A stretch of 53,877 bases of DNA from Lentisphaerota bacterium (GTDB lineage Bacteria > Verrucomicrobiota > Lentisphaeria > Victivallales > Victivallaceae): positions 1 to 53,877 of the forward strand of contig SUWG01000016.1 in the NCBI GenBank assembly GCA_015061625.1. Reading direction: 5' to 3'. Shown one piece after another: positions 1 to 53,877 of this stretch. The translations under genes and the position numbers were made by a program. Position 1 is the first letter of the stretch. Each line of letters begins with the position of its first letter. The notes below the pieces were generated by a model. It was not told where the DNA came from. It saw nothing but the letters and a program-made list of their open reading frames with translations, and ran no database searches.

Positions 1-190
1 TGGGCAATCTCTTGCCAAGTCAGCGGTCGTCAACTCGGTCGAGTACGGTCGTACACTCCCTCGTTGCCGCCTTGACTTGGCTTCGACCTTGCCTCACAAT
101 GCAAAGTAAAAGTGCATTCGACTACGGTCTGCGCGGTTTCCCGTGAAAAATACGACCTTATGTGGCTGGCTTGCGCTCGATATGCGCCCG

Positions 191-230
191 GTACGGATAG
201 GTACGGAGGGGTACGGATAAGTACGGAGCA
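191..230. repeat. 10-bp tandem repeat, four copies of GTACGGA-N3
   Basis: GTACGGA occurs at 191, 201, 211 and 221, exactly 10 bp apart, with variable three-base spacers (tag, ggg, taa, gca). A 10-bp period places the copies on about the same helix face, as in iterons or regulator arrays, but no nearby gene is obviously controlled by it. A fifth GTACGG lies near 318 outside the phase. Confidence 0.75.
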
Positions 231-322
231 ACGCAAGCCGGGATAATGCCCCGCCATACCGTTTGTTACCGTTGAGCCGAAACAAACAAAATCCCGGCAG
301 ACTGCTGTCTACCGGGGGTACG

Positions 323-361
323 GGGGGCAACGCCCCCTGTCAAGGGCGGTGTCAACCGCCC
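323..361. repeat. Pair of GC-rich hairpins
   Basis: GGGGGC-aac-GCCCCC (323-337) is followed by a perfect 7-bp stem, GGGCGGT-gtca-ACCGCCC (344-361). Neither is followed by a T-run, so they look like intergenic repeat palindromes rather than intrinsic terminators. Confidence 0.6.
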
Positions 362-411
362 GCCCGACCAAGCCGCGACAACGGAGCGGCGCGACACCCC
401 GCTTTTCTTTG

Positions 412-443
412 GTTACTTTCTTTTCTCGTGAAAAGAAAGTAAC
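412..443. repeat. Perfect 14-bp palindrome, repeat type A (hrpB end)
   Basis: GTTACTTTCTTTTC and its exact complement are separated by TCGT. The same element, with one loop difference and in the opposite orientation, lies at 34215-34246. Here it overlaps the last codons and stop of hrpB (complement of 413-415), so it encodes the gene's C-terminal residues LLSFHEKRK. It belongs to a dispersed palindromic repeat family in this genome. Confidence 0.85.
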
Positions 444-2836
444 GGCCAGGAGTGTTTGGGGTAGCGGGAGCGCATTTCGGCGCGGACGAGTTCCCAGGAG
501 CCGGCCCAGAAGCCGGGGAGGTCGCTGGTGACTTGTACGGGGCGTCGGGCGGGGGAGAGTAATTCGATGCGCAGGGGGATGCGGTTTTTGCCGACGGTGG
601 GGTGGGTATTGACGGTGTAGAGTTCCTGAATGATGATACCGGCGGTGGGTTGAGAGGCGGAATAGTCGATAGGGAATTTGTGTCCGGATGGGGCGATAAA
701 GAATTCAGGGCAGAGGCGGTTCAATTCGGTCATGGTGGGGTAATCGATGGCGGAATTGAGGATGTTGAACCAGTCAGTTTTTCTCAAATCGTTGAGGGTG
801 TTGATATTATCCGGGAAAAAATCGGAAATGGAAATAAAGAAACCGTATTCATCGGTCATATTGGGCAGTTGATCCATGCCGCATGATTTGGCGAAGCGGA
901 GCCGTTGTAAAAGGGAGACGGCGCGTTTTTGGTCAGCGGGCGGCAGGGGGATGGTGCGCCGGGCGGCTTCTTTGAGCAAAGCGGGGATGATATCGGCGCG
1001 TGGTACGGCGGATGAATGACGTGAGAGGGGGAGATCGCCGAGGCATTTTTCGGTAAAGGCGACGGGTTTTCCGGCATTGGAGTCAAATGTGGTGATCTGG
1101 CGTTCGGAAATTTGACCGGCGAAGAATTTTTCGATGGTATTCCGGTCGATGGGGATGGCGAGCCGGATGGGGGGATTTACGGAGTTGGAACCATCGATAC
1201 GGGCGACGGCGAGAAATTCTTCTTTGCGTAAAAAGTCATCATCCCGGAGAGTGGCGGCACTGCCGTTGGCCAGTTGAAAAGTGGTGCTGCAGTTGGAGCG
1301 GTTCCGGGCGATCCATTCGGGGAAGGCGATAGCGATGGGCAGGCCGGGATCGTCGTCGTTTTGCGGTGGAGCGGGGGGGAATTCTTTAAGCAGCCGGGCG
1401 ATGACGGATTGGCGGATATGGTCATTGTGACGGTTGGCATCGAGTTTGGCAAGTCTTTCGCGCAGATCGGCGGTATTGAAGCGCATGAAGTCATCTTTTT
1501 CCTCCAAAATTGCGGCGAGTCGGGCGGCGGTGCGGCGCAGTGAGGGTGGGGAAAAGATCATCATAGCGGCGAGCCGGGGGGAAATGGGCAATTCAGCGGC
1601 CTGTTTTCCGGCGGCGGTGGGGTGCAGATCGGCGGTAAGCAGAGAAAGTTTCCGGAGGAGTTGGGCGGCGCTGTCGATGGCGGCTTGAGGCGGGGTATCG
1701 AGCCAGCGCAGGGAATCGACATCGGCCCCCCAGACCCGGATGGTGAGGAATAAAGAGGACAATTCAGAAACGAGAATTTCCGGAGACGGGAAGTCGGTAA
1801 ATTGTTCAAAAGTGAATCGGTTGTAACATCTTACGGCTTTGCCGGGTGCGGTTCTTCCTGCTCTGCCGGAGCGTTGAATGGCGGAAGCTTTGGTAATGCG
1901 CCGGGTTTCGAGGAAGGTCATTTTTGCTCCGGGGTGATAAACTGCGCGTTTTTCCCAGCCGGAATCGACGACACAGGTGACATTATCGAGGGTCAGACTG
2001 CTTTCGGCGACATTGGTGGCGAGGATGATATTGCGGATGCCGGGCGGTGGGGCGGCCATGGCGGAGCGTTGTTCGGCAAGGGATAGGGAACCGTGGAGGA
2101 TATGGGTGTGAAAATTTTTCTCAAGGGCATTATCCAGAATGAGTTGACACTGACGTATCTCTTCTGCGCCGGGGAGGAAAACGAGGATATTTCCGGATGA
2201 AGAGTGTAAATTTTCCAGTACGGCGCGGGCGGTTTGCCGGGGGATTTCGCGGAGGTCGTTGGGGGTGTCACGGTAGGAGATATCCACGGGGAAGTTGCGT
2301 CCGGGGATGGTGATCATCGGGGCGTGGATGAAATCGGCGGTGCGTTGGGAATCCAAAGTGGCGGACATGATGAGCAAAAGCAGATCTTCCCGCAGGGAAT
2401 CGCGGATATCCAGCACGAGGGTCAAGGCGAGATCGACATCGGCGGATCGTTCATGGAATTCGTCAAAGATGATGGCATTGACACCATCCAGAGTTGGATC
2501 ATGCTGAAGCATTTGCAGCATGATGCCGGGGGTGACGGCGAGGATGCCGGAGCGGTGGCAGCGGCAGGATTCGCCCCGGACGGCGAAACCGGTTTCTTTA
2601 CCGACTTCGAGGTCGTGGAGGTTGGCGATGCCGTAAGCGGCGGAACGGGCGGCAATGCGGCGCGGTTCGACGAGGATGGTCATGCCGCCGGGGGAGTATT
2701 CGTTGACGAGAACGGGTACGAGCATGGTTTTTCCGGCACCGGGTTCGGCGGAAATGAGTGCCGAATGGCTGGAATCCAGAGCGGAAGTGATTTCATCAAG
2801 TTTATGGTAGACCGGAAGTTGCGGGAAATTTTTCAT
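413..2836 (-). CDS. hrpB: ATP-dependent RNA helicase HrpB (DEAH-box family)
   Basis: An 807-residue DEAH-type helicase, close to the usual HrpB length of about 810-840. Visible motifs: Walker A GAGKT (33-37), DEFH (125-128), SAT (158-160), the helicase C-terminal region with QRSGRAGR (321-328), then the long HrpB-specific C-terminal domain. Family members are cytoplasmic NTP-driven helicases with a still unclear cellular substrate. The start ATG (complement 2834-2836) overlaps the xerC stop by 4 bp, which implies translational coupling. The final residues, LLSFHEKRK, and the stop are contributed by a palindromic repeat. The native C-terminus may therefore have been replaced, although the domain itself is complete. 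Confidence 0.93.
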   Translation of the reverse strand: MKNFPQLPVYHKLDEITSALDSSHSALISAEPGAGKTMLVPVLVNEYSPGGMTILVEPRRIAARSAAYGIANLHDLEVGKETGFAVRGESCRCHRSGILAVTPGIMLQMLQHDPTLDGVNAIIFDEFHERSADVDLALTLVLDIRDSLREDLLLLIMSATLDSQRTADFIHAPMITIPGRNFPVDISYRDTPNDLREIPRQTARAVLENLHSSSGNILVFLPGAEEIRQCQLILDNALEKNFHTHILHGSLSLAEQRSAMAAPPPGIRNIILATNVAESSLTLDNVTCVVDSGWEKRAVYHPGAKMTFLETRRITKASAIQRSGRAGRTAPGKAVRCYNRFTFEQFTDFPSPEILVSELSSLFLTIRVWGADVDSLRWLDTPPQAAIDSAAQLLRKLSLLTADLHPTAAGKQAAELPISPRLAAMMIFSPPSLRRTAARLAAILEEKDDFMRFNTADLRERLAKLDANRHNDHIRQSVIARLLKEFPPAPPQNDDDPGLPIAIAFPEWIARNRSNCSTTFQLANGSAATLRDDDFLRKEEFLAVARIDGSNSVNPPIRLAIPIDRNTIEKFFAGQISERQITTFDSNAGKPVAFTEKCLGDLPLSRHSSAVPRADIIPALLKEAARRTIPLPPADQKRAVSLLQRLRFAKSCGMDQLPNMTDEYGFFISISDFFPDNINTLNDLRKTDWFNILNSAIDYPTMTELNRLCPEFFIAPSGHKFPIDYSASQPTAGIIIQELYTVNTHPTVGKNRIPLRIELLSPARRPVQVTSDLPGFWAGSWELVRAEMRSRYPKHSWPLLSFHEKRK

Positions 2837-3819
2837 GAGTGTTTTTTACCGGAAGCCAAAGGGTGGGCGTCAGAATAGACCTGTTTGAGCCGTTCTGCGC
2901 TGACATGGGTGTAAATCTGGGTGGTGGAAAGGTTTTCATGGCCGAGCATTTCCTGCACACTGCGCAAGTCCGCCCCGGCATCGAGCAGATGGGTGGCGAA
3001 TGAGTGGCGCAGTTTATGCGGGGTGAAATCGGGCGGCAAACCGGCGGTGGCAAGGTAGTTTTTCAAATTGCGCTGGAAAGATCGCGGGGTGAGGCGGGAA
3101 CCTTGCTGATTGAGAAACAGCGGGGCATCGGGCTGGCGGTTGCCGCCGGCGGCGTTGCGGAAACGCAGATATTCCCGCAACGCTTTCCGGGCGGGGGAAC
3201 CGAGTACGGCGAGTCGTTCTTTTTTGCCTTTGCCCCGGACTTTGATGATGCCGCTGGAAATATCGGCATCGGCGTAATTGAGGTTGAGTGCTTCGCTGAT
3301 ACGCAGACCGCCGGAGTAGATGGCTTCGATGATGGCGCGGTCGCGGGATGAGGAAAAAAGTGCGCCGCCTTCCGTGCGGACAGTACCGGCGGCAAGGGCA
3401 GTTTCCCAACAGGTGGAAACTGCGGATATGAGCAAGTCGATCTGATTGATGCTCATGACTTTGGGCAGTGGTTTATCCGCCTTGATCTGCGGCAGATCGG
3501 CGAATGGGTTCATTCCGGCGTTGCCGGTGATCATCAGGTAGCGGAAAAATGATCGCAGAGAGGAAAGTTTCCGCTGGATGGAGCGTTTGGAGTTACCGGA
3601 TTCATGCAGAGCCATGACGAATGAACGGGCCTGATCCCGATCGACGGAGGCCCAATCATTGAATGAGGCATCGGAATTGCGGACTTTTACGGCAAATTCG
3701 ACGATTCCGGAAAAGTAAGCATTGACAGTATTAACCGATGAATTTTTCTCATTTTGCAGATGTTTGATGTATCTGTTGAGTAAAATTCCGGTTTTGATAG
3801 ATTTTTTTTCAATTTTCAT
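2833..3819 (-). CDS. xerC: Tyrosine recombinase XerC/XerD-like
   Basis: A 328-residue site-specific recombinase of the Xer type. The N-terminal SAM-like core-binding domain (about 10-100) is followed by the catalytic domain with R173, a Lys in the beta-hairpin (197-200), H268-x-x-R271, H294 and nucleophile Y303, so the active-site set is complete. A roughly 15-residue insertion near 138-155 is slightly unusual. The family resolves chromosome dimers at dif. I choose the ATG at 3819; a GTG at 3828 would add three residues, and neither has a strong ribosome-binding site. It is the first gene of a two-gene unit with hrpB. XerC and XerD cannot be separated from this sequence alone. The absence of phage-like neighbours favours a housekeeping role. 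Confidence 0.85.
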   Translation of the reverse strand: MKIEKKSIKTGILLNRYIKHLQNEKNSSVNTVNAYFSGIVEFAVKVRNSDASFNDWASVDRDQARSFVMALHESGNSKRSIQRKLSSLRSFFRYLMITGNAGMNPFADLPQIKADKPLPKVMSINQIDLLISAVSTCWETALAAGTVRTEGGALFSSSRDRAIIEAIYSGGLRISEALNLNYADADISSGIIKVRGKGKKERLAVLGSPARKALREYLRFRNAAGGNRQPDAPLFLNQQGSRLTPRSFQRNLKNYLATAGLPPDFTPHKLRHSFATHLLDAGADLRSVQEMLGHENLSTTQIYTHVSAERLKQVYSDAHPLASGKKHS

Positions 3820-3834
3820 TTGCACCACGCATAT

Positions 3835-3863
3835 TTGTCAAGTATATTAAAATACTGTATAAT
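3835..3863 (+). promoter_or_regulatory. Sigma70-type promoter of the SH3b gene
   Basis: TTGTCA (3835-3840), 17-bp spacer, TATAAT (3858-3863), about 35 bp upstream of the ATG at 3899. It lies in the divergent gap between xerC and the SH3b gene. Confidence 0.75.
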
Positions 3864-3898
3864 TGTGAAAATGCAATAAGAAAGGAGAAAGATTTATT

Positions 3899-4780
3899 AT
3901 GAATAAAGTGATTTGCGGCGTTTTTCTGGCGTTATTCAGTTTCGTTGCGTTGATTGCCGGACCGACGGTCAAGGGTGTGGTGAATGCTGACGTGCTGAAT
4001 TTGCGGCTCGGTCCGGGATTGCAGCAGCCGGTGGTCGGCCGGGTCGTGGATAAAACGGAAGTGGAAATCGTGCGGGTGGTCGGTAACTGGCTGGAGATCA
4101 AAGCCCCGGCGACACTGGCGATCTATGTTTCCGAAGCGCGTATCGGCCGGGATGGAGTGCTGACCGGTGAATTGAATATGCGTACGGCGATGAGTTCCAC
4201 TGCTCCGTGTCTGGGTACGCTGCCCAAAGGTACAAAAGTTACCAAAGTCGGTGAGTCACGCAACGGCTGGGTGCGTATCGAATTGCCGGAAAATATTGAA
4301 ATAAAAGTTTATGCCGCTTCATTCCTGGTGACTTATGATCCGGCGAAATTTGATGCCGACGGTAATATTATCGGTGCCGCCCCGGCGGAAACTCCTGCTC
4401 CTGCCGCTCCGGCTGAAACTCCGGCATCTGCTCCGGCCGCTCCGGCAGAAACCCCGGCACCTGCTCCGGCCGCCCCGGCCGCTCCGGCAGAAACCCCGGC
4501 AGAAACTCCGGCCGCTCCGGCGGAAACTCCGGCACCTGCCGCGGATAAAGTTGAGTTGAGCGGTTATGTCTGCAAATGGAAATACAGCACAGCCAGAGAG
4601 TGTGATTACACGCTGCTTTCCGAACCCAACGGCTTCAATCTGGCCTTTATTTTCAGCGATGATGTTTCGCAGCTGGCCGCGCTGGAGGGCAAGAGGGTCA
4701 AAGTTACCGGCACCAATGCCGGGCGATTCGGCAATAACGGCGTGATCATCATCAAAGTTGACAGCATTGCTGAATTATAA
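3899..4780 (+). CDS. Secreted SH3b-domain protein with Pro/Ala linker
   Basis: A 293-residue protein with a signal peptide (1-20, hydrophobic core then AG). Two bacterial SH3-like domains follow (about 24-75 and 85-145; each has the NLRxGPG / LNMRT type motif). Next comes a low-complexity PAETPAPA-type linker (about 158-216) and a C-terminal domain of about 75 residues that I do not recognise. SH3b domains usually bind peptidoglycan or cell-wall peptides, so a periplasmic or cell-wall-associated role is likely. The flexible linker would let the C-terminal module reach away from the wall. The start has an AAGGAGAAA ribosome-binding site 7-10 bp upstream. The gene is transcribed alone, divergently from xerC. 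Confidence 0.8.
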   Translation: MNKVICGVFLALFSFVALIAGPTVKGVVNADVLNLRLGPGLQQPVVGRVVDKTEVEIVRVVGNWLEIKAPATLAIYVSEARIGRDGVLTGELNMRTAMSSTAPCLGTLPKGTKVTKVGESRNGWVRIELPENIEIKVYAASFLVTYDPAKFDADGNIIGAAPAETPAPAAPAETPASAPAAPAETPAPAPAAPAAPAETPAETPAAPAETPAPAADKVELSGYVCKWKYSTARECDYTLLSEPNGFNLAFIFSDDVSQLAALEGKRVKVTGTNAGRFGNNGVIIIKVDSIAEL

Positions 4781-4801
4781 GTCAGAATAAAGATTATTTT
4801 T

Positions 4802-4849
4802 ACCGTCAACGGGTTGAAAAAATACTGCTGACGGTGTAATAGTATATAT
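4802..4849 (+). promoter_or_regulatory. Promoter region and inverted repeat before the SPFH operon
   Basis: ACCGTCA (4802-4808) and TGACGGT (4829-4835) form a 7-bp inverted repeat that encloses a likely -35 box TTGAAA (4814-4819). Candidate -10 hexamers follow in an AT-rich run (TAATAG at 4837, TATATA at 4844). The position around the -35 box suggests an operator. It could also be a weak terminator of the SH3b gene, although no T-run follows. Confidence 0.45.
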
Positions 4850-4898
4850 ATGGTATGTGGTTTGTATTCAATATAACACCGTAAGGAAAGGTAAAAAA

Positions 4899-6827
4899 TT
4901 GGAAAACAGAGAAGACTACAAACGTACGGATGACCGGGCGCGTCTGCTGACCAAGTTGTCAGCCATCGGCGGCGTCGGGGCATTGTTGTTGCTGATATCA
5001 GTGCTGATATTGGCGGCTAACCGCGGCGGAGACGTGCTGGGGTTGGCGGCGATTCCTTATGCTCTGGCGGTGCTGTTTGCCGGTATGTCACTGGTTTACG
5101 GCATTTTGTTCGGGGCGGTTCAGCGGGAAGATGAGGAAAAACGTCTGCTGGCCAAACGGATGGAGAGCCGCGCGCTCAATGTGGATGAAGATGTGCGTTT
5201 TACTGCCGGCAGAAGTTTTGCCAACTACACCAAATTCGCCCCGTTTGTGATTTCGGTGGCGGCGGTGGTCATCATCGGTTTGATGCTGTGGCGCAATGTG
5301 AGTATCTGGAATCTGCGTGAAGGCGTCGGCGTGACCATGGAAGGTTCACCGGTTCACACCGCATTGATCGCCGTGGTGCTGATGATGGTCAGTGCTTTGG
5401 CGGGGGCGTTCATGGTCGGTCAGTCCCGGATGCCAGGTTTCCGCTGGCTCCGTCCGGTGGGTGCATGGTTGTTGATGGGCTTTCTGACGCTCTGTGCGGC
5501 GGCGGTTTCCGCGCTTTTTTTCAGCAACAACATCGTTGAAGTCGATCCGCTGATCTCCAAGGTGTGTTTCTGGATCTTTGTGGTGCTGGGTGCTGAATTC
5601 ATCGTCAATTTTGTGATCGAATTTTACCGTCCCCGCACTCTCGGTGAGAGCCGTCCGGTCTTTGAGAGCCAGTTGCTCGCTCTTTTCACCGAGCCGGGCG
5701 GTGTGTTGCGCAATATCGCTTCTGCGCTGGACTATCAGTTCGGCTTCAAGGTTTCCGGCACCTGGATCTACGGCTTTATTGAAAGATCGTTTTTCCCGGT
5801 GTTGTTGTTGTGGGCGGTGCTGCTGTGGGGATTTTCCGCAGTTCACGAAGTGGGGCCCAACAATGTGGGTATCCGTGAACAATTCGGCCGGGCGATGACG
5901 GAAGAGATTCTGCCGCCCGGAATATATTTCACCTTGCCGTATCCCTTTGGTACGGTGCGTCAATTCAGTTGCACCGAGGTCAAAACGCTGATCATCGGTG
6001 AAACTCCGGAAAGTGCCGAGGAGCGTGCCGCTTCACCGGTGGTGTTGTGGACCAACGCTCACGGCGGTGCAAAAGAGCCGTTCCTGGTGGCCGTGCGTGA
6101 GGAAGATGGCGGCAGTGCTTCTGCCGAGAGTCAGGAAAGTGCCAGTGTCTCATTCATCAATATGGCGATCCCCATCGAATACCGCATCCGTGAAGATGGA
6201 GTTATCCAGTACGCGTACGGCAACGCTTCTCCGGAAGATGTGTTGAGAAAACTCGGCGAACAGGTCGTCGTGGAATATCTCGCCGGAGTCACCATGGAAG
6301 AATTCATGGGCGAGGGCCGCGGTCACGCTGAAAGTGTGTTGAGAGAGAGATTGCAGCTGCTGGCCGACCAGAATGAGTTGGGCGTGGAAATCATCCGTAT
6401 CGCAGTGATGGATGCCCACCCGCCGGTGGAACAGGTCGCTCCGGCTTATCAGGAGTATGTCGCTTCCATCGAGCAGAAAGATACCGAGATCCTCCGGGCT
6501 CTGGCCTATTGGAAAACGGTGGTGCTGGCCGCAGAAGCCGAAGCATTCCGCATCCGTACCGAGGCGAGAAGCCGCCGGGAAAATGCGGCAGTGGTCGCGC
6601 AGGCTGAAAGTGAACGCTTTGAACAGCAGTTGGCGGCATTCCGCACCATGCGTTCGATGTTCATGCTCAATGCCCGTATGGAAGTTTGGGAAACTGAAGG
6701 ACTTGCCGCGCGCAAATTCATCGTTCCCGCCGGTTTGAGAGATCTCGTCTACCAGATGAATTTCGAGGAAAACGAAAGATTGGATCTGGGCGATATCGAT
6801 GTGTCTGATTTTAGTGATAATCAATAA
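4899..6827 (+). CDS. Polytopic SPFH/band-7 (HflK-like) protein
   Basis: I place the start at TTG 4899, 7 bp after an AAGGAAAGG ribosome-binding site, giving 642 residues; an ATG at 4857 would add 14 residues without a site. Six predicted membrane helices fill the N-terminal half (about 22-41, 47-72, 113-132, 152-174, 186-208, 222-242). A seventh (298-314) leads straight into the SPFH domain (HEVGPNNVGIREQFGR onward), and an Ala/Glu-rich coiled-coil region follows (about 520-600). HflK/stomatin proteins normally have one N-terminal anchor, so the six extra helices are unusual. SPFH proteins oligomerise into membrane microdomain scaffolds or cages. It is the first of three consecutive SPFH genes, and the rest of the operon encodes transporters. 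Confidence 0.85.
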   Translation: MENREDYKRTDDRARLLTKLSAIGGVGALLLLISVLILAANRGGDVLGLAAIPYALAVLFAGMSLVYGILFGAVQREDEEKRLLAKRMESRALNVDEDVRFTAGRSFANYTKFAPFVISVAAVVIIGLMLWRNVSIWNLREGVGVTMEGSPVHTALIAVVLMMVSALAGAFMVGQSRMPGFRWLRPVGAWLLMGFLTLCAAAVSALFFSNNIVEVDPLISKVCFWIFVVLGAEFIVNFVIEFYRPRTLGESRPVFESQLLALFTEPGGVLRNIASALDYQFGFKVSGTWIYGFIERSFFPVLLLWAVLLWGFSAVHEVGPNNVGIREQFGRAMTEEILPPGIYFTLPYPFGTVRQFSCTEVKTLIIGETPESAEERAASPVVLWTNAHGGAKEPFLVAVREEDGGSASAESQESASVSFINMAIPIEYRIREDGVIQYAYGNASPEDVLRKLGEQVVVEYLAGVTMEEFMGEGRGHAESVLRERLQLLADQNELGVEIIRIAVMDAHPPVEQVAPAYQEYVASIEQKDTEILRALAYWKTVVLAAEAEAFRIRTEARSRRENAAVVAQAESERFEQQLAAFRTMRSMFMLNARMEVWETEGLAARKFIVPAGLRDLVYQMNFEENERLDLGDIDVSDFSDNQ

Positions 6828-6864
6828 CAAATAAAACATTATTTACTGGAGGCTGAATAAAATT

Positions 6865-7923
6865 ATGGCAAACGGGAACTTTTTCAAACATTGGCCGACA
6901 ATGTTGCTCGGTCTGATCGTGGCGTTGATCCTGCTTACGGCAGTATTTTCGTTCCAGCTCAATCAGACGGAAGTCGCAGTGGTTACAACTTTCGGCAGAC
7001 CGGAAGTCGTCGAGGAACCGGGATTGCACTTCCGCTGGCCCTATCCTTTCCAGAAGGTCTACCGTTTCGACAAACGCATCCGCTGTTATGAAGGCAGCAG
7101 CGGCCGTCTGGAAGAGACCGTGACCAAAGACGGTCACAACATCATCGTCGGTATCTATGTCAACTACCGCATCAGCGATGTGGCGTTGTTCTTCAGCAAA
7201 CTTCAGGATATTGCCGGTGCCGAGGAGGTACTCAATACCCTGATGCGCAGTGCCAAAAATGCCGCATTCGGCAAACGGGATTTCCGTCAGATCATCGTCT
7301 ATGCCGGTCAGGAAACTGAACAGGGCATCCGTGATGCCGCCGCCGGTGAGGGCGGAACCGATGGCAATGCTCCGCAGAGTGAAACCACCGATCTCAACGA
7401 GATCGCCGCTGATATCAAAGCGACGCTGGTGGCGGATACCAGAGATTTCGGTATCGAGATCATCGATGTCGGTATCAGCAGTCTCGGCGTGCCGGAAACG
7501 GTTACGGAAAAGGTCTTTGAGCGTATGATCGCAGAACGCCGCCGTTTCGTGGAGCAGAATCTTGCCCGCGGCCGCAGTGAAGCGGAAAAGATCCGGGTCG
7601 AAGCCAATTTGAATCGTGACAAACAGATCGCGGAAGCACAGGCCGAGGCTTTGAGATTGCGCGCCGAAGGTGACGCCGCCGCTGCCCAATTCTACCGTGA
7701 ATTTGCCAAAGATCCGGAACTGGCGGAATTCCTCCGCAAGATCGAAGCATTGCGTCTGATGCTCCGTGAACGCACGACGCTGATCCTCGATCCGAGTATG
7801 CCGCCGTTTGATATCCTCAGCCCCGGAACGGTGATCCCCGGTCGCGGTGCAGCTCCGGCTGCCGGTGATGCTCCGGCGGCAGATGCCCCGGCTGAAACTC
7901 CCGCCCCGGCCGCAGCAAACTGA
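6865..7923 (+). CDS. SPFH/band-7 protein, HflK-like
   Basis: A 352-residue protein with a short cytoplasmic N-terminus, one membrane helix (about 12-31) and an SPFH domain beginning NQTEVAVVTTFGRPE. A charged coiled coil (about 215-275) and an Ala/Pro-rich tail complete it. The domain order is that of HflK/HflC, which surround the FtsH protease in proteobacteria. No ftsH is present in this window, and association with FtsH here is not shown. It follows the first SPFH gene by 37 bp with its own ribosome-binding site (ACTGGAGG) and precedes the third by 12 bp. Confidence 0.88.
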   Translation: MANGNFFKHWPTMLLGLIVALILLTAVFSFQLNQTEVAVVTTFGRPEVVEEPGLHFRWPYPFQKVYRFDKRIRCYEGSSGRLEETVTKDGHNIIVGIYVNYRISDVALFFSKLQDIAGAEEVLNTLMRSAKNAAFGKRDFRQIIVYAGQETEQGIRDAAAGEGGTDGNAPQSETTDLNEIAADIKATLVADTRDFGIEIIDVGISSLGVPETVTEKVFERMIAERRRFVEQNLARGRSEAEKIRVEANLNRDKQIAEAQAEALRLRAEGDAAAAQFYREFAKDPELAEFLRKIEALRLMLRERTTLILDPSMPPFDILSPGTVIPGRGAAPAAGDAPAADAPAETPAPAAAN

Positions 7924-7935
7924 TGAGGCAAAATC

Positions 7936-9105
7936 ATGGCAGAAAATAAAAGCGTGATAACAACTAATGAATTCGACCGCAGCGGCCGTTATGACGCCGG
8001 TCTGAAGTCATTGGCTAAAAGTTTGCGGGTGGCATTTTTGCTGCTGCTGATCGGCATTATTGCCACGTTGATCTACTTTGTCAGCGGTGCCGGTTACTTT
8101 TCCGTCGAACCGCAGGAAGCGGTCATCGTGACCCGTTTCGGCCGTATCGTCGGCACTTACACTTCCGGCGGACACTGGTTTTTGCCCTATCCGGTGAATC
8201 AATTCATCCGCATCAAGACCAGCCAGCAGTTGCTGGAGATCGATTTTGCGGCGGTTGAAAGCAGTCAGACGGCGGAAAACGGTTCTTTGCAGCCCGGCCG
8301 GGACAACTATATCATCACCGGTGATGCCAATATCGTCCACAGTTCATGGACCATTGCCTACCGGGTGGATAATCCGGAAAAATATTATCTGCGCCTGCTC
8401 ACCCCGCAATTTCCCGTGCAAAACGGCCGGGTGATGCCGGATGATGAATTCACTGATGCCGACGGCATGGTCGGTACCCGCGGTCCGATCACGTTCCTGC
8501 GCAATCTTTTCCGCCAGGCGGTGATCAAGGTGACGGCGGAATCCAGGGTGAATGACATTCTCTATGCCGGTCAAAGCACTTACAGTGAAGCCGTCCGCCG
8601 GGAATTTGCCCGTCTGATCGAGGAGAGTGATTGCGGTATCGTCATCGAAAATGTCGGTCTCAACCGCATTTATCCGCCGATCAAAACCAAAGCGGCATTT
8701 GAAGAGGTGACTTCGGCGATCAACGCCAGTTCGGCAATGCGCAACGAGGCTCTGGCCTACCGGGTGGCGCAGGAAAATGAAGCCGTTTCCAGAAGTGCGG
8801 CGATCCGGGCGGAAGCCGAAGCGTATAAACAGCGTATCATCGCCCAGCTCGGCGCCCAGAGTGCTTACTTCAATAAGATCTATGAGCAGCACATTCTCAA
8901 TCCGGGGACGCTGACCATGGCTCTTTATACAGATATGCTCCGCGAAGTGGCGGCGGCGATCCAGGGAGATAAATTCCTGCTTGACGGTGCCGGCAGAGCG
9001 TTGTGGCTGAAAATCAATCCGGAACGCAGAAGATCATCATCTGACTCCGGCAACGAAGGCTCCGGTTCGACTGCCGGGCAAGGTGCGTCCCAGGAGGGCA
9101 GATAA
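7936..9105 (+). CDS. SPFH/band-7 protein, HflC-like
   Basis: A 389-residue protein with one membrane helix near 34-58, then the SPFH domain (SVEPQEAVIVTRFGRIVG), a coiled coil rich in Ala/Glu/Arg (about 255-300) and a Ser/Gly-rich tail. It is distinct in sequence from the preceding two, so the trio probably forms a hetero-oligomer rather than reflecting a recent duplication. The ATG lies 12 bp after the previous stop, and the next gene starts only 2 bp after this stop, which ties the SPFH genes to the metal ATPase in one transcript. Confidence 0.88.
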   Translation: MAENKSVITTNEFDRSGRYDAGLKSLAKSLRVAFLLLLIGIIATLIYFVSGAGYFSVEPQEAVIVTRFGRIVGTYTSGGHWFLPYPVNQFIRIKTSQQLLEIDFAAVESSQTAENGSLQPGRDNYIITGDANIVHSSWTIAYRVDNPEKYYLRLLTPQFPVQNGRVMPDDEFTDADGMVGTRGPITFLRNLFRQAVIKVTAESRVNDILYAGQSTYSEAVRREFARLIEESDCGIVIENVGLNRIYPPIKTKAAFEEVTSAINASSAMRNEALAYRVAQENEAVSRSAAIRAEAEAYKQRIIAQLGAQSAYFNKIYEQHILNPGTLTMALYTDMLREVAAAIQGDKFLLDGAGRALWLKINPERRRSSSDSGNEGSGSTAGQGASQEGR

Positions 9106-9107
9106 TC

Positions 9108-11147
9108 ATGAGCGAACATATCCATAATCATAGCGGCGATTGCTGCTGCGGTCACGATCACGGTCACAAACATGACCACGATCACTGCAACTGCGGTCAT
9201 GAACACGGTAAAGAAGACAGCACTTGCATCTGCGGTCACGATCACAAAGCCGAGGGCGGTGTCGGTCACGACCGCAGTATGGGCAGGGTTTTCTTTGCGC
9301 TGGTCGGCGGTATTCTGACTGCCAACTCATTCATTCTCAATGCATGGCTGCCGGAACAGGAGTTTGCGGCCAATATGTCCGCCCTTTTCGGTGCATTCAT
9401 CCTTGCGCTGCCGATCATCATCACGGCGGTCAAGGATCTGGTGCGCGGCAAAGTCTACATGAATGAATTGGTGGCTCTGGCGATTCTGGCGGCATTGGTC
9501 AAAGCGGATTTCCAGACTGCCGGTATCATCGCCTTTTTCCTGCTGGTCACGATCATTATTGAAACCCGTACCGCCAGCGGTGCGCAGCGTTCCATTGAGG
9601 AGTTGATCAAACTTACGCCGAATACGGCCAATCTGATCGACGAAAAAGGCAATGAGCGTGAAGTTGCCGCGCAGGATTTGAAAGTCGGTGACCGCATCCG
9701 GATCCGTCCGGGTGAAAACTTCCCGGTTGACGGCCGGATCGCTTCCGGTGAAAGTACGGTCAATCAGGCGTCGATCACCGGTGAATCTGTCCCGGTGGAA
9801 AAGGTTGCCGGGGAAGATGTTTTTGCCGGTACGCAGAACTTGACCGGTGCCGTGGAAGTCATCGTGACCAAAGTCGGCGGCGATACCACGCTGGGCAAGG
9901 TCAAAGAGATGATCATGCAAGCCGAAGCCAGCCGTACCCCGGTGGTGCGGATCATCGACCGTTATGCCGGATATTATACGCCGACGGTGCTGATGATCGC
10001 CTGGATCACCTGGTGGTTCAGCCGGGATATGAATTCCGTGATCGCATTTCTGGTGATCGCCTGTCCGTGTGCGGTGGTGCTGGCCACGCCGACGGCGGTG
10101 GTGGCGGCGGTGGCGGCGGCGGCCCGTCTGGGTATTTTTATCAAGAACATCAGCCATCTGGAATTGGCGAGCCGGATCTCCGCATTTGTATTCGATAAAA
10201 CCGGTACATTGACCGATGGATTGCTTTCCGTGGTCAAATTGCAGGGCACCGAAGGTGTCTCACCGGCGGAATTGTTGAGTTGTGCCGCGTCGGTGGAGCG
10301 TTTCAGTAACCACCCGACAGCATTGGCGATCATCAAACTGGCTGAAGAAGCCGAGTTGGAACTCGATGAAGTTACCGGATTTGCCGAGGTTCACGGCCGG
10401 GGTGTCAGCGGTACTGCCAATGGTTCGATCTGCCGGGTCGGCCGGGCCAACTGGATGCGTGAAAACGGCTTGAATGTGCCGGAGAGCGATCCGGAAGAAG
10501 CCGCCGGTATGAGTGTGGTTTACGTCAGCAAAGATGATAAATTGCTCGGCTGGATCGGTTTCCGGGATAAGATCCGTAAAGAATCCCAGGTGTTGCTCTC
10601 TGACTTGCGCCGTTTGGGCGTGCGTTACTGTGCGATGGTCACCGGTGACCGTCAGTCGGTGGCCGAAGAGGTCGCCGGACAACTCAATATCGATGAATTC
10701 AAAAGCGGCTGTCTGCCGGAAACCAAAGTTGAATTCGTGGAGAATGTCAAACGTGATCATACGGTCGCCGTGGTCGGTGACGGTGTGAATGACGCCCCGG
10801 CTCTGGCCGCCGGTGATCTGGGTATCGCTATGGGTGCGATCGGCAGTGACATCGCGATCAACAGTGCATCTGTGGCTTTGATGACCAACGATTTGCGTCG
10901 TATCGCCATGTTGATTTTCCTGGCGAAAAAATCGCAGGTGGTCATCAATCAGAATTTGGTTTTCGGTATGCTCTTTGTCTTTGGCGGTATGATCCTGTCG
11001 ATCGTCGGTCTGATGACCCCGATCTGGGCGGCGGTCATCCATGCCGGCAGTACGCTGGTGATCGTTTTCAACAGTGCGCGTCTGGTGCGTACCGGTGAGG
11101 AACTGACTTTGGCGGATAAACCTGATTCAGAAAAACAAGTGTCGTAA
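9108..11147 (+). CDS. P1B-type metal-transporting ATPase with His-rich N-terminus
   Basis: A 679-residue P-type ATPase. The first 55 residues are packed with His and Cys (HDHGHKHDHDH, CNCGHEHG), a likely metal-binding tail in place of the usual HMA fold. Core motifs: TGES (224-227), CPC in the ion-path helix (319-321), phosphorylation site DKTGT (363-367), a variant HP motif (NHPTA), the hinge GDGVNDAP, and HAGST in the last helix (645-649). CPC is shared by Cu and Zn/Cd pumps, whereas a His in this last-helix position recalls the HEGST of P1B-4 (Co/Fe/Zn) pumps. The metal therefore cannot be assigned; Zn, Co, Ni or Fe would fit the His-rich tail. It starts 2 bp after the third SPFH gene. Confidence 0.9.
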   Translation: MSEHIHNHSGDCCCGHDHGHKHDHDHCNCGHEHGKEDSTCICGHDHKAEGGVGHDRSMGRVFFALVGGILTANSFILNAWLPEQEFAANMSALFGAFILALPIIITAVKDLVRGKVYMNELVALAILAALVKADFQTAGIIAFFLLVTIIIETRTASGAQRSIEELIKLTPNTANLIDEKGNEREVAAQDLKVGDRIRIRPGENFPVDGRIASGESTVNQASITGESVPVEKVAGEDVFAGTQNLTGAVEVIVTKVGGDTTLGKVKEMIMQAEASRTPVVRIIDRYAGYYTPTVLMIAWITWWFSRDMNSVIAFLVIACPCAVVLATPTAVVAAVAAAARLGIFIKNISHLELASRISAFVFDKTGTLTDGLLSVVKLQGTEGVSPAELLSCAASVERFSNHPTALAIIKLAEEAELELDEVTGFAEVHGRGVSGTANGSICRVGRANWMRENGLNVPESDPEEAAGMSVVYVSKDDKLLGWIGFRDKIRKESQVLLSDLRRLGVRYCAMVTGDRQSVAEEVAGQLNIDEFKSGCLPETKVEFVENVKRDHTVAVVGDGVNDAPALAAGDLGIAMGAIGSDIAINSASVALMTNDLRRIAMLIFLAKKSQVVINQNLVFGMLFVFGGMILSIVGLMTPIWAAVIHAGSTLVIVFNSARLVRTGEELTLADKPDSEKQVS

Positions 11148-11159
11148 GAGGTATTTTTC

Positions 11160-12356
11160 ATGGAACGCAATTATGAACCGGTGGTACAGGCAGTCGGCCT
11201 GACCAAAATGTTCCGGGATTTCTGGCACCGCCCCAAAGCACGGGCGGTGAACGGTATCGATTTTGAGATCAAGCCCGGTGAAGTGGTCGGTCTGCTCGGC
11301 CCCAACGGTTCGGGCAAATCCACTACGGTAAAAATGCTTTTGGGGCTGCTTTATCCCACGGGCGGCAAAATCACGGTTTTCGGCAAATCGCCGCGGGCGG
11401 TGGAAACGAAAAAAGAGATCGGTTATCTGCCGGAAGAGTCTTATCTGTATAAGTTTCTGACTGCGGAAGAGACGTTGAACTTTTTCGGTTCACTTTTCAA
11501 CATTTCCGCCGAAGACCGCAAACGCCGCATCGATCAGTTGTTGGAAATGGTCGGTCTTTCCCATGCCCGTTACCGCCGGGTCGGGGAATTTTCCAAAGGT
11601 ATGGCGCGGCGTATCGGTTTGGCGCAGGCGATGATCAATGACCCGGCATTTCTGATTCTGGATGAACCGACCAGCGGTCTTGACCCGTTGGGCTGCCGGG
11701 AGGTGAAAGATCTGATCCTGGCGTTGAAAAAACGTGGAAAAACGGTGTTGATCACCAGCCATTTATTGAGCGATGTGGAAGATATCTGCGACCGGGTGAT
11801 CATTCTTTACGGCGGTCAGGTGCGGGCGGAAGGTGCGTTGGATAAACTGCTTACTGTCAGCGATCAGACCCGTATCCTCACTCCGCAGCTGCCCAAAGCG
11901 GTGATGGATAAACTTCTGGAATTGCTCCGGGCCAATCTGGATGGCGAGGAATTCAAAATCGATCATCCCCGCCGCACTCTGGAAGAATTCTTCCTCGATG
12001 TCATCGCCCAGGCCCGCCGTGAGAGCGTGGAAACTGCCGGTGTGGCCGGCAGCGGCGGCATTGCGGAATATCTTGCCGGTGAGGATGAAGATGATGAGAA
12101 GAGTGCTTTGCTCAATACCCTGATGAAAGAACCGGTAACTCCGGAATTCAAAAAGAGTGAGGCCGTTGAGCAGGATGTGGCGGAAAAAGCTGTGGAAGTT
12201 TCTGCGGATGACAGGATCGCTTCCGCTCTTAAAGAGGTCACCGCCAAAGTGGAAAAAGAGAATACTCCGGCAGAGGAGAGTGGCAAAAAGGCGGAAAATA
12301 TGCGCCGTGCCAACAGTAAACTGGATTCTCTGCTCGGCGACAAATCAGGTGAATGA
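11160..12356 (+). CDS. ABC transporter ATP-binding protein
   Basis: A 398-residue ATPase. Walker A GPNGSGKST (47-55), a variant signature FSKGM (144-148) in place of LSGGQ, Walker B FLILDEP (164-170) and a typical H-loop (TSHLLSD) support an ABC-2-type export system. The last 100 or so residues form an acidic, low-complexity extension rich in Glu, Ala and Lys, absent from most family members. It powers the permease encoded next, whose ATG overlaps this stop (ATGA). The substrate is unknown. Confidence 0.92.
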   Translation: MERNYEPVVQAVGLTKMFRDFWHRPKARAVNGIDFEIKPGEVVGLLGPNGSGKSTTVKMLLGLLYPTGGKITVFGKSPRAVETKKEIGYLPEESYLYKFLTAEETLNFFGSLFNISAEDRKRRIDQLLEMVGLSHARYRRVGEFSKGMARRIGLAQAMINDPAFLILDEPTSGLDPLGCREVKDLILALKKRGKTVLITSHLLSDVEDICDRVIILYGGQVRAEGALDKLLTVSDQTRILTPQLPKAVMDKLLELLRANLDGEEFKIDHPRRTLEEFFLDVIAQARRESVETAGVAGSGGIAEYLAGEDEDDEKSALLNTLMKEPVTPEFKKSEAVEQDVAEKAVEVSADDRIASALKEVTAKVEKENTPAEESGKKAENMRRANSKLDSLLGDKSGE

Positions 12357-13819
12357 TGAAAGCGTTTCGTGCCATCGTAGCTTTGACTTTCCGCAATGCG
12401 GTGCGGTCGCATATCTTTCAGCTGTTGCTGGTGTTGCTGCTGCTCTGTGTGACTTTGATCCCGTTTTCGATATCGACCGGCAAGATCGATGATCTGATCC
12501 GGGTATCATTGCTTTACAGTTTGTGGTCAGTCAGTATCGTTTTGACCCTTTCCTCGTTGTGGTTGGGGTGTTATGTCATGTCGCATGATATCGACAGTTA
12601 CCAGATCCACATGGTGGTTTCCAAGCCGATCCCCCGCTGGTCGATCTGGCTGGGCAAGTGGGTCGGCATAAATCTGATCAATGTGGTGCTGCTGCTGTTG
12701 GCCGGTCTGGTGGTCTACGGTATAGTCATGTTGCGTTACAGCGAGGCGGGAGAAGCCGAGCGTTTCGCCGACCGTGAAGTGGCCCGGCAGAATGCGGAAG
12801 CGGAAAGAGCGCGTATCCGTTCACAGATATTGGTCGGCCGCCGGGTATTCATGCCGGAATTGCCCGACCCGGAACGGGTGGCGGAAGCCGCAATCAATCA
12901 GCGTCTTCAGGAATTGGCCCAGGAGGGCCGCCAATTCAGCGATACCGAGATCGCCGCATTGCGTGAGGAAGTCAAACGGGACATCAGCACCCGGCCGATC
13001 GAGGTACTGCCTGCGCAGTTGAATGAAGCGGGTATGCCGCAGACGACTGCAACGGCTTACACCTGGACTTTCCGGGATCTGCCGACCGACTTGAATGAAG
13101 CGCAGTTGATTTTGCGTTTCCGGCCTTATCTGGATAAGATCGCTTCTGAAGATCAGCGTGAAAGCCGTATGTGGTGGGCGGTATTGGATCCGGCAAGAGT
13201 GGAAAGTGCCGGTGAAAGCGGTTCATTTGTGGCCGTTACGCCTAATCCGGGATCTTATTTTACCGGAGAGTTTCACGAGCATTATCTGCCTTCCGGGGTG
13301 ATCGCTCCGGATGGCACGGTGAAAATTCAGGTGTTGAATACCGATACACAGGGCGGCAAACACTATTATCAGATTGCTGACGGCCCGCAGTTGCTCATCC
13401 CGGTATGCAGTTTTGAGGAGAACTATTTGCGGGCGATGCTGGTGATGACGATCCAGTTGCTGCTGCTTTCCGGTCTGGCGTGTGCATTCGGCGGTTGTCT
13501 GACGATGCCGACGGCGATATTCATGGTGGTAAGTTACTTGCTTTTCGGTTCATTATCCATGATTTTGACCGACACATCATTTTTCATTTCCACGGCGTGG
13601 GATAAGATCGGCAATTTTCTGGCCAGATGTTTGCTGACGGTGGTCATACCGTTGCAGAATTTTGATGTGACCGATATGCTTTCGGGCGGAGAATTGATCG
13701 AATTTTCGTTCATTGGAAAACTCTTTTTTGAATATTTCCTGTTGCGCGGTGTGCCGTTGTTCCTGTTGGGTATCTGGCTCTACCGGCGGCGTGAAATGGG
13801 ATCGGCGGTGAGAAAATGA
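12353..13819 (+). CDS. ABC-2-type transporter permease
   Basis: A 488-residue membrane protein. There are three N-terminal helices (about 17-38, 46-74, 97-124), then a large hydrophilic domain (about 125-360), probably extracytoplasmic, and a C-terminal block of about four helices (about 362-480). The N-terminal region (ALTFRNAVRS... then QLLLVLLLL) is typical of NatB/ABC-2 permeases that work with a separate ATPase. The start overlaps the ATPase stop by 4 bp, and the stop overlaps the next gene's start by 4 bp, so all three are translationally coupled. Confidence 0.85.
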   Translation: MMKAFRAIVALTFRNAVRSHIFQLLLVLLLLCVTLIPFSISTGKIDDLIRVSLLYSLWSVSIVLTLSSLWLGCYVMSHDIDSYQIHMVVSKPIPRWSIWLGKWVGINLINVVLLLLAGLVVYGIVMLRYSEAGEAERFADREVARQNAEAERARIRSQILVGRRVFMPELPDPERVAEAAINQRLQELAQEGRQFSDTEIAALREEVKRDISTRPIEVLPAQLNEAGMPQTTATAYTWTFRDLPTDLNEAQLILRFRPYLDKIASEDQRESRMWWAVLDPARVESAGESGSFVAVTPNPGSYFTGEFHEHYLPSGVIAPDGTVKIQVLNTDTQGGKHYYQIADGPQLLIPVCSFEENYLRAMLVMTIQLLLLSGLACAFGGCLTMPTAIFMVVSYLLFGSLSMILTDTSFFISTAWDKIGNFLARCLLTVVIPLQNFDVTDMLSGGELIEFSFIGKLFFEYFLLRGVPLFLLGIWLYRRREMGSAVRK

Positions 13820-15420
13820 ATAGATTCCGCAATATAACTTTGATTCTGGTGCTGATAATGATCACCCTCGGCGCACTTTTCGGGGTGCGTCAGATGCAGT
13901 ATTCACTTGACCGCACTATTGAAGAGGAACGTCTGCGCTTCACCGGCACAGTGACCGATGCGCCCCCGGCGATGGTTTTTACCACGGTGGCTCTGGGCAG
14001 TTTCCGCGGATTGCTGGCGGATATCCTCTGGCTGCGTTCCGAATCGCTCAAAGGACAGAAAAACTACTTTGAAATGGTTCAGCTTGCCCGCTGGATCACC
14101 GATTTGCAGCCCAACTATTCCGGCGGCACGGTCTATCTGGCGTGGAATCTGGCGTACAATATTTCCGTCACCAGTTCCGATTGGGAAGACCGCTGGTACT
14201 GGGTCAATGAAGGTATCAAACTCATCCGGGATAAGGCGATGGTCTACAATCCGGATGACCCGATGCTCTACCGGGAATTGTCATGGATCTATCTGCATAA
14301 ACTCGGCAATCTGATGGATGATGCCCATTTGTATTACAAAAATCAGATGGCGACCCAGATGACCAACGTCCTCGGCCGCAGTTTGTATGATTTGAAACCG
14401 CTGGCAGATGCTCCGGTGGGTAAAGAGGAATTCATGCGGCTCTATCCGGAAGATCACCCGCTCTGGCAGGCGGTCAGAGAGGCCGGTTACAAAGATTATG
14501 ACCAGTTGGCGGCGTTGTTCCGCGAACCGGTGCAGGTCGCTTTGCCGGAAAATCTCAAGATCCGCAGTGAATATTATCAGGCTCTGGATGCCCACTTCCG
14601 TGCGGAATTGCTCCGGGAACGCTTCAAACTTGATCCCAAACGGATGGTCGCTTTGGATGAAAAGTACGGCCGCATGGATTGGCGCGTGCCGGAATCACAG
14701 GCGATCTACTGGGCGGAGATCGGCGTGGAAAAAAGTGCCGCCAACGGCCGGGTGGATGTGAATTGTATGCGTATCGTCACCCATGGTTTGCAGGCGGCAT
14801 TCCGCAGCGGCCGGGTGTTGATGATCGACAATGATGCCAGAACTTTCCAGGCGGTTCCCAACTTGAATCTGGCAGATTCCGCTTATGCGGCATTTGAGGC
14901 GGCGGAAGAGGAGTTTGTCGCTTCCGGTGCCGGGGAAAGTTTCCGCAGTGCCAAAATCAACTATCTCAAAGATGCCATTCCTCTGATCTACATTTACGGC
15001 AACCGGTCAAAGGCACAGGAATTTTTCGAGAAACTGCAGGAGATCGACGGGCCGCAAAGACAGCGGACTCTGGATGAATTCGTGCGCAACCACTTTATCG
15101 AAGATGTGCGTGATGCCGATGTGGAAAAAGCGACATCGGTGGTCAGCGGACTTATTCAGCGTGCGTTGTGGGAGTTGCTGTTGGGCAACCGGGAAGTGGC
15201 GGTTTACAACGAAAGCATGGCAAGAAGCATCCATCAGTTGTATACGCAGAGAAATCGTGACGTGCGCCGCAATCAGTTGCCGGAATACGATCAAATCAAA
15301 TATTATGTGATCAACAATATGCTTCGCAACCTGCCTGAAGCTGCCCAGCGGCGTCTGATCGAAGAGATCCGGGCCCAGCAGGCAGAGGCTGCCGGCAGAG
15401 AAGAGTCCGGAGACAACTGA
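13816..15420 (+). CDS. Membrane-anchored helical-repeat protein of unknown function
   Basis: A 534-residue protein with one N-terminal membrane helix (about 6-24) and a long soluble domain. I do not recognise a named domain. The region about 55-170 (LADILWLRSESLKGQ, then WITDLQPNYSGG, then AWNLAYNIS) has the spacing of aromatic and small residues seen in TPR-like helical repeats. From memory, similar proteins sit beside ABC-2 exporters in planctomycetes, which I cannot check here. Its 4-bp overlap with the permease and position before a strong terminator make it the last gene of the SPFH-transporter operon. A role as an accessory subunit facing the periplasm is an inference. Confidence 0.75.
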   Translation: MNRFRNITLILVLIMITLGALFGVRQMQYSLDRTIEEERLRFTGTVTDAPPAMVFTTVALGSFRGLLADILWLRSESLKGQKNYFEMVQLARWITDLQPNYSGGTVYLAWNLAYNISVTSSDWEDRWYWVNEGIKLIRDKAMVYNPDDPMLYRELSWIYLHKLGNLMDDAHLYYKNQMATQMTNVLGRSLYDLKPLADAPVGKEEFMRLYPEDHPLWQAVREAGYKDYDQLAALFREPVQVALPENLKIRSEYYQALDAHFRAELLRERFKLDPKRMVALDEKYGRMDWRVPESQAIYWAEIGVEKSAANGRVDVNCMRIVTHGLQAAFRSGRVLMIDNDARTFQAVPNLNLADSAYAAFEAAEEEFVASGAGESFRSAKINYLKDAIPLIYIYGNRSKAQEFFEKLQEIDGPQRQRTLDEFVRNHFIEDVRDADVEKATSVVSGLIQRALWELLLGNREVAVYNESMARSIHQLYTQRNRDVRRNQLPEYDQIKYYVINNMLRNLPEAAQRRLIEEIRAQQAEAAGREESGDN

Positions 15421-15459
15421 AATGTGATTTATCATTAAATCGGTTCGTTGTCTTGTCAA

Positions 15460-15507
15460 CTGCCGGAGCAAAGGAGCTGAAGCGTTGCTCCGGCAGAAAA
15501 GTTCTTT
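15460..15507 (+). terminator. Intrinsic terminator of the SPFH-transporter operon
   Basis: A perfect 12-bp stem (CTGCCGGAGCAA at 15460-15471 with its complement at 15485-15496) and a 13-nt loop, followed by AAAAGTTCTTTT. Confidence 0.8.
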
Positions 15508-15520
15508 TCAGCAAATAAGT

Positions 15521-15551
15521 TGTACGCAGAAAAATATTGCAGGAGCGTACA
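15521..15551. promoter_or_regulatory. Inverted repeat TGTACGC...GCGTACA
   Basis: A 7-bp inverted repeat with a 17-nt spacer lies just upstream of the CNNM gene (GTG 15571). It may be an operator; I see no clear promoter hexamers with it. Confidence 0.35.
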
Positions 15552-15570
15552 TTAAGTATCGGGGAAAACA

Positions 15571-16851
15571 GTGGAGGAGTATTTATTTATCGGCGCACTT
15601 GACGGTGCGGCAGGCGAATGGTTGATCCTGTGCGTGAGTTTGTTTTGCGCATTTTTCATTTCACATATATGTTCACTGATGGAAGCGGCGGTGTTGAGTG
15701 TGACACCGAGCCAGTTGGCCGAGTTGCGGCAGAAGCATCCGGCAACCGGTGATCTGGCGCAGAATCTCAAACGTGATATCGACAAGCCGTTAGCGGTTAT
15801 TCTGATTTTGAATACCGCCGCCCACACGATCGGTGCGGCGTTGGCCGGTGCCAGTTTTTCCGAACTGGGCTTCGGCAGATATATGGGCATTTTTTCGCTG
15901 GTGTTTACGCTGGTGATGGTGCAATATACCGAATTACTGCCGAAAACATTGGGGGTACGCTTCAATGTTTCGATCTTGCGCATAGTTGTCAGACCGTTGT
16001 ATCTGGCAACGATCCTGCTGTCACCGCTGATCAAACTGACGAAATTTATCAACCGTCCGTTTGAGGGGCGCGCTCCGGTTCGGCCGACTCCGGCGGAAGA
16101 GATCTCTGCATTGGCCGCCATGGCGCGCAGTACGCAAGCGATCTCCAGCCGTCAGGAGCGGATAATCCGCATGGTTCCGTCGCTGTCGGAAAAGAGTGCG
16201 GCGGAAGTGATGATCGCTTTGGAAGATGTCTCATTTCTGGATACCGATATGTCGCTGGATGATGCGATCAACGCCACCGGAGATGATTTTCACACCCGTT
16301 ATCCGCTGTGCATCGACGGCGATCGCAGCCGGGTGCCGGGATATGTGAATATCAAAGAGATCATTCTGGCAGTGCAGCATGGCAAGGGCGATATGAAAGT
16401 ATCGGATATTATGCGGCCGATCGCCTTTGCCGATTCGGATGACAGTGCATCGAAACTGCTGGAAATGTTCGCCGCCCAGCATTGTCACATGACGATCGTG
16501 CGGGATGTGGCTTCCGGTAAAACTTGCGGTCTGGTCACTCTGGAAGATATCGTGGAAGAGTTGATCGGTGATCTGGATGATGAATTTGATCCGCTGCCCC
16601 GCACATTTTATGCTCCGGGCGACAATCTCTGGGTGGTTGGCGGCGGAGTGCCGCTGACCCAGCTGGCCAGAGATACGCAGTTGGATCTGCCCCGCCGGAC
16701 GGAATCGGTTTCAGCGTGGTTCGGCAGGGAACTGGGCAAGAATGTCAAGGTCGGCGATACGCTGACATGGAAAAATGCCGTATTGTTTGTCCGCAAAGTG
16801 CGCCGCCGTCAGGCGTGGGAATTTCATGTGAAACGGCGCAAACTGCTGTGA
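15571..16851 (+). CDS. CNNM/CorC-type transporter (DUF21, CBS pair, CorC_HlyC)
   Basis: A 426-residue protein starting at GTG (GGGGA ribosome-binding site 5 bp upstream). The N-terminal DUF21 region has about four membrane helices (12-40, 68-90, 98-118, 132-155). A CBS pair (about 205-325, including GLVTLEDIVEELIGDLDDE) and a C-terminal CorC_HlyC domain (about 340-426) follow. Such proteins, often misnamed haemolysins, are linked to Mg2+ or Co2+ efflux and tolerance. The gene stands between a terminator and rpe and is probably transcribed separately from the SPFH operon. Confidence 0.9.
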   Translation: MEEYLFIGALDGAAGEWLILCVSLFCAFFISHICSLMEAAVLSVTPSQLAELRQKHPATGDLAQNLKRDIDKPLAVILILNTAAHTIGAALAGASFSELGFGRYMGIFSLVFTLVMVQYTELLPKTLGVRFNVSILRIVVRPLYLATILLSPLIKLTKFINRPFEGRAPVRPTPAEEISALAAMARSTQAISSRQERIIRMVPSLSEKSAAEVMIALEDVSFLDTDMSLDDAINATGDDFHTRYPLCIDGDRSRVPGYVNIKEIILAVQHGKGDMKVSDIMRPIAFADSDDSASKLLEMFAAQHCHMTIVRDVASGKTCGLVTLEDIVEELIGDLDDEFDPLPRTFYAPGDNLWVVGGGVPLTQLARDTQLDLPRRTESVSAWFGRELGKNVKVGDTLTWKNAVLFVRKVRRRQAWEFHVKRRKLL

Positions 16852-16892
16852 TTTGTTTTTTTACAAAATTAATTGTTGGAAAGGAATAAAAT

Positions 16893-17600
16893 ATGCCACA
16901 GGATATCACCAAATTTTCACAGGATAAAATATTGGTTTCCCCCTCCATTCTCGCCGCTGATTTTTGTGAATTGGGCCGGGAGTGTGACGAGGTGGTCAAA
17001 GCGGGGGCAGAGATGCTCCATCTGGATGTGATGGATGGTAAAATGGTGCCGAATATCTCTTTCGGAGTACCGGTGATCACCTCATTGCGCAAAAAGAATG
17101 ATGCTCTTTTTGATGTGCATCTGATGATCGACCGGCCGCTTTTCTACACTCCGGCATTTGTGAAAGCCGGAGCGGATCATATTACGTTTCATGTGGAAAG
17201 TTCCGATGATCCGCTCAAGACGATCGAGTGCATCCACAGCCACGGTTGTTCTGCGGGGATGTCGTTGCGTCCCGGAACTCCGGCGGAAGCACTTTTCCCG
17301 TACCTCGATCAGTTGGAAATGGTGCTGGTCATGACTGTTGAACCCGGTTTCGGCGGTCAGAGTTTCATGGCCGATCAATTGCCGAAAATCGCGGCATTCC
17401 GCAAAGAGATCATCAAACGCGGTTTGAAATGTCACATCGAAGTCGATGGCGGCATCGGTGAAAAGAATGTGGATCTGGTCGTTGCCAACGGTGCCAATGT
17501 GCTGGTCGCCGGCACGTCTGTTTTCCGTCATCCTTCCGGCATGGCCGCCGGAGTAAAAGTTCTGCATGATGCGCAGGATAAATTTGACAGCGCACTGTAA
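16893..17600 (+). CDS. rpe: Ribulose-phosphate 3-epimerase
   Basis: A 235-residue TIM-barrel enzyme interconverting ribulose 5-phosphate and xylulose 5-phosphate. Signatures: SPSILAADF near the start, HLDVMDGKMVPNISFG (metal-binding His/Asp), DVHLMID, MTVEPGFGGQSF (catalytic loop) and EVDGGIG (catalytic Asp, phosphate site). An N-terminal extension of about ten residues precedes the barrel. The AAAGGAA ribosome-binding site supports ATG 16893. It leads a compact run with hisI, murB-ddl and the gcvT-like gene. Confidence 0.95.
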   Translation: MPQDITKFSQDKILVSPSILAADFCELGRECDEVVKAGAEMLHLDVMDGKMVPNISFGVPVITSLRKKNDALFDVHLMIDRPLFYTPAFVKAGADHITFHVESSDDPLKTIECIHSHGCSAGMSLRPGTPAEALFPYLDQLEMVLVMTVEPGFGGQSFMADQLPKIAAFRKEIIKRGLKCHIEVDGGIGEKNVDLVVANGANVLVAGTSVFRHPSGMAAGVKVLHDAQDKFDSAL

Positions 17601-17621
17601 AATATCGGCGGAGAATGGATC

Positions 17622-18005
17622 ATGCTGGAATTGGATTTTCAGAAAAGCGGCGGTCTGATCCCTGCCATCGCGCAGGACCATCAGAGCGGTGAAGTTTTGA
17701 TGCTCGCATATATTTCCCCCGAATCGTGGGCGGAAACGCTCAAATCGGGGTATGCCACATATTTTTCCCGCAGCCGGAATAAGTTGTGGAAAAAGGGCGA
17801 ATCCAGCGGACATTTGCAGAAGATCCATGCGATTCTGGTCGATTGCGATCTGGATACGGTGATATTCAAAGTGGAACAGGCCGGGCCGGGGGCCTGTCAC
17901 ACCGGGCACCGCAGTTGTTTTTACCGGGAAGTCGATGGAGAAACTTTGCGGGAAGTGGAAAAACCGGTTTTTGATGCAGAAAAGGTTTATCAGGTGAAAA
18001 AATGA
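17622..18005 (+). CDS. hisI: Phosphoribosyl-AMP cyclohydrolase
   Basis: A 127-residue single-domain enzyme for the third step of histidine synthesis, opening the adenine ring of PR-AMP. The diagnostic metal-binding motifs are DCDLDTV and CHTGHRSC. There is no fused HisE (PR-ATP pyrophosphatase) domain. No other his gene is nearby, so the pathway is dispersed here. It is 21 bp after rpe, and its stop overlaps the next start (ATGA). Confidence 0.94.
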   Translation: MLELDFQKSGGLIPAIAQDHQSGEVLMLAYISPESWAETLKSGYATYFSRSRNKLWKKGESSGHLQKIHAILVDCDLDTVIFKVEQAGPGACHTGHRSCFYREVDGETLREVEKPVFDAEKVYQVKK

Positions 18006-20080
18006 ATCCGGTCGCCAATATTTTGCGCAGTGAATGTCCGGAGTTGAAAATATTCAACGACGTTTCATTCAGGGAATTGACCTCGCTGGGCGTGGGCAAC
18101 GGTCTGCTGCCGCTGCTTGTCGAGCCGGAAAGTGAGGAACAGTTGGTCGATGTGCTGAAAATATTGCACAAAAAAGAGATCAGAACTTTCCTTTTCGGTG
18201 CCGGAACCAATCTGGTCGGTTGTGATGAACCGGGAGATTTGGTCGGGTTGCGCCTTTCCGGAAAACATTTTTCCAGAGTGGCGATCGATGGTTTGAATGT
18301 CCGGGTCGGTGCTTATGCCCGTCTGCCGCTGCTGGCTTCACTCTGCGGTAAAGCCGGTCTGGGCGGTCTGGCTCCGTTGTCGGGCATCCCCGGTTCGATC
18401 GGCGGAGCGTTGCGGATGAATGCCGGAGCCAACGGCGTGGAGATCGGCCGGTTTGTAAGTGAGATCAGAGGTTTTTATCCTGACGGCAGGAAATATCAGG
18501 CCGGAAAAGATGATATCCAATGGTTCTACCGGGGCAATACGATCCCCAAAGAGGTGATAATCACTGAAGCGGTGCTGACTCTGACTGAAAGCAATGTGGT
18601 GCTGGAAGAAGAGGAGATCTGTCTGGAAACTGAAAGACGGCGCAAACGGGAACCGGCCGGCAGAACTGCCGGATGTGCGTTCCGCAATGTTTCCGATCTT
18701 GATCCGGCGGGCAAATTGATCGATATGTGCGGTTTGCGCGGTTTGCGGGTCGGGGATCTGATCGTCAGTGAGAAACACGCCAACTATATTATGAATCTGG
18801 GCAGTGCTTCCGAAAAAGATTATCTGGATTTAGTGCGTATTTTACGCCGGGCAGTAGCCGGAAAACATGGCTTTTATCTGATCCCGGAGATCATTCCGGT
18901 AAATGAAGATCTGGCCCGGCTGATCAGCGAAGATACTCCGGCACCGAAGGTCAATCTGTTGTGCGGCGGGGTGAGCAGTGAGCGGGAAGTTTCACTGAAA
19001 AGCGGCAGTGCGGTGGCCAAGGCGTTGCGCAATGCCGGATTCAAAGTGGAAAACAGTGACATCCGCAGTTGTGAACTTACTCCGGAAATGCAGGCGTGTG
19101 ACGTGGTATATCCGGTGTTGCACGGCGGATTCGGCGAAGACGGCACCTTACAGCGGATGCTGGAAGATGCCCGGATCCGTTTTGTCGGTTCCGGTTCGGC
19201 GGCGAGCCGTCTGGTGATGGATAAGATCGCCACTAAAAAACTGCTTGACCGCATCGCGCTGCCGACTGCACCGTGGGCGGTAGTCACCCGGCAGAACCGG
19301 AAATTTCCGGAAAATCTGAAGTTCCCGGTGATGATCAAAGCCCCGTTTGAGGGATCGACCGTGGGTATCGTCAAAGTCGATGCCATGGAAAATTGGGAAA
19401 GCGCATTGGATGAGGAATTCAAATATTCCGATGAATTGCTGGTCGAGGAGTTCGTCAAGGGCGTGGAGATCACGGTGCCGGTGATCAATGCCGGAGTATT
19501 GGAAGCCATCGAGATAGTCAGTCCCACGGGGTTTTACGACTGGGATGCCAAATATGTTTACAACAATGGTGAAACGCAATATATCATCCCGCCGAAGTCA
19601 TTGCCGGAAAATGTGATCCGTCTGGCCAAGGAGTATGCGTTGAAATTTTATCATGCCTCCGGATGCCGGGATATCCTGCGGGTGGATTTCATCATCGACA
19701 GCGACGGAGTGCCGCGGATACTTGAGGGCAACAACCTGCCCGGCAATACCGATCACAGTCTGGTTCCCAAAGCGGCGCGCCATGCGGGAGTTTCCATGGA
19801 AAGGATGTGCGCACTGATGGTCTATTGTGCCATGAAACGCTCCGGTGACGTGCCGGTGGTCGTGGCGGATAAAATACCGGATAAAAAAGCGGGAGTTTTT
19901 GACCGTTTCATCAGCACGCTCTGCAATCTGGCGGCGTTCTGTGCCGGGATCATTCTGATCTATGCCGGAGTGATGCGCAGTGAATGGGGGAGCAAGGCGA
20001 CCACCATGCTGCTGGCCGGTGGTATCCTGACGGTGATATTTGCCTTTTGCCGTCAATTTGACCGCCGCGGCAACCGGTGA
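18002..20080 (+). CDS. MurB-Ddl fusion: UDP-MurNAc dehydrogenase / D-Ala-D-Ala ligase
   Basis: A 692-residue fusion of two peptidoglycan precursor enzymes. Residues 1-300 are MurB: FAD-binding GAGTN and PGSIGGALRMNAGANG (130-144), GCAFRN with Cys225 where Ser or Cys donates the proton, SEKHANYI and the final Glu (LIPEI). Residues about 316-615 are an ATP-grasp D-alanine-D-alanine ligase: CGGVSSEREVSLKSG, HGGFGEDG, the LRVDF and GNNLPGNTDHS metal and substrate loops. A third part (about 630-692) adds two hydrophobic segments and a basic end, so the enzyme may be membrane-tethered. The fusion couples UDP-MurNAc formation with D-Ala-D-Ala supply. Translationally coupled to hisI. Confidence 0.92.
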   Translation: MNPVANILRSECPELKIFNDVSFRELTSLGVGNGLLPLLVEPESEEQLVDVLKILHKKEIRTFLFGAGTNLVGCDEPGDLVGLRLSGKHFSRVAIDGLNVRVGAYARLPLLASLCGKAGLGGLAPLSGIPGSIGGALRMNAGANGVEIGRFVSEIRGFYPDGRKYQAGKDDIQWFYRGNTIPKEVIITEAVLTLTESNVVLEEEEICLETERRRKREPAGRTAGCAFRNVSDLDPAGKLIDMCGLRGLRVGDLIVSEKHANYIMNLGSASEKDYLDLVRILRRAVAGKHGFYLIPEIIPVNEDLARLISEDTPAPKVNLLCGGVSSEREVSLKSGSAVAKALRNAGFKVENSDIRSCELTPEMQACDVVYPVLHGGFGEDGTLQRMLEDARIRFVGSGSAASRLVMDKIATKKLLDRIALPTAPWAVVTRQNRKFPENLKFPVMIKAPFEGSTVGIVKVDAMENWESALDEEFKYSDELLVEEFVKGVEITVPVINAGVLEAIEIVSPTGFYDWDAKYVYNNGETQYIIPPKSLPENVIRLAKEYALKFYHASGCRDILRVDFIIDSDGVPRILEGNNLPGNTDHSLVPKAARHAGVSMERMCALMVYCAMKRSGDVPVVVADKIPDKKAGVFDRFISTLCNLAAFCAGIILIYAGVMRSEWGSKATTMLLAGGILTVIFAFCRQFDRRGNR

Positions 20081-20089
20081 GGGGAACTT

Positions 20090-21157
20090 ATGGCGCAAAA
20101 TACCTTTTTCAGTGACATCCATAAGGAACTGGATGCCAAAATGGTTCCCTGCGGCAAATGGAATCTGCCGTTGTTTTATCCCGGCGGCAGTGTGGCTGAA
20201 CACCGCAACACCCGCAGCGGAGCATCGCTTTTTGACCGCAGTATGACGGGGTGTTTCCAGATCACCGGTAAAGATTGTGCCGGTATACTTGACCGGATCT
20301 TTTTGCGTTCTGTAAAGGATATGGCACTCGGCGAATGCCGGAAAAACGCGTTGCTGGATGAAAATGCTTCCGTGGTATTGATTTTCACCTTGTGCCGGAT
20401 GCAGGATGAGGATTTCATGCTGATCGGGGAAAGCGGTATTGCGGATAAGCAGTGGGAGTATTTGCGTAAAGCAGTGCCGGAAGCACTGACCGTGCGGGAG
20501 TTGGGAACTGCACTGGCGCAGTTGGCGTTGACCGGCAGTAAGAGTGCGGATATCCTCGGTGCCGCCGGGGTGGCGGATATTCCGGAAAAGGGGATGCGGC
20601 AGATCGTTACACTCAAGGATGATGAGGGGGATGAATTCCGCTGTATCGCCATTCACGGTGAATTTGCCGGGGAAACATCCTTTCATATTTGTTGCAATGC
20701 CCAATTTGCGTTGGAAGTTTACGGTGCGTTATACAGTGCCGGGGCACTTCCGGCGGGGATCGGAGCGTGGGAAAGTTTGCGTATTGAAAGCGGCATCCTG
20801 TCACCGCCCGGAGAGGTGGATGGCGATCATTCACCGTGGGATTGCGGTTTGGATGAGTGGGTGGATATGAGCCGGGAATTCACCGGTAAAACGGCATTGG
20901 CGGGGATGGAGAAACGTTTTCAACTTTGTCTGGTGAAACTTGACCGTCATCCGGCATCGCCCGGCACGGTGGTGGAATTGCCGGGAAATATTGCCGCCGG
21001 AGTGGTCACATCGAGTGCATTTTGTCCGGTTGCCGGTTGCGCACAGGCGATCTGCCGGATGGATGCGGATTGCGGCATAAAAGCCGGTGATAAGGCGGCC
21101 TGTGCGGTCAATGGTAAAGTCGTCGTCGGTGAAGCAGTCAGGAAACTTTACTGTTGA
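20090..21157 (+). CDS. GcvT-family folate-dependent protein (aminomethyltransferase-like)
   Basis: A 355-residue protein of the glycine-cleavage T-protein/YgfZ superfamily. The N-terminus matches the T-protein layout (KMVPCGKWNLPLFYPGG, EHRNTRSGASLFDRS), but the usual DVSHMG motif reads DRSMTG. The C-terminal half retains RIESGI, an Asp-rich loop and the TGKTAL barrel motif (FTGKTALAGMEKR). No gcvH or gcvP is in the window, so it may be a glycine-cleavage T-protein encoded apart from its partners or a folate-binding paralogue with another role. It starts 9 bp after murB-ddl, and the GAGGGG ribosome-binding site overlaps the previous stop. Confidence 0.75.
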   Translation: MAQNTFFSDIHKELDAKMVPCGKWNLPLFYPGGSVAEHRNTRSGASLFDRSMTGCFQITGKDCAGILDRIFLRSVKDMALGECRKNALLDENASVVLIFTLCRMQDEDFMLIGESGIADKQWEYLRKAVPEALTVRELGTALAQLALTGSKSADILGAAGVADIPEKGMRQIVTLKDDEGDEFRCIAIHGEFAGETSFHICCNAQFALEVYGALYSAGALPAGIGAWESLRIESGILSPPGEVDGDHSPWDCGLDEWVDMSREFTGKTALAGMEKRFQLCLVKLDRHPASPGTVVELPGNIAAGVVTSSAFCPVAGCAQAICRMDADCGIKAGDKAACAVNGKVVVGEAVRKLYC

Positions 21158-21197
21158 AAAGCGGCGGACTTTTTCAGATATATATTTGCAGAAAAGT

Positions 21198-21226
21198 TTG
21201 ACAAACAGCACTTTCGGTGCTATATT
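21198..21226 (+). promoter_or_regulatory. Sigma70-type promoter of prs
   Basis: TTGACA (21198-21203), 17-bp spacer, TATATT (21221-21226). Transcription would start near 21233, leaving a leader of about 210 nt before prs. Confidence 0.8.
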
Positions 21227-21232
21227 AAGATG

Positions 21233-21444
21233 TTTGTAGAAACAGTTTTGGGATCTTGATCTGTAACAGATGCAGATCTCGGCAAAGGGTTTTCCGTTCT
21301 GCCGAACCGCAAGTTTCCGGAATCTGGTTGTGAGAAAGAGTATTCTCAACCTCCTTACGGGTAAGGGGTTGCTATTCTTTGAAAGGCCGGTTTCGTTCCC
21401 TTGTCGGTTCAGCAGTATGCAAATAAAAATTGACAGGGTAAAAA
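21233..21444 (+). ncRNA. Structured 5' leader of prs, possible cis-regulatory RNA
   Basis: The leader has a chain of stem-loops. Hairpin 1 (21250-21280) pairs GGGATCT with AGATCTC, has a 2x2 internal loop, then ATCTG-taa-CAGAT. Hairpin 2 (21280-21304) pairs CGGCA with TGCCG. Hairpin 3 (21326-21351) pairs TGAGAA with TTCTCA and GGT with ACC around a two-base bulge. Hairpin 4 (21351-21368) pairs CTCCTTA with TAAGGGG. I do not recognise a known riboswitch class, and no T-run terminator is visible. Control of PRPP synthesis by this leader is an inference from position. Confidence 0.5.
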
Positions 21445-22404
21445 ATGAAATTGGCAGAAGCTACACACATTTGTCTGTACTCCGGTTGCGGACATCCGGA
21501 ACTCTCGCAGAACATCGCAAATTATCTCGGCGTTGGACTCGGCAAGGTTCATATCACTCATTTTCCTGACAGCGAGATATTTGTGCAGTTTGAGGAAAAT
21601 GTGCGCCGCGCGGATGCGTTCCTGATCCAGCCGACCTGTACTCCTTCCAATGAAAATCTGATGGAAATGCTCATCATGATCGATGCCGCCAAACGTGCCA
21701 GTGCGGCCCGGATCACCGCGGTTCTGCCGTATTTCGGCTACGCCCGTCAGGATCGCAAGGATAAACCCAGAGTCCCCATCACCGCCAAACTGGTCGCCAA
21801 TCTGCTCACCTGTGCCGGTGCCGACCGTATTCTGACGATGGACTTGCACGCCCAGCAGATCCAGGGATTTTTCGATATCCCGGTGGATCACCTCTACGCC
21901 CGCCCGGTGCTGGTGCCGTATATCAAAGAACTTATCGGCGACAATGGCGTGGTGGTCGCGCCGGATTCCGGCAGTACCAAAATGGCGATGGCTTACGGCG
22001 ATATGCTTTCCGCCGGATTCGCCGTGGTCTGCAAACGCCGCATCAATGCCACGACCGTGGCTTCCAGCCATCTGGTCGGTGATGTGAAAGACCGTATTTG
22101 CGTCATCACTGACGATATGACCAGCACCGCCGGCACGCTCTGCGCCGCCGCCAAGATCCTCAAGGCCAATGGTGCGGCCAAAGTTTATGCTGCTGTTTCC
22201 CACTGTCTCTTGAGCGGTATCGGCAAAGAAAAACTGCTCAATACTCCGGAAATCGAGCAGTTGATCACCACAGATGCCGTGCCGAATATCGACACGCTCA
22301 ACGGCAAGATCCGGGTGGTCAGCGTTGCGCCGCTGATCGGTGAAGCGATCCGCCGTATCCATGAAGGTAAGTCGGTTTCCCCGTTGTTCTATCTGGGACA
22401 CTGA
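21445..22404 (+). CDS. prs: Ribose-phosphate pyrophosphokinase (PRPP synthetase)
   Basis: A 319-residue enzyme making PRPP from ribose 5-phosphate and ATP, the precursor for nucleotides, histidine and tryptophan. Motifs: FPDSEIFVQ near the start, YFGYARQDRK (flexible ATP loop), MDLHAQQIQGFF, VVVAPDSGSTKMA and the PRPP-binding loop VITDDMTSTAGTL. The ribose-5-phosphate loop departs slightly from the common VDDMIDTAGT. It is the first gene after a strong promoter and long leader, with rplY and pth downstream in the common prs-rplY-pth order. Confidence 0.95.
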   Translation: MKLAEATHICLYSGCGHPELSQNIANYLGVGLGKVHITHFPDSEIFVQFEENVRRADAFLIQPTCTPSNENLMEMLIMIDAAKRASAARITAVLPYFGYARQDRKDKPRVPITAKLVANLLTCAGADRILTMDLHAQQIQGFFDIPVDHLYARPVLVPYIKELIGDNGVVVAPDSGSTKMAMAYGDMLSAGFAVVCKRRINATTVASSHLVGDVKDRICVITDDMTSTAGTLCAAAKILKANGAAKVYAAVSHCLLSGIGKEKLLNTPEIEQLITTDAVPNIDTLNGKIRVVSVAPLIGEAIRRIHEGKSVSPLFYLGH

Positions 22405-22464
22405 TTATTAAATAAGCAAAAAAAGAAATCAACAATTCTCCAAAAATAAAGCGAAAGGAAATCC

Positions 22465-23109
22465 ATGAGCAAAGCAGAGAATGTGATCGCGGCACAGCCG
22501 CGGAGCGAATTCGGAGATAATGCCTCCCGGCGTCTCCGGAAATCGGGATTCATCCCGGCTGTCATTTACAGCCGCGGTCAGGAATCCGTAGCGGTTGCGC
22601 TGAAAACCGAAGAATGGCAGGTCGCTTACGCCAAGAAAGCCAGTCTCTACACCATCACTCTTGAGGGTAAAGAGATCCCCGCCATCGTCAAGGAAGTTCA
22701 GTTCAACCATCTGAAAAACTATGTCTACCACGTCGACTTCCAGGCTGTTGACATGAGCGCGGAGATCCACGCCAACGTCAAACTGCACGCTTTCGGCGAC
22801 TGCTATGGTGCTTCCCATGGCGGCGTGCTGGAGCAGGAAGTTCACGAGCTGCCGGTTTCCTGCACTCCGGATGCTCTGCCCGACATGATCAAAGTCGATG
22901 TCACCAATTTGAAAGTCGGTGATGCTCTGACTGTGGCTGATCTGGTTCTGCCCGCCGGCGTCAAAGTCCGCGGTCTGGATGCAACTGAAATCGTCTTCCA
23001 CGTCGTTCTGCCGACCGAAGATACCGTTTCAGAAGAAGGTTCCGCTGAACCGGAAGCCATCAACGAGAAAAAAGCCGAAGCCCGCGCTGCGGAAAAGGCT
23101 AAAAAGTAA
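22465..23109 (+). CDS. rplY: 50S ribosomal protein bL25 (CTC form)
   Basis: A 214-residue bL25 of the long CTC type. The N-terminal 5S-rRNA-binding domain (about 1-95) is followed by the TL5-like beta domain (about 96-185) and a Lys/Ala/Glu-rich tail. The GCGAAAGGAAATCC ribosome-binding region supports ATG 22465. The position between prs and pth is the widely conserved arrangement. Confidence 0.95.
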   Translation: MSKAENVIAAQPRSEFGDNASRRLRKSGFIPAVIYSRGQESVAVALKTEEWQVAYAKKASLYTITLEGKEIPAIVKEVQFNHLKNYVYHVDFQAVDMSAEIHANVKLHAFGDCYGASHGGVLEQEVHELPVSCTPDALPDMIKVDVTNLKVGDALTVADLVLPAGVKVRGLDATEIVFHVVLPTEDTVSEEGSAEPEAINEKKAEARAAEKAKK

Positions 23110-23166
23110 GTTCCGTAACCGGAGTATCTTCTCCGTAATAAAGCTGATTGACAAAAGGATTTTCTT

Positions 23167-23778
23167 ATGGCAGGTGCCGGAAGCAGCATAAAATTGATCG
23201 TGGGATTGGGAAATCCCGGATCGGAATATGCCAACAGCCGGCATAATGCGGGATTCATGGTGATCGAAAAACTCCTTGCCGGTTTTCCGGAAGGGCGTTT
23301 CACCGAAAGCCACCTGGCGGAAAGCCGGGTTTTTACCGGGCGTTACCGGGGAAAACCGCTGATACTGCAAATGCCGCTGACTTATATGAATGTGAGCGGT
23401 GCCGCAGTGGCTCCTTTGAGCCGCCGGCTGGGGATCGAGCCGCAGGAGATAATCGTTATTTCCGATGATCTTGATCTTGCGCCGGGCAGACTGCGGTTGC
23501 GTCAGGGCGGTTCTGACGGCGGACACAATGGTTTGAAATCGATCATTGCCGAATTGGGAAGCAGTAATTTCAAACGGGTGCGCATCGGGATCGGCCGTCC
23601 GGAAAAGGGCAAGACCGCCGATTATGTATTGAGCGGTTTTGAAGGCGAAGAAGAAAAGAATTTTGCAATGGCGATCGACCGGGCGGCCGAGGCGGTTTTG
23701 ACCATCCTCGGAGCCGGTATGACGGCGGCGATGAATAAATTCAATGCCGCGGAGAAGACCGAAACTGAAAACAAGTAA
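23167..23778 (+). CDS. pth: Peptidyl-tRNA hydrolase
   Basis: A 203-residue enzyme that frees tRNA from peptidyl-tRNA lost by stalled ribosomes. The family signatures are GLGNPGSEY and NSRHNAGF with the catalytic His, PLTYMNVSG, and DDLDL...GSDGGHNGLKSI. It follows rplY by 57 bp with an AAAGGA ribosome-binding site. Length and motifs are ordinary. Confidence 0.96.
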   Translation: MAGAGSSIKLIVGLGNPGSEYANSRHNAGFMVIEKLLAGFPEGRFTESHLAESRVFTGRYRGKPLILQMPLTYMNVSGAAVAPLSRRLGIEPQEIIVISDDLDLAPGRLRLRQGGSDGGHNGLKSIIAELGSSNFKRVRIGIGRPEKGKTADYVLSGFEGEEEKNFAMAIDRAAEAVLTILGAGMTAAMNKFNAAEKTETENK

Positions 23779-23807
23779 AAAAAGCCATCAAAGAAAAGAG
23801 GTTTATT

Positions 23808-24134
23808 TTGAAAAAATACGAATCTGTATTCATTTTGGACATCCGCAAGACGGATGACAACGGTGCTGCTTTCTGCAATGGTTTCGCGGAGCTGATCAAA
23901 TCTCTCGGCGGCGAAATCGAGAAGACCGTTGAAATGGGCCGTAAACAATTCACCTATGAAATCGACAAACGCCGTGCAGGTCTCTATTTCGATTTCATTT
24001 TCACGCTGGATCCGGCCAAACTGGTCGCCATCCGCGAGAAATATCATCTTGACCAGCAGGTTCTCCGCAACATGACGCTGATCTATGATCGTCCGGAAGG
24101 TGCGGATAATGCCGAGCCGCTCCGGTTCGAGTAA
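23808..24134 (+). CDS. rpsF: 30S ribosomal protein bS6
   Basis: A 108-residue bS6 starting with TTG (MKKYESVFILD), preceded by AAAGAAAAGAGG. The KKYE start and the RRAGLYFDFIF and LRNMTLI elements are typical. It opens the conserved rpsF-ssb-rpsR-rplI-dnaB cluster. bS6 and bS18 bind each other on the small-subunit platform. Confidence 0.95.
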   Translation: MKKYESVFILDIRKTDDNGAAFCNGFAELIKSLGGEIEKTVEMGRKQFTYEIDKRRAGLYFDFIFTLDPAKLVAIREKYHLDQQVLRNMTLIYDRPEGADNAEPLRFE

Positions 24135-24185
24135 GTTGGCGATATCAAGTGCAGAACAATCACCTGAAACACTGGAGAAAGTATC

Positions 24186-24752
24186 ATGGCTTCGTTGAAT
24201 AAAGTTTTTCTGTTGGGCAATTTGACCCGTGATCCGGATTTGCGCGGATTCCCCAATGGTCAGAGTGTTTGCGATCTGGGGCTGGCGATCAGCCGCCGGT
24301 TTATCAGCAATGGTCAGGAGCAGGAAGAAACTTGTTTCGTCGATGTGGTCGTCTGGGGCAAAGCCGCCCAGAATTGCCGCCAGTATCTTTCCAAAGGTTC
24401 ACAGGTGATGGTCGAGGGACGGCTGCAGTTGGATACCTGGGAGGACCGCAATGGCGGCGGACGCCGCTCCAAATTGCGGGTCGTTGCCGAAAATGTCCAA
24501 TTCATGAACCGCCGCAAAGATGAAAACGGCGGCGGCAATCAGGGCGGATACGGCAGCGGCAACGGTTATTCCAATGGCGGTAACTATGGCAATAACGGCT
24601 ATCAGCAGAGCGGTTACCCCCAGAGCAACAGCGGTTATTCCGCTCCGGCGATGGGTGGTGCCCCGGCGATGCCGGCCAATCTGCCGCCGATGCCGGAACC
24701 TGATTTCGGGGGCAATTCATCCGGCGCACCGGAAGATGATATCCCGTTTTGA
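24186..24752 (+). CDS. ssb: Single-stranded DNA-binding protein
   Basis: A 188-residue SSB. An OB-fold domain (about 1-110: NKVFLLGNLTRDPDLR, FVDVVVWGKAAQ, GSQVMVEGRL) is followed by a flexible Gly/Asn/Ser/Tyr-rich linker and the acidic tail DDIPF that recruits replication and repair partners. It lies between rpsF and rpsR, as in many bacteria, and an ACTGGAGAAAG ribosome-binding site precedes the start. Confidence 0.96.
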   Translation: MASLNKVFLLGNLTRDPDLRGFPNGQSVCDLGLAISRRFISNGQEQEETCFVDVVVWGKAAQNCRQYLSKGSQVMVEGRLQLDTWEDRNGGGRRSKLRVVAENVQFMNRRKDENGGGNQGGYGSGNGYSNGGNYGNNGYQQSGYPQSNSGYSAPAMGGAPAMPANLPPMPEPDFGGNSSGAPEDDIPF

Positions 24753-24815
24753 TCGCAGTTCTGCAAAAAAGTTGAAACAATACCAAGTATAGTATAAAGA
24801 AAAGAGAGGATTCCC

Positions 24816-25052
24816 ATGCAGGGTCAGAAAAGACAAGGCGGCCGTCGTCGCGCGGCTGCGAAACCCAAGGTTTGCCGCTTCTGTGAGGCAAAAGTCCGCT
24901 ATATCGATTTCAAAGATGCTGAAACTCTGATGAAGTTCCAGACCGAAAAAGGCAAAATCATGCCGCGCCGCATTACCGGCAATTGCCTCGATCACCAGAA
25001 AATGCTTTCCATCGCCGTTAAACGTGCGCGGATGCTCTCGCTGGTCTACTGA
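24816..25052 (+). CDS. rpsR: 30S ribosomal protein bS18
   Basis: A 78-residue bS18. It has an Arg/Lys-rich N-terminus, CRFCEAK (a CxxC pair), the IDFKDAETL segment and the PRRITGNCLDHQ motif before the basic C-terminus. It is preceded by AAGAGAGG and followed after 17 bp by rplI. Confidence 0.96.
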   Translation: MQGQKRQGGRRRAAAKPKVCRFCEAKVRYIDFKDAETLMKFQTEKGKIMPRRITGNCLDHQKMLSIAVKRARMLSLVY

Positions 25053-25069
25053 TAAACGGAGGTATTTAC

Positions 25070-25522
25070 ATGGCTAACGTCAGTCTTATTCTTTTGGATG
25101 ATGTCGAACATCTCGGTCTGGCCGGTGATGAGGTGCGTGTCGCCCCCGGTTATGCCAGAAACTATCTTATCCCCAACAAACTCGCCGCCAAAGCCACTCC
25201 CGGTACTTTGCGTCTGATCGAATCCCGCAAGGCTGCTATCGCTGCCCGCCGCGCCGCCGATCTGGCCAATGCCAAAGCTCTGGCCGAGAAACTTGCGACT
25301 GTGGAAATTTCTATCGCGATGCAGGCCACTGAAGACGATCAGCTCTTCGGTTCCGTCACTCCGCGCATGGTCGCTGAAGAACTGAATGCTCAAGGCTTTG
25401 CCATCGAACACAGCCGCATTCTGATCGATCCCCCGATCAAAATGCTCGGCAGTTTTGAAGCGCAGGTCAAACTGCACAGCGAAGTTTCCGCCGCAGTCAA
25501 AATCTGGGTTGTCCGCGGTTGA
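25070..25522 (+). CDS. rplI: 50S ribosomal protein bL9
   Basis: A 150-residue bL9 with the N-terminal rRNA-binding domain (LLDDVEHLGLAGDEVRVAPGYARNYL is split by conserved Gly residues), the long connecting helix (about 41-75) and the C-terminal domain (LFGSVTPRMVAEEL). The order rpsR-rplI-dnaB is conserved. Ribosome-binding site AACGGAGG. Confidence 0.96.
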   Translation: MANVSLILLDDVEHLGLAGDEVRVAPGYARNYLIPNKLAAKATPGTLRLIESRKAAIAARRAADLANAKALAEKLATVEISIAMQATEDDQLFGSVTPRMVAEELNAQGFAIEHSRILIDPPIKMLGSFEAQVKLHSEVSAAVKIWVVRG

Positions 25523-25540
25523 TTTCCGCAGGTGATCTTC

Positions 25541-26968
25541 ATGGCTGAAATTGCCGGAAAAACTTCTGTGTCTGCACGCCCGGCGGGTATTTTACCCGAC
25601 CGGGCGCAGCCGCATAATTTAAAAGTGGAGCAAGCCGTATTGGCCGCCATGCTCCGCGAACCGAAAAGTTGCGTCGATACTGTCGTGGAAAAACTCGGCA
25701 TTTCCGGCGATGCTTTTTACAGTGCCGCCAACCGCAGTATCTTTCTGGCGGCCGTCGAATTGAATAAAACCGGCACGGTGCCGGATCTTTTGAGTGTCGC
25801 CCAGAAACTCAAGGCTTCAGACAAACTGGAAGCCGCCGGCGGCGAACTCTATCTGGCGGAAGTGTATTCCGCTATTGCCACGACCGTCAACGTGGAGTCG
25901 TGGTGTGAAATTTTACGCAATCTGGCAATGCTCCGCAGGATGATCGATGCCTGTTCCGGAGCGTTGATGAAGTGTTTCGATTCCGATGCCGACCCGAATA
26001 AACTGGTCGAGGAGATCGAAACCGATATTTACAACATCCGCACTTCCGGAGCGACGGAAACGATCCGTGATCTGCGGACTCTGGTCGCCCAGGAATTCCA
26101 GACTTTGATCGACATCCGGAATAAGAAGATCGAAGTGGGTATCCCCACAGGCTACACGCCGCTGGATGAGTTTACCGGAGGCTTGAAACGCGGTGAAATG
26201 TTCGTTCTTGCCGCCCGTCCTTCCATCGGTAAGACCACGCTGGGGTTGAACATCATTGCCAATGTGGCGATGAAAGGCGAGATCCGCCGTCCGGTGGCAT
26301 TTTTCAGTTTGGAAATGACCGACAATCAGATCGCCCGCCGTCTCTTGTGTACCGAGGCGGGAATTCCGGAAAGTGTATTCTGGAATGGCACATTCAACGA
26401 CAGCGATATGCATAAACTTACTGCCGCTGCCGCCAATATCCGGGATGCCCGGTTGTTTATCGACCCCACCGGCGGTCTGACGATCTCGGAATTGCGGGCC
26501 AAGGCCAGACGGTTGAAAAATGAACATGATATCCAGTTGATAGTTATTGACTATTTGCAGCTTATGCACGCTGATTCCAGAGTTGACGGCCGTCAGCAGG
26601 AGGTCGCCGAGATTTCCGGCGGCATCAAAAAACTGGCCAAAGATCTCAATGTGCCGGTGCTGGTGCTGGCACAGCTCAACCGTGAGATCGACAAAAATGC
26701 CAGTCCCAATGCCCGGCCGAAACTGGCGCATTTGCGTGAATCAGGTGCCATTGAGCAAGATGCCGATATCGTGACATTTCTGCACCGCAACCGTGATGAT
26801 GCCAAAAATATCGCTGACGGCGCATCCACCGAAGCGGAATTGATCGTGGAAAAGAACCGTAACGGTAAGATCGGTACGGTGAAAATGAATTTCTTCCCCT
26901 CCAAAATGCTGTTCGAAGTCGCCCCGCCGGTCGGCCGTGAATATGCTCCGGGGGGCGATGAGGGATAA
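25541..26968 (+). CDS. dnaB: Replicative DNA helicase DnaB
   Basis: A 475-residue hexameric helicase of the replisome. I place the start at ATG 25541 (AGGTG upstream) rather than GTG 25532. The N-terminal helical domain (about 18-125) contacts primase. The RecA-like domain has Walker A RPSIGKTT, SLEM, Walker B VIDYLQLM and the LRESGAIEQDAD sensor region. No intein or insertion is visible. Ends the ribosomal-replication cluster, 18 bp after rplI. Confidence 0.95.
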   Translation: MAEIAGKTSVSARPAGILPDRAQPHNLKVEQAVLAAMLREPKSCVDTVVEKLGISGDAFYSAANRSIFLAAVELNKTGTVPDLLSVAQKLKASDKLEAAGGELYLAEVYSAIATTVNVESWCEILRNLAMLRRMIDACSGALMKCFDSDADPNKLVEEIETDIYNIRTSGATETIRDLRTLVAQEFQTLIDIRNKKIEVGIPTGYTPLDEFTGGLKRGEMFVLAARPSIGKTTLGLNIIANVAMKGEIRRPVAFFSLEMTDNQIARRLLCTEAGIPESVFWNGTFNDSDMHKLTAAAANIRDARLFIDPTGGLTISELRAKARRLKNEHDIQLIVIDYLQLMHADSRVDGRQQEVAEISGGIKKLAKDLNVPVLVLAQLNREIDKNASPNARPKLAHLRESGAIEQDADIVTFLHRNRDDAKNIADGASTEAELIVEKNRNGKIGTVKMNFFPSKMLFEVAPPVGREYAPGGDEG

Positions 26969-26988
26969 TACACAGGGGAGAACGTGCC

Positions 26989-29313
26989 ATGTTCAGAAGA
27001 TTTATGAAGTTTTTGCTGTTGCCGGTGATTTTTTCGGCAACGGCGTTGCAAGCGGCGAAGATCAGTTCAATAAAATTTGAACAGGAGGGGGATAATCCGA
27101 TCCCCGAAGAGCTGCTTTCGGTGGTTTTGCGTTTGCGGCCGGGAATGGAATTCAGTGCCGCGCACATGGATGCGGATTTGAAAAGTCTCTTTGATACCGG
27201 TAAAATTTCCGATGCGGTTGCCGAATTTAGGGAGTTGCCCGATGGCACGGTGGAAGTGGTCTTCAAGATCAAACCGTCGCCGGTGATCTCCATGTTCAAA
27301 CTTGAGGGCAACAAAAAGTTTTCCACCCGTGATCTGCAGGAGTGTCTGGAGATCGCTGACGGCGACCGCTTGAGCAGCAAGGCTTTGAGCAAATCGGTGG
27401 AAAATCTGCGTAAATATTATATCGACCGCGGTTATACCGATGTGCAGATCGGTCTGCCGGCGATCCTGCCCGATGGCAATGGCGGCGTGATCGTCACGGT
27501 CACGATCGAAGAAAATTTGCGGCTCAAGGTCAATGATGTGACCTTTGAGGGCGTTACGGCGTTTTCCGAAAGCGAATTGCGTTCCGTAATGTATAACCGT
27601 TACAGCTACTGGAACTTACTGCCGTTTATCAACGATTTTCTCAACCACGGTCTGCTGGATCGGCAGGAGTTGGAAACCGATTGCGCCAGATTGCGTGAAT
27701 TGTATTACAACAAAGGTTATCTGGACTTCAAAGTGGTCGATATCAAGATCACGCCGACGGCGGATGATCCGGAATTTGTCGATCTGCACTTCATCATTGA
27801 AGAGGGTGAACCTTATGTAGTCGAAAAAGTTTCCATCGAGGGCAATTCCCAAGTCGCTACTGAAATTATTGCTCCATTGATCCGTCTGACGGCCGGGGAA
27901 ACTTTTTCGCAGGCGGCTGAAACAGCCACGATCCAGGCGATTTCCGCCATTTATGATGCTGAAGGTTACAGCGATCTTACGGTGCGTCCGGTGCGCACGG
28001 CGGATTATCCCAATCACCGGGTGTCGGTGGTGTTTCAGATCACCGAGGGACGCAAATATTTTGTGCGGGATATCGTGATCGTCGGCAACACTTCCACTAG
28101 GGAAAAGGTGTTGCGCCGGGAACTGGCGATCCAGCCGGGCGATCCGGTGACGCAGAGACGTATCCAGATCAGCCGTCAGCGGTTGATGGGTATGGGATAC
28201 TTCACCAGTGTCGAGGCGGAAGCGGTCAATGCTGATGCGCTCAACGAAAAGGATATCCGGATCACGGTGGAGGAAAATCCTGCCAGATACAACTTCCGTA
28301 TCGGTGCCGGTGCATCTGATGTGAGCAGTTTTTTCGGTATGGCGGAAATTTCCACCAACAACTTTGATATCACCAATCCGCGCAACTGGTTCTACGGCGG
28401 CGGCCAGCGGTTGCGTATTCAGGGGATTTACGGTGTGGATGATGCCGGATTCAACATCGATTTCATTGAACCGTGGCTCTTTGATCTGCCGTTGCGTTAC
28501 GAATTATCCGCATTTTTGACCACTTCCGAATATGATGACTGGGATGAAACCCGTATCGGCGTGCGCACTTCATTGCAGCGCAAGATATTTGATGACTTTA
28601 CCCGCATAGCATTGGGTTACAAATTTGAAACGGTGCGGGTGCATAATATCGCTCATTCGCTGAAACGGTATTTCAAAGAAAATCATCTGGATGGCACTGC
28701 CAGAGTCAGTCAGTTCTCTTTGAATCTGACCCGTGACACCCGTGACAGTGTCGTTGATCCGACCGAGGGATATTACATCAATCTTTTCGGCTCGATCACG
28801 CCGGAAGTGCTGGGTTCCAGTTCCAATTACTACCGTCTGGAAGCCAGAGGCAGTTACCATTACAGTTTCTTTGATAAAGCCATCGTGGTTTCGCTGGCCG
28901 GTAAGATCGGTGTGGTTTCCGGCTTCGACTATCAGAATGATGTGCCGGTTTTTGAAAGGTACTTCCTCGGCGGCAGCGGTTCGGTGCGCGGTTTTGAACA
29001 CCGCTCCATCGGCAAAGTGGTCAATGACCGTACCATCGGCGGTCAGACGATGATGGTGTTGTCAGCGGAAATTTCCCATCCGATCTGGGGGCCGTTGCGC
29101 GGTGCGGCATTCATCGATGCCGGTGATGCGTGGAGCAACGCTTACAGCATGGATTGGGACACCATCAATGTCGGTGTCGGTTACGGTCTGCGGTTGAAAC
29201 TGCCGATGATCCAGGCGCCGCTGCAGTTGGATGTCGCTTATCCGGTGGTCAGAGGTCAGGATAATCTGAAACGCAAATTCCGCATCCACTTCAACGTTGG
29301 ATTTTCCTTCTGA
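26989..29313 (+). CDS. bamA: Outer membrane protein assembly factor BamA
   Basis: A 774-residue Omp85 protein. A signal peptide (1-22) is followed by about five POTRA domains (about 25-360, each ending in a glycine-rich turn such as IEGNSQ or IVGNTS), then the C-terminal 16-strand barrel with the lid-loop motif (GSGSVRGFEHRS, carrying the VRGF signature) and a terminal Phe. BamA folds and inserts barrel proteins, so the cell has an outer membrane. Unlike many Gram-negative genomes, no skp, lpx or rseP gene is adjacent. Its stop overlaps the mazG start. Confidence 0.95.
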   Translation: MFRRFMKFLLLPVIFSATALQAAKISSIKFEQEGDNPIPEELLSVVLRLRPGMEFSAAHMDADLKSLFDTGKISDAVAEFRELPDGTVEVVFKIKPSPVISMFKLEGNKKFSTRDLQECLEIADGDRLSSKALSKSVENLRKYYIDRGYTDVQIGLPAILPDGNGGVIVTVTIEENLRLKVNDVTFEGVTAFSESELRSVMYNRYSYWNLLPFINDFLNHGLLDRQELETDCARLRELYYNKGYLDFKVVDIKITPTADDPEFVDLHFIIEEGEPYVVEKVSIEGNSQVATEIIAPLIRLTAGETFSQAAETATIQAISAIYDAEGYSDLTVRPVRTADYPNHRVSVVFQITEGRKYFVRDIVIVGNTSTREKVLRRELAIQPGDPVTQRRIQISRQRLMGMGYFTSVEAEAVNADALNEKDIRITVEENPARYNFRIGAGASDVSSFFGMAEISTNNFDITNPRNWFYGGGQRLRIQGIYGVDDAGFNIDFIEPWLFDLPLRYELSAFLTTSEYDDWDETRIGVRTSLQRKIFDDFTRIALGYKFETVRVHNIAHSLKRYFKENHLDGTARVSQFSLNLTRDTRDSVVDPTEGYYINLFGSITPEVLGSSSNYYRLEARGSYHYSFFDKAIVVSLAGKIGVVSGFDYQNDVPVFERYFLGGSGSVRGFEHRSIGKVVNDRTIGGQTMMVLSAEISHPIWGPLRGAAFIDAGDAWSNAYSMDWDTINVGVGYGLRLKLPMIQAPLQLDVAYPVVRGQDNLKRKFRIHFNVGFSF

Positions 29314-30113
29314 TGACCGATTATCCTCCCAACGCCGATTCGCTGATGGCCATTCTCCGGAAACTCCGCGCTCCGGATGGTTGTCCGTGGGATCGGGAAC
29401 AGACCCGGCAGAGTCTGGTGCGCCACCTCGACGGCGAATGTGCCGAATTGATCTATGCCATCGACCGTGATGATGTCCCCAATATCTGTGAAGAATTGGG
29501 TGATGTGTTGATGAATCTGCTTTTTCAGGTGACGATCGCCGAGGAAAAGGGTGATTTCACGCTGGCGGATGTCTGGCGGGGCATCATCGACAAAATGATC
29601 CGCCGTCACGCCCACGTTTTCGGCGGGGAAAAGGCCGCTACTGCCGATGATGTGGCCAAATTGTGGCAGAAGATCAAGGCCGCCGAAGCCGGTCACCGGA
29701 TGGAAAAACAATCTCTGATGGATGAGGTCAAACCCTGTTTGTCAGTGCTTGACCGGGCGGAAAAATTGCAGAAAACCGCCGCCAAAACCGGATTCGACTG
29801 GAATAACGCCGGTCAGGTGCTGGATAAGATCGCTGAAGAAACGGCCGAAGTCCGTGAAGCAATGGCGGAAAATGATGATGAACACATCGACGAAGAACTT
29901 GGCGATCTGCTCTTTGCCGTCGTCAATCTGATCCGTTTCCGGGGCAAAACTCACGCTTCAGAATTGTTGCGCCGGGCCAATTTGAAATTTGAAAACCGTT
30001 TCCGCCAACTGGAAAAGGAGTTCGCCGCACTCAATGAGGATATTTCCGGCGCAACTGCCGCCAGAATGGATCAGCTTTGGGAAAAGGTCAAGGCCGATTC
30101 CCGCAACCTCTGA
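29313..30113 (+). CDS. mazG: Nucleoside triphosphate pyrophosphohydrolase MazG
   Basis: A 266-residue protein with two MazG folds, as in the E. coli enzyme. The first has CPWDREQT, the EECAEL-like segment (DGECAELIYAID), then EELGDVLMNLLFQ. The second has GFDWNN, EETAEVREA and EELGDLLFAVVNL. The EExxE and DxxxD-type residues that bind Mg2+ are present. MazG removes abnormal NTPs and is linked to (p)ppGpp metabolism. The ATG at 29313 shares one base with the bamA stop. Confidence 0.94.
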   Translation: MTDYPPNADSLMAILRKLRAPDGCPWDREQTRQSLVRHLDGECAELIYAIDRDDVPNICEELGDVLMNLLFQVTIAEEKGDFTLADVWRGIIDKMIRRHAHVFGGEKAATADDVAKLWQKIKAAEAGHRMEKQSLMDEVKPCLSVLDRAEKLQKTAAKTGFDWNNAGQVLDKIAEETAEVREAMAENDDEHIDEELGDLLFAVVNLIRFRGKTHASELLRRANLKFENRFRQLEKEFAALNEDISGATAARMDQLWEKVKADSRNL

Positions 30114-30127
30114 CACTGGTGGCGATC

Positions 30128-31876
30128 ATGAATAAAAATTCCACGGTTATTGATTTCGCTCCCGAATCGGTTCCCATGCGCCGGACGACCTGGTTCATAT
30201 ACTTGAGTGCCTACGTTATTCTGCTGGCATTTGTCGGTGATAACGCCTTGAATGGCGATGAGGGCATTATGGCTGAAGGTATCCGTTTGACCAGTGGCGG
30301 AATAGATATATTTTCCCCTCAATGCTGGTGGCAGCCGGATGACCGGTCACTGCTCTGGTTCTGCCGGTTGCGGATGCTTCCGGCACTGATTTTCGGCAGC
30401 AGTGAATTGATTTGCCGTCTGTTTTCCATCCTTGCCTCCATCGGAGTTCTGTGGTGTACCATGTCGCTGACCGGAGATTTTTTCAACCGCCGTTCCGGAG
30501 CGTGTGCCGCATGGATGCTGATCGGGTCTTACGGGTTTATTTACTGGGGCAGATTTGCCGGAAATTTTATGACTCTGGCCTTTTGGGTGTTATTCACCAC
30601 GCTTTGTCTGCGCAACGCCTGTGACCGCTTCTGGTGGCGCACGGTGATTTTTACCCTGATCTTTTCCGGCACGATGTGGTGGGGCATGAATTATCTGCTG
30701 TTTCTGCCGGGCATTTGGCTAATCACCTGGTCTGACGGCTACGGGGTTTTGTTGCGTAAACAGTGGTTTTTTGCGGTGATCGCTGCCGCAGTGATCGCCA
30801 TCGCCGCCGGATGCTGGCTGGTCGGATTTGCCGGGGTACCGTGGGCGGAATATCCGGCAAGATTTTTCCGTCAGTTCAAAGCATCGTTCCTTGAATCATG
30901 TCACATCGCCATCTGGCCGGGAACCGGCGGAGCCGGGAACTTTTACCGCTCGCCGGTCAATTTTCTGCGCCTTTTGCTCCCGTGGACTTTGCCCGCACTC
31001 GCCGCCGCCGCCGGTATGATCCGTAAATGGAAAGAATTGTCTTACGATCACCGCCGGTTGCTCGCCGGAACATTATTCATGTTGATCTGCACCGGGATAT
31101 TTCCCGGCCGCCGCTGGCAGTATCAGTTGAGTTTGCTGCCGTTTTTTATCATGATCTGTGCCGGAGTCACCGCTGAATGTGTCGGCGTGGATTCATGGAG
31201 CCGCCTCGCTGACCGGATCATGTGGTGGAGTTTCTGCGTGCTGGGATCGCTGGCCGTCGCCGTGATCGTGACCTGGCCGCTCTGGCAGATGATTTTCGGA
31301 TTTTCTCCGCCGTTGTGGATCATGTTCGGGATGCCGGTTCTGGGGCTGGCCTCTCTTGCCTTTCTCGTCTTTGATACCGGCGGCGGCAGTGCCGTGGAAA
31401 GGGTCAGCGGCATGAATGGTCCGTGGAGCGGATATATCCTTTCCGGAGTATGCCTGATGACAGCCTGTTTCGTGGTCGGAGTTTCCTCTCTTGACCGTTA
31501 CCGTTCCGGGAGGCCGTTTTGGAAACATTGCGGTGTGCTGGTTCGCCATCTGCCCGCGCATGAGGTCATCTATTTCGGTTCATTTCCCGATGCCAAACAA
31601 CTTTACTATCTGGAATTGCCCACCCCCTGTCCGATAGTTTCCGATCCCGGTGAATTGGCCGCCATTCTGCCGCAGATACATTCCGGCGAGGCTCTGCTCA
31701 TGATCAAACGTGCCGATATTGAGGCCGTTTCTGCCGCACTGGATAATGCCGGTTGGAGCATGGAACACCGCAAACCGCTCGCTGTCGAGGCCGGAGCAAT
31801 AAATTTTTACAACGATGAATTTGCCGATGACAGCAAGTTCATTATCTGCCGCATCCGGCGGGGCAGTGACCGGTGA
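30128..31876 (+). CDS. PMT/ArnT-like membrane glycosyltransferase
   Basis: A 582-residue polytopic protein; I choose ATG 30128 over an upstream frame start that overlaps mazG. About ten to eleven membrane helices are visible. The first outward loop carries NGDEG, matching the acidic catalytic loop of GT-C enzymes (PMT, ArnT, GT83). Helix 2 is followed by the usual RLFSILAS block. The soluble C-terminal part after about 470 is shorter and less conserved. Such enzymes transfer sugars from polyprenyl carriers to lipid A, proteins or glycans; the acceptor is unknown. It lies 14 bp after mazG and probably shares its transcript. Confidence 0.8.
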   Translation: MNKNSTVIDFAPESVPMRRTTWFIYLSAYVILLAFVGDNALNGDEGIMAEGIRLTSGGIDIFSPQCWWQPDDRSLLWFCRLRMLPALIFGSSELICRLFSILASIGVLWCTMSLTGDFFNRRSGACAAWMLIGSYGFIYWGRFAGNFMTLAFWVLFTTLCLRNACDRFWWRTVIFTLIFSGTMWWGMNYLLFLPGIWLITWSDGYGVLLRKQWFFAVIAAAVIAIAAGCWLVGFAGVPWAEYPARFFRQFKASFLESCHIAIWPGTGGAGNFYRSPVNFLRLLLPWTLPALAAAAGMIRKWKELSYDHRRLLAGTLFMLICTGIFPGRRWQYQLSLLPFFIMICAGVTAECVGVDSWSRLADRIMWWSFCVLGSLAVAVIVTWPLWQMIFGFSPPLWIMFGMPVLGLASLAFLVFDTGGGSAVERVSGMNGPWSGYILSGVCLMTACFVVGVSSLDRYRSGRPFWKHCGVLVRHLPAHEVIYFGSFPDAKQLYYLELPTPCPIVSDPGELAAILPQIHSGEALLMIKRADIEAVSAALDNAGWSMEHRKPLAVEAGAINFYNDEFADDSKFIICRIRRGSDR

Positions 31877-31906
31877 TTTTATTCAGAATATTTTATAATA
31901 AAGGTA

Positions 31907-31943
31907 TTGAAAACCGCAGTTGAGGATGTATATTATTTACATC
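31907..31943 (+). promoter_or_regulatory. Promoter with operator-like palindrome before the Gfo/Idh gene
   Basis: TTGAAA (31907-31912), 16-bp spacer, TATATT (31929-31934). An inverted repeat GATGTA-N7-TACATC (31925-31943) covers the -10 box, the usual place for a repressor site. Confidence 0.6.
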
Positions 31944-31988
31944 TGTTTGTAAAGCAGTTTAACTATCGTTACTTTTCAGGAGGTTAAA

Positions 31989-33278
31989 ATGAAAAAGAAA
32001 CGTTATGCCGTTTGCGGTGTATCCACCCGTGCGATCGGTATGTATATCGGGCCGATGATGAAAAATTTCAGTCATTGTGCTGAATTGGTCGGTATGCTGG
32101 ATATCGATCCGCTCCGTTTCAAAGCGTGTACCGACATCGTTCCGGAAGCCAAAAATGTACCGACTTACATGGCTGCTGATTTTGAAAAAATGCTCGCGGA
32201 AACCAAACCTGATGCCCTGCTGGTCGTCAGCATGGATTGCACTCATGTCGATTATATCATCGGCGGTCTGGAACACGATCTGGATGTTATCTGCGAAAAA
32301 CCGATGACCACCAACACCGCCGATTCTCTCCGGGTGCTGGCCGCGGAAGAGAAATCCAAAGGCAAAGTCATCTGTACATTCAACTACCGTTACAACCCCG
32401 TCCACCGCAAACTGCGTGAATTGGTTCTCGCCGGAAAAGTCGGCCGGGTCACTCATGTCGATCTCAACTGGTATATCGATATCAAACACGGTTCAAGTTA
32501 TTTCCACCGCTGGAACCGGATGCGGGAGAATTCCGGCAGTCTTTCCATCCATAAATCCAGTCACCACTTCGATCTGGTCAACTGGTGGGTCGATGGCATC
32601 CCCGAACAGGTTCACGCTTTCGGTGCCCTCAATCACTACGGGCCGGATGGCGAATTCAACCCCTCCAAAAAAGATGACCGCAACTGCGATACCTGTGACG
32701 AATTTATGAATTGCGCCTACAAACGCCGCTGGGCCACCCGCAATTCCAACCTTTTTGTGCCGGATGATCATATCAACTCCTTTGAGAGCAAAGTCACCCA
32801 GTACACCAATTACAGCCCCAAAATGTGTATGTTCGATTCCAAAATCAACATCTACGACACCTTTATCGCCAACGTCAAATACCGTAACGGCGTGCTGCTC
32901 AACTACTCCGCCAACTTCTCCACCCCATACGAAGGCTACCGCCTCGCCATCAACGGTACCCGCGGCCGCCTCGAATCTATGGAATTTATCGGTGCCGGTG
33001 CTTCCCAGCTGCCCAAATTCCACGAGGGCGGACAATTCATCGACTACTTCCCCATCTTTGAAAGCCGGGAACGTATCGACATTTCTGCCGGTGCCGGCGG
33101 TCACGGCGGCGGCGATCCGCTCATCCTGGAAGATATCTTCCTCGGTGAAGATCCCAACCGCAAATATGATATCCTCGCTAAATCTGTTGACGGACTCCGC
33201 GCCATCGCCATCGGTGATGCCGTTTACAACTCCATTAAAGACGGCGGAATTCAGGATTTGACTTCATTTATCAAATAA
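31989..33278 (+). CDS. Gfo/Idh/MocA family NAD(P)-dependent oxidoreductase
   Basis: A 429-residue dehydrogenase-like protein. The N-terminal Rossmann fold (about 4-125) includes the CEKPMTT motif (Lys-Pro of the EKP signature). The C-terminal alpha/beta domain has HKSSHHFDLVNWW with the catalytic His region, and a Cys-rich insert (NCDTCDEFMNC) often seen in sugar-acting members. Family members oxidise or reduce sugars and inositols; the substrate is not readable from sequence. The gene has its own promoter, a CAGGAGG ribosome-binding site and a downstream terminator, so it is monocistronic. Confidence 0.88.
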   Translation: MKKKRYAVCGVSTRAIGMYIGPMMKNFSHCAELVGMLDIDPLRFKACTDIVPEAKNVPTYMAADFEKMLAETKPDALLVVSMDCTHVDYIIGGLEHDLDVICEKPMTTNTADSLRVLAAEEKSKGKVICTFNYRYNPVHRKLRELVLAGKVGRVTHVDLNWYIDIKHGSSYFHRWNRMRENSGSLSIHKSSHHFDLVNWWVDGIPEQVHAFGALNHYGPDGEFNPSKKDDRNCDTCDEFMNCAYKRRWATRNSNLFVPDDHINSFESKVTQYTNYSPKMCMFDSKINIYDTFIANVKYRNGVLLNYSANFSTPYEGYRLAINGTRGRLESMEFIGAGASQLPKFHEGGQFIDYFPIFESRERIDISAGAGGHGGGDPLILEDIFLGEDPNRKYDILAKSVDGLRAIAIGDAVYNSIKDGGIQDLTSFIK

Positions 33279-33293
33279 CTGTTTTCATCTGCA

Positions 33294-33329
33294 GTGCCGC
33301 CGGAATTACCCCCCGGCGGCACTCTTTAT
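33294..33329 (+). terminator. Hairpin terminator after the Gfo/Idh gene
   Basis: GTGCCGCCGG (33294-33303) pairs with CCGGCGGCAC (33313-33322), followed by TCTTTATA. The T-run is weak, so partial read-through into the transporter gene is possible. Confidence 0.6.
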
Positions 33330-33342
33330 ATAAGGACAACTC

Positions 33343-34245
33343 ATGATGAAAAAGTTGATTCGTCCGGCAATGCTCATTCTCCCTTTGGGTGCCGGAATAT
33401 TTTTTCCCCAAGCCGCCATTCTCGCCCAGGCACCATATAACTTCATCCGCTGGGCCCTCGGCGCAATGATCTTCTGCAACGTACTGCAAATCAACTTTTC
33501 CGATCTCAAACCCCGCAAAGAACACTTTACCGTACTCCTGCTCAATATCCTTATGGGCATCATCCCCTTTTATCTGCTCCGTTTTCTCTGCCCCGCTGAT
33601 CCCGTTTACTCCCACGCCGCCTTTTTCACCGGTATCGCTCCGACTGCCACCGCTACCGCTGTGATCGTTTCCCTGCTCAATGGTAACGTCGCTTTCGCTA
33701 TCACCGGTTTTCTTATCACCAATATCGGAATATCTTTCGTTCTCCTCTTTCTCATACCCCTCATTTCCGGCAACTTCACTGCCGCCTTTCTGCTCAATGT
33801 GCTTTATTCCATCGTTATCGCCATCCTTATTCCCATGCTCTGCGCCCGGATCACCCGACACTTTTTCCCCGCCATTCTCGATCATACCGCCAAACTGAAA
33901 AACTTTACCCTTCTGATCTGGTCGGCTTCCCTCTTTATCATCGCCGCCGTCGCCCGGCAATATTTCGATCAGAATGCCGGTGCTTCGCTGGGGGTGCTGT
34001 GTATTCTGGCTTTGATTTCCGGAGTTCTCTGTGCTTTGAATTTTACCATCGGTTATTTCCTGACCAAATCTGAATTCCGCCGCGATACCTCCCAGATTCT
34101 CGGTCAGAAAAACACCACTTTCGCCCTCTATCTGGCTTTGGAATACTCCACCGGCATCGCCGCTTTATCCACGATTTTTTACGTTCTTTTTCACAACCTC
34201 TGGAACTCAATACAGTTACTTTCTTTTCACGGGAAAAGAAAGTAA
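33343..34245 (+). CDS. Bile acid:sodium symporter (BASS)-like transporter
   Basis: A 300-residue polytopic protein with about nine to ten hydrophobic helices. It shows the BASS-type layout with a GxxPxxxxA-like kink (GIAPTATATA, about 99-108) and paired discontinuous helices. BASS proteins import organic anions or pantoate with sodium; the substrate is unknown. The ribosome-binding site is ATAAGGACA. The last residues (LLSFHGKRK) and the stop come from a palindromic repeat that also terminates hrpB at the other end of the window, so the original C-terminus was probably trimmed by repeat insertion. Third-position C is more frequent than in neighbours. Confidence 0.78.
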   Translation: MMKKLIRPAMLILPLGAGIFFPQAAILAQAPYNFIRWALGAMIFCNVLQINFSDLKPRKEHFTVLLLNILMGIIPFYLLRFLCPADPVYSHAAFFTGIAPTATATAVIVSLLNGNVAFAITGFLITNIGISFVLLFLIPLISGNFTAAFLLNVLYSIVIAILIPMLCARITRHFFPAILDHTAKLKNFTLLIWSASLFIIAAVARQYFDQNAGASLGVLCILALISGVLCALNFTIGYFLTKSEFRRDTSQILGQKNTTFALYLALEYSTGIAALSTIFYVLFHNLWNSIQLLSFHGKRK

Positions 34246-34466
34246 CCAAAGAAAAGCGGGCTTCCCTACTTTCTTTGGAAAGAAAGTAGGCAAAGAAACC
34301 TGTTTTTCACGGGAAAAGAAAGTAACCGATAGAATTGCGGGATTCCCTACTTTCTTTTTGAAAAAGAAAGTAGGCAAAGAAAATTTTGGGGAGACTGCCC
34401 CCGAAAGTAACCAATAGAAAAGCGGGATTCCCTACTTTCTTTGGAAAGAAAGTAGGCAAAGAAACC
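34215..34466. repeat. Array of palindromic repeats (types A and B)
   Basis: Type A, GTTACTTTCTTTTC-N4-GAAAAGAAAGTAAC, is intact at 34215-34246 and present as right-half copies near 34310-34327 and 34403-34412. Type B, CCTACTTTCTTT-gg-AAAGAAAGTAGG, occurs at 34265-34290, 34346-34374 (longer stem) and 34431-34456. Connectors (GAAAAGCGGGCTTC-like and GCAAAGAAACCTG) recur, so the array is about three copies of a composite unit of about 90 bp. The rest of the gap to 34543 holds no gene. Confidence 0.85.
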
Positions 34467-34543
34467 TGATACCCCGCAAGTCAGCACTCTGCCAATCGCG
34501 GTTGCAACTATCCGTTAATTACCGTTCTCTGCCGTTCTTCCGG

Positions 34544-34572
34544 TTGACAAAACCTGCTCACAGTGGTATATT
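34544..34572 (+). promoter_or_regulatory. Sigma70-type promoter of the ceramidase-like gene
   Basis: TTGACA (34544-34549), exact 17-bp spacer, TATATT (34567-34572), 40 bp before the ATG. Confidence 0.85.
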
Positions 34573-34611
34573 ATAGCGGTATCTCAAACCAAAAGTATAA
34601 GGAGTTTTCTG

Positions 34612-35946
34612 ATGAGTAATTTTGAATTCGGTTACGCCCGGTGTGACATCACCCCGGCGATCGGTCTTCCGCTTTGCGGTTACTTCAATCCCCGGCCCAA
34701 CAAAGGTGCATTCGACCGCCTTTCAGTCAAGGCCGCCGTCTTCCGTACCGGTAATGAAGTTGCCGCCGTGGTCTCTTACGATCTGTGTCTGCTCGATGCC
34801 AAATTCCTCCGTGACCTCGATGCCAAATTGAGTGAAATGTCTTCTCCGCTGGCCAATAAGGTCCTCTATTGTGCCACTCACACCCATACCGGCCCGTATT
34901 CCGGCAAAATTTTTGATGACACTGCCGATCCGGCTTATATGGAATTTCTGGAAAAGCAATCCCTTACTGCCATTACTCAAGCCTTTGTATCTCTCGCTCC
35001 GGCCGAATTGTATACCGCTGAAACGGAGTGTACCACTCTGGCTTTCAACCGCCGTTACATCATGAAAAACGGCAAAACCGTCACCAATCCCGGCAAATTC
35101 AATCCTGATATCGTCCGTCCGGAAGGCGGCATCGATCCCAAAATCATTCTTCTGGAAGTCCGGCAGTTTGACCGTCCGGCACTGTTGATCGCCAACATTT
35201 CCAACCACACCGACACCATCGGCGGCGATATCGTTTCCGCGGACTGGCCCGGACGCATGGAAAAAGCCATCCAGCAGGAACTCGGCTTCGATCTGCCGGT
35301 GATGACCATCATCGCTCCGCAGGGCAATATCAACCACTTCAACGTCAATACTCCCGGCAATCAGACCGGTTTCGATGAAGCCTGCCGTATCGGCAAGGCT
35401 TATGCCGGAGTCATTCTTTCCTCGCTCTATCAGTTGAAAAAGCAGGAAAATACCGCCATCGTGACCAAAACCTGTGAATTTGAAGCCCCCTATCTGCAGT
35501 TGACCGATGAGGAATATGCGGAAGCCAAACAGATTTATGAAGAAAACAAAGATGCCGTTATGGAAGCCGGTCGGGACTTCACCAGTGAAGATATCGCCAA
35601 AGGCGTGCCGGCGGTGAAAAAACTTTTCGCTGAAATGGCGATCGGCTGCCGGGAAAATCCCATCACGGAAAAGCGCATCGAGCGTCAGTTGATGATCGCT
35701 TTCGGTGAGGAAGTTGCCCTGATCTCTCTGCCCTGCGAACCATTTATCGAACTGGGCGAAGCCATCCGGGAAAACTCCAAATATCCGTTGACCGTTCTGG
35801 CGGCTCTGGGCATGGGGGAAATCGGTTACGTCGGTATGCCGCAGCACTATGGCAACGGCGGTTATGAAACCAGTCCGGCCCGCACTCTGGCCGACCGTAC
35901 CGTAGGTCAGACCATCGTCAAATCGGCTCTGGAACTTTTGAAATAA
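34612..35946 (+). CDS. Neutral/alkaline ceramidase-like metallohydrolase
   Basis: A 444-residue protein resembling the N-terminal catalytic domain of neutral/alkaline ceramidases. Shared elements: GYARCDITPAIGLPLCGY at the start, HTHTGP (H90, H92) as zinc ligands, NHTD (H199) followed by SADWPG, and GNINHFN. No signal peptide is visible, and the C-terminal Ig-like domain of true ceramidases is missing, so it is a cytoplasmic family member with unproven substrate. In carbohydrate-degrading PVC bacteria such proteins are commonly annotated as hypothetical hydrolases. It has its own strong promoter and a TAAGGAG ribosome-binding site. Confidence 0.72.
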   Translation: MSNFEFGYARCDITPAIGLPLCGYFNPRPNKGAFDRLSVKAAVFRTGNEVAAVVSYDLCLLDAKFLRDLDAKLSEMSSPLANKVLYCATHTHTGPYSGKIFDDTADPAYMEFLEKQSLTAITQAFVSLAPAELYTAETECTTLAFNRRYIMKNGKTVTNPGKFNPDIVRPEGGIDPKIILLEVRQFDRPALLIANISNHTDTIGGDIVSADWPGRMEKAIQQELGFDLPVMTIIAPQGNINHFNVNTPGNQTGFDEACRIGKAYAGVILSSLYQLKKQENTAIVTKTCEFEAPYLQLTDEEYAEAKQIYEENKDAVMEAGRDFTSEDIAKGVPAVKKLFAEMAIGCRENPITEKRIERQLMIAFGEEVALISLPCEPFIELGEAIRENSKYPLTVLAALGMGEIGYVGMPQHYGNGGYETSPARTLADRTVGQTIVKSALELLK

Positions 35947-35970
35947 CAAGTAATATAAGGATAATCAAAA

Positions 35971-36786
35971 ATGTCTGAATCATGCAGCAGTTCATGCAGC
36001 GGTTCCTGCGGAAGCTGTTCTTCCTGCGGTGGATGCGGTGAGGATAAACTCGCAAAAAAAATGGCTCTGGTCTCCAGAAAGATCTTTGTGCTTTCCGGCA
36101 AGGGCGGGGTGGGGAAAAGTTCAGTAGCCGCCACCATCGCTTTGCAGTTGGCCGCCAGCGGCCGCAAAGTCGGTTTGCTCGATTGTGACTTTCACGGGCC
36201 GAGTCTGCCGACCATTCTCGGTGTGACCCACAAAAAACTGGATTATTCTGAAACTGACGGTATCATTCCGTTGCCGCTGGGCAATTTGAAGTTTCTTTCT
36301 GTCGGTCTGTTGATCGACGATCCCGATCAGGCGATCGTCTGGCGCGGACCGGCCAAAATGGGCGTGATCAAACAGCTTCTGGAAGATACCTGCTGGGGCG
36401 AACTTGACGATCTGGTGCTGGATTTCCCGCCGGGAACCGGTGATGAGATCCTCTCGGCCTGTCAGTTGATCCCCGGTGAGAAAAACGCCATCGTGGTCAC
36501 CACTCCGCAGGAAGTTTCGCTTGCCGACTGCCGCAAATGTCTGGATTTCTGCAACAAACTGGAACTCAAAGTGGCCGGTATCGTGGAAAATATGAGTTAC
36601 TTTGTCTGCCCGGATTGCGGCAAGGCCCATCAACTCTTTTCCGCTGACGGCGGCAAATCTCTGGCGACCAGTTACAATCTGCCGTTGATCGCCCAACTGC
36701 CTTTGAATCCGGAATTCATGGCGGCCTGTGACTCCGGCACTCTGGCGGAAAAACTTGATCAATTCCCCTCATTGCTCAAGTTCTGA
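35971..36786 (+). CDS. Mrp/NBP35-family P-loop ATPase, Fe-S cluster carrier
   Basis: A 271-residue ATPase of the Mrp/ApbC/NBP35 family. The deviant Walker A is GKGGVGKSS (43-51) and DCDFHGPS follows. The CxxC (CPDC, about residues 213-216) bridges an Fe-S cluster at the dimer interface. The N-terminal 22 residues contain six Cys in a Ser/Gly-rich stretch, recalling the extra N-terminal cluster of NBP35. It lacks the DUF59 domain of E. coli Mrp. Family members deliver Fe-S clusters to apo-proteins. A good terminator follows. Confidence 0.88.
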   Translation: MSESCSSSCSGSCGSCSSCGGCGEDKLAKKMALVSRKIFVLSGKGGVGKSSVAATIALQLAASGRKVGLLDCDFHGPSLPTILGVTHKKLDYSETDGIIPLPLGNLKFLSVGLLIDDPDQAIVWRGPAKMGVIKQLLEDTCWGELDDLVLDFPPGTGDEILSACQLIPGEKNAIVVTTPQEVSLADCRKCLDFCNKLELKVAGIVENMSYFVCPDCGKAHQLFSADGGKSLATSYNLPLIAQLPLNPEFMAACDSGTLAEKLDQFPSLLKF

Positions 36787-36807
36787 CGCAGATTCCGCTG
36801 ATATTTT

Positions 36808-36852
36808 CCGGGAGTATTTCTGTATTATGCAGCAATGCTCCCGGATTTTTTT
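36808..36852 (+). terminator. Intrinsic terminator of the Mrp-family gene
   Basis: CCGGGAGTATT pairs with AATGCTCCCGG (11 bp with one G-T) across a 15-nt loop, followed by ATTTTTTTA. Confidence 0.85.
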
Positions 36853-36854
36853 AT

Positions 36855-37097
36855 AAAATTAAGACACAGGTACTTGCAGATGCACAAGTCGAAGCGGTCT
36901 GGGCCAATGGCCGGTGTGCCGCTTACCGCCGTCAGGTCGGCAAGGGTAAAGTTATATATTTTGCGGTCAATCCTTTTGCCAACGGGGAAGCGGCACTTCA
37001 GGCGGGAAACTGGGTGGAGTATTTCTATAACTTTTTCCGGGAAAACGGCGTGCGCCGGGGGATGATGATCTGGGACTTTGTGTTGCCGGAAAATTGA
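36855..37097 (+). pseudogene. 3' remnant of a glycosidase gene (beta-galactosidase-like domain)
   Basis: An open stretch of 80 codons with no start or ribosome-binding site ends at TGA 37095-37097. It encodes QVLADAQVEAVWANG, then RRQVGKGKVIYFAVNPF, then WVEYFYNFF. This matches the style of the glutamine-amidotransferase-like (trimerisation) domain of GH42-type glycosidases (DGxPAxxRRxxGKGxVxY) and resembles the corresponding part of the GH42 at 50319. The 5' end is lost at or before the Mrp terminator. It converges with dinB 3 bp away. Confidence 0.65.
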
Positions 37098-37100
37098 AAC

Positions 37101-38174
37101 TCATTTATTCAGCGGCAAAAGCAGTTGGATTGCGGATAATTCTCCGGCGGGGGCCAACTGGGTGATCCCCGTGCCTGCCAGCCGGATCGACCGGTCGCCG
37201 ATAGCGGCTTTGTTGAGCAATTCCACGGCATATCTGCCGATCACCACTGCATCATTAGTGGGCGTATCAAGCGTTGCCGACCGGGTGACGGTCTGGAAGT
37301 CTGAAAATTTCAATTTGATCGTAACCGCATGACCGACAAAGCCTTTATTGATTGCCCGCCGGGAAACTTTGCTCGCCAGATTACGCAATAATATGCGTAA
37401 TTCCCGCATATTATTGCAATCGTAGGGCAAGGTTATCTCTTTGCTGATGGATTTGGGGTCGCCCTCCAACTCCACGGCTCTTTCATCCACTCCCCGGACG
37501 ATACCGTAATAAAATGCTCCCGCCTTGCCGAACATACTTTTCAATATCGAGGGTGAAAGTTTTTTCAGATCTCTGCCGCAGCGCACATTGATCGTATGCA
37601 GTTTTTTCATTCCGATTTTGCCGATACCGTGGAATTTTTCGATCGGCAACTCATCGAGAAATGCCGGAGCCTCGGCGGGGGTGATCAAGGTCAACCCCGC
37701 CGGTTTCCGGTAATCCGAAGCGGTTTTCGCCAGAAATTTATTGAACGACACCCCCGCCGAGGCGGTCAATCCGGTGCGTTCCAGAATATTTTTTTGCAGA
37801 TTTTCCGCCAGGATTTTTGCCTCTTCGAGGGTTGCGCAAACATGGGAAACATCCAGATACGCTTCATCGATGGACATCGGTTCGATCTGCGGGGTGATTT
37901 TGAGAAATTCCTGCCTTATGAGGTGGGATACCCGCTGGTAACGGCGGTGGTCGGGGTTGATGAATACCGCCTGCGGGCAGAGGCGCAACGCGGTGGAACT
38001 GGGCATCGCTGAATGAACTCCGTACTTCCTTGCCTCGTAGGAACAGGTCGAAACCACTCCCCGCCGTTGCGGTGCGCCGCCGACGATCACCGGTTTGCCC
38101 TGCAATTCCGGGCGGTCACGCTGTTCGACGGAAGCAAAAAATGCATCCATGTCGATATGAATTATTTTCCGCAT
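37101..38174 (-). CDS. dinB: DNA polymerase IV (Y-family)
   Basis: A 357-residue translesion polymerase. The catalytic acidic residues lie in HIDMDAFFASVE (Asp8-type) and SIDEAYLD (Asp-Glu pair near 103). The thumb has helix-hairpin-helix elements (HGIGKIGMKKL), and the little-finger domain occupies about 240-340. It lacks a clear C-terminal clamp-binding motif, although the end (LLPLNK) may serve. It overlaps cca by 13 bp and is downstream of it on the minus strand, so the two are probably cotranscribed. Confidence 0.94.
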   Translation of the reverse strand: MRKIIHIDMDAFFASVEQRDRPELQGKPVIVGGAPQRRGVVSTCSYEARKYGVHSAMPSSTALRLCPQAVFINPDHRRYQRVSHLIRQEFLKITPQIEPMSIDEAYLDVSHVCATLEEAKILAENLQKNILERTGLTASAGVSFNKFLAKTASDYRKPAGLTLITPAEAPAFLDELPIEKFHGIGKIGMKKLHTINVRCGRDLKKLSPSILKSMFGKAGAFYYGIVRGVDERAVELEGDPKSISKEITLPYDCNNMRELRILLRNLASKVSRRAINKGFVGHAVTIKLKFSDFQTVTRSATLDTPTNDAVVIGRYAVELLNKAAIGDRSIRLAGTGITQLAPAGELSAIQLLLPLNK

Positions 38175-39520
38175 AACAACTTATCCAGATAGTTCAATGC
38201 TCCGGGCAGATCGGCGAATTCCCCGGATAGTTGCGCCTCAAAACAGGCATCGAGCAACGGTTTGAAATCTTTTCCCGGCTTCATGCCGTATTGCAGCAGA
38301 TGGCGGCCGAGGATCAGCGGTTTCGGGGCGGCATCGGCGATCGCCAGCGCGTGACAGCGTTGGGAAAACAATTCGATATTATGCAGTTGCCGGGCCAGAT
38401 TTTCTTTGCTTCCGTCGATCCCCATGACATCGGCACGGGCGATTTTGGCCAGCAATCCGGTATTGCCGGTTTGCAGAGCCAGTTTGCGGAAAGCCTTGTC
38501 GGAAGCATCGTTTTCCACCAGTTGCCACGGATGCATATGATGGGCGATCAACGGCAAAACCTTTTCCGGCAGATCTTTTCTGCGCCAGATGGAAGATATG
38601 AATTTTTCTGCCGGTTCCAGAAAGGTGTCATGGCCGCAACTGGTTATTCTGCCATCGCTTTGGATCACCGTGCAAGCCGGTTTGCCGAAGTCGTGACAGA
38701 GGGCGGCAAGCATCAGGATCAGGTCATCCGGCGAACCGTCACGCATGGCGGCGGCGGCGTCAGTGACTTTAAGGGTGTGGTTCCACACCGAGCCTTCCGG
38801 GTGCCACCGGGGATCCTGCGGGCAGGCGGTCAATGCTTCCAGAGCCGGATAATATCTTATCCAGCGGCAATCGCGCAAAAAATTCAATCCGGCGGAAATA
38901 TTGATGCCTTTGAGCAATAATTTTTCCCATTCGGCGGATAATCTTTCGATGGGCAGCTCATCCTGGGAGAGTGTCGAACACAACTGCACCGTTTCGTTAT
39001 CGGCGGTCAGGTCAAACCGGGCGATGAATTGCATCCCCCGCAGTACCCGCAACGGGTCTTCGGTAAAGGCGGGGGAAACGTGGCGCAGGACCCGGTTTTG
39101 CAAATCTTTCTGCCCATGCCACGGGTCGATGATCTCTCCGGTAATCGCATCCTGCATGATGGCGTTGATGGTGAAATCCCGGCGGCTGGCGGCATCGGCA
39201 AAATCCATTTCCGGGGAGACTTCCACGATGAATCCCCGGTGACCGGCACCGCTTTTGTTTTCTTTGCGCGGCAGGGCGATATCGATGTCAAAGTGCTTGA
39301 CTTTCAGCACGCCGAAACTCATGCCGACGGCATCGACTTCGCAAATATTTTTCAGGGTGTCAAGCAAACTTCTGCTATCCATGCGGTAGACTTCCAGATC
39401 GAAATCTTTGACCGGGATATTCAGGATACTGTCGCGTACACAGCCGCCTGCCAGCATGGTTCTGCCGCCGGCACGGGCGATGGCGTGAGCGATTTCTTTT
39501 ACTTTTTCAACAGTGGTCAT
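38162..39520 (-). CDS. cca: CCA tRNA nucleotidyltransferase with HD domain
   Basis: A 452-residue class II nucleotidyltransferase. The head domain has GGCVRD, the metal-binding DFD (within VKDFDLEVY), the template RRDFTINAI motif and EDPLRVLRGMQF. An HD domain follows in the C-terminal half (LCHDFGKPA), which in related enzymes gives phosphatase or phosphodiesterase activity. It adds or repairs the 3' CCA of tRNAs; since the three tRNAs in this window encode CCA, repair is the more likely need. Poly(A) polymerase cannot be excluded. Confidence 0.88.
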   Translation of the reverse strand: MTTVEKVKEIAHAIARAGGRTMLAGGCVRDSILNIPVKDFDLEVYRMDSRSLLDTLKNICEVDAVGMSFGVLKVKHFDIDIALPRKENKSGAGHRGFIVEVSPEMDFADAASRRDFTINAIMQDAITGEIIDPWHGQKDLQNRVLRHVSPAFTEDPLRVLRGMQFIARFDLTADNETVQLCSTLSQDELPIERLSAEWEKLLLKGINISAGLNFLRDCRWIRYYPALEALTACPQDPRWHPEGSVWNHTLKVTDAAAAMRDGSPDDLILMLAALCHDFGKPACTVIQSDGRITSCGHDTFLEPAEKFISSIWRRKDLPEKVLPLIAHHMHPWQLVENDASDKAFRKLALQTGNTGLLAKIARADVMGIDGSKENLARQLHNIELFSQRCHALAIADAAPKPLILGRHLLQYGMKPGKDFKPLLDACFEAQLSGEFADLPGALNYLDKLLCGK

Positions 39521-39615
39521 GTTTTCCTCGTGTTATTCACGGTTAATATAATTGTGCGGGGTGGATTAGTCAATGACCCGGCAAAAAATTTTAAGGAGTT
39601 TTCAGCAGAAAACAT

Positions 39616-39644
39616 TTGAAATGTATAGAATAAAGTGGTATTGT
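39616..39644 (+). promoter_or_regulatory. Likely promoter of the four-paralogue operon
   Basis: TTGAAA (39616-39621), 17-bp spacer, TATTGT (39639-39644), about 40 bp before ATG 39682; a GAGAGGAAG ribosome-binding site follows. Confidence 0.55.
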
Positions 39645-39681
39645 ATAACGTTCTATCTGACAGAGAGGAAGTTTTTATCAA

Positions 39682-40479
39682 ATGAAGCGTTTCATATATC
39701 CGATCATCTTGTCGGCATTTGTGCTTGGAAGCAGTTTCGCCGCTGAACCGGGGGCATCCGGAGTGCCGCCGGCCGCACCGGATTCTGCCGCCGCTGAACG
39801 AGCCGCCGCCGAACGAGCCGCCGCCGAACGGGCCGCCGCTGAACGGGCCGCCGCTGAACGTGCCGCCGCTGAACGTGCCGCCGCTGAACGTGCCGCCGCC
39901 GAAAGAGCCGCCGCTGAAAGGGCCGCCGCTGAAAGGTTGGCGGCGGAAAAAGCCGCCGCCGAAAGGGCGGTAACTGCCGCAGTTGCCGGTCACCGCCGGG
40001 CGTTACTGGGGTTTGACTTGAATGAATTACTCACCTTCTGCGCCCCGTCTTACCGGGAAAATGATGGCAATGGCGTAAGCCGCACCTATGCCGATCTGGT
40101 CAAACTGGCCGGATATTTCCATTTGATGCGCACTTCAGATGATTTGGAAGTCGTCATGGAAAATGCTCTGTTGCTTCAGGAAAAAGCGATGAGCGATTAT
40201 CAGCGGCAGCAGGTGCGGTTGTTGAAAGGCACTGACCGGGGACGGGAAATATTGACCATGCTCCGCACCAATTATGAGCGTATTGCCGCACAGGGCAGGG
40301 AATTGGCCGCCAATATCCGGGTTTCCGCCGTGCGGGTCAATGGCAATCGGGCGGAAGCAACGCTTTATCTGACCGACCCGATCTCCCGCAACACCTACCG
40401 CACCGACTATCAACTGGTCAAAAGCGGCAATAAATGGCTGGTCGTCAAGGCGGAAGCCAAAGGAGTGGTGAAACCATGA
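39682..40479 (+). CDS. Secreted NTF2-like paralogue 1 with AAAER-repeat helix
   Basis: A 265-residue protein. A signal peptide (1-20, cut near FAA-EP) is followed by twelve tandem pentapeptides of AAAER type (about 36-95), predicted to form one long rigid charged helix, and a C-terminal domain of about 165 residues. That domain has the pattern of SnoaL/DUF4440-like NTF2 folds: LLGFDLNELLTFCAPSYREN, the shared SDDLEVVMENA, and a final NKWLVVKAEAK strand. It has paralogues in the three genes behind it, to which it is coupled through an ATGA overlap. The binding partner or substrate is unknown. Confidence 0.75.
   Translation: MKRFIYPIILSAFVLGSSFAAEPGASGVPPAAPDSAAAERAAAERAAAERAAAERAAAERAAAERAAAERAAAERAAAERAAAERLAAEKAAAERAVTAAVAGHRRALLGFDLNELLTFCAPSYRENDGNGVSRTYADLVKLAGYFHLMRTSDDLEVVMENALLLQEKAMSDYQRQQVRLLKGTDRGREILTMLRTNYERIAAQGRELAANIRVSAVRVNGNRAEATLYLTDPISRNTYRTDYQLVKSGNKWLVVKAEAKGVVKP
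39787..39966 (+). repeat. Twelve tandem 15-bp units encoding AAAER
   Basis: Units of the form GCCGCCGCTGAACGN encode Ala-Ala-Ala-Glu-Arg. Ten are AAAER, one is LAAEK, and the last is AAAER. Near-identical adjacent units point to expansion by slippage or unequal crossing over. Confidence 0.9.
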
Positions 40480-41063
40480 AAAAGTTGATGATCTTTCTTG
40501 CGGTGCTGACTGCCGCATTCACGCTCCGGGCCGCAGATAATGACGAGATTATTCAAACGATCACCGAATTCCGCTTGTCGGTATTGGCATTTGATTTTGA
40601 AAAGGCCATAACTTACTGTACTGCGGATTATGTGGAGTTTTCTCCGGATGGCAAACACAGGACCATTGCCGATCTCCGGCAGATGATGCAAGCCTACCGT
40701 ACCATGGAAAGCAGTAACGATCTGGAAGTCGTGCTGGAGTGTGCCTTGAAATTGCAAGGCACGGTCATGACCGATGCCCAGCGTCAGCAGATCCGTGCTG
40801 TCAAAGGTACTTCCCGCGAAGCACAGGCTCTGGCGGCGATCAAACAGCAGTTGTCGGCATTGCGCACGCAGATGGTCAATATGAGAAGCGTGTTGATCAA
40901 TATGTTGAAGATCCGCGATGTCCGGATCAATGGCAGTGAAGCGACTGCCACCCAGGAATTTATTGAACCGGGAACCGGGAAAAAATATATAACTTACTAC
41001 AAATTGCGCAAAGTGAATGGCCGCTGGCTGATTTGCGAATTGCGGCAGGAGACTCCGGCATGA
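40476..41063 (+). CDS. Secreted NTF2-like paralogue 2
   Basis: I place the start at ATG 40476, overlapping the previous stop (ATGA), giving 195 residues with a clean signal peptide (MKKLMIFLAVL...LRA-AD). The mature domain shares with paralogue 1 the SNDLEVVLECALKLQG stretch, the LRTQ/MRS helix, the VRINGSEATAT strand and a closing KVNGRWLICELRQE. No catalytic residues are evident. It lacks the AAAER helix of paralogue 1, so the helix was gained or lost once within the family. Confidence 0.75.
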   Translation: MKKLMIFLAVLTAAFTLRAADNDEIIQTITEFRLSVLAFDFEKAITYCTADYVEFSPDGKHRTIADLRQMMQAYRTMESSNDLEVVLECALKLQGTVMTDAQRQQIRAVKGTSREAQALAAIKQQLSALRTQMVNMRSVLINMLKIRDVRINGSEATATQEFIEPGTGKKYITYYKLRKVNGRWLICELRQETPA

Positions 41064-41644
41064 AAAAGTTTCTGGTTTGTTTTCTGATTTTTTGCGGAGT
41101 GCTGATGCTGGCCGCCAACGATGAAACGGTCGTTGCAGAGGCGGTGAAAGATTTCAGAGTGGCGCAGTTGACCTTTGACTTCAATAAACTTCTGCAGTTG
41201 TGTTCTCCGGAGTATGTGCAGGTTAATGTCGATGGTTCCCAAAGAAGTTACGCCGATTTACAGCGCATGGCACAGGCGATGGCCAATATTGAGGGTAGTG
41301 ACGATCTGGAAGTGATCGTTGAAAATTACTGGGCGATCAGCGGCCGCACTCTGAATGATGAACAGCGGGAACTTATCCGGCAGGCAAAAGATACTGAATT
41401 CGGCAGAAATCTGGCCGCTGAATATAAAGGCGCGATCATTGCGGTCAAAGCCTCTTATGCCCGGGCGGCCTACGGCCGGGATAACTGGAGCGTGACGGTG
41501 ACACTCAACGGCGATGAAGCCGAAGCCGTTTTGAGTGTGCCGGCGACTTCCGGCGGTTCAGTTTACCGGACAAAATACAAGATGAAAAAAGTTGACGGCA
41601 AATGGCTGGTCGTCAGAAATGAACATTTGGGAGCGGGGCGATGA
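41060..41644 (+). CDS. Secreted NTF2-like paralogue 3
   Basis: ATG 41060 overlaps the previous stop by 4 bp and gives 194 residues with a signal peptide (1-19, cut near LAAND). Shared elements are LTFDFNKLLQLCSPEYVQ, SDDLEVIVENY, VTLNGDEAEAVLSV and KKVDGKWLVVRNE. It is about as far from paralogues 1 and 2 as they are from each other, so the duplications are old. A role in the periplasm or at the cell surface is inferred from the signal peptide only. Confidence 0.75.
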   Translation: MKKFLVCFLIFCGVLMLAANDETVVAEAVKDFRVAQLTFDFNKLLQLCSPEYVQVNVDGSQRSYADLQRMAQAMANIEGSDDLEVIVENYWAISGRTLNDEQRELIRQAKDTEFGRNLAAEYKGAIIAVKASYARAAYGRDNWSVTVTLNGDEAEAVLSVPATSGGSVYRTKYKMKKVDGKWLVVRNEHLGAGR

Positions 41645-42288
41645 TAAAAAAATTGTGGATGTCACTTGCGGTGTGCTGTGCCGCATTGTTCCTTTGTGCC
41701 GGAGAAAACACTCCGGCGGAGTCTGCTGATGAAACGGCGGTAAAAGAGGTGGTGTTGCAGATTCACCGCTGTCTGCGGGAATTTGATATCGCCGGAGCAA
41801 TGGCATTCATTCAGATTCCGGATTATGAGTATACTGATGCCGACGGCAGCAAAACCGGAGCAGAAGAGTTGCAGGAGGATATGGCGCAACTGGCGGATAT
41901 GGGCAGGGTTTTGAGCATCACTGCCAGAAGCGAAGCGACACTTCTGGAACTGGTCGCCGCCGTATTTGCCATGAATTCCGATGAGTTGGATAGCGAAACC
42001 AGAGCGTTGATTTCGGAAGTGGCGGATACCGATGGCGGCAGAAAACTGGCCGATGAATCCCGCCGCACCTTGAGCGATATGCTTACCGAATATCAGAATC
42101 AAATGGATGAAAAAATCCGCAGTTACCGGGTCGTTTCGGTGGCGGTAGATGGCAATAAGGCACAGTTGGTCTACACGATCCGACAGAGCGATGAGACGAT
42201 CGAGCGGATCACTGCCGAATTGGTCAAAGGCAGTGACGGCAGGTGGAAGATCGTGAAACAGCGTGCCGCCGGTGTGGATGCCGAATAA
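41641..42288 (+). CDS. Secreted NTF2-like paralogue 4 (most divergent)
   Basis: A 215-residue protein whose ATG overlaps the previous stop. The signal peptide ends near LFLCAGE; the Cys could be lipidated (LFLC-AG), making it the only possible lipoprotein of the set. The body keeps the family outline (CLREFDIAGAMAFIQ, then VAVDGNKAQLVYTI, then KGSDGRWKIVKQRA) but has lost the clear SDDLEV motif. It ends the operon, convergent with an AraC gene 15 bp away. Confidence 0.7.
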   Translation: MIKKLWMSLAVCCAALFLCAGENTPAESADETAVKEVVLQIHRCLREFDIAGAMAFIQIPDYEYTDADGSKTGAEELQEDMAQLADMGRVLSITARSEATLLELVAAVFAMNSDELDSETRALISEVADTDGGRKLADESRRTLSDMLTEYQNQMDEKIRSYRVVSVAVDGNKAQLVYTIRQSDETIERITAELVKGSDGRWKIVKQRAAGVDAE

Positions 42289-42302
42289 GTTGGGTAACAG
42301 CT

Positions 42303-43088
42303 TTACCTTAAAGCGTTGCGGCGGCACTCGCCCGGAGTGATCGAGGAGTGTTTGCGGAAAAAGCGGGAAAAATCCGACGGGGATTCAAAGCCGCATTTTT
42401 CCGCAATTTCTTTGATGGATAGATTGGTGGAGCAGAGCAGATTCCGGGCTTTTTTCATCCGGCATAAATTTACGAAACGGTGGGGCGGCATCCCGGTTGC
42501 GGCGGTGAAAATGCGGTTCCAGTGGCGCGAGGTGATCCCGGCGGCTTTGGCATAAAAGGCAAAATCCCATTTTTTTTCCGGTTCTTTATTGATGGCGAAA
42601 AGCAGTTCATCCAGATGACAGGAGCGGGCGGCGGGATTTTTTTCGGCTTGCAGATTTTCTTCGAGCAAGGCGGCGAATTCCTCTATGCAAAGAATGATGC
42701 GGGGGCGGTGCAGAATTTCCCCGGCGGCAAAAAGTTGCTGCAACTCGTTGAGTTTATCCAGAAAAGGGGCATGGTCGCGGACGAATATCAGACGGCTTCG
42801 GGCGGTGGCATCAAAGGCGGCAAAGAGTCGGTCGGCCCGTTTGCCGGTACATTCAAGGTAAAAGTTGTCCCGGTATTTTCCGGCGGGGGATCGCCAGCCG
42901 GAATAGGTGTGGATGTGTTTGGGCGTGAGGTAGATCAATGGCCGGGATTCTGGCTGACCATTGAGCAGCAGAGTGCCGCGGATAAGTCCGATATAGTGAC
43001 AGCGGGTGAATATGGTGGCAGGTTCCGCATTGCCGTACATCCGGACATTGATGACATTGAGCAACTGAAAATCGTCGAAGTAACCCAT
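42303..43088 (-). CDS. AraC-family transcriptional regulator
   Basis: With the start at ATG 43088 (AAGGAG 8 bp upstream) the protein has 261 residues. The N-terminal part (about 1-150) is a divergent sensor with no clear cupin metal ligands. The C-terminal 100 residues hold the two helix-turn-helix motifs (AGITSRHWNRIF and SIKEIAEKCGFESPSDFSRFFRKHS, which I quote in part). It is divergent from the deacetylase-like gene, which is its probable target. A sugar or glycan fragment is the usual kind of effector. Confidence 0.88.
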   Translation of the reverse strand: MGYFDDFQLLNVINVRMYGNAEPATIFTRCHYIGLIRGTLLLNGQPESRPLIYLTPKHIHTYSGWRSPAGKYRDNFYLECTGKRADRLFAAFDATARSRLIFVRDHAPFLDKLNELQQLFAAGEILHRPRIILCIEEFAALLEENLQAEKNPAARSCHLDELLFAINKEPEKKWDFAFYAKAAGITSRHWNRIFTAATGMPPHRFVNLCRMKKARNLLCSTNLSIKEIAEKCGFESPSDFSRFFRKHSSITPGECRRNALR

Positions 43089-43159
43089 AAATTTTCTCCT
43101 TGATGTCCAAAAGTGCCGCAAGATGTCCTTTTTTGCATATTTATTTTTGAATCAAGCGG

Positions 43160-43168
43160 TGATATAAT
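43160..43168 (+). promoter_or_regulatory. Extended -10 promoter of the deacetylase-like gene
   Basis: TGATATAAT (extended -10, TATAAT at 43163-43168) lies 44 bp before ATG 43212 with no good -35 box, as expected for a promoter activated by an AraC-type protein. Confidence 0.5.
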
Positions 43169-43211
43169 ATAGCATATACGGTAAAAAATCCAATAACAAA
43201 GGAGAAAAATC

Positions 43212-44327
43212 ATGTTGGAAATTACCAATTTGCGTGACGGAGCGGTGTTGAATCATCATCACGGCGTGGAAACGGATGGTTATCTGGAGATCACGCTTGA
43301 GGGTATGGCGTCATCCCAGGCGGAGGTAAAGGTCAATGGGGAAATCGTTCAAAAGTGTGACCGTCATTTTTCCGCGGCGGTGAGACTTACGGAAAAGATC
43401 AATAAGATCAAGGTGGAAGCCAGTGACTATTTCGGTGACCGGAGTCTGGTTCTCACGGTCGGCTGGGATAAAAAATCCACCCGTCGTTACAGTTTTTTCA
43501 TCGATGATTGTGTGTTTTTCCTGCGCTGGATCGCCATGGAGCGGCCGCAGTCGATCTTTGATGAACGGTGTTTTCTCGGCAGATTGAAAGATATCCATGA
43601 TAAATACGGCACTAAATTTCTGTTGAACCTCTTTTGCCGTGACGATCACCATAAGGACTTTACTTTGCATGATATGCCGGAAGATTACAAGGCGGAATTT
43701 CAGGCGAACAGCGACTGGTTGAAAATGTCGTTCCATGCCGATGGCGAATTTCCCGACCGCCCCTATCAGCATGATAACGGAACCAAAATGGCGGCGGATT
43801 ATGATGAGATCTATCGTGAAGTCTGCCGTTTTGCCGGAGCGGAAAGTTTCATGCCGCCGATGGTGTTTCACTGGGCGATCACCAATCAGGAAAACTTCCA
43901 TGTGCTTCAGGAGCGCGGCACGAAGTGTCTTGCCGGCGGATATATCGGCAGTATTGCCCGTATCGGCGAAAAACACGCCCATGAAGTGACGGATATCGGT
44001 TATCATTATGAGAAAGATGTGGCGTATTATATTCGCAGTAAACATCTTTTCTATGACCGTTTCTTTGATATTTTCCTGTTGAATAATATTTGCTGCTGCA
44101 ACTATGATGATATTGATGTATTGCAGAAAAAGTTTGCGGAGATCGAGGAAGACCGGGACACGCTGTCGTTGATGACGCATGAGCAGTACAGTTTTCCGGA
44201 GTATTTCAACTATATCCCGAACCACCTTGAGCGGATCGAAGAGGCGTGCCGTTTGGCCACGGAGAAGGGATTTGAACCGTGCTGGTTCTCGCGCGGCCTG
44301 CTGGGCAACGAGAGTTGGGATAAATAA
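43212..44327 (+). CDS. Polysaccharide deacetylase-like protein
   Basis: A 371-residue protein. Residues 1-75 form a beta-rich Ig-like module (DGAVLNHHHGVETDGY at the start). From about 90 a (beta/alpha)7-type fold follows: SFFIDD (metal-site Asp pair), SFHADGEF (His ligand) and HWAITNQENF. These fit the carbohydrate esterase 4/NodB superfamily loosely, but the canonical HxxxH motif is not evident, so function is uncertain. No signal peptide is present. An AAAGGAG ribosome-binding site lies before the ATG. The divergent AraC gene suggests sugar-responsive expression. Confidence 0.6.
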   Translation: MLEITNLRDGAVLNHHHGVETDGYLEITLEGMASSQAEVKVNGEIVQKCDRHFSAAVRLTEKINKIKVEASDYFGDRSLVLTVGWDKKSTRRYSFFIDDCVFFLRWIAMERPQSIFDERCFLGRLKDIHDKYGTKFLLNLFCRDDHHKDFTLHDMPEDYKAEFQANSDWLKMSFHADGEFPDRPYQHDNGTKMAADYDEIYREVCRFAGAESFMPPMVFHWAITNQENFHVLQERGTKCLAGGYIGSIARIGEKHAHEVTDIGYHYEKDVAYYIRSKHLFYDRFFDIFLLNNICCCNYDDIDVLQKKFAEIEEDRDTLSLMTHEQYSFPEYFNYIPNHLERIEEACRLATEKGFEPCWFSRGLLGNESWDK

Positions 44328-44384
44328 AAAAGGCACGAACCGGGTCAGATCGATAAAAAAAGTCAAAAAAAATATTTTCCCGGC

Positions 44385-44412
44385 TTGAAAAATTTCAAAA
44401 CGGGGCTATATT
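44385..44412 (+). promoter_or_regulatory. Promoter of the tRNA cluster
   Basis: TTGAAA (44385-44390), 16-bp spacer, TATATT (44407-44412), 40 bp before tRNA-Leu. Confidence 0.75.
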
Positions 44413-44452
44413 AAATGACACGATCAGATAAAACTGATCCGGGTTGATTGTT

Positions 44453-44537
44453 GCCGACGTGGCGGAATTGGCAGACGCGCACGGTTCAGGTCCGTGTGCC
44501 GCAAGGCTTAAGGGTTCGACTCCCTTCGTCGGTACCA
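44453..44537 (+). tRNA. tRNA-Leu (anticodon CAG)
   Basis: Class II tRNA. The acceptor pairs GCCGACG with CGTCGGT (G1-U wobble), the anticodon stem is CACGG/CCGTG with CAG at 44487-44489, and a long variable arm and GGTTCGACTCC T-arm are present. The 3' CCA is encoded. Confidence 0.95.
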
Positions 44538-44541
44538 TTAT

Positions 44542-44615
44542 GCGGGTATGGCATAACGGCTGTGCACCAGCCTTCCAAGCTGGTTATAGGGGTTCGACCC
44601 CCCTTACCCGCTCCA
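44542..44615 (+). tRNA. tRNA-Gly (anticodon TCC)
   Basis: The acceptor pairs GCGGGTA with TACCCGC, the anticodon stem is CCAGC/GCTGG with TCC at 44574-44576, and CCA is encoded. It lies 4 bp after tRNA-Leu. Confidence 0.95.
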
Positions 44616-44625
44616 AAACTTAAAT

Positions 44626-44710
44626 GGTGGGATTGCCGAGCGGTCAAAGGCGGCAGACTGTAAATCTGCTCTCTCCGAGTTCGATGGTTCGAATCCATCT
44701 CCCACCACCA
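44626..44710 (+). tRNA. tRNA-Tyr (anticodon GTA)
   Basis: Class II tRNA with acceptor GGTGGGA/TCCCACC, anticodon stem GCAGA/TCTGC, GTA at 44660-44662, a long variable arm and encoded CCA. Its 3' end is duplicated several times downstream, which marks it as the integration target of mobile elements. Confidence 0.95.
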
Positions 44711-44723
44711 TTTCAAAAATAAC

Positions 44724-44751
44724 GCACCTCAAACGAGGTGCTTTTTTTTTT
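44724..44751 (+). terminator. Terminator of the tRNA cluster
   Basis: GCACCTC-aaac-GAGGTGC followed by ten T. An identical hairpin recurs at 45117-45140 in the duplicated segment. Confidence 0.9.
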
Positions 44752-44933
44752 GCAATGGGGGGGGAGATCACGACTGAAAGGAGTGGTGGCACGAAGTGAC
44801 ACGGAGACGAAACATCTGGTTCGACATCGCTTGCGATGTGCGTGAGCGCAGCGATGGCAATCCATCTCCCACCACCATTTGTAAATATCCGGAAATCCAC
44901 TCTTCCGGCTAAATAGAAAAACACGCAGTTTCA

Positions 44934-44958
44934 AAACAAAGTTTTGACTGCGTTTTTT
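44934..44958 (+). terminator. Terminator-like hairpin inside the scar region
   Basis: CGCAGT-tt-CAAAAC-aaa-GTTTTG-ACTGCG followed by TTTTTT. It is probably the end of an element gene now lost. Confidence 0.65.
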
Positions 44959-45255
44959 CATTTATCCGTCGCTTCGCTTTCCGTCTGCTTTCGCATCCGG
45001 GAGTGGATTCTTGGTTGGTGGTTGCCTTGCGCTTCTCGCCCTGCGGGCTGTGATGCTCACGCACGTCGGGCTGCGCCCTCCGTCGAATCCATCTCCCACC
45101 ACCATTTCAAAAATAACGCACCTCAAACGAGGTGCTTTTTTTATTTTGAGATGTGGAGGAGATCACGGCGTAAGCCGTGAACGGCATTTATGCCGTGGAG
45201 ACGAAACATCTGGTTCGACATCGCTTGCGATGTGCGTGAGCGCAGCGATGGCAAT

Positions 45256-45577
45256 CCATCTCCCAGTGCCATTCACCTGTTCAACCGTCTGTAAAGACGG
45301 TTTTTTTGTGCTCAAATTACCTCTTTTACAACAATTTTTCCACCTTGCAGAAAAACGGTGGAAGGATTGGCTTTGCTCCACAAATATCCCACAATTTGCC
45401 CACATTTGCGGGAAAAGCCCCTCTACCATGTCAGAGGTGCAAAAATGAATTGTTATTGTCAGGAACGAAAAGGGCATTGGTATTTCCGGATGCGGGTTCC
45501 TGAAGAACTGCATCCGTATCTGCCATCAGAGATTTCCTATTCAATCAAAGGACTGGATTTGGAAACAGCCCGTTTCA
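45256..45577 (+). repeat. 322-bp direct repeat, left copy
   Basis: It matches 49739-50060 without indels, with about eight mismatches by eye. It contains a terminator hairpin (45283-45307), two conserved hairpins (CCACC...GGTGG and CCTCT...AGAGG) and the first 44 codons of an integrase-like gene. The pair brackets an AT-richer 4.2-kb cargo. Confidence 0.9.
45283..45307 (+). terminator. Terminator hairpin at the start of the left direct repeat
   Basis: AACCGTC-tgtaaa-GACGG followed by TTTTTTT. The same structure is at 49766-49790. Confidence 0.7.
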
Positions 45578-45684
45578 TCAGGAAATTGCCATGGATTATT
45601 TTCATTATTTTAATTTCCTGTATTCCCGCGGAGACAATCCATACCGTGATGAAAATTTACGGGAAAAATAGTTTGAATCATTAA
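45445..45684 (+). pseudogene. Truncated phage-type integrase gene, left copy
   Basis: ATG 45445 has an AGAGGTG ribosome-binding site. The first 45 or so residues (YCQERKGHWYFRMRVPEELH, then EISYSIKGLDLETARF) match the start of integrases with a DUF6538-type N-terminal domain (WYxRRxVPxxLxxxxxxxEIxxSLxTxDxxxA). After codon 44 the similarity to the right copy stops, the frame runs into hydrophobic nonsense and ends inside the 3' end of the AraC gene. No catalytic R-H-R-Y residues remain. Confidence 0.8.
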
Positions 45685-46495
45685 AGCCGGATTGCCATGC
45701 AATATCTCCGCAGGATAAATCTGTGGTTATCAAAAGTTCAGCCGCATGACGCAACCGGATCTCACAAAGATATTCGATAGGACTGCGGCCGATAACTTTA
45801 TTGAATAATCTTGTAAAATTTCTTGGAGAGGTATGCATGCGATGAGCCAATTCTGCGACAGTGTAGGAGACCGTAAAATTTCTTTCCATCAGAGAAATAA
45901 CTTTATTCATTCTTTCCGTGAGAATGAGCTGGGCATTATCCCCTGAATGATTTTTGCAGCGACGGCAAAGGTTCAATATCAAAGTGGTCAGTAAAGTTAC
46001 TGTTTCAACTTCAAATCCTTCTTCTGCGCAATTTATAATTTGCTCCAGTGACCGTACTTGTTTTTCCAATACTGCAAGCTCAACAGCTTCCAAATGGATA
46101 CGGCTGATAAAATCCTGATTTTTGCGTAATGCCGGTTCCACGCGGAAAATCATATTGTAATTATTTAGTTTTTTAAAAAACTTCAAAGGAAGCGGCAATT
46201 TTTCCTGATCGTATAATATATTGAAAAGAGTTAAATTTTTTCCGATTTTTGAAAAATAGTGTTTGTCATTTCCCTGCAACACAAAAACATCTCCGGCAGA
46301 AACAGGATATTCGTTCCCGTTTATCCATTGGATTCCGGACCCGCCGGTGACAATAACCAACTCCAGAAAATCATGATAATGCGGGATTGAGGTAAAATCC
46401 GGTATCGAAGGCTCATTTGTTTTTACCGGCACAACAGCAACTGGAAAATCCGGATGTTTAAGAAATAATTTCAATGATATTTGCTGACTTTTCAT
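45605..46495 (-). CDS. AraC-family regulator with cupin sensor (island)
   Basis: A 296-residue regulator. The N-terminal cupin domain (about 20-100) has HYHDFLELV, giving metal or sugar-binding His residues, and GDVFVLQGNDKHYF. The C-terminal domain has two helix-turn-helix motifs (AELAHRMHTSPRNFTRLFN and CGDIAWQSGFNDSNYFSRKF, both partly quoted). It is divergently placed from the isomerase-like gene and likely controls it. The sequence is richer in A+T than the flanking core genes, consistent with horizontal acquisition. Its 3' end overlaps the broken integrase frame. Confidence 0.88.
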   Translation of the reverse strand: MKSQQISLKLFLKHPDFPVAVVPVKTNEPSIPDFTSIPHYHDFLELVIVTGGSGIQWINGNEYPVSAGDVFVLQGNDKHYFSKIGKNLTLFNILYDQEKLPLPLKFFKKLNNYNMIFRVEPALRKNQDFISRIHLEAVELAVLEKQVRSLEQIINCAEEGFEVETVTLLTTLILNLCRRCKNHSGDNAQLILTERMNKVISLMERNFTVSYTVAELAHRMHTSPRNFTRLFNKVIGRSPIEYLCEIRLRHAAELLITTDLSCGDIAWQSGFNDSNYFSRKFSSRYGLSPREYRKLK

Positions 46496-46612
46496 AATGT
46501 CATTAATGTAGCATCAGATAAAAAATTTTCAAGCAGGAAAGATAACAAATAATTCATTTGTCTGTTTTGTGAAGATTTTTTTCTTTTATGTTAAGTTTTT
46601 ATCCAGTTTTTA

Positions 46613-46621
46613 TGTTATATT
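46613..46621 (+). promoter_or_regulatory. Extended -10 promoter of the isomerase-like gene
   Basis: TGTTATATT: a TG one base before TATATT (46616-46621), 55 bp before the start. The -35 region is poor, in keeping with activation by the divergent AraC protein. Confidence 0.5.
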
Positions 46622-46675
46622 AACCTTGTGACAGTAGTTTTCAGTTTAATATTGTAAATATTTTCAAGGAGCCGG

Positions 46676-48046
46676 ATGATGAAATTTGCTATTTTTATTT
46701 CCAATCGTACTACATTCCCCCAGCAATTGGTCACTGCTGCGATTTCAGAAGTTGCTCAGGCAATTCGTGAAAGCGGAAATACGCCGATTATTCCCGAAGG
46801 CGGAGTTGCTGACGATGCGCAAGCCCTCCGTTACGCGAATTTTCTGAAGGAAAATCCATGTGACGGAATATTGGCAGTGTTTCCGAATTTCGGAGATGAA
46901 AGTTCTTGTCTGACAGCTTTGCGTGATGCGGGAAAACCAATTTTGTTTGTGGCTTATGCAGATCGTCTGGATCAATTGGGGCCTGCGGTCAGGCGAGATG
47001 CTTTCTGCGGCAAAATAAGTGCAGTCAACCTCTTCCGTCAATGCAATATCCCCTGTACAGTACTGGAACCGCATGTTGTTGAAATAACTTCAGAAACTTT
47101 TCAGGAAAACTTGAAAACTTTTTCTGCAATTTGCCGTGTGGTTAATGGTATGAAGCGTTTACGTACCGGCTCAATCGGTGCCAGATGTACGCCATTCAAG
47201 ACGGTGAGATTTGATGAAGTCGCTTTTGAAAAATACGGCATTTCCAATGAAGCATTTGATCTTTCTGAACTTTTTTCAATAATAAGAAATATGAAAGATA
47301 GCGATTTTGCCGTAAGAGAAAAAGCTGAGTTTATCAATAAATACAGTTGTTGGCCGGCAAATACAGAAAATGTACAATTACGGATGGCAAAACTTGCTGT
47401 CGCCATCGATCAGATGATAGAACGCTATCGCCTTGATCTTGTAACTTTACGTTGCTGGACAGAATTGGAAGAAGAGTTGAAACTTTCTCCCTGCGTAGTT
47501 CTTTCCATGCTCAATGACAGGAAAATATGTGCAAATTGCGAAGTTGATACTGTCAATGCAATTGCGATGTATGCATTGTCACTTGCCGCCGATGCCCCTG
47601 GAGCATGTCTGGACTGGAATAATAACTACGGCGACGATCCTGATGCATGTATTCTCTTTCACTGCGGACCTACGGCGGCATCACTTATGGAAAAAGATCA
47701 GCAAATTGTCGATCATCCGATGTTTGCCAGAGTTCTCGGATGCGGCAATGGTTTGGGTTGTAATCAAGGTCGCATGAAAGCTGGTAAATTCACCTGGGCG
47801 ACAGGGATGACCCGTGAAGGTGAATTGATTTTTGTATTGGATAAAGGTGAATTCAGCACACAAAAATTGCCGCCTGAATTTTTCGGCTGCGGCGGAGTGG
47901 CTCATTTTTATAATTTTCAATATAAATTAAGACAGTTGCTGCGTTACGGATTTCCGCATCACATGAGTTTGAGTTACGGGGATAATTTTACTGCAATGGA
48001 AGAAGCTTTTTACTGTTATCTTAACTATTCAATATTGACATTTTGA
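46676..48046 (+). CDS. L-fucose/L-arabinose isomerase family protein
   Basis: A 456-residue protein; a second ATG at 46679 is better spaced (7 bp) from AAGGAG and may be the true start. Overall layout matches the fucose/arabinose isomerase superfamily: an N-terminal Rossmann-like region (CDGILAVFPNFGDESS), a central segment with RCWTELEEE that supplies a metal-binding Glu, and a C-terminal barrel with FHCGPTAASL. The substrate cannot be assigned; a deoxy or pentose sugar is likely. Base composition is AT-rich like the rest of the island. The AraC gene is divergent. Confidence 0.82.
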   Translation: MMKFAIFISNRTTFPQQLVTAAISEVAQAIRESGNTPIIPEGGVADDAQALRYANFLKENPCDGILAVFPNFGDESSCLTALRDAGKPILFVAYADRLDQLGPAVRRDAFCGKISAVNLFRQCNIPCTVLEPHVVEITSETFQENLKTFSAICRVVNGMKRLRTGSIGARCTPFKTVRFDEVAFEKYGISNEAFDLSELFSIIRNMKDSDFAVREKAEFINKYSCWPANTENVQLRMAKLAVAIDQMIERYRLDLVTLRCWTELEEELKLSPCVVLSMLNDRKICANCEVDTVNAIAMYALSLAADAPGACLDWNNNYGDDPDACILFHCGPTAASLMEKDQQIVDHPMFARVLGCGNGLGCNQGRMKAGKFTWATGMTREGELIFVLDKGEFSTQKLPPEFFGCGGVAHFYNFQYKLRQLLRYGFPHHMSLSYGDNFTAMEEAFYCYLNYSILTF

Positions 48047-48053
48047 CAGTTGA

Positions 48054-48215
48054 CAGGCAAAAATTTTACAATGGAATCTTGAAATACCGCTTTCTGCGGA
48101 TAATCAGGAATACGGCAAGAGTCGGTTAAGGCAGTTTCTCTATTCTCCCGGATTGAACCAGACGGTTACAGCCAACTGGCATCAACGCACTTTCGGAATG
48201 TCACGATTGCGGTGA
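48054..48215 (+). pseudogene. C-terminal remnant of an unrecognised gene
   Basis: A frame open for 53 codons between TGA 48051 and TGA 48213 encodes NLEIPLSADNQEYGKSRL, then FLYSPGLNQTVTANWHQRT. There is no start codon near the beginning. The composition looks like real protein, but I recognise no family. It abuts, and nearly touches, the convergent HTH gene. Confidence 0.35.
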
Positions 48216-48605
48216 TTACTTTTTCTTCAGGAAACGGGAGAGGTTCTGGGCGGTGGTGACACAGCCGTATTTTTGCAATTCGGCTGCGATTTCCCTCAAG
48301 GTCATTCCTTTAACTTGCCACGCTTTGATTTGTTCTGCGTAAGGAGCAAGTTTGCTGCGGCCGGGACCATTCTGATAACTTTTGCGGATTCGTTTTGGTA
48401 CTGACAAATGTTCTGCAAAAATCTGCTCCGGGCTGGCGTGCCATAATTTGGTTTCTTCCCGTTCTAAAAGCCGGTAGGCTCTTGAAGTGTAAAAAGTCAA
48501 CAACGCTTGTTTTACTGCCATGTTGCGGCTCGACCGCAACATGGTGGTTATTTTTGCTGCTTTGGGGGGAATCAAATTATAAAGATTTTTCTGCGTTACT
48601 TGCAT
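48216..48605 (-). CDS. Small HTH protein, third gene of the DUF3990 cassette
   Basis: A 129-residue protein. Residues about 25-68 (AVKQALLTFYTSRAYRLLE, then EETKLWHASPEQIF) recall small partner proteins of DUF3990 loci, from memory. The C-terminal 45 residues carry a helix-turn-helix (KGMTLREIAAELQKYG, then TTAQNLSRFLKK). The linker is basic (KRIRKSYQ). It overlaps the DUF3990 gene by 10 bp, so it is in the same transcript. It could be the antitoxin's DNA-binding autoregulator or a separate regulator. Confidence 0.65.
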   Translation of the reverse strand: MQVTQKNLYNLIPPKAAKITTMLRSSRNMAVKQALLTFYTSRAYRLLEREETKLWHASPEQIFAEHLSVPKRIRKSYQNGPGRSKLAPYAEQIKAWQVKGMTLREIAAELQKYGCVTTAQNLSRFLKKK

Positions 48606-49090
48606 AACACTTCCTCTGTTGCCGCGTATTCCAGAAACAACAGCGACTTGGCGGTATGGAACAATATCTGATCTGCCAGTACATAGGTTTTAAGTTTTTT
48701 GATAACCGTTTCCCGATCAGCCAGACCATCTTCCAACATATTCAAGCAGACGTACACCCGGTCATCGGCAACCAGTCCGCGAACCAGATCAAATTCGTGT
48801 TCAAAGTCAACATCTTTCCGGTTCGTCAAAACAAAATCCAACCACTCTTCATCGGCAGTTTCAAAAGTTTTTATACGCAGTTCCGGATGTTCAAAAAGAT
48901 TATCCGGAACCTCAAATGCAGTTACGATACCGGCAGAAAGTTCTTCCTGTTTTGCCCGGATTTGTGCCCAGCGGCGGGCTTGTTCCAAACTGCTGGTGGT
49001 ATAAAAACCACGCCCGAAATCACCGACTCTGGAAGAAGTGATGATTTTCGGATTTTTCACTTCAAGATGGCTGCCGTGATAGAGTTTCAT
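48596..49090 (-). CDS. DUF3990 protein, putative ADP-ribosyltransferase-like toxin
   Basis: A 164-residue protein whose N-terminus is the DUF3990 signature: LYHGSHLEVKNPKI, then VGDFGRGFYTTSSLEQARRWA. The H-G...Y-T-T-S...A pattern resembles the NAD-binding core of ADP-ribosyltransferases (HYT-like); a C-terminal acidic catalytic residue is not obvious to me. Its ATG overlaps the stop of the DUF3791 gene (ATGA), the usual antitoxin-toxin coupling. Toxin activity is inferred from family context. Confidence 0.75.
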   Translation of the reverse strand: MKLYHGSHLEVKNPKIITSSRVGDFGRGFYTTSSLEQARRWAQIRAKQEELSAGIVTAFEVPDNLFEHPELRIKTFETADEEWLDFVLTNRKDVDFEHEFDLVRGLVADDRVYVCLNMLEDGLADRETVIKKLKTYVLADQILFHTAKSLLFLEYAATEEVLCK

Positions 49091-49302
49091 TTGTTATCTC
49101 TTTTTTTCAAAAACCGTTCAATTTCGGAAAGTAGCTGTTCTTTACCAAGAGTATGCAGCAAGTCGTAATTTTCCAATAAAAAATCAAGAGTGCCGGTTTC
49201 TTCAAAATATTCAGCAACTTTCGCCCCGGAAACACCAAGTTTGGTTTTGTACGCTTCAATGGCGAAAGAAAGAAATTCAGCTTTCATTTCATCAATATCC
49301 AT
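49087..49302 (-). CDS. DUF3791 protein, putative antitoxin
   Basis: A 71-residue protein with the DUF3791 pattern: FLSFAIEAYKTKLGVSGAKV, then YFEETGTLDFLLENYDLLHT. Proteins of this family are habitually encoded beside DUF3990 genes. It is first in the transcript, as antitoxins often are, has a GAGAGGTG ribosome-binding site and sits behind a near-consensus promoter. Confidence 0.75.
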   Translation of the reverse strand: MDIDEMKAEFLSFAIEAYKTKLGVSGAKVAEYFEETGTLDFLLENYDLLHTLGKEQLLSEIERFLKKRDNK

Positions 49303-49326
49303 TTGGCACCTCTCTTTCCAAAATTT

Positions 49327-49354
49327 AATATAACTTGTTTTTTTGATTTGTCAA
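49327..49354 (-). promoter_or_regulatory. Promoter of the DUF3791-DUF3990-HTH operon
   Basis: On the minus strand TTGACA (complement of 49349-49354), 16-bp spacer, TATATT (complement of 49327-49332). A second TTGACA lies about 20 bp further upstream, so two overlapping -35 boxes or an operator are possible. Confidence 0.75.
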
Positions 49355-49738
49355 GCAAAAAATCAACTCTTGTCAACTTTTTTTGCGGTAAATTTATTTT
49401 GTGTCGTTTGCATTTGAAAAATGATAATTATGCGGTATATTAATTGCAGGTTGTTTTGAGAATTGAAGAGCCGTTATGGTAATATATGGTAACGGATGGT
49501 AACGAAAACCATAAAAAATGGTTATTCTCCGGAAAATGGAACCGGTTAAAAAAAGTTTGCCGGATTTTTTACAAAGGCATTACCATTTTTTACCATATTG
49601 GGGACTTGGATTACCGTTTTTTGCCATTTAAGAGAGCTTATGCGGATTATGGGATTTCGAGTCGTGTGAGACATTTTTCAGCAGAAAAAATTGCAAGTTA
49701 CAACAATTTTTCAGCGAGGTTTCACACTGCCGGAGTTA
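49355..49738. other. Gene-poor AT-rich gap before the right direct repeat
   Basis: I see no convincing gene. The sequence has clustered GGTAAC/GGTAAT words on both strands (for example 49476-49504, 49577-49610) and an A/T-rich inverted repeat near 49685-49711 (AAAAATTG with CAATTTTT). An open frame crosses into the direct repeat but lacks a ribosome-binding site and any domain. Confidence 0.5.
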
Positions 49739-50060
49739 CCATCTCCCAGTGCCATTTACCTATTCAACCGTCTGTAAAGACGGTTTTTTTGTGCTCAAAT
49801 TACCTCTTTTACAACAATTTTTCCACCTTGCAGAAAAACGGTGGAAGGATTGGCTTTGCTCCACAAATATCCCACAATTTGCCCACATTTGCGGGAAAAG
49901 CCCCTCTACCATGTCAGAGGTGCAAAAATGAAGAGTTATTGTAAAGAACGAAAAGGGCATTGGTATTTCCGGATGCGGGTTCCTAAAGAACTGCATCCGT
50001 ATCTGCCATCTGAGATTTCCTATTCAATCAAAGGACTGGATTTGGAAACAGCCCGTTTCA
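49739..50060 (+). repeat. 322-bp direct repeat, right copy
   Basis: Partner of 45256-45577 at a constant offset of 4483 bp. It starts with CCATCTCCC, the same word as the tRNA-Tyr 3' end, and ends inside the integrase-like gene. Confidence 0.9.
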
Positions 50061-50221
50061 GATGTAAGCTGCTGGCAAATCGCCTCCGGGGCATCTTTGA
50101 ACAAGCCAAATATGGAGTTATCAGTATGGGCATTCTGAATCCTTTCGTTCGCGAAATCTGTGCGAATATACTTTATCACGATGCAAACCTTATGACCTTC
50201 GGTGTTCTTGGATTAACATAG
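49928..50221 (+). pseudogene. Truncated phage-type integrase gene, right copy
   Basis: Starts at ATG 49928. Residues 1-75 or so continue the DUF6538-like N-terminal domain further than the left copy (ARFRCKLLANRLRGIFEQAKYGV), and then an unrelated frame runs to TAG 50219. With 97 codons it lacks the core-binding and catalytic domains. It is probably the older, longer version from which the left copy derived, or both are footprints of independent elements. Confidence 0.8.
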
Positions 50222-50260
50222 TTTTTATCAAGAGGCAAACCACTTTTCGTTTTAAGACAG

Positions 50261-50301
50261 AAAAAAATGAGAGACCTCTTGTGTCTCTCATAATATCTTT
50301 T
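50261..50301 (-). terminator. Bidirectional terminator after the GH42 gene
   Basis: TGAGAGAC (50268-50275) pairs with GTCTCTCA (50283-50290) around a 7-nt loop. Seven A on the left give a T-run for minus-strand transcripts, and ATCTTTTTT lies on the right for the plus strand. Confidence 0.85.
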
Positions 50302-50318
50302 TTATCCGGATCCTCCCG

Positions 50319-52394
50319 TCAGGCAACGGGAAAGACGATGCACAAAGTTTCACCCGACGGGATCAGCCAGCAGTTTTTGCCGTTTTCTTCATACATGGCA
50401 GATGAACCGCACCACTGCTCAAACTCTTTCAACTCATCCACAGCAAAAGTGTTTGCCGCATCACCGCAGTTGGTGACGATCACCGCCGTCTGATTTCCGG
50501 CTTGCAAAACGGAAACCGGCATGGGGGCCGACTGCGGAGCATAGAGCGGTTTCACGCCGTTTCTGACGGCGAAATCCACGATGATCCGGTCGCTTTGAGC
50601 AGTGCCGTTGATCATATCGCCGAGCAGCAGCGGCGTTCCCCATAATTCGGCAGAGCCTTTACCCGAATCGTTACGCAGAGCCGCCGGATAACCGTCACAG
50701 GCGGCAATGACCTGTGTGCCGGGCAGAGTTTGGAAACGCTGAAGTTCCCGGTAGGGGATGACGCTGCCGAAATCATCACTTTCAATGACCGTCGTTTTCC
50801 GGGGGGCGATCTCATCGCACTCAAAACCGCCGAAAAGTTCATCCAGACCATGCCCCGGTATCCGGTCATGCAAAGCGATGTATTTATCCAGAAATCCGCA
50901 TCTGCCGTCAGCCCAGACCGCTCCGCCGTCAGCAACAAATTTACGCAGTTTGGCGGCAGTATTTTGAGAAACCGCCCGCACATACGGCAGATACAGCACT
51001 TTATATGCGGATAAAGTTTTTTCGTCCATGACGCTTTCAGAAACGAAATCCGCCGTGATCCCCGCCTGTGCCAGAGCGCGGTGACAGAGCAGAGCCGAGC
51101 GGATATGGTAGTGCATTTTTTCCTCAAATCCGGTCAGGTGATCGAGCGAGGCCTGTTCCAGAGAGATGAATATTGCCGCTTTGACCGGCGGCATAACCGC
51201 CCGGTCGAAAAATTCCCGGTGGTCATGGTAGAGCGAGGCAAAGGCGGCAACGGCTCTGGAGCGTTCAGTTTCTCCGCCGTCAGAGGGGTTGCGCAAACTG
51301 AATTCTCCGACTTCAAAGGCACTGTGCCGCCACGCCTGCCATTGCCAGAAGATCACGCCGCGCAGACCGCGGGCAAGCGAATGGAACAAGGTGGCGAAAA
51401 TATCTTTGCCGCCCGGAGTAAGGGCAAAGGGCTTGGAAATGGTACTGCCGGCCTGATATTCGCCGATGTAGGCATCTTTGCCCTGTCCCCATGAACGGGC
51501 AAGGTCGATCTGGGAAAACATGGGCAATTCACTGGAGTGATCCAGATTTTTCTGCAAAGAGCAAAAGTGCATGGCAGGGTGTACGGAAATGCTGATACTG
51601 TCCTGGATTTTGCTGAAAACAAAGGGGTCGATGCCGATGAATACCGGATTTTCACAACCGACACAGGGATTGGTGTGACACTCATGCACCTTATCAAACC
51701 GGCGTACTAAAGAAATGAGATAACGCAAATGTCCGGCGGAGTGGCTCAATTGAAACTCATCCCAGTCACAGCGCAGACCGTTATCCCGGCTGCGGGTGCC
51801 GCACTCAAGGACTGATTTGAGAAAATGTTCATCGATCTCTTCGATGGATCCCGGCAGAATTGGATTGAAAATGTAGTATTCATTTGCCCATGCCGCCTGC
51901 AATGAACCGATATCCTTGTAACGACAGCGCAGATAAGCGGCAAATTCCCGGAGCGAGTGGGGGCAGTCGCAACGCAGATCGGTCGGTTCATTCCAGACAT
52001 TCCAGATATGCAGAGCCGGATTGTCGCAGTAGCGCTTGACAGTTTCAGTAAAGAAAAGTTCCAATCCGGCTTTAACTTCCGGGCGGTCAAGACAGGGAAT
52101 GCGGCGGAAACGGTCATCAATGCCGTCGGCGAGCAACTCTTTCACCCGGAAATAAGGCAGATAAAAGACTAAAGTAGCCATGACTTTGACCCCGGCACGG
52201 GCGGCGGCACGGAAAAAACGGTCAAACATGGTGTATTCCCAAACATCTTTGCGGATCTCCACATACTCCCAGCAGATGAAAGTACGCACCAGAGAGATGC
52301 CGTTTTCGCGGATCAGACAGAGATCGTCAAACAATTCAGCTTCCGATTTTTTCGGATTGATCCAGTACATTGTACCGATGGTAAACTCTTTCAT
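50319..52394 (-). CDS. GH42-like beta-galactosidase family glycosidase
   Basis: Start at ATG 52394 (TTGAGGA upstream), 691 residues. The N-terminal TIM barrel has WNVWNEPT with acid/base E136 and YIGEYQAGS with nucleophile E312, matching clan GH-A family 42. The middle domain is flavodoxin/glutamine-amidotransferase-like (about 400-600), and a short C-terminal beta region follows. No signal peptide, so it acts on imported oligosaccharides, probably galactosides, although GH42 members differ in specificity. It follows the AraC stop by 8 bp; its ribosome-binding site lies across the AraC end. Confidence 0.87.
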   Translation of the reverse strand: MKEFTIGTMYWINPKKSEAELFDDLCLIRENGISLVRTFICWEYVEIRKDVWEYTMFDRFFRAAARAGVKVMATLVFYLPYFRVKELLADGIDDRFRRIPCLDRPEVKAGLELFFTETVKRYCDNPALHIWNVWNEPTDLRCDCPHSLREFAAYLRCRYKDIGSLQAAWANEYYIFNPILPGSIEEIDEHFLKSVLECGTRSRDNGLRCDWDEFQLSHSAGHLRYLISLVRRFDKVHECHTNPCVGCENPVFIGIDPFVFSKIQDSISISVHPAMHFCSLQKNLDHSSELPMFSQIDLARSWGQGKDAYIGEYQAGSTISKPFALTPGGKDIFATLFHSLARGLRGVIFWQWQAWRHSAFEVGEFSLRNPSDGGETERSRAVAAFASLYHDHREFFDRAVMPPVKAAIFISLEQASLDHLTGFEEKMHYHIRSALLCHRALAQAGITADFVSESVMDEKTLSAYKVLYLPYVRAVSQNTAAKLRKFVADGGAVWADGRCGFLDKYIALHDRIPGHGLDELFGGFECDEIAPRKTTVIESDDFGSVIPYRELQRFQTLPGTQVIAACDGYPAALRNDSGKGSAELWGTPLLLGDMINGTAQSDRIIVDFAVRNGVKPLYAPQSAPMPVSVLQAGNQTAVIVTNCGDAANTFAVDELKEFEQWCGSSAMYEENGKNCWLIPSGETLCIVFPVA

Positions 52395-52402
52395 TATTAT
52401 CC

Positions 52403-53287
52403 TCAACCTTCCATGATTTCCGGGGTGATATCCGGAATGATCTTATTCCACAACTTTCTGTTTTTTCTGAATTCTCCGGGGGAAACGCCGAAGTGTTCCT
52501 GAAATTTGGCGTAAAAGGCGGTAACTCCGGAAAAATTGACCTCATCGACGATATCCGCTACGGAAAGATTGCTTCTTATCAGCCGCAAAGCGGCCATTTC
52601 CAGACGGGATTTGAGGATATGCTCTTTGGGCGATTCGTGGAAAATGCGTTTCCATTCCCGGAAAAATACGGCACGGGAAAAACCGAAACGGCGGGCGACC
52701 TCTTCCACGGTGAGCGAGCGGTTGCAGTGATGCTGAAAATAGATGGCGGCTTTACGGATACGGTTTTCGGCATTTATGGAAACAGAGTCTTTTTTTGTGC
52801 GTGCAAAGAGTAATTCCCGCAAAATTTGAAAACAAACCCAGTCCAGTTGATCACTTCCTCCGGCAATGGTCAATGTCAGGCAACATTGCCTGAATTTTTC
52901 CACCAGTTTCTGCAGAACTTCCGAAAAGTCGATCTCCCAAAAAAATTCCTGCGGAATCAATCCCCAATCTTTCAATGTTTGATACCCTATATGATTGTAA
53001 CTGAAAGATATCGTATCTCGGGGGCAGTCTCCGGCCAATGAACACTTCATACCGGGGTGTTTGAATACAGTATGCGGAAATGGAAGATTGATTTTTTGTC
53101 CGTCAATACGATCTTCACAAATGCCAGATGCGGACTGTAAGCGTAAACTTACTTCAAAGTTTTTCATAACATAAGAATTGTCGTCCGCCGGAAATTTAGC
53201 ATTATTACAAAAATACACTTTTGATACATTCAAGGGGAATTTGTTCTGTCTGAGTGCCTGACCGATTTCTGTATTCATCCATTCCAT
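52403..53287 (-). CDS. AraC-family regulator of the GH42 operon
   Basis: I place the start at ATG 53287 (CAGGTGA upstream), giving 294 residues; longer reading frames lack a good site. The N-terminal half is a divergent sensor without clear cupin motifs. The C-terminal domain has two HTH units (VEEVARRFGFSRAVFFREW, then SVADIVDEVNFSGVTAFYAKF, both partly quoted). It is cotranscribed with GH42 and divergent from the FAD oxidoreductase, so it may regulate both. Nearby TTGACA (53415) lacks a good -10 partner. Confidence 0.88.
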   Translation of the reverse strand: MEWMNTEIGQALRQNKFPLNVSKVYFCNNAKFPADDNSYVMKNFEVSLRLQSASGICEDRIDGQKINLPFPHTVFKHPGMKCSLAGDCPRDTISFSYNHIGYQTLKDWGLIPQEFFWEIDFSEVLQKLVEKFRQCCLTLTIAGGSDQLDWVCFQILRELLFARTKKDSVSINAENRIRKAAIYFQHHCNRSLTVEEVARRFGFSRAVFFREWKRIFHESPKEHILKSRLEMAALRLIRSNLSVADIVDEVNFSGVTAFYAKFQEHFGVSPGEFRKNRKLWNKIIPDITPEIMEG

Positions 53288-53483
53288 TGAAATCACCTGA
53301 AATACAAGATTTTTAACCTGAAAACCAAATATAATGCACCTTCTTGTTTTTGTCAAATCTGAAATGATTTTTTCAGTTGCCGGTGATACGCTTTAACACT
53401 CTTATTGATATCTTTTGACATTGTAAGAACCGTTTTCTGATGATATCTTAAAAACAGAAACTCAAAAAGTGGAGAGTTAAAAA

Positions 53484-53877
53484 ATGAATCATTTTGATAT
53501 TGCGGTTTGCGGTGGAGGTATCGCAGGTGTTGCATCTGCATTGGCCGCCGCACGCAGAGGCAGAAAAGTATTGCTTATTGAAAAACAATCCATTATTGGA
53601 GGTTTGGCAACTTCCGGATTGATTTACATTTATCTGCCGATAAGTGGACAGGATGGCAAAGTGGTAACGGCGGGTATCGCCGAGGAACTTCTGCGTTATT
53701 CGCCGGATTACGGTCCGTTTGATCTGCCGGAGAAGTACAACGGGGTGGCCGGAGGGGATAACGGTAATGATCCGGAGCGTTACTGCTGCTGTTTTTCTCC
53801 GGCGGGGTATACGCTCACACTGGAAAGGCTTTTGCGTGATGCCGGGGTGGAAGTGTATCTGGAAACGACCGTGACCG
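53484..53877 (+). CDS. FAD-dependent oxidoreductase, 5' part only
   Basis: The window ends after 131 codons. The start (ATG 53484, GGAGAG upstream) is followed at once by the dinucleotide-binding fold FDIAVCGGGIAGVASALAAARRGRKVLLIE (GxGxxG as GGGIAG with Glu at the end), then GGLATSGLIYIYLP, typical of the large FAD_oxidored family common in PVC bacteria near carbohydrate genes. The remainder is off the window, so the substrate side is unknown. Divergent AraC gene. Confidence 0.82.
   Translation, partial: MNHFDIAVCGGGIAGVASALAAARRGRKVLLIEKQSIIGGLATSGLIYIYLPISGQDGKVVTAGIAEELLRYSPDYGPFDLPEKYNGVAGGDNGNDPERYCCCFSPAGYTLTLERLLRDAGVEVYLETTVT

Follow-up and report, generated by a model that had tools for sequence, protein, structure and literature searches.

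The window analysed here, a 53,877-bp contig, derives from a Lentisphaeria gut bacterium, and from position 4899 to 15420 its forward strand carries seven co-directional open reading frames (Table 1). The ORF coordinates bear out the unbroken run described in an earlier, sequence-only reading of this DNA, with gaps of 37, 12, 2 and 12 bp between genes 1 to 5. That reading had counted three 4-bp overlaps downstream, where only two are present (ABC/PERM and PERM/HEL). Its assignment of three SPFH proteins, a P1B ATPase and an ABC ATPase agrees with Pfam, which detected Band_7/SPFH in genes 1 to 3 and the E1-E2 ATPase and hydrolase domains in gene 4. Overall, the locus consists of two ancient modules joined together: module 1 with S1, S2, S3 and the P1B ATPase, and module 2 with the ABC ATPase, PERM and HEL.

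Table 1. Genes and sequence features of the seven-gene locus
Feature	Position	Strand	Basis
S1, SPFH-1, HflK-like	4899..6827	+	642 aa, TTG start; Band_7 E 1.3e-9; hflK 76.1 bits
S2, HflC	6865..7923	+	TIGR01932 154.6 bits vs cut-off 134.4; 7vhp_G E 1.2e-30
S3, SPFH-3, HflK-like	7936..9105	+	Band_7 E 6.4e-17; hflK 112.5 bits; 7vhq_E E 8.1e-19
P1B-type ATPase	9108..11147	+	TIGR01525 534.4 bits vs cut-off 346.25; Pfam; motifs; clade
ABC ATPase, 398 aa	11160..12356	+	ABC_tran E 6.8e-35
PERM, predicted ABC-2 permease	12353..13819	+	ABC2_membrane_2 in 13/15 relatives; hydropathy
HEL, putative TPR-like anchored protein	13816..15420	+	N-terminal hydrophobic segment; conserved core; weak TPR matches
Putative operator dyad ACCGTCA / TGACGGT	4802..4835	+	Flanks promoter-like TTGAAA 5' of S1
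Perfect 12-bp hairpin, possible terminator	15460..15496	+	3' of HEL (gene 7)

Within the SPFH trio, S2 exceeds the cut-off of the HflC equivalog model and is not separated from canonical HflC in the SPFH tree, among the rows listed. S1 and S3 are HflK-like only, both staying below the HflK equivalog cut-off of 159.4 bits; the S1 profile is closest to the solved HflK structures 7vhq and 7vhp. Hydropathy analysis revealed six hydrophobic segments in S1 ahead of the last one, which leads into the SPFH domain. The S1 sequences form one clade (70 rows, support 0.911, among the rows listed) in a tree whose labels follow the best profile match, so that clades are partly expected. The locus thus resembles the E. 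coli HflK-HflC-FtsH complex (PDB 7vhp and 7wi3) in combining an HflC with HflK-like proteins, but differs in having three SPFH genes, a polytopic S1, a P1B ATPase alongside and FtsH elsewhere in the genome. FtsH, which had been taken to be absent, is encoded on another contig (G000:C4:5507-6073, 229 bits). Across the whole genome only S1, S2 and S3 match Band_7 over the cut-off, with one further match at 22.5 bits. Together with the HflC identity of S2, these findings are consistent with ordinary HflK/HflC quality control, in which the trio would be the HflKC of this lineage and work with the FtsH encoded elsewhere, and the transporters would be co-transcribed clients or neighbors. Separation of the genes is also seen in E. 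coli, where ftsH is not adjacent to hflKC. Nevertheless, we consider this explanation rather unlikely, given the polytopic S1 that forms its own clade and the distribution of the pump described below.

The pump possesses CPC in TM6 and a His, within HAGST, in TM8. Its His-rich stretch, formerly placed at the tail, is N-terminal (residues 4-54), and several pumps of the 66-row SPFH-linked set also have His-rich N-termini. P1B-2 pumps such as ZntA are marked by an Asp in TM8, where the window pump has His; P1B-4 pumps (CoaT/CtpD) are marked by SPC in TM6 with a HEGST-like TM8, where it has CPC and HAGST. A canonical metal-export pump of the ZntA/CopA kind was rejected as the sole reading, as Pfam found no HMA domain in the window pump and its TM8 residues differ from those of ZntA-like and CopA-like references.

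Phylogenetic analysis placed the SPFH-linked pumps in a single clade (66 rows versus 13 other pumps, support 0.979); the 66 rows include five from plasmids and count twice one G226 gene present in two stretches (L060 and L104), and HmtA of Pseudomonas aeruginosa is not among them. CPC is kept in 53 of the 66 pumps, all 53 of which also have the TM8 His, a pair found in none of the 13 other pumps. The TM8 His by itself (63 of 66 rows) is not special, being found in three of the 13 others. Because CPC is lost in 13 of the 66 pumps (VPA in three, IPC/LPC/MPC in six, CPV/CPG in four), with both cysteines gone in the three VPA cases, the classical soft-metal site is not universal, whereas DKTGT, HP and GDGxND are retained in all 66. 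As some members have lost TM6 cysteines, the clade might transport a substrate that is not a soft transition metal, or might be partly regulatory. This seems very unlikely in view of the 53 pumps with CPC, the His-rich N-termini, and the movement of Zn and Cu reported for HmtA in the cited portion of PMC8456098. The metal is most likely Zn or Cu.

Module 1 is deeply conserved. Of the 57 untruncated S1 loci, 54 have S2, S3 and the P1B gene next to S1 and on its strand, corresponding to 51 of 54 genomes; the 100 fetched stretches were picked for taxonomic spread and not randomly. In the four of 10 records inspected with annotation, plasmids from Burkholderia, Klebsiella, Paraburkholderia and Rhizobium carry these four gene types, annotated in the order seen here. 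The 10 proteobacterial plasmid records with the pump (E <= 1e-100) are exactly the 10 with S1 (E <= 1e-20); the S3 profile detects one of five third SPFH genes of plasmids (35 bits). By contrast, canonical hflC or hflK-hflC sites on plasmids have no neighboring P1B gene in three of three cases. It is one P1B clade, not random transporters, that accompanies the trio across phyla, which argues against the quality-control explanation.

Module 1 has a known counterpart, because its gene types and order match those of the P. aeruginosa hmtA cluster PA2439-PA2435, which runs HflK family, HflC, HflC family, (PA2436) and P1B ATPase in the cited part of PMC4542158. The likeness is one of gene types and order and not a comparison with the HmtA sequence, and the ABC-permease-helical extension is not described for that cluster in the cited part. 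The sequence-only reading knew of no functional description of such a gene set; the hmtA cluster, however, has expression data. According to Table 2 of PMC4542158, PA2439, PA2438, PA2437 and PA2435 (HflK, HflC, HflC-family and HmtA) rise on zinc depletion; in the data cited from PMC11761036, the rise is significant only for some of the PA2439-PA2435 genes. Binding of Zur to the promoter of PA2439 has been shown in vitro (PMC8531726). PMC8531726 also reports that hmtA mRNA did not respond when zinc was added, and in a review (PMC10393844) hmtA figures as the exception to Zur binding. HmtA, the one characterized counterpart by gene order, is presented as an importer of Zn and Cu in the cited passages of PMC4542158 and PMC8456098, a direction that rests on Lewinson 2009 as cited by others. 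Thus, the proposal that SPFH proteins organize metal and ABC export is retained for the tie to both transporters, on gene order and the split ABC described below, and not for metal export. The PaFlo5-7 operon of PA14 most likely corresponds to the SPFH trio of the hmtA cluster. As far as the cited text of PMC13086221 goes, loss of SPFH genes from P. aeruginosa had no strong effect on phenotype in the conditions used there.

Two further systems share parts of this architecture. The mycobacterial PacL1-CtpC efflux platform also brings a scaffold and a P1B pump together, in a single operon and a single patch of membrane; however, according to the cited sections of PMC9374683, PacL1 is a DUF1490 protein and not an SPFH protein, and the PacL1-CtpC foci did not need flotillin. 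The seven proteins gave no match to the DUF1490 scaffold at E <= 0.01. In SPFH-NfeD operons, too, the SPFH genes keep a conserved partner within the operon, according to the cited part of Hinderhofer 2009 (PMC2636767), in whose main text the terms 'P-type' and 'ATPase' are absent. The present locus differs from them in lacking NfeD, for which Pfam found no match among the seven proteins.

In module 2, the ABC ATPase scores best on the NCBIfam models drrA and GldA, both below cut-off, and the GldF model matches four of 15 PERM relatives. The window PERM scores 20.7 bits against ABC2_membrane_2, below the 27.2 cut-off, and has a large stretch (~127-360) between hydrophobic segments; a sequence search of the PDB with PERM gave nothing below E 0.4. 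Although the window PERM itself falls short of the cut-off, the gene pair suggests that the ABC ATPase and PERM form an ABC-2 exporter. HEL has a single N-terminal hydrophobic segment (residues 6-24) and a conserved core (~residues 48-180) within its TPR-like helical part. HEL itself has no Pfam match, weak TPR matches appear in up to three of 14 relatives, and its profile A6 matches TPR in the PDB at E 0.0021, all PDB matches of HEL being weak. The module is akin to exporters of the GldA/GldF kind in these best-scoring models, and differs from them in the sub-cut-off ATPase and in its TPR-like anchored partner.

The two modules are frequently inherited together. All seven genes occur in identical order in five of five other Lentisphaeria contigs found via the permease, and the family mostly shares this arrangement (42 of 47 genomes, scored by S1, ABC and HEL among the match places listed), so it is not due to chance. 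The order also persists beyond close relatives, where the sequence-only reading had been open to refutation. S1, ABC and HEL lie together at a single locus in at least 53 of 98 genomes of the class and in three outside it (G038, G004 and G256), adjacency being counted among the match places listed and on the same strand only. The HEL of G261 and G215, the ABC of G100 and the S1 of G055 were scored as apart or not adjacent with no place listed, G138 and G278 (family f1) probably look split owing to contig ends, and a full second seven-gene copy in G208 (f10, stretch L138) was missed by the count.

Alternatively, the locus might hold modules that act independently, an HmtA-type metal transporter next to an envelope exporter unrelated to it, with expression as the sole reason for their common operon in Lentisphaeria. 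Indeed, module 1 stands by itself on plasmids, as well as in G088, G134, G190 and G243, where S1 is present with no HEL match, and HEL is also found without S1. In 11 of the 98 class genomes ABC lies with HEL while S1 is elsewhere or absent, among the match places listed. However, the junction between the modules recurs in the distant families f1, f2, f4 and f8 and in the three genomes outside the class, and is present in G129 with ~2 kb between pump and ABC. Moreover, 93 of the 98 class genomes have an ABC match at E <= 1e-80, and in families f9, f11 and f14 (15 genomes) the only one adjoins S1, whereas HEL lies elsewhere than S1-ABC in 14 of the 15, among the match places listed. Consistently, the ABC ATPase is absent from 12 of 12 PERM/HEL stretches scanned (f8-f11, f13 and f14; control 47 of 48). 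Family f10, with two ABC matches per genome, was left out of this argument, and in G218 (f13), G182 (f12) and G086 (f10) ABC lies beside neither S1 nor HEL, among the places listed. That ABC stays by S1 while PERM and HEL lie elsewhere therefore indicates a link between the modules, which makes their independence somewhat unlikely, although the sharing of ABC could be drift.

The arms of the dyad 5' of S1, a putative operator, are kept with paired changes in five of six loci by direct reading: ACCGTC..GACGGT becomes ACCGCC..GGCGGT in L007 and L009, and the dyad is missing from L008. A genome search with the S1 upstream pattern at up to three mismatches returned one match, its own site, and the backward control also returned one. 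Compared to a P. aeruginosa Zur site, the best window match 5' of S1 has five mismatches, which is at chance level, since 109 of 2000 random 250-bp window pieces do as well or better; L006 has three, reached by none of these 2000 pieces, L007 and L009 have five each, L005 seven and L008 eight. The genome has one match to FUR-family proteins. The single terminator that had been assigned to the run finds a counterpart in the hairpin 3' of HEL, but no T-run directly follows it and the terminator scan lists no site there; the region 15440-15520 gives a z of -1.89, with 12 of 200 shuffles folding equally well. A single terminator after HEL for all seven genes is plausible. Internal signals, which might have split the genes into separate units, gave a mixed picture: the scan of the window found no persuasive internal terminator (15 terminator-like sites versus 13.9 expected, sd 4.0), but three promoter-like sites lie on the forward strand within the unit (8286, 12513 and 12698), among 13 on both strands versus 7.8 (sd 2.5) in shuffles. 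There may thus be internal promoters.

Taken together, we propose, with about even confidence, that the seven genes encode an inner-membrane unit in which the SPFH trio provides an HflK/C-type enclosure round a transition-metal P1B pump working with an exporter. S1, S2 and S3, with S1 contributing its own polytopic membrane part, would assemble into a periplasmic ring or cage, in the manner of HflK/C, and this would enclose and stabilize the pump, either in place of FtsH or in addition to it. From module 2 would come an exporter of the ABC-2 type that has a large loop and is partnered by the membrane-anchored, TPR-like HEL, and that works in or beside the membrane patch defined by the SPFH proteins. 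A stronger version, which we regard as distinctly doubtful, is a single machine with the ABC ATPase common to both modules, in which a three-subunit HflK/HflC-type cage houses the P1B pump and docks the exporter with its periplasmic TPR partner; if true, SPFH cages would be transporter compartments and not protease chambers only. The retention of the trio with one P1B clade across phyla and on plasmids offers a concrete, testable client for an SPFH cage. It also sheds new light on the SPFH genes in the hmtA cluster of P. aeruginosa, which have so far been little explained and are likely part of an old and widespread system, to which the Lentisphaeria version would add an exporter and an unnamed TPR-like protein family.

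The genome containing the window (44 contigs, 2.7 Mb) carries a seven-gene unit of two modules: module 1, three SPFH genes (S1, S2 and S3) with a metal pump (P1B), and module 2, an ABC ATPase (ABC) with a permease (PERM) and an anchored helical protein (HEL). S2 is an HflC, scoring over NCBIfam's own cut-off, and S1 and S3 are HflK-like, under the cut-off; a PDB search returned solved HflK as the nearest match for both S1 and S3, and solved HflC for S2. Hydropathy analysis revealed six hydrophobic segments in S1, compared to five in two plasmid relatives, and then a last one leading into the SPFH domain. At its N-terminus the P1B pump is rich in His and Cys; it gave no match to an HMA domain and carries CPC in TM6 and a His in TM8. 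In PERM, an ABC-2 permease, a large stretch separates the hydrophobic segments, and HEL consists of a single N-terminal hydrophobic segment and a TPR-like body. The dyad element before S1 surrounds a promoter-like TTGAAA, shows paired base changes among relatives (ACCGTC..GACGGT and ACCGCC..GGCGGT) and occurs once in the genome by pattern search. Both flanking genes are kept in the five nearest relatives.

Features of the seven-gene unit, its flanks and a second SPFH set in another genome (window positions unless a locus is named)
Feature	Position	Strand	Basis or remark
S1, S2, S3, P1B, ABC, PERM, HEL, in that order	4899-15420	+	ORF reading
SH3-domain protein	3899-4780		upstream flank
Dyad element	4802-4835		operator-like
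CNNM/CorC-type protein	15571-16851		downstream flank
Second SPFH gene set (genome G226)	L060:1314-9570		upstream of ABC-PERM-HEL

The five nearest contigs found all derive from Lentisphaeria MAGs, and the seven-gene order is identical in 5/5 other Lentisphaeria contigs found by permease search. Among 288 genomes drawn from the phylum, HEL was matched in 180 (E <= 1e-3), S1 in 143 (E <= 1e-8), ABC in 198 (E <= 1e-80) and PERM in 136 (E <= 1e-15); at the same thresholds, the counts within the window's class (98 genomes) were 96, 95, 93 and 90, respectively. By gene places among the matches listed, 53 of the 98 class genomes have S1, ABC and HEL at a single locus; in 21, S1 lies with ABC, and HEL is apart; in 11, ABC lies with HEL, and S1 is apart or absent; and 13, several being fragmented assemblies, show no adjacency. 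The corresponding arrangements outside the class, over 62 genomes with a listed place, are all three together in 3, S1 with ABC in 1, ABC with HEL in 28 and none adjacent in 30. The sequence-only reading had proposed one membrane assembly; these co-location counts show that the gene order is kept beyond close relatives, and the finding is real and wider than that reading knew. One genome (G208) has a second copy of all seven genes, and in another (G004) the pump precedes S1. Two genomes of family f3 (G040 and G052) gave no match to S1, ABC, PERM or HEL at these thresholds; as their relatives have the system, they may have lost it as a whole.

Module 1 forms a compact cassette. From 100 stretches, 57 untruncated S1 loci were obtained, with two more cut by contig ends; S2, S3 and P1B adjoin S1 on the same strand in 54 of the 57 (51/54 genomes). 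The exceptions are two loci without the pump (L106 and L117) and one with S1 alone (L107), the remainder of that genome's set being in L055. Outside the phylum, the cassette is also carried by plasmids of Burkholderia ubonensis, Klebsiella aerogenes, Paraburkholderia sprentiae and Rhizobium tumorigenes, annotated in the order HflK, HflC (or SPFH), SPFH (or HflK) and P-type ATPase. In the plasmid collection, the 10 records matching the pump (E <= 1e-100) are the same 10 that match S1 (E <= 1e-20), and no pump stands beside canonical hflC or hflK-hflC at 3/3 such places on other plasmids. Two cassette-bearing plasmids (L142 and L144) are typed conjugative, and the cassette may therefore be transferred between bacteria.

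Phylogenetic analysis placed S1 in one clade (70 rows, support 0.911) and S3 in a clade of 52 that includes one foreign fragment, and canonical HflC proteins fall within S2 without separation; the S3 profile matches the third SPFH gene in only 1/5 plasmids. The second SPFH set of G226 lies near a pump with a ZntA-like TM8, and its HflC groups with canonical HflC. When 66 SPFH-linked pumps (one gene counted twice) were placed in a tree with 13 other pumps, all 66 fell into one clade with support of 0.979. DKTGT, HP and GDGxND are present in 66/66, the TM8 His in 63 and CPC in 53, all 53 of which also bear the TM8 His; the pair is found in 0/13 other pumps, three of which have the TM8 His by itself. 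Three family f9 pumps (L110, L112 and L114) have VPA in place of CPC in TM6, with both cysteines lost and the catalytic motifs intact, which argues against one classical soft-metal site clade-wide.

Like module 1, module 2 is old; many genomes from other classes have its three genes as a group. In families f9, f11 and f14 (15 genomes), each genome has one ABC match, less than 9 kb from S1 on the same strand, and HEL is located elsewhere in 14/15, its place in G261 not being among the matches listed. Four such loci viewed whole (L110, L111, L112 and L114) read S1-S2-S3-P1B-ABC. No ABC ATPase was detected in 12/12 PERM/HEL stretches scanned (f8-f11, f13 and f14); the same test detected one in 47/48 control stretches known to have it. 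None of the ORFs viewed behind the ABC gene in L110, L111, L112, L118 and L119 has more than one hydrophobic segment; the L114 stretch ends early there. The same separation is seen on one 5.7-Mb contig of G083, where ABC and S1 lie at 904620 and 910192, and PERM and HEL at 5250085 and 5251600. Gene order thus suggests that the separated ABC and PERM-HEL would make one transporter whose ATPase remains in the SPFH-P1B operon, which in turn points to a functional tie between the modules. Two observations speak against an obligatory tie: four genomes with S1, and S2 and P1B in the same stretches (G088, G134, G190 and G243), gave no HEL match at E <= 1e-3, and ABC-PERM-HEL is missing from the plasmid cassettes. 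Directly upstream of S1, loci of several genomes outside the class (L120, L133-L136, L123 and L087) have a gene that weakly matches the permease profile (26-49 bits), possibly a different form of association with an ABC system.

Half of the seven-gene finding has a known counterpart. In the portions of the sources available, the hmtA cluster of P. aeruginosa (PA2439-PA2435) has the same gene types in the same order as module 1: PA2439 (HflK family), PA2438 (HflC), PA2437 (HflC family) and PA2435 (HmtA, the P1B pump); when znuA is mutated, their expression rises 5.6- to 14.4-fold (PMC4542158 Table 2). According to the available excerpts, zinc depletion raises the cluster's proteins, significantly for some (PMC11761036); Zur binds the PA2439 promoter (PMC8531726). 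Two statements point the other way: zinc addition gave no fall in hmtA mRNA (PMC8531726), and the accessible part of a review names hmtA as the exception to Zur binding (PMC10393844). On the strength of overexpression data, HmtA is described as importing Zn and Cu, for which the review wants confirmation (PMC10393844). A 2026 study of nine P. aeruginosa SPFH proteins, three of them in one operon (PaFlo5-7), reports no strong phenotype in the text available, and the main text as available contains neither "HmtA" nor "ATPase" (PMC13086221). Among the matches listed in the openly licensed literature, none describes an SPFH-P1B-ABC unit.

Ordinary P1B logic is efflux; the pump of module 1 would import Zn or Cu, if HmtA is a fair guide. 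Gene content, gene order, a single pump clade and coupled inheritance are shown here; beyond them, we infer that the SPFH trio most likely builds a ring or cage like that of HflK/C, which would enclose and hold the P1B pump, possibly together with FtsH. The ABC exporter most likely works with this pump, to which it might be physically linked.
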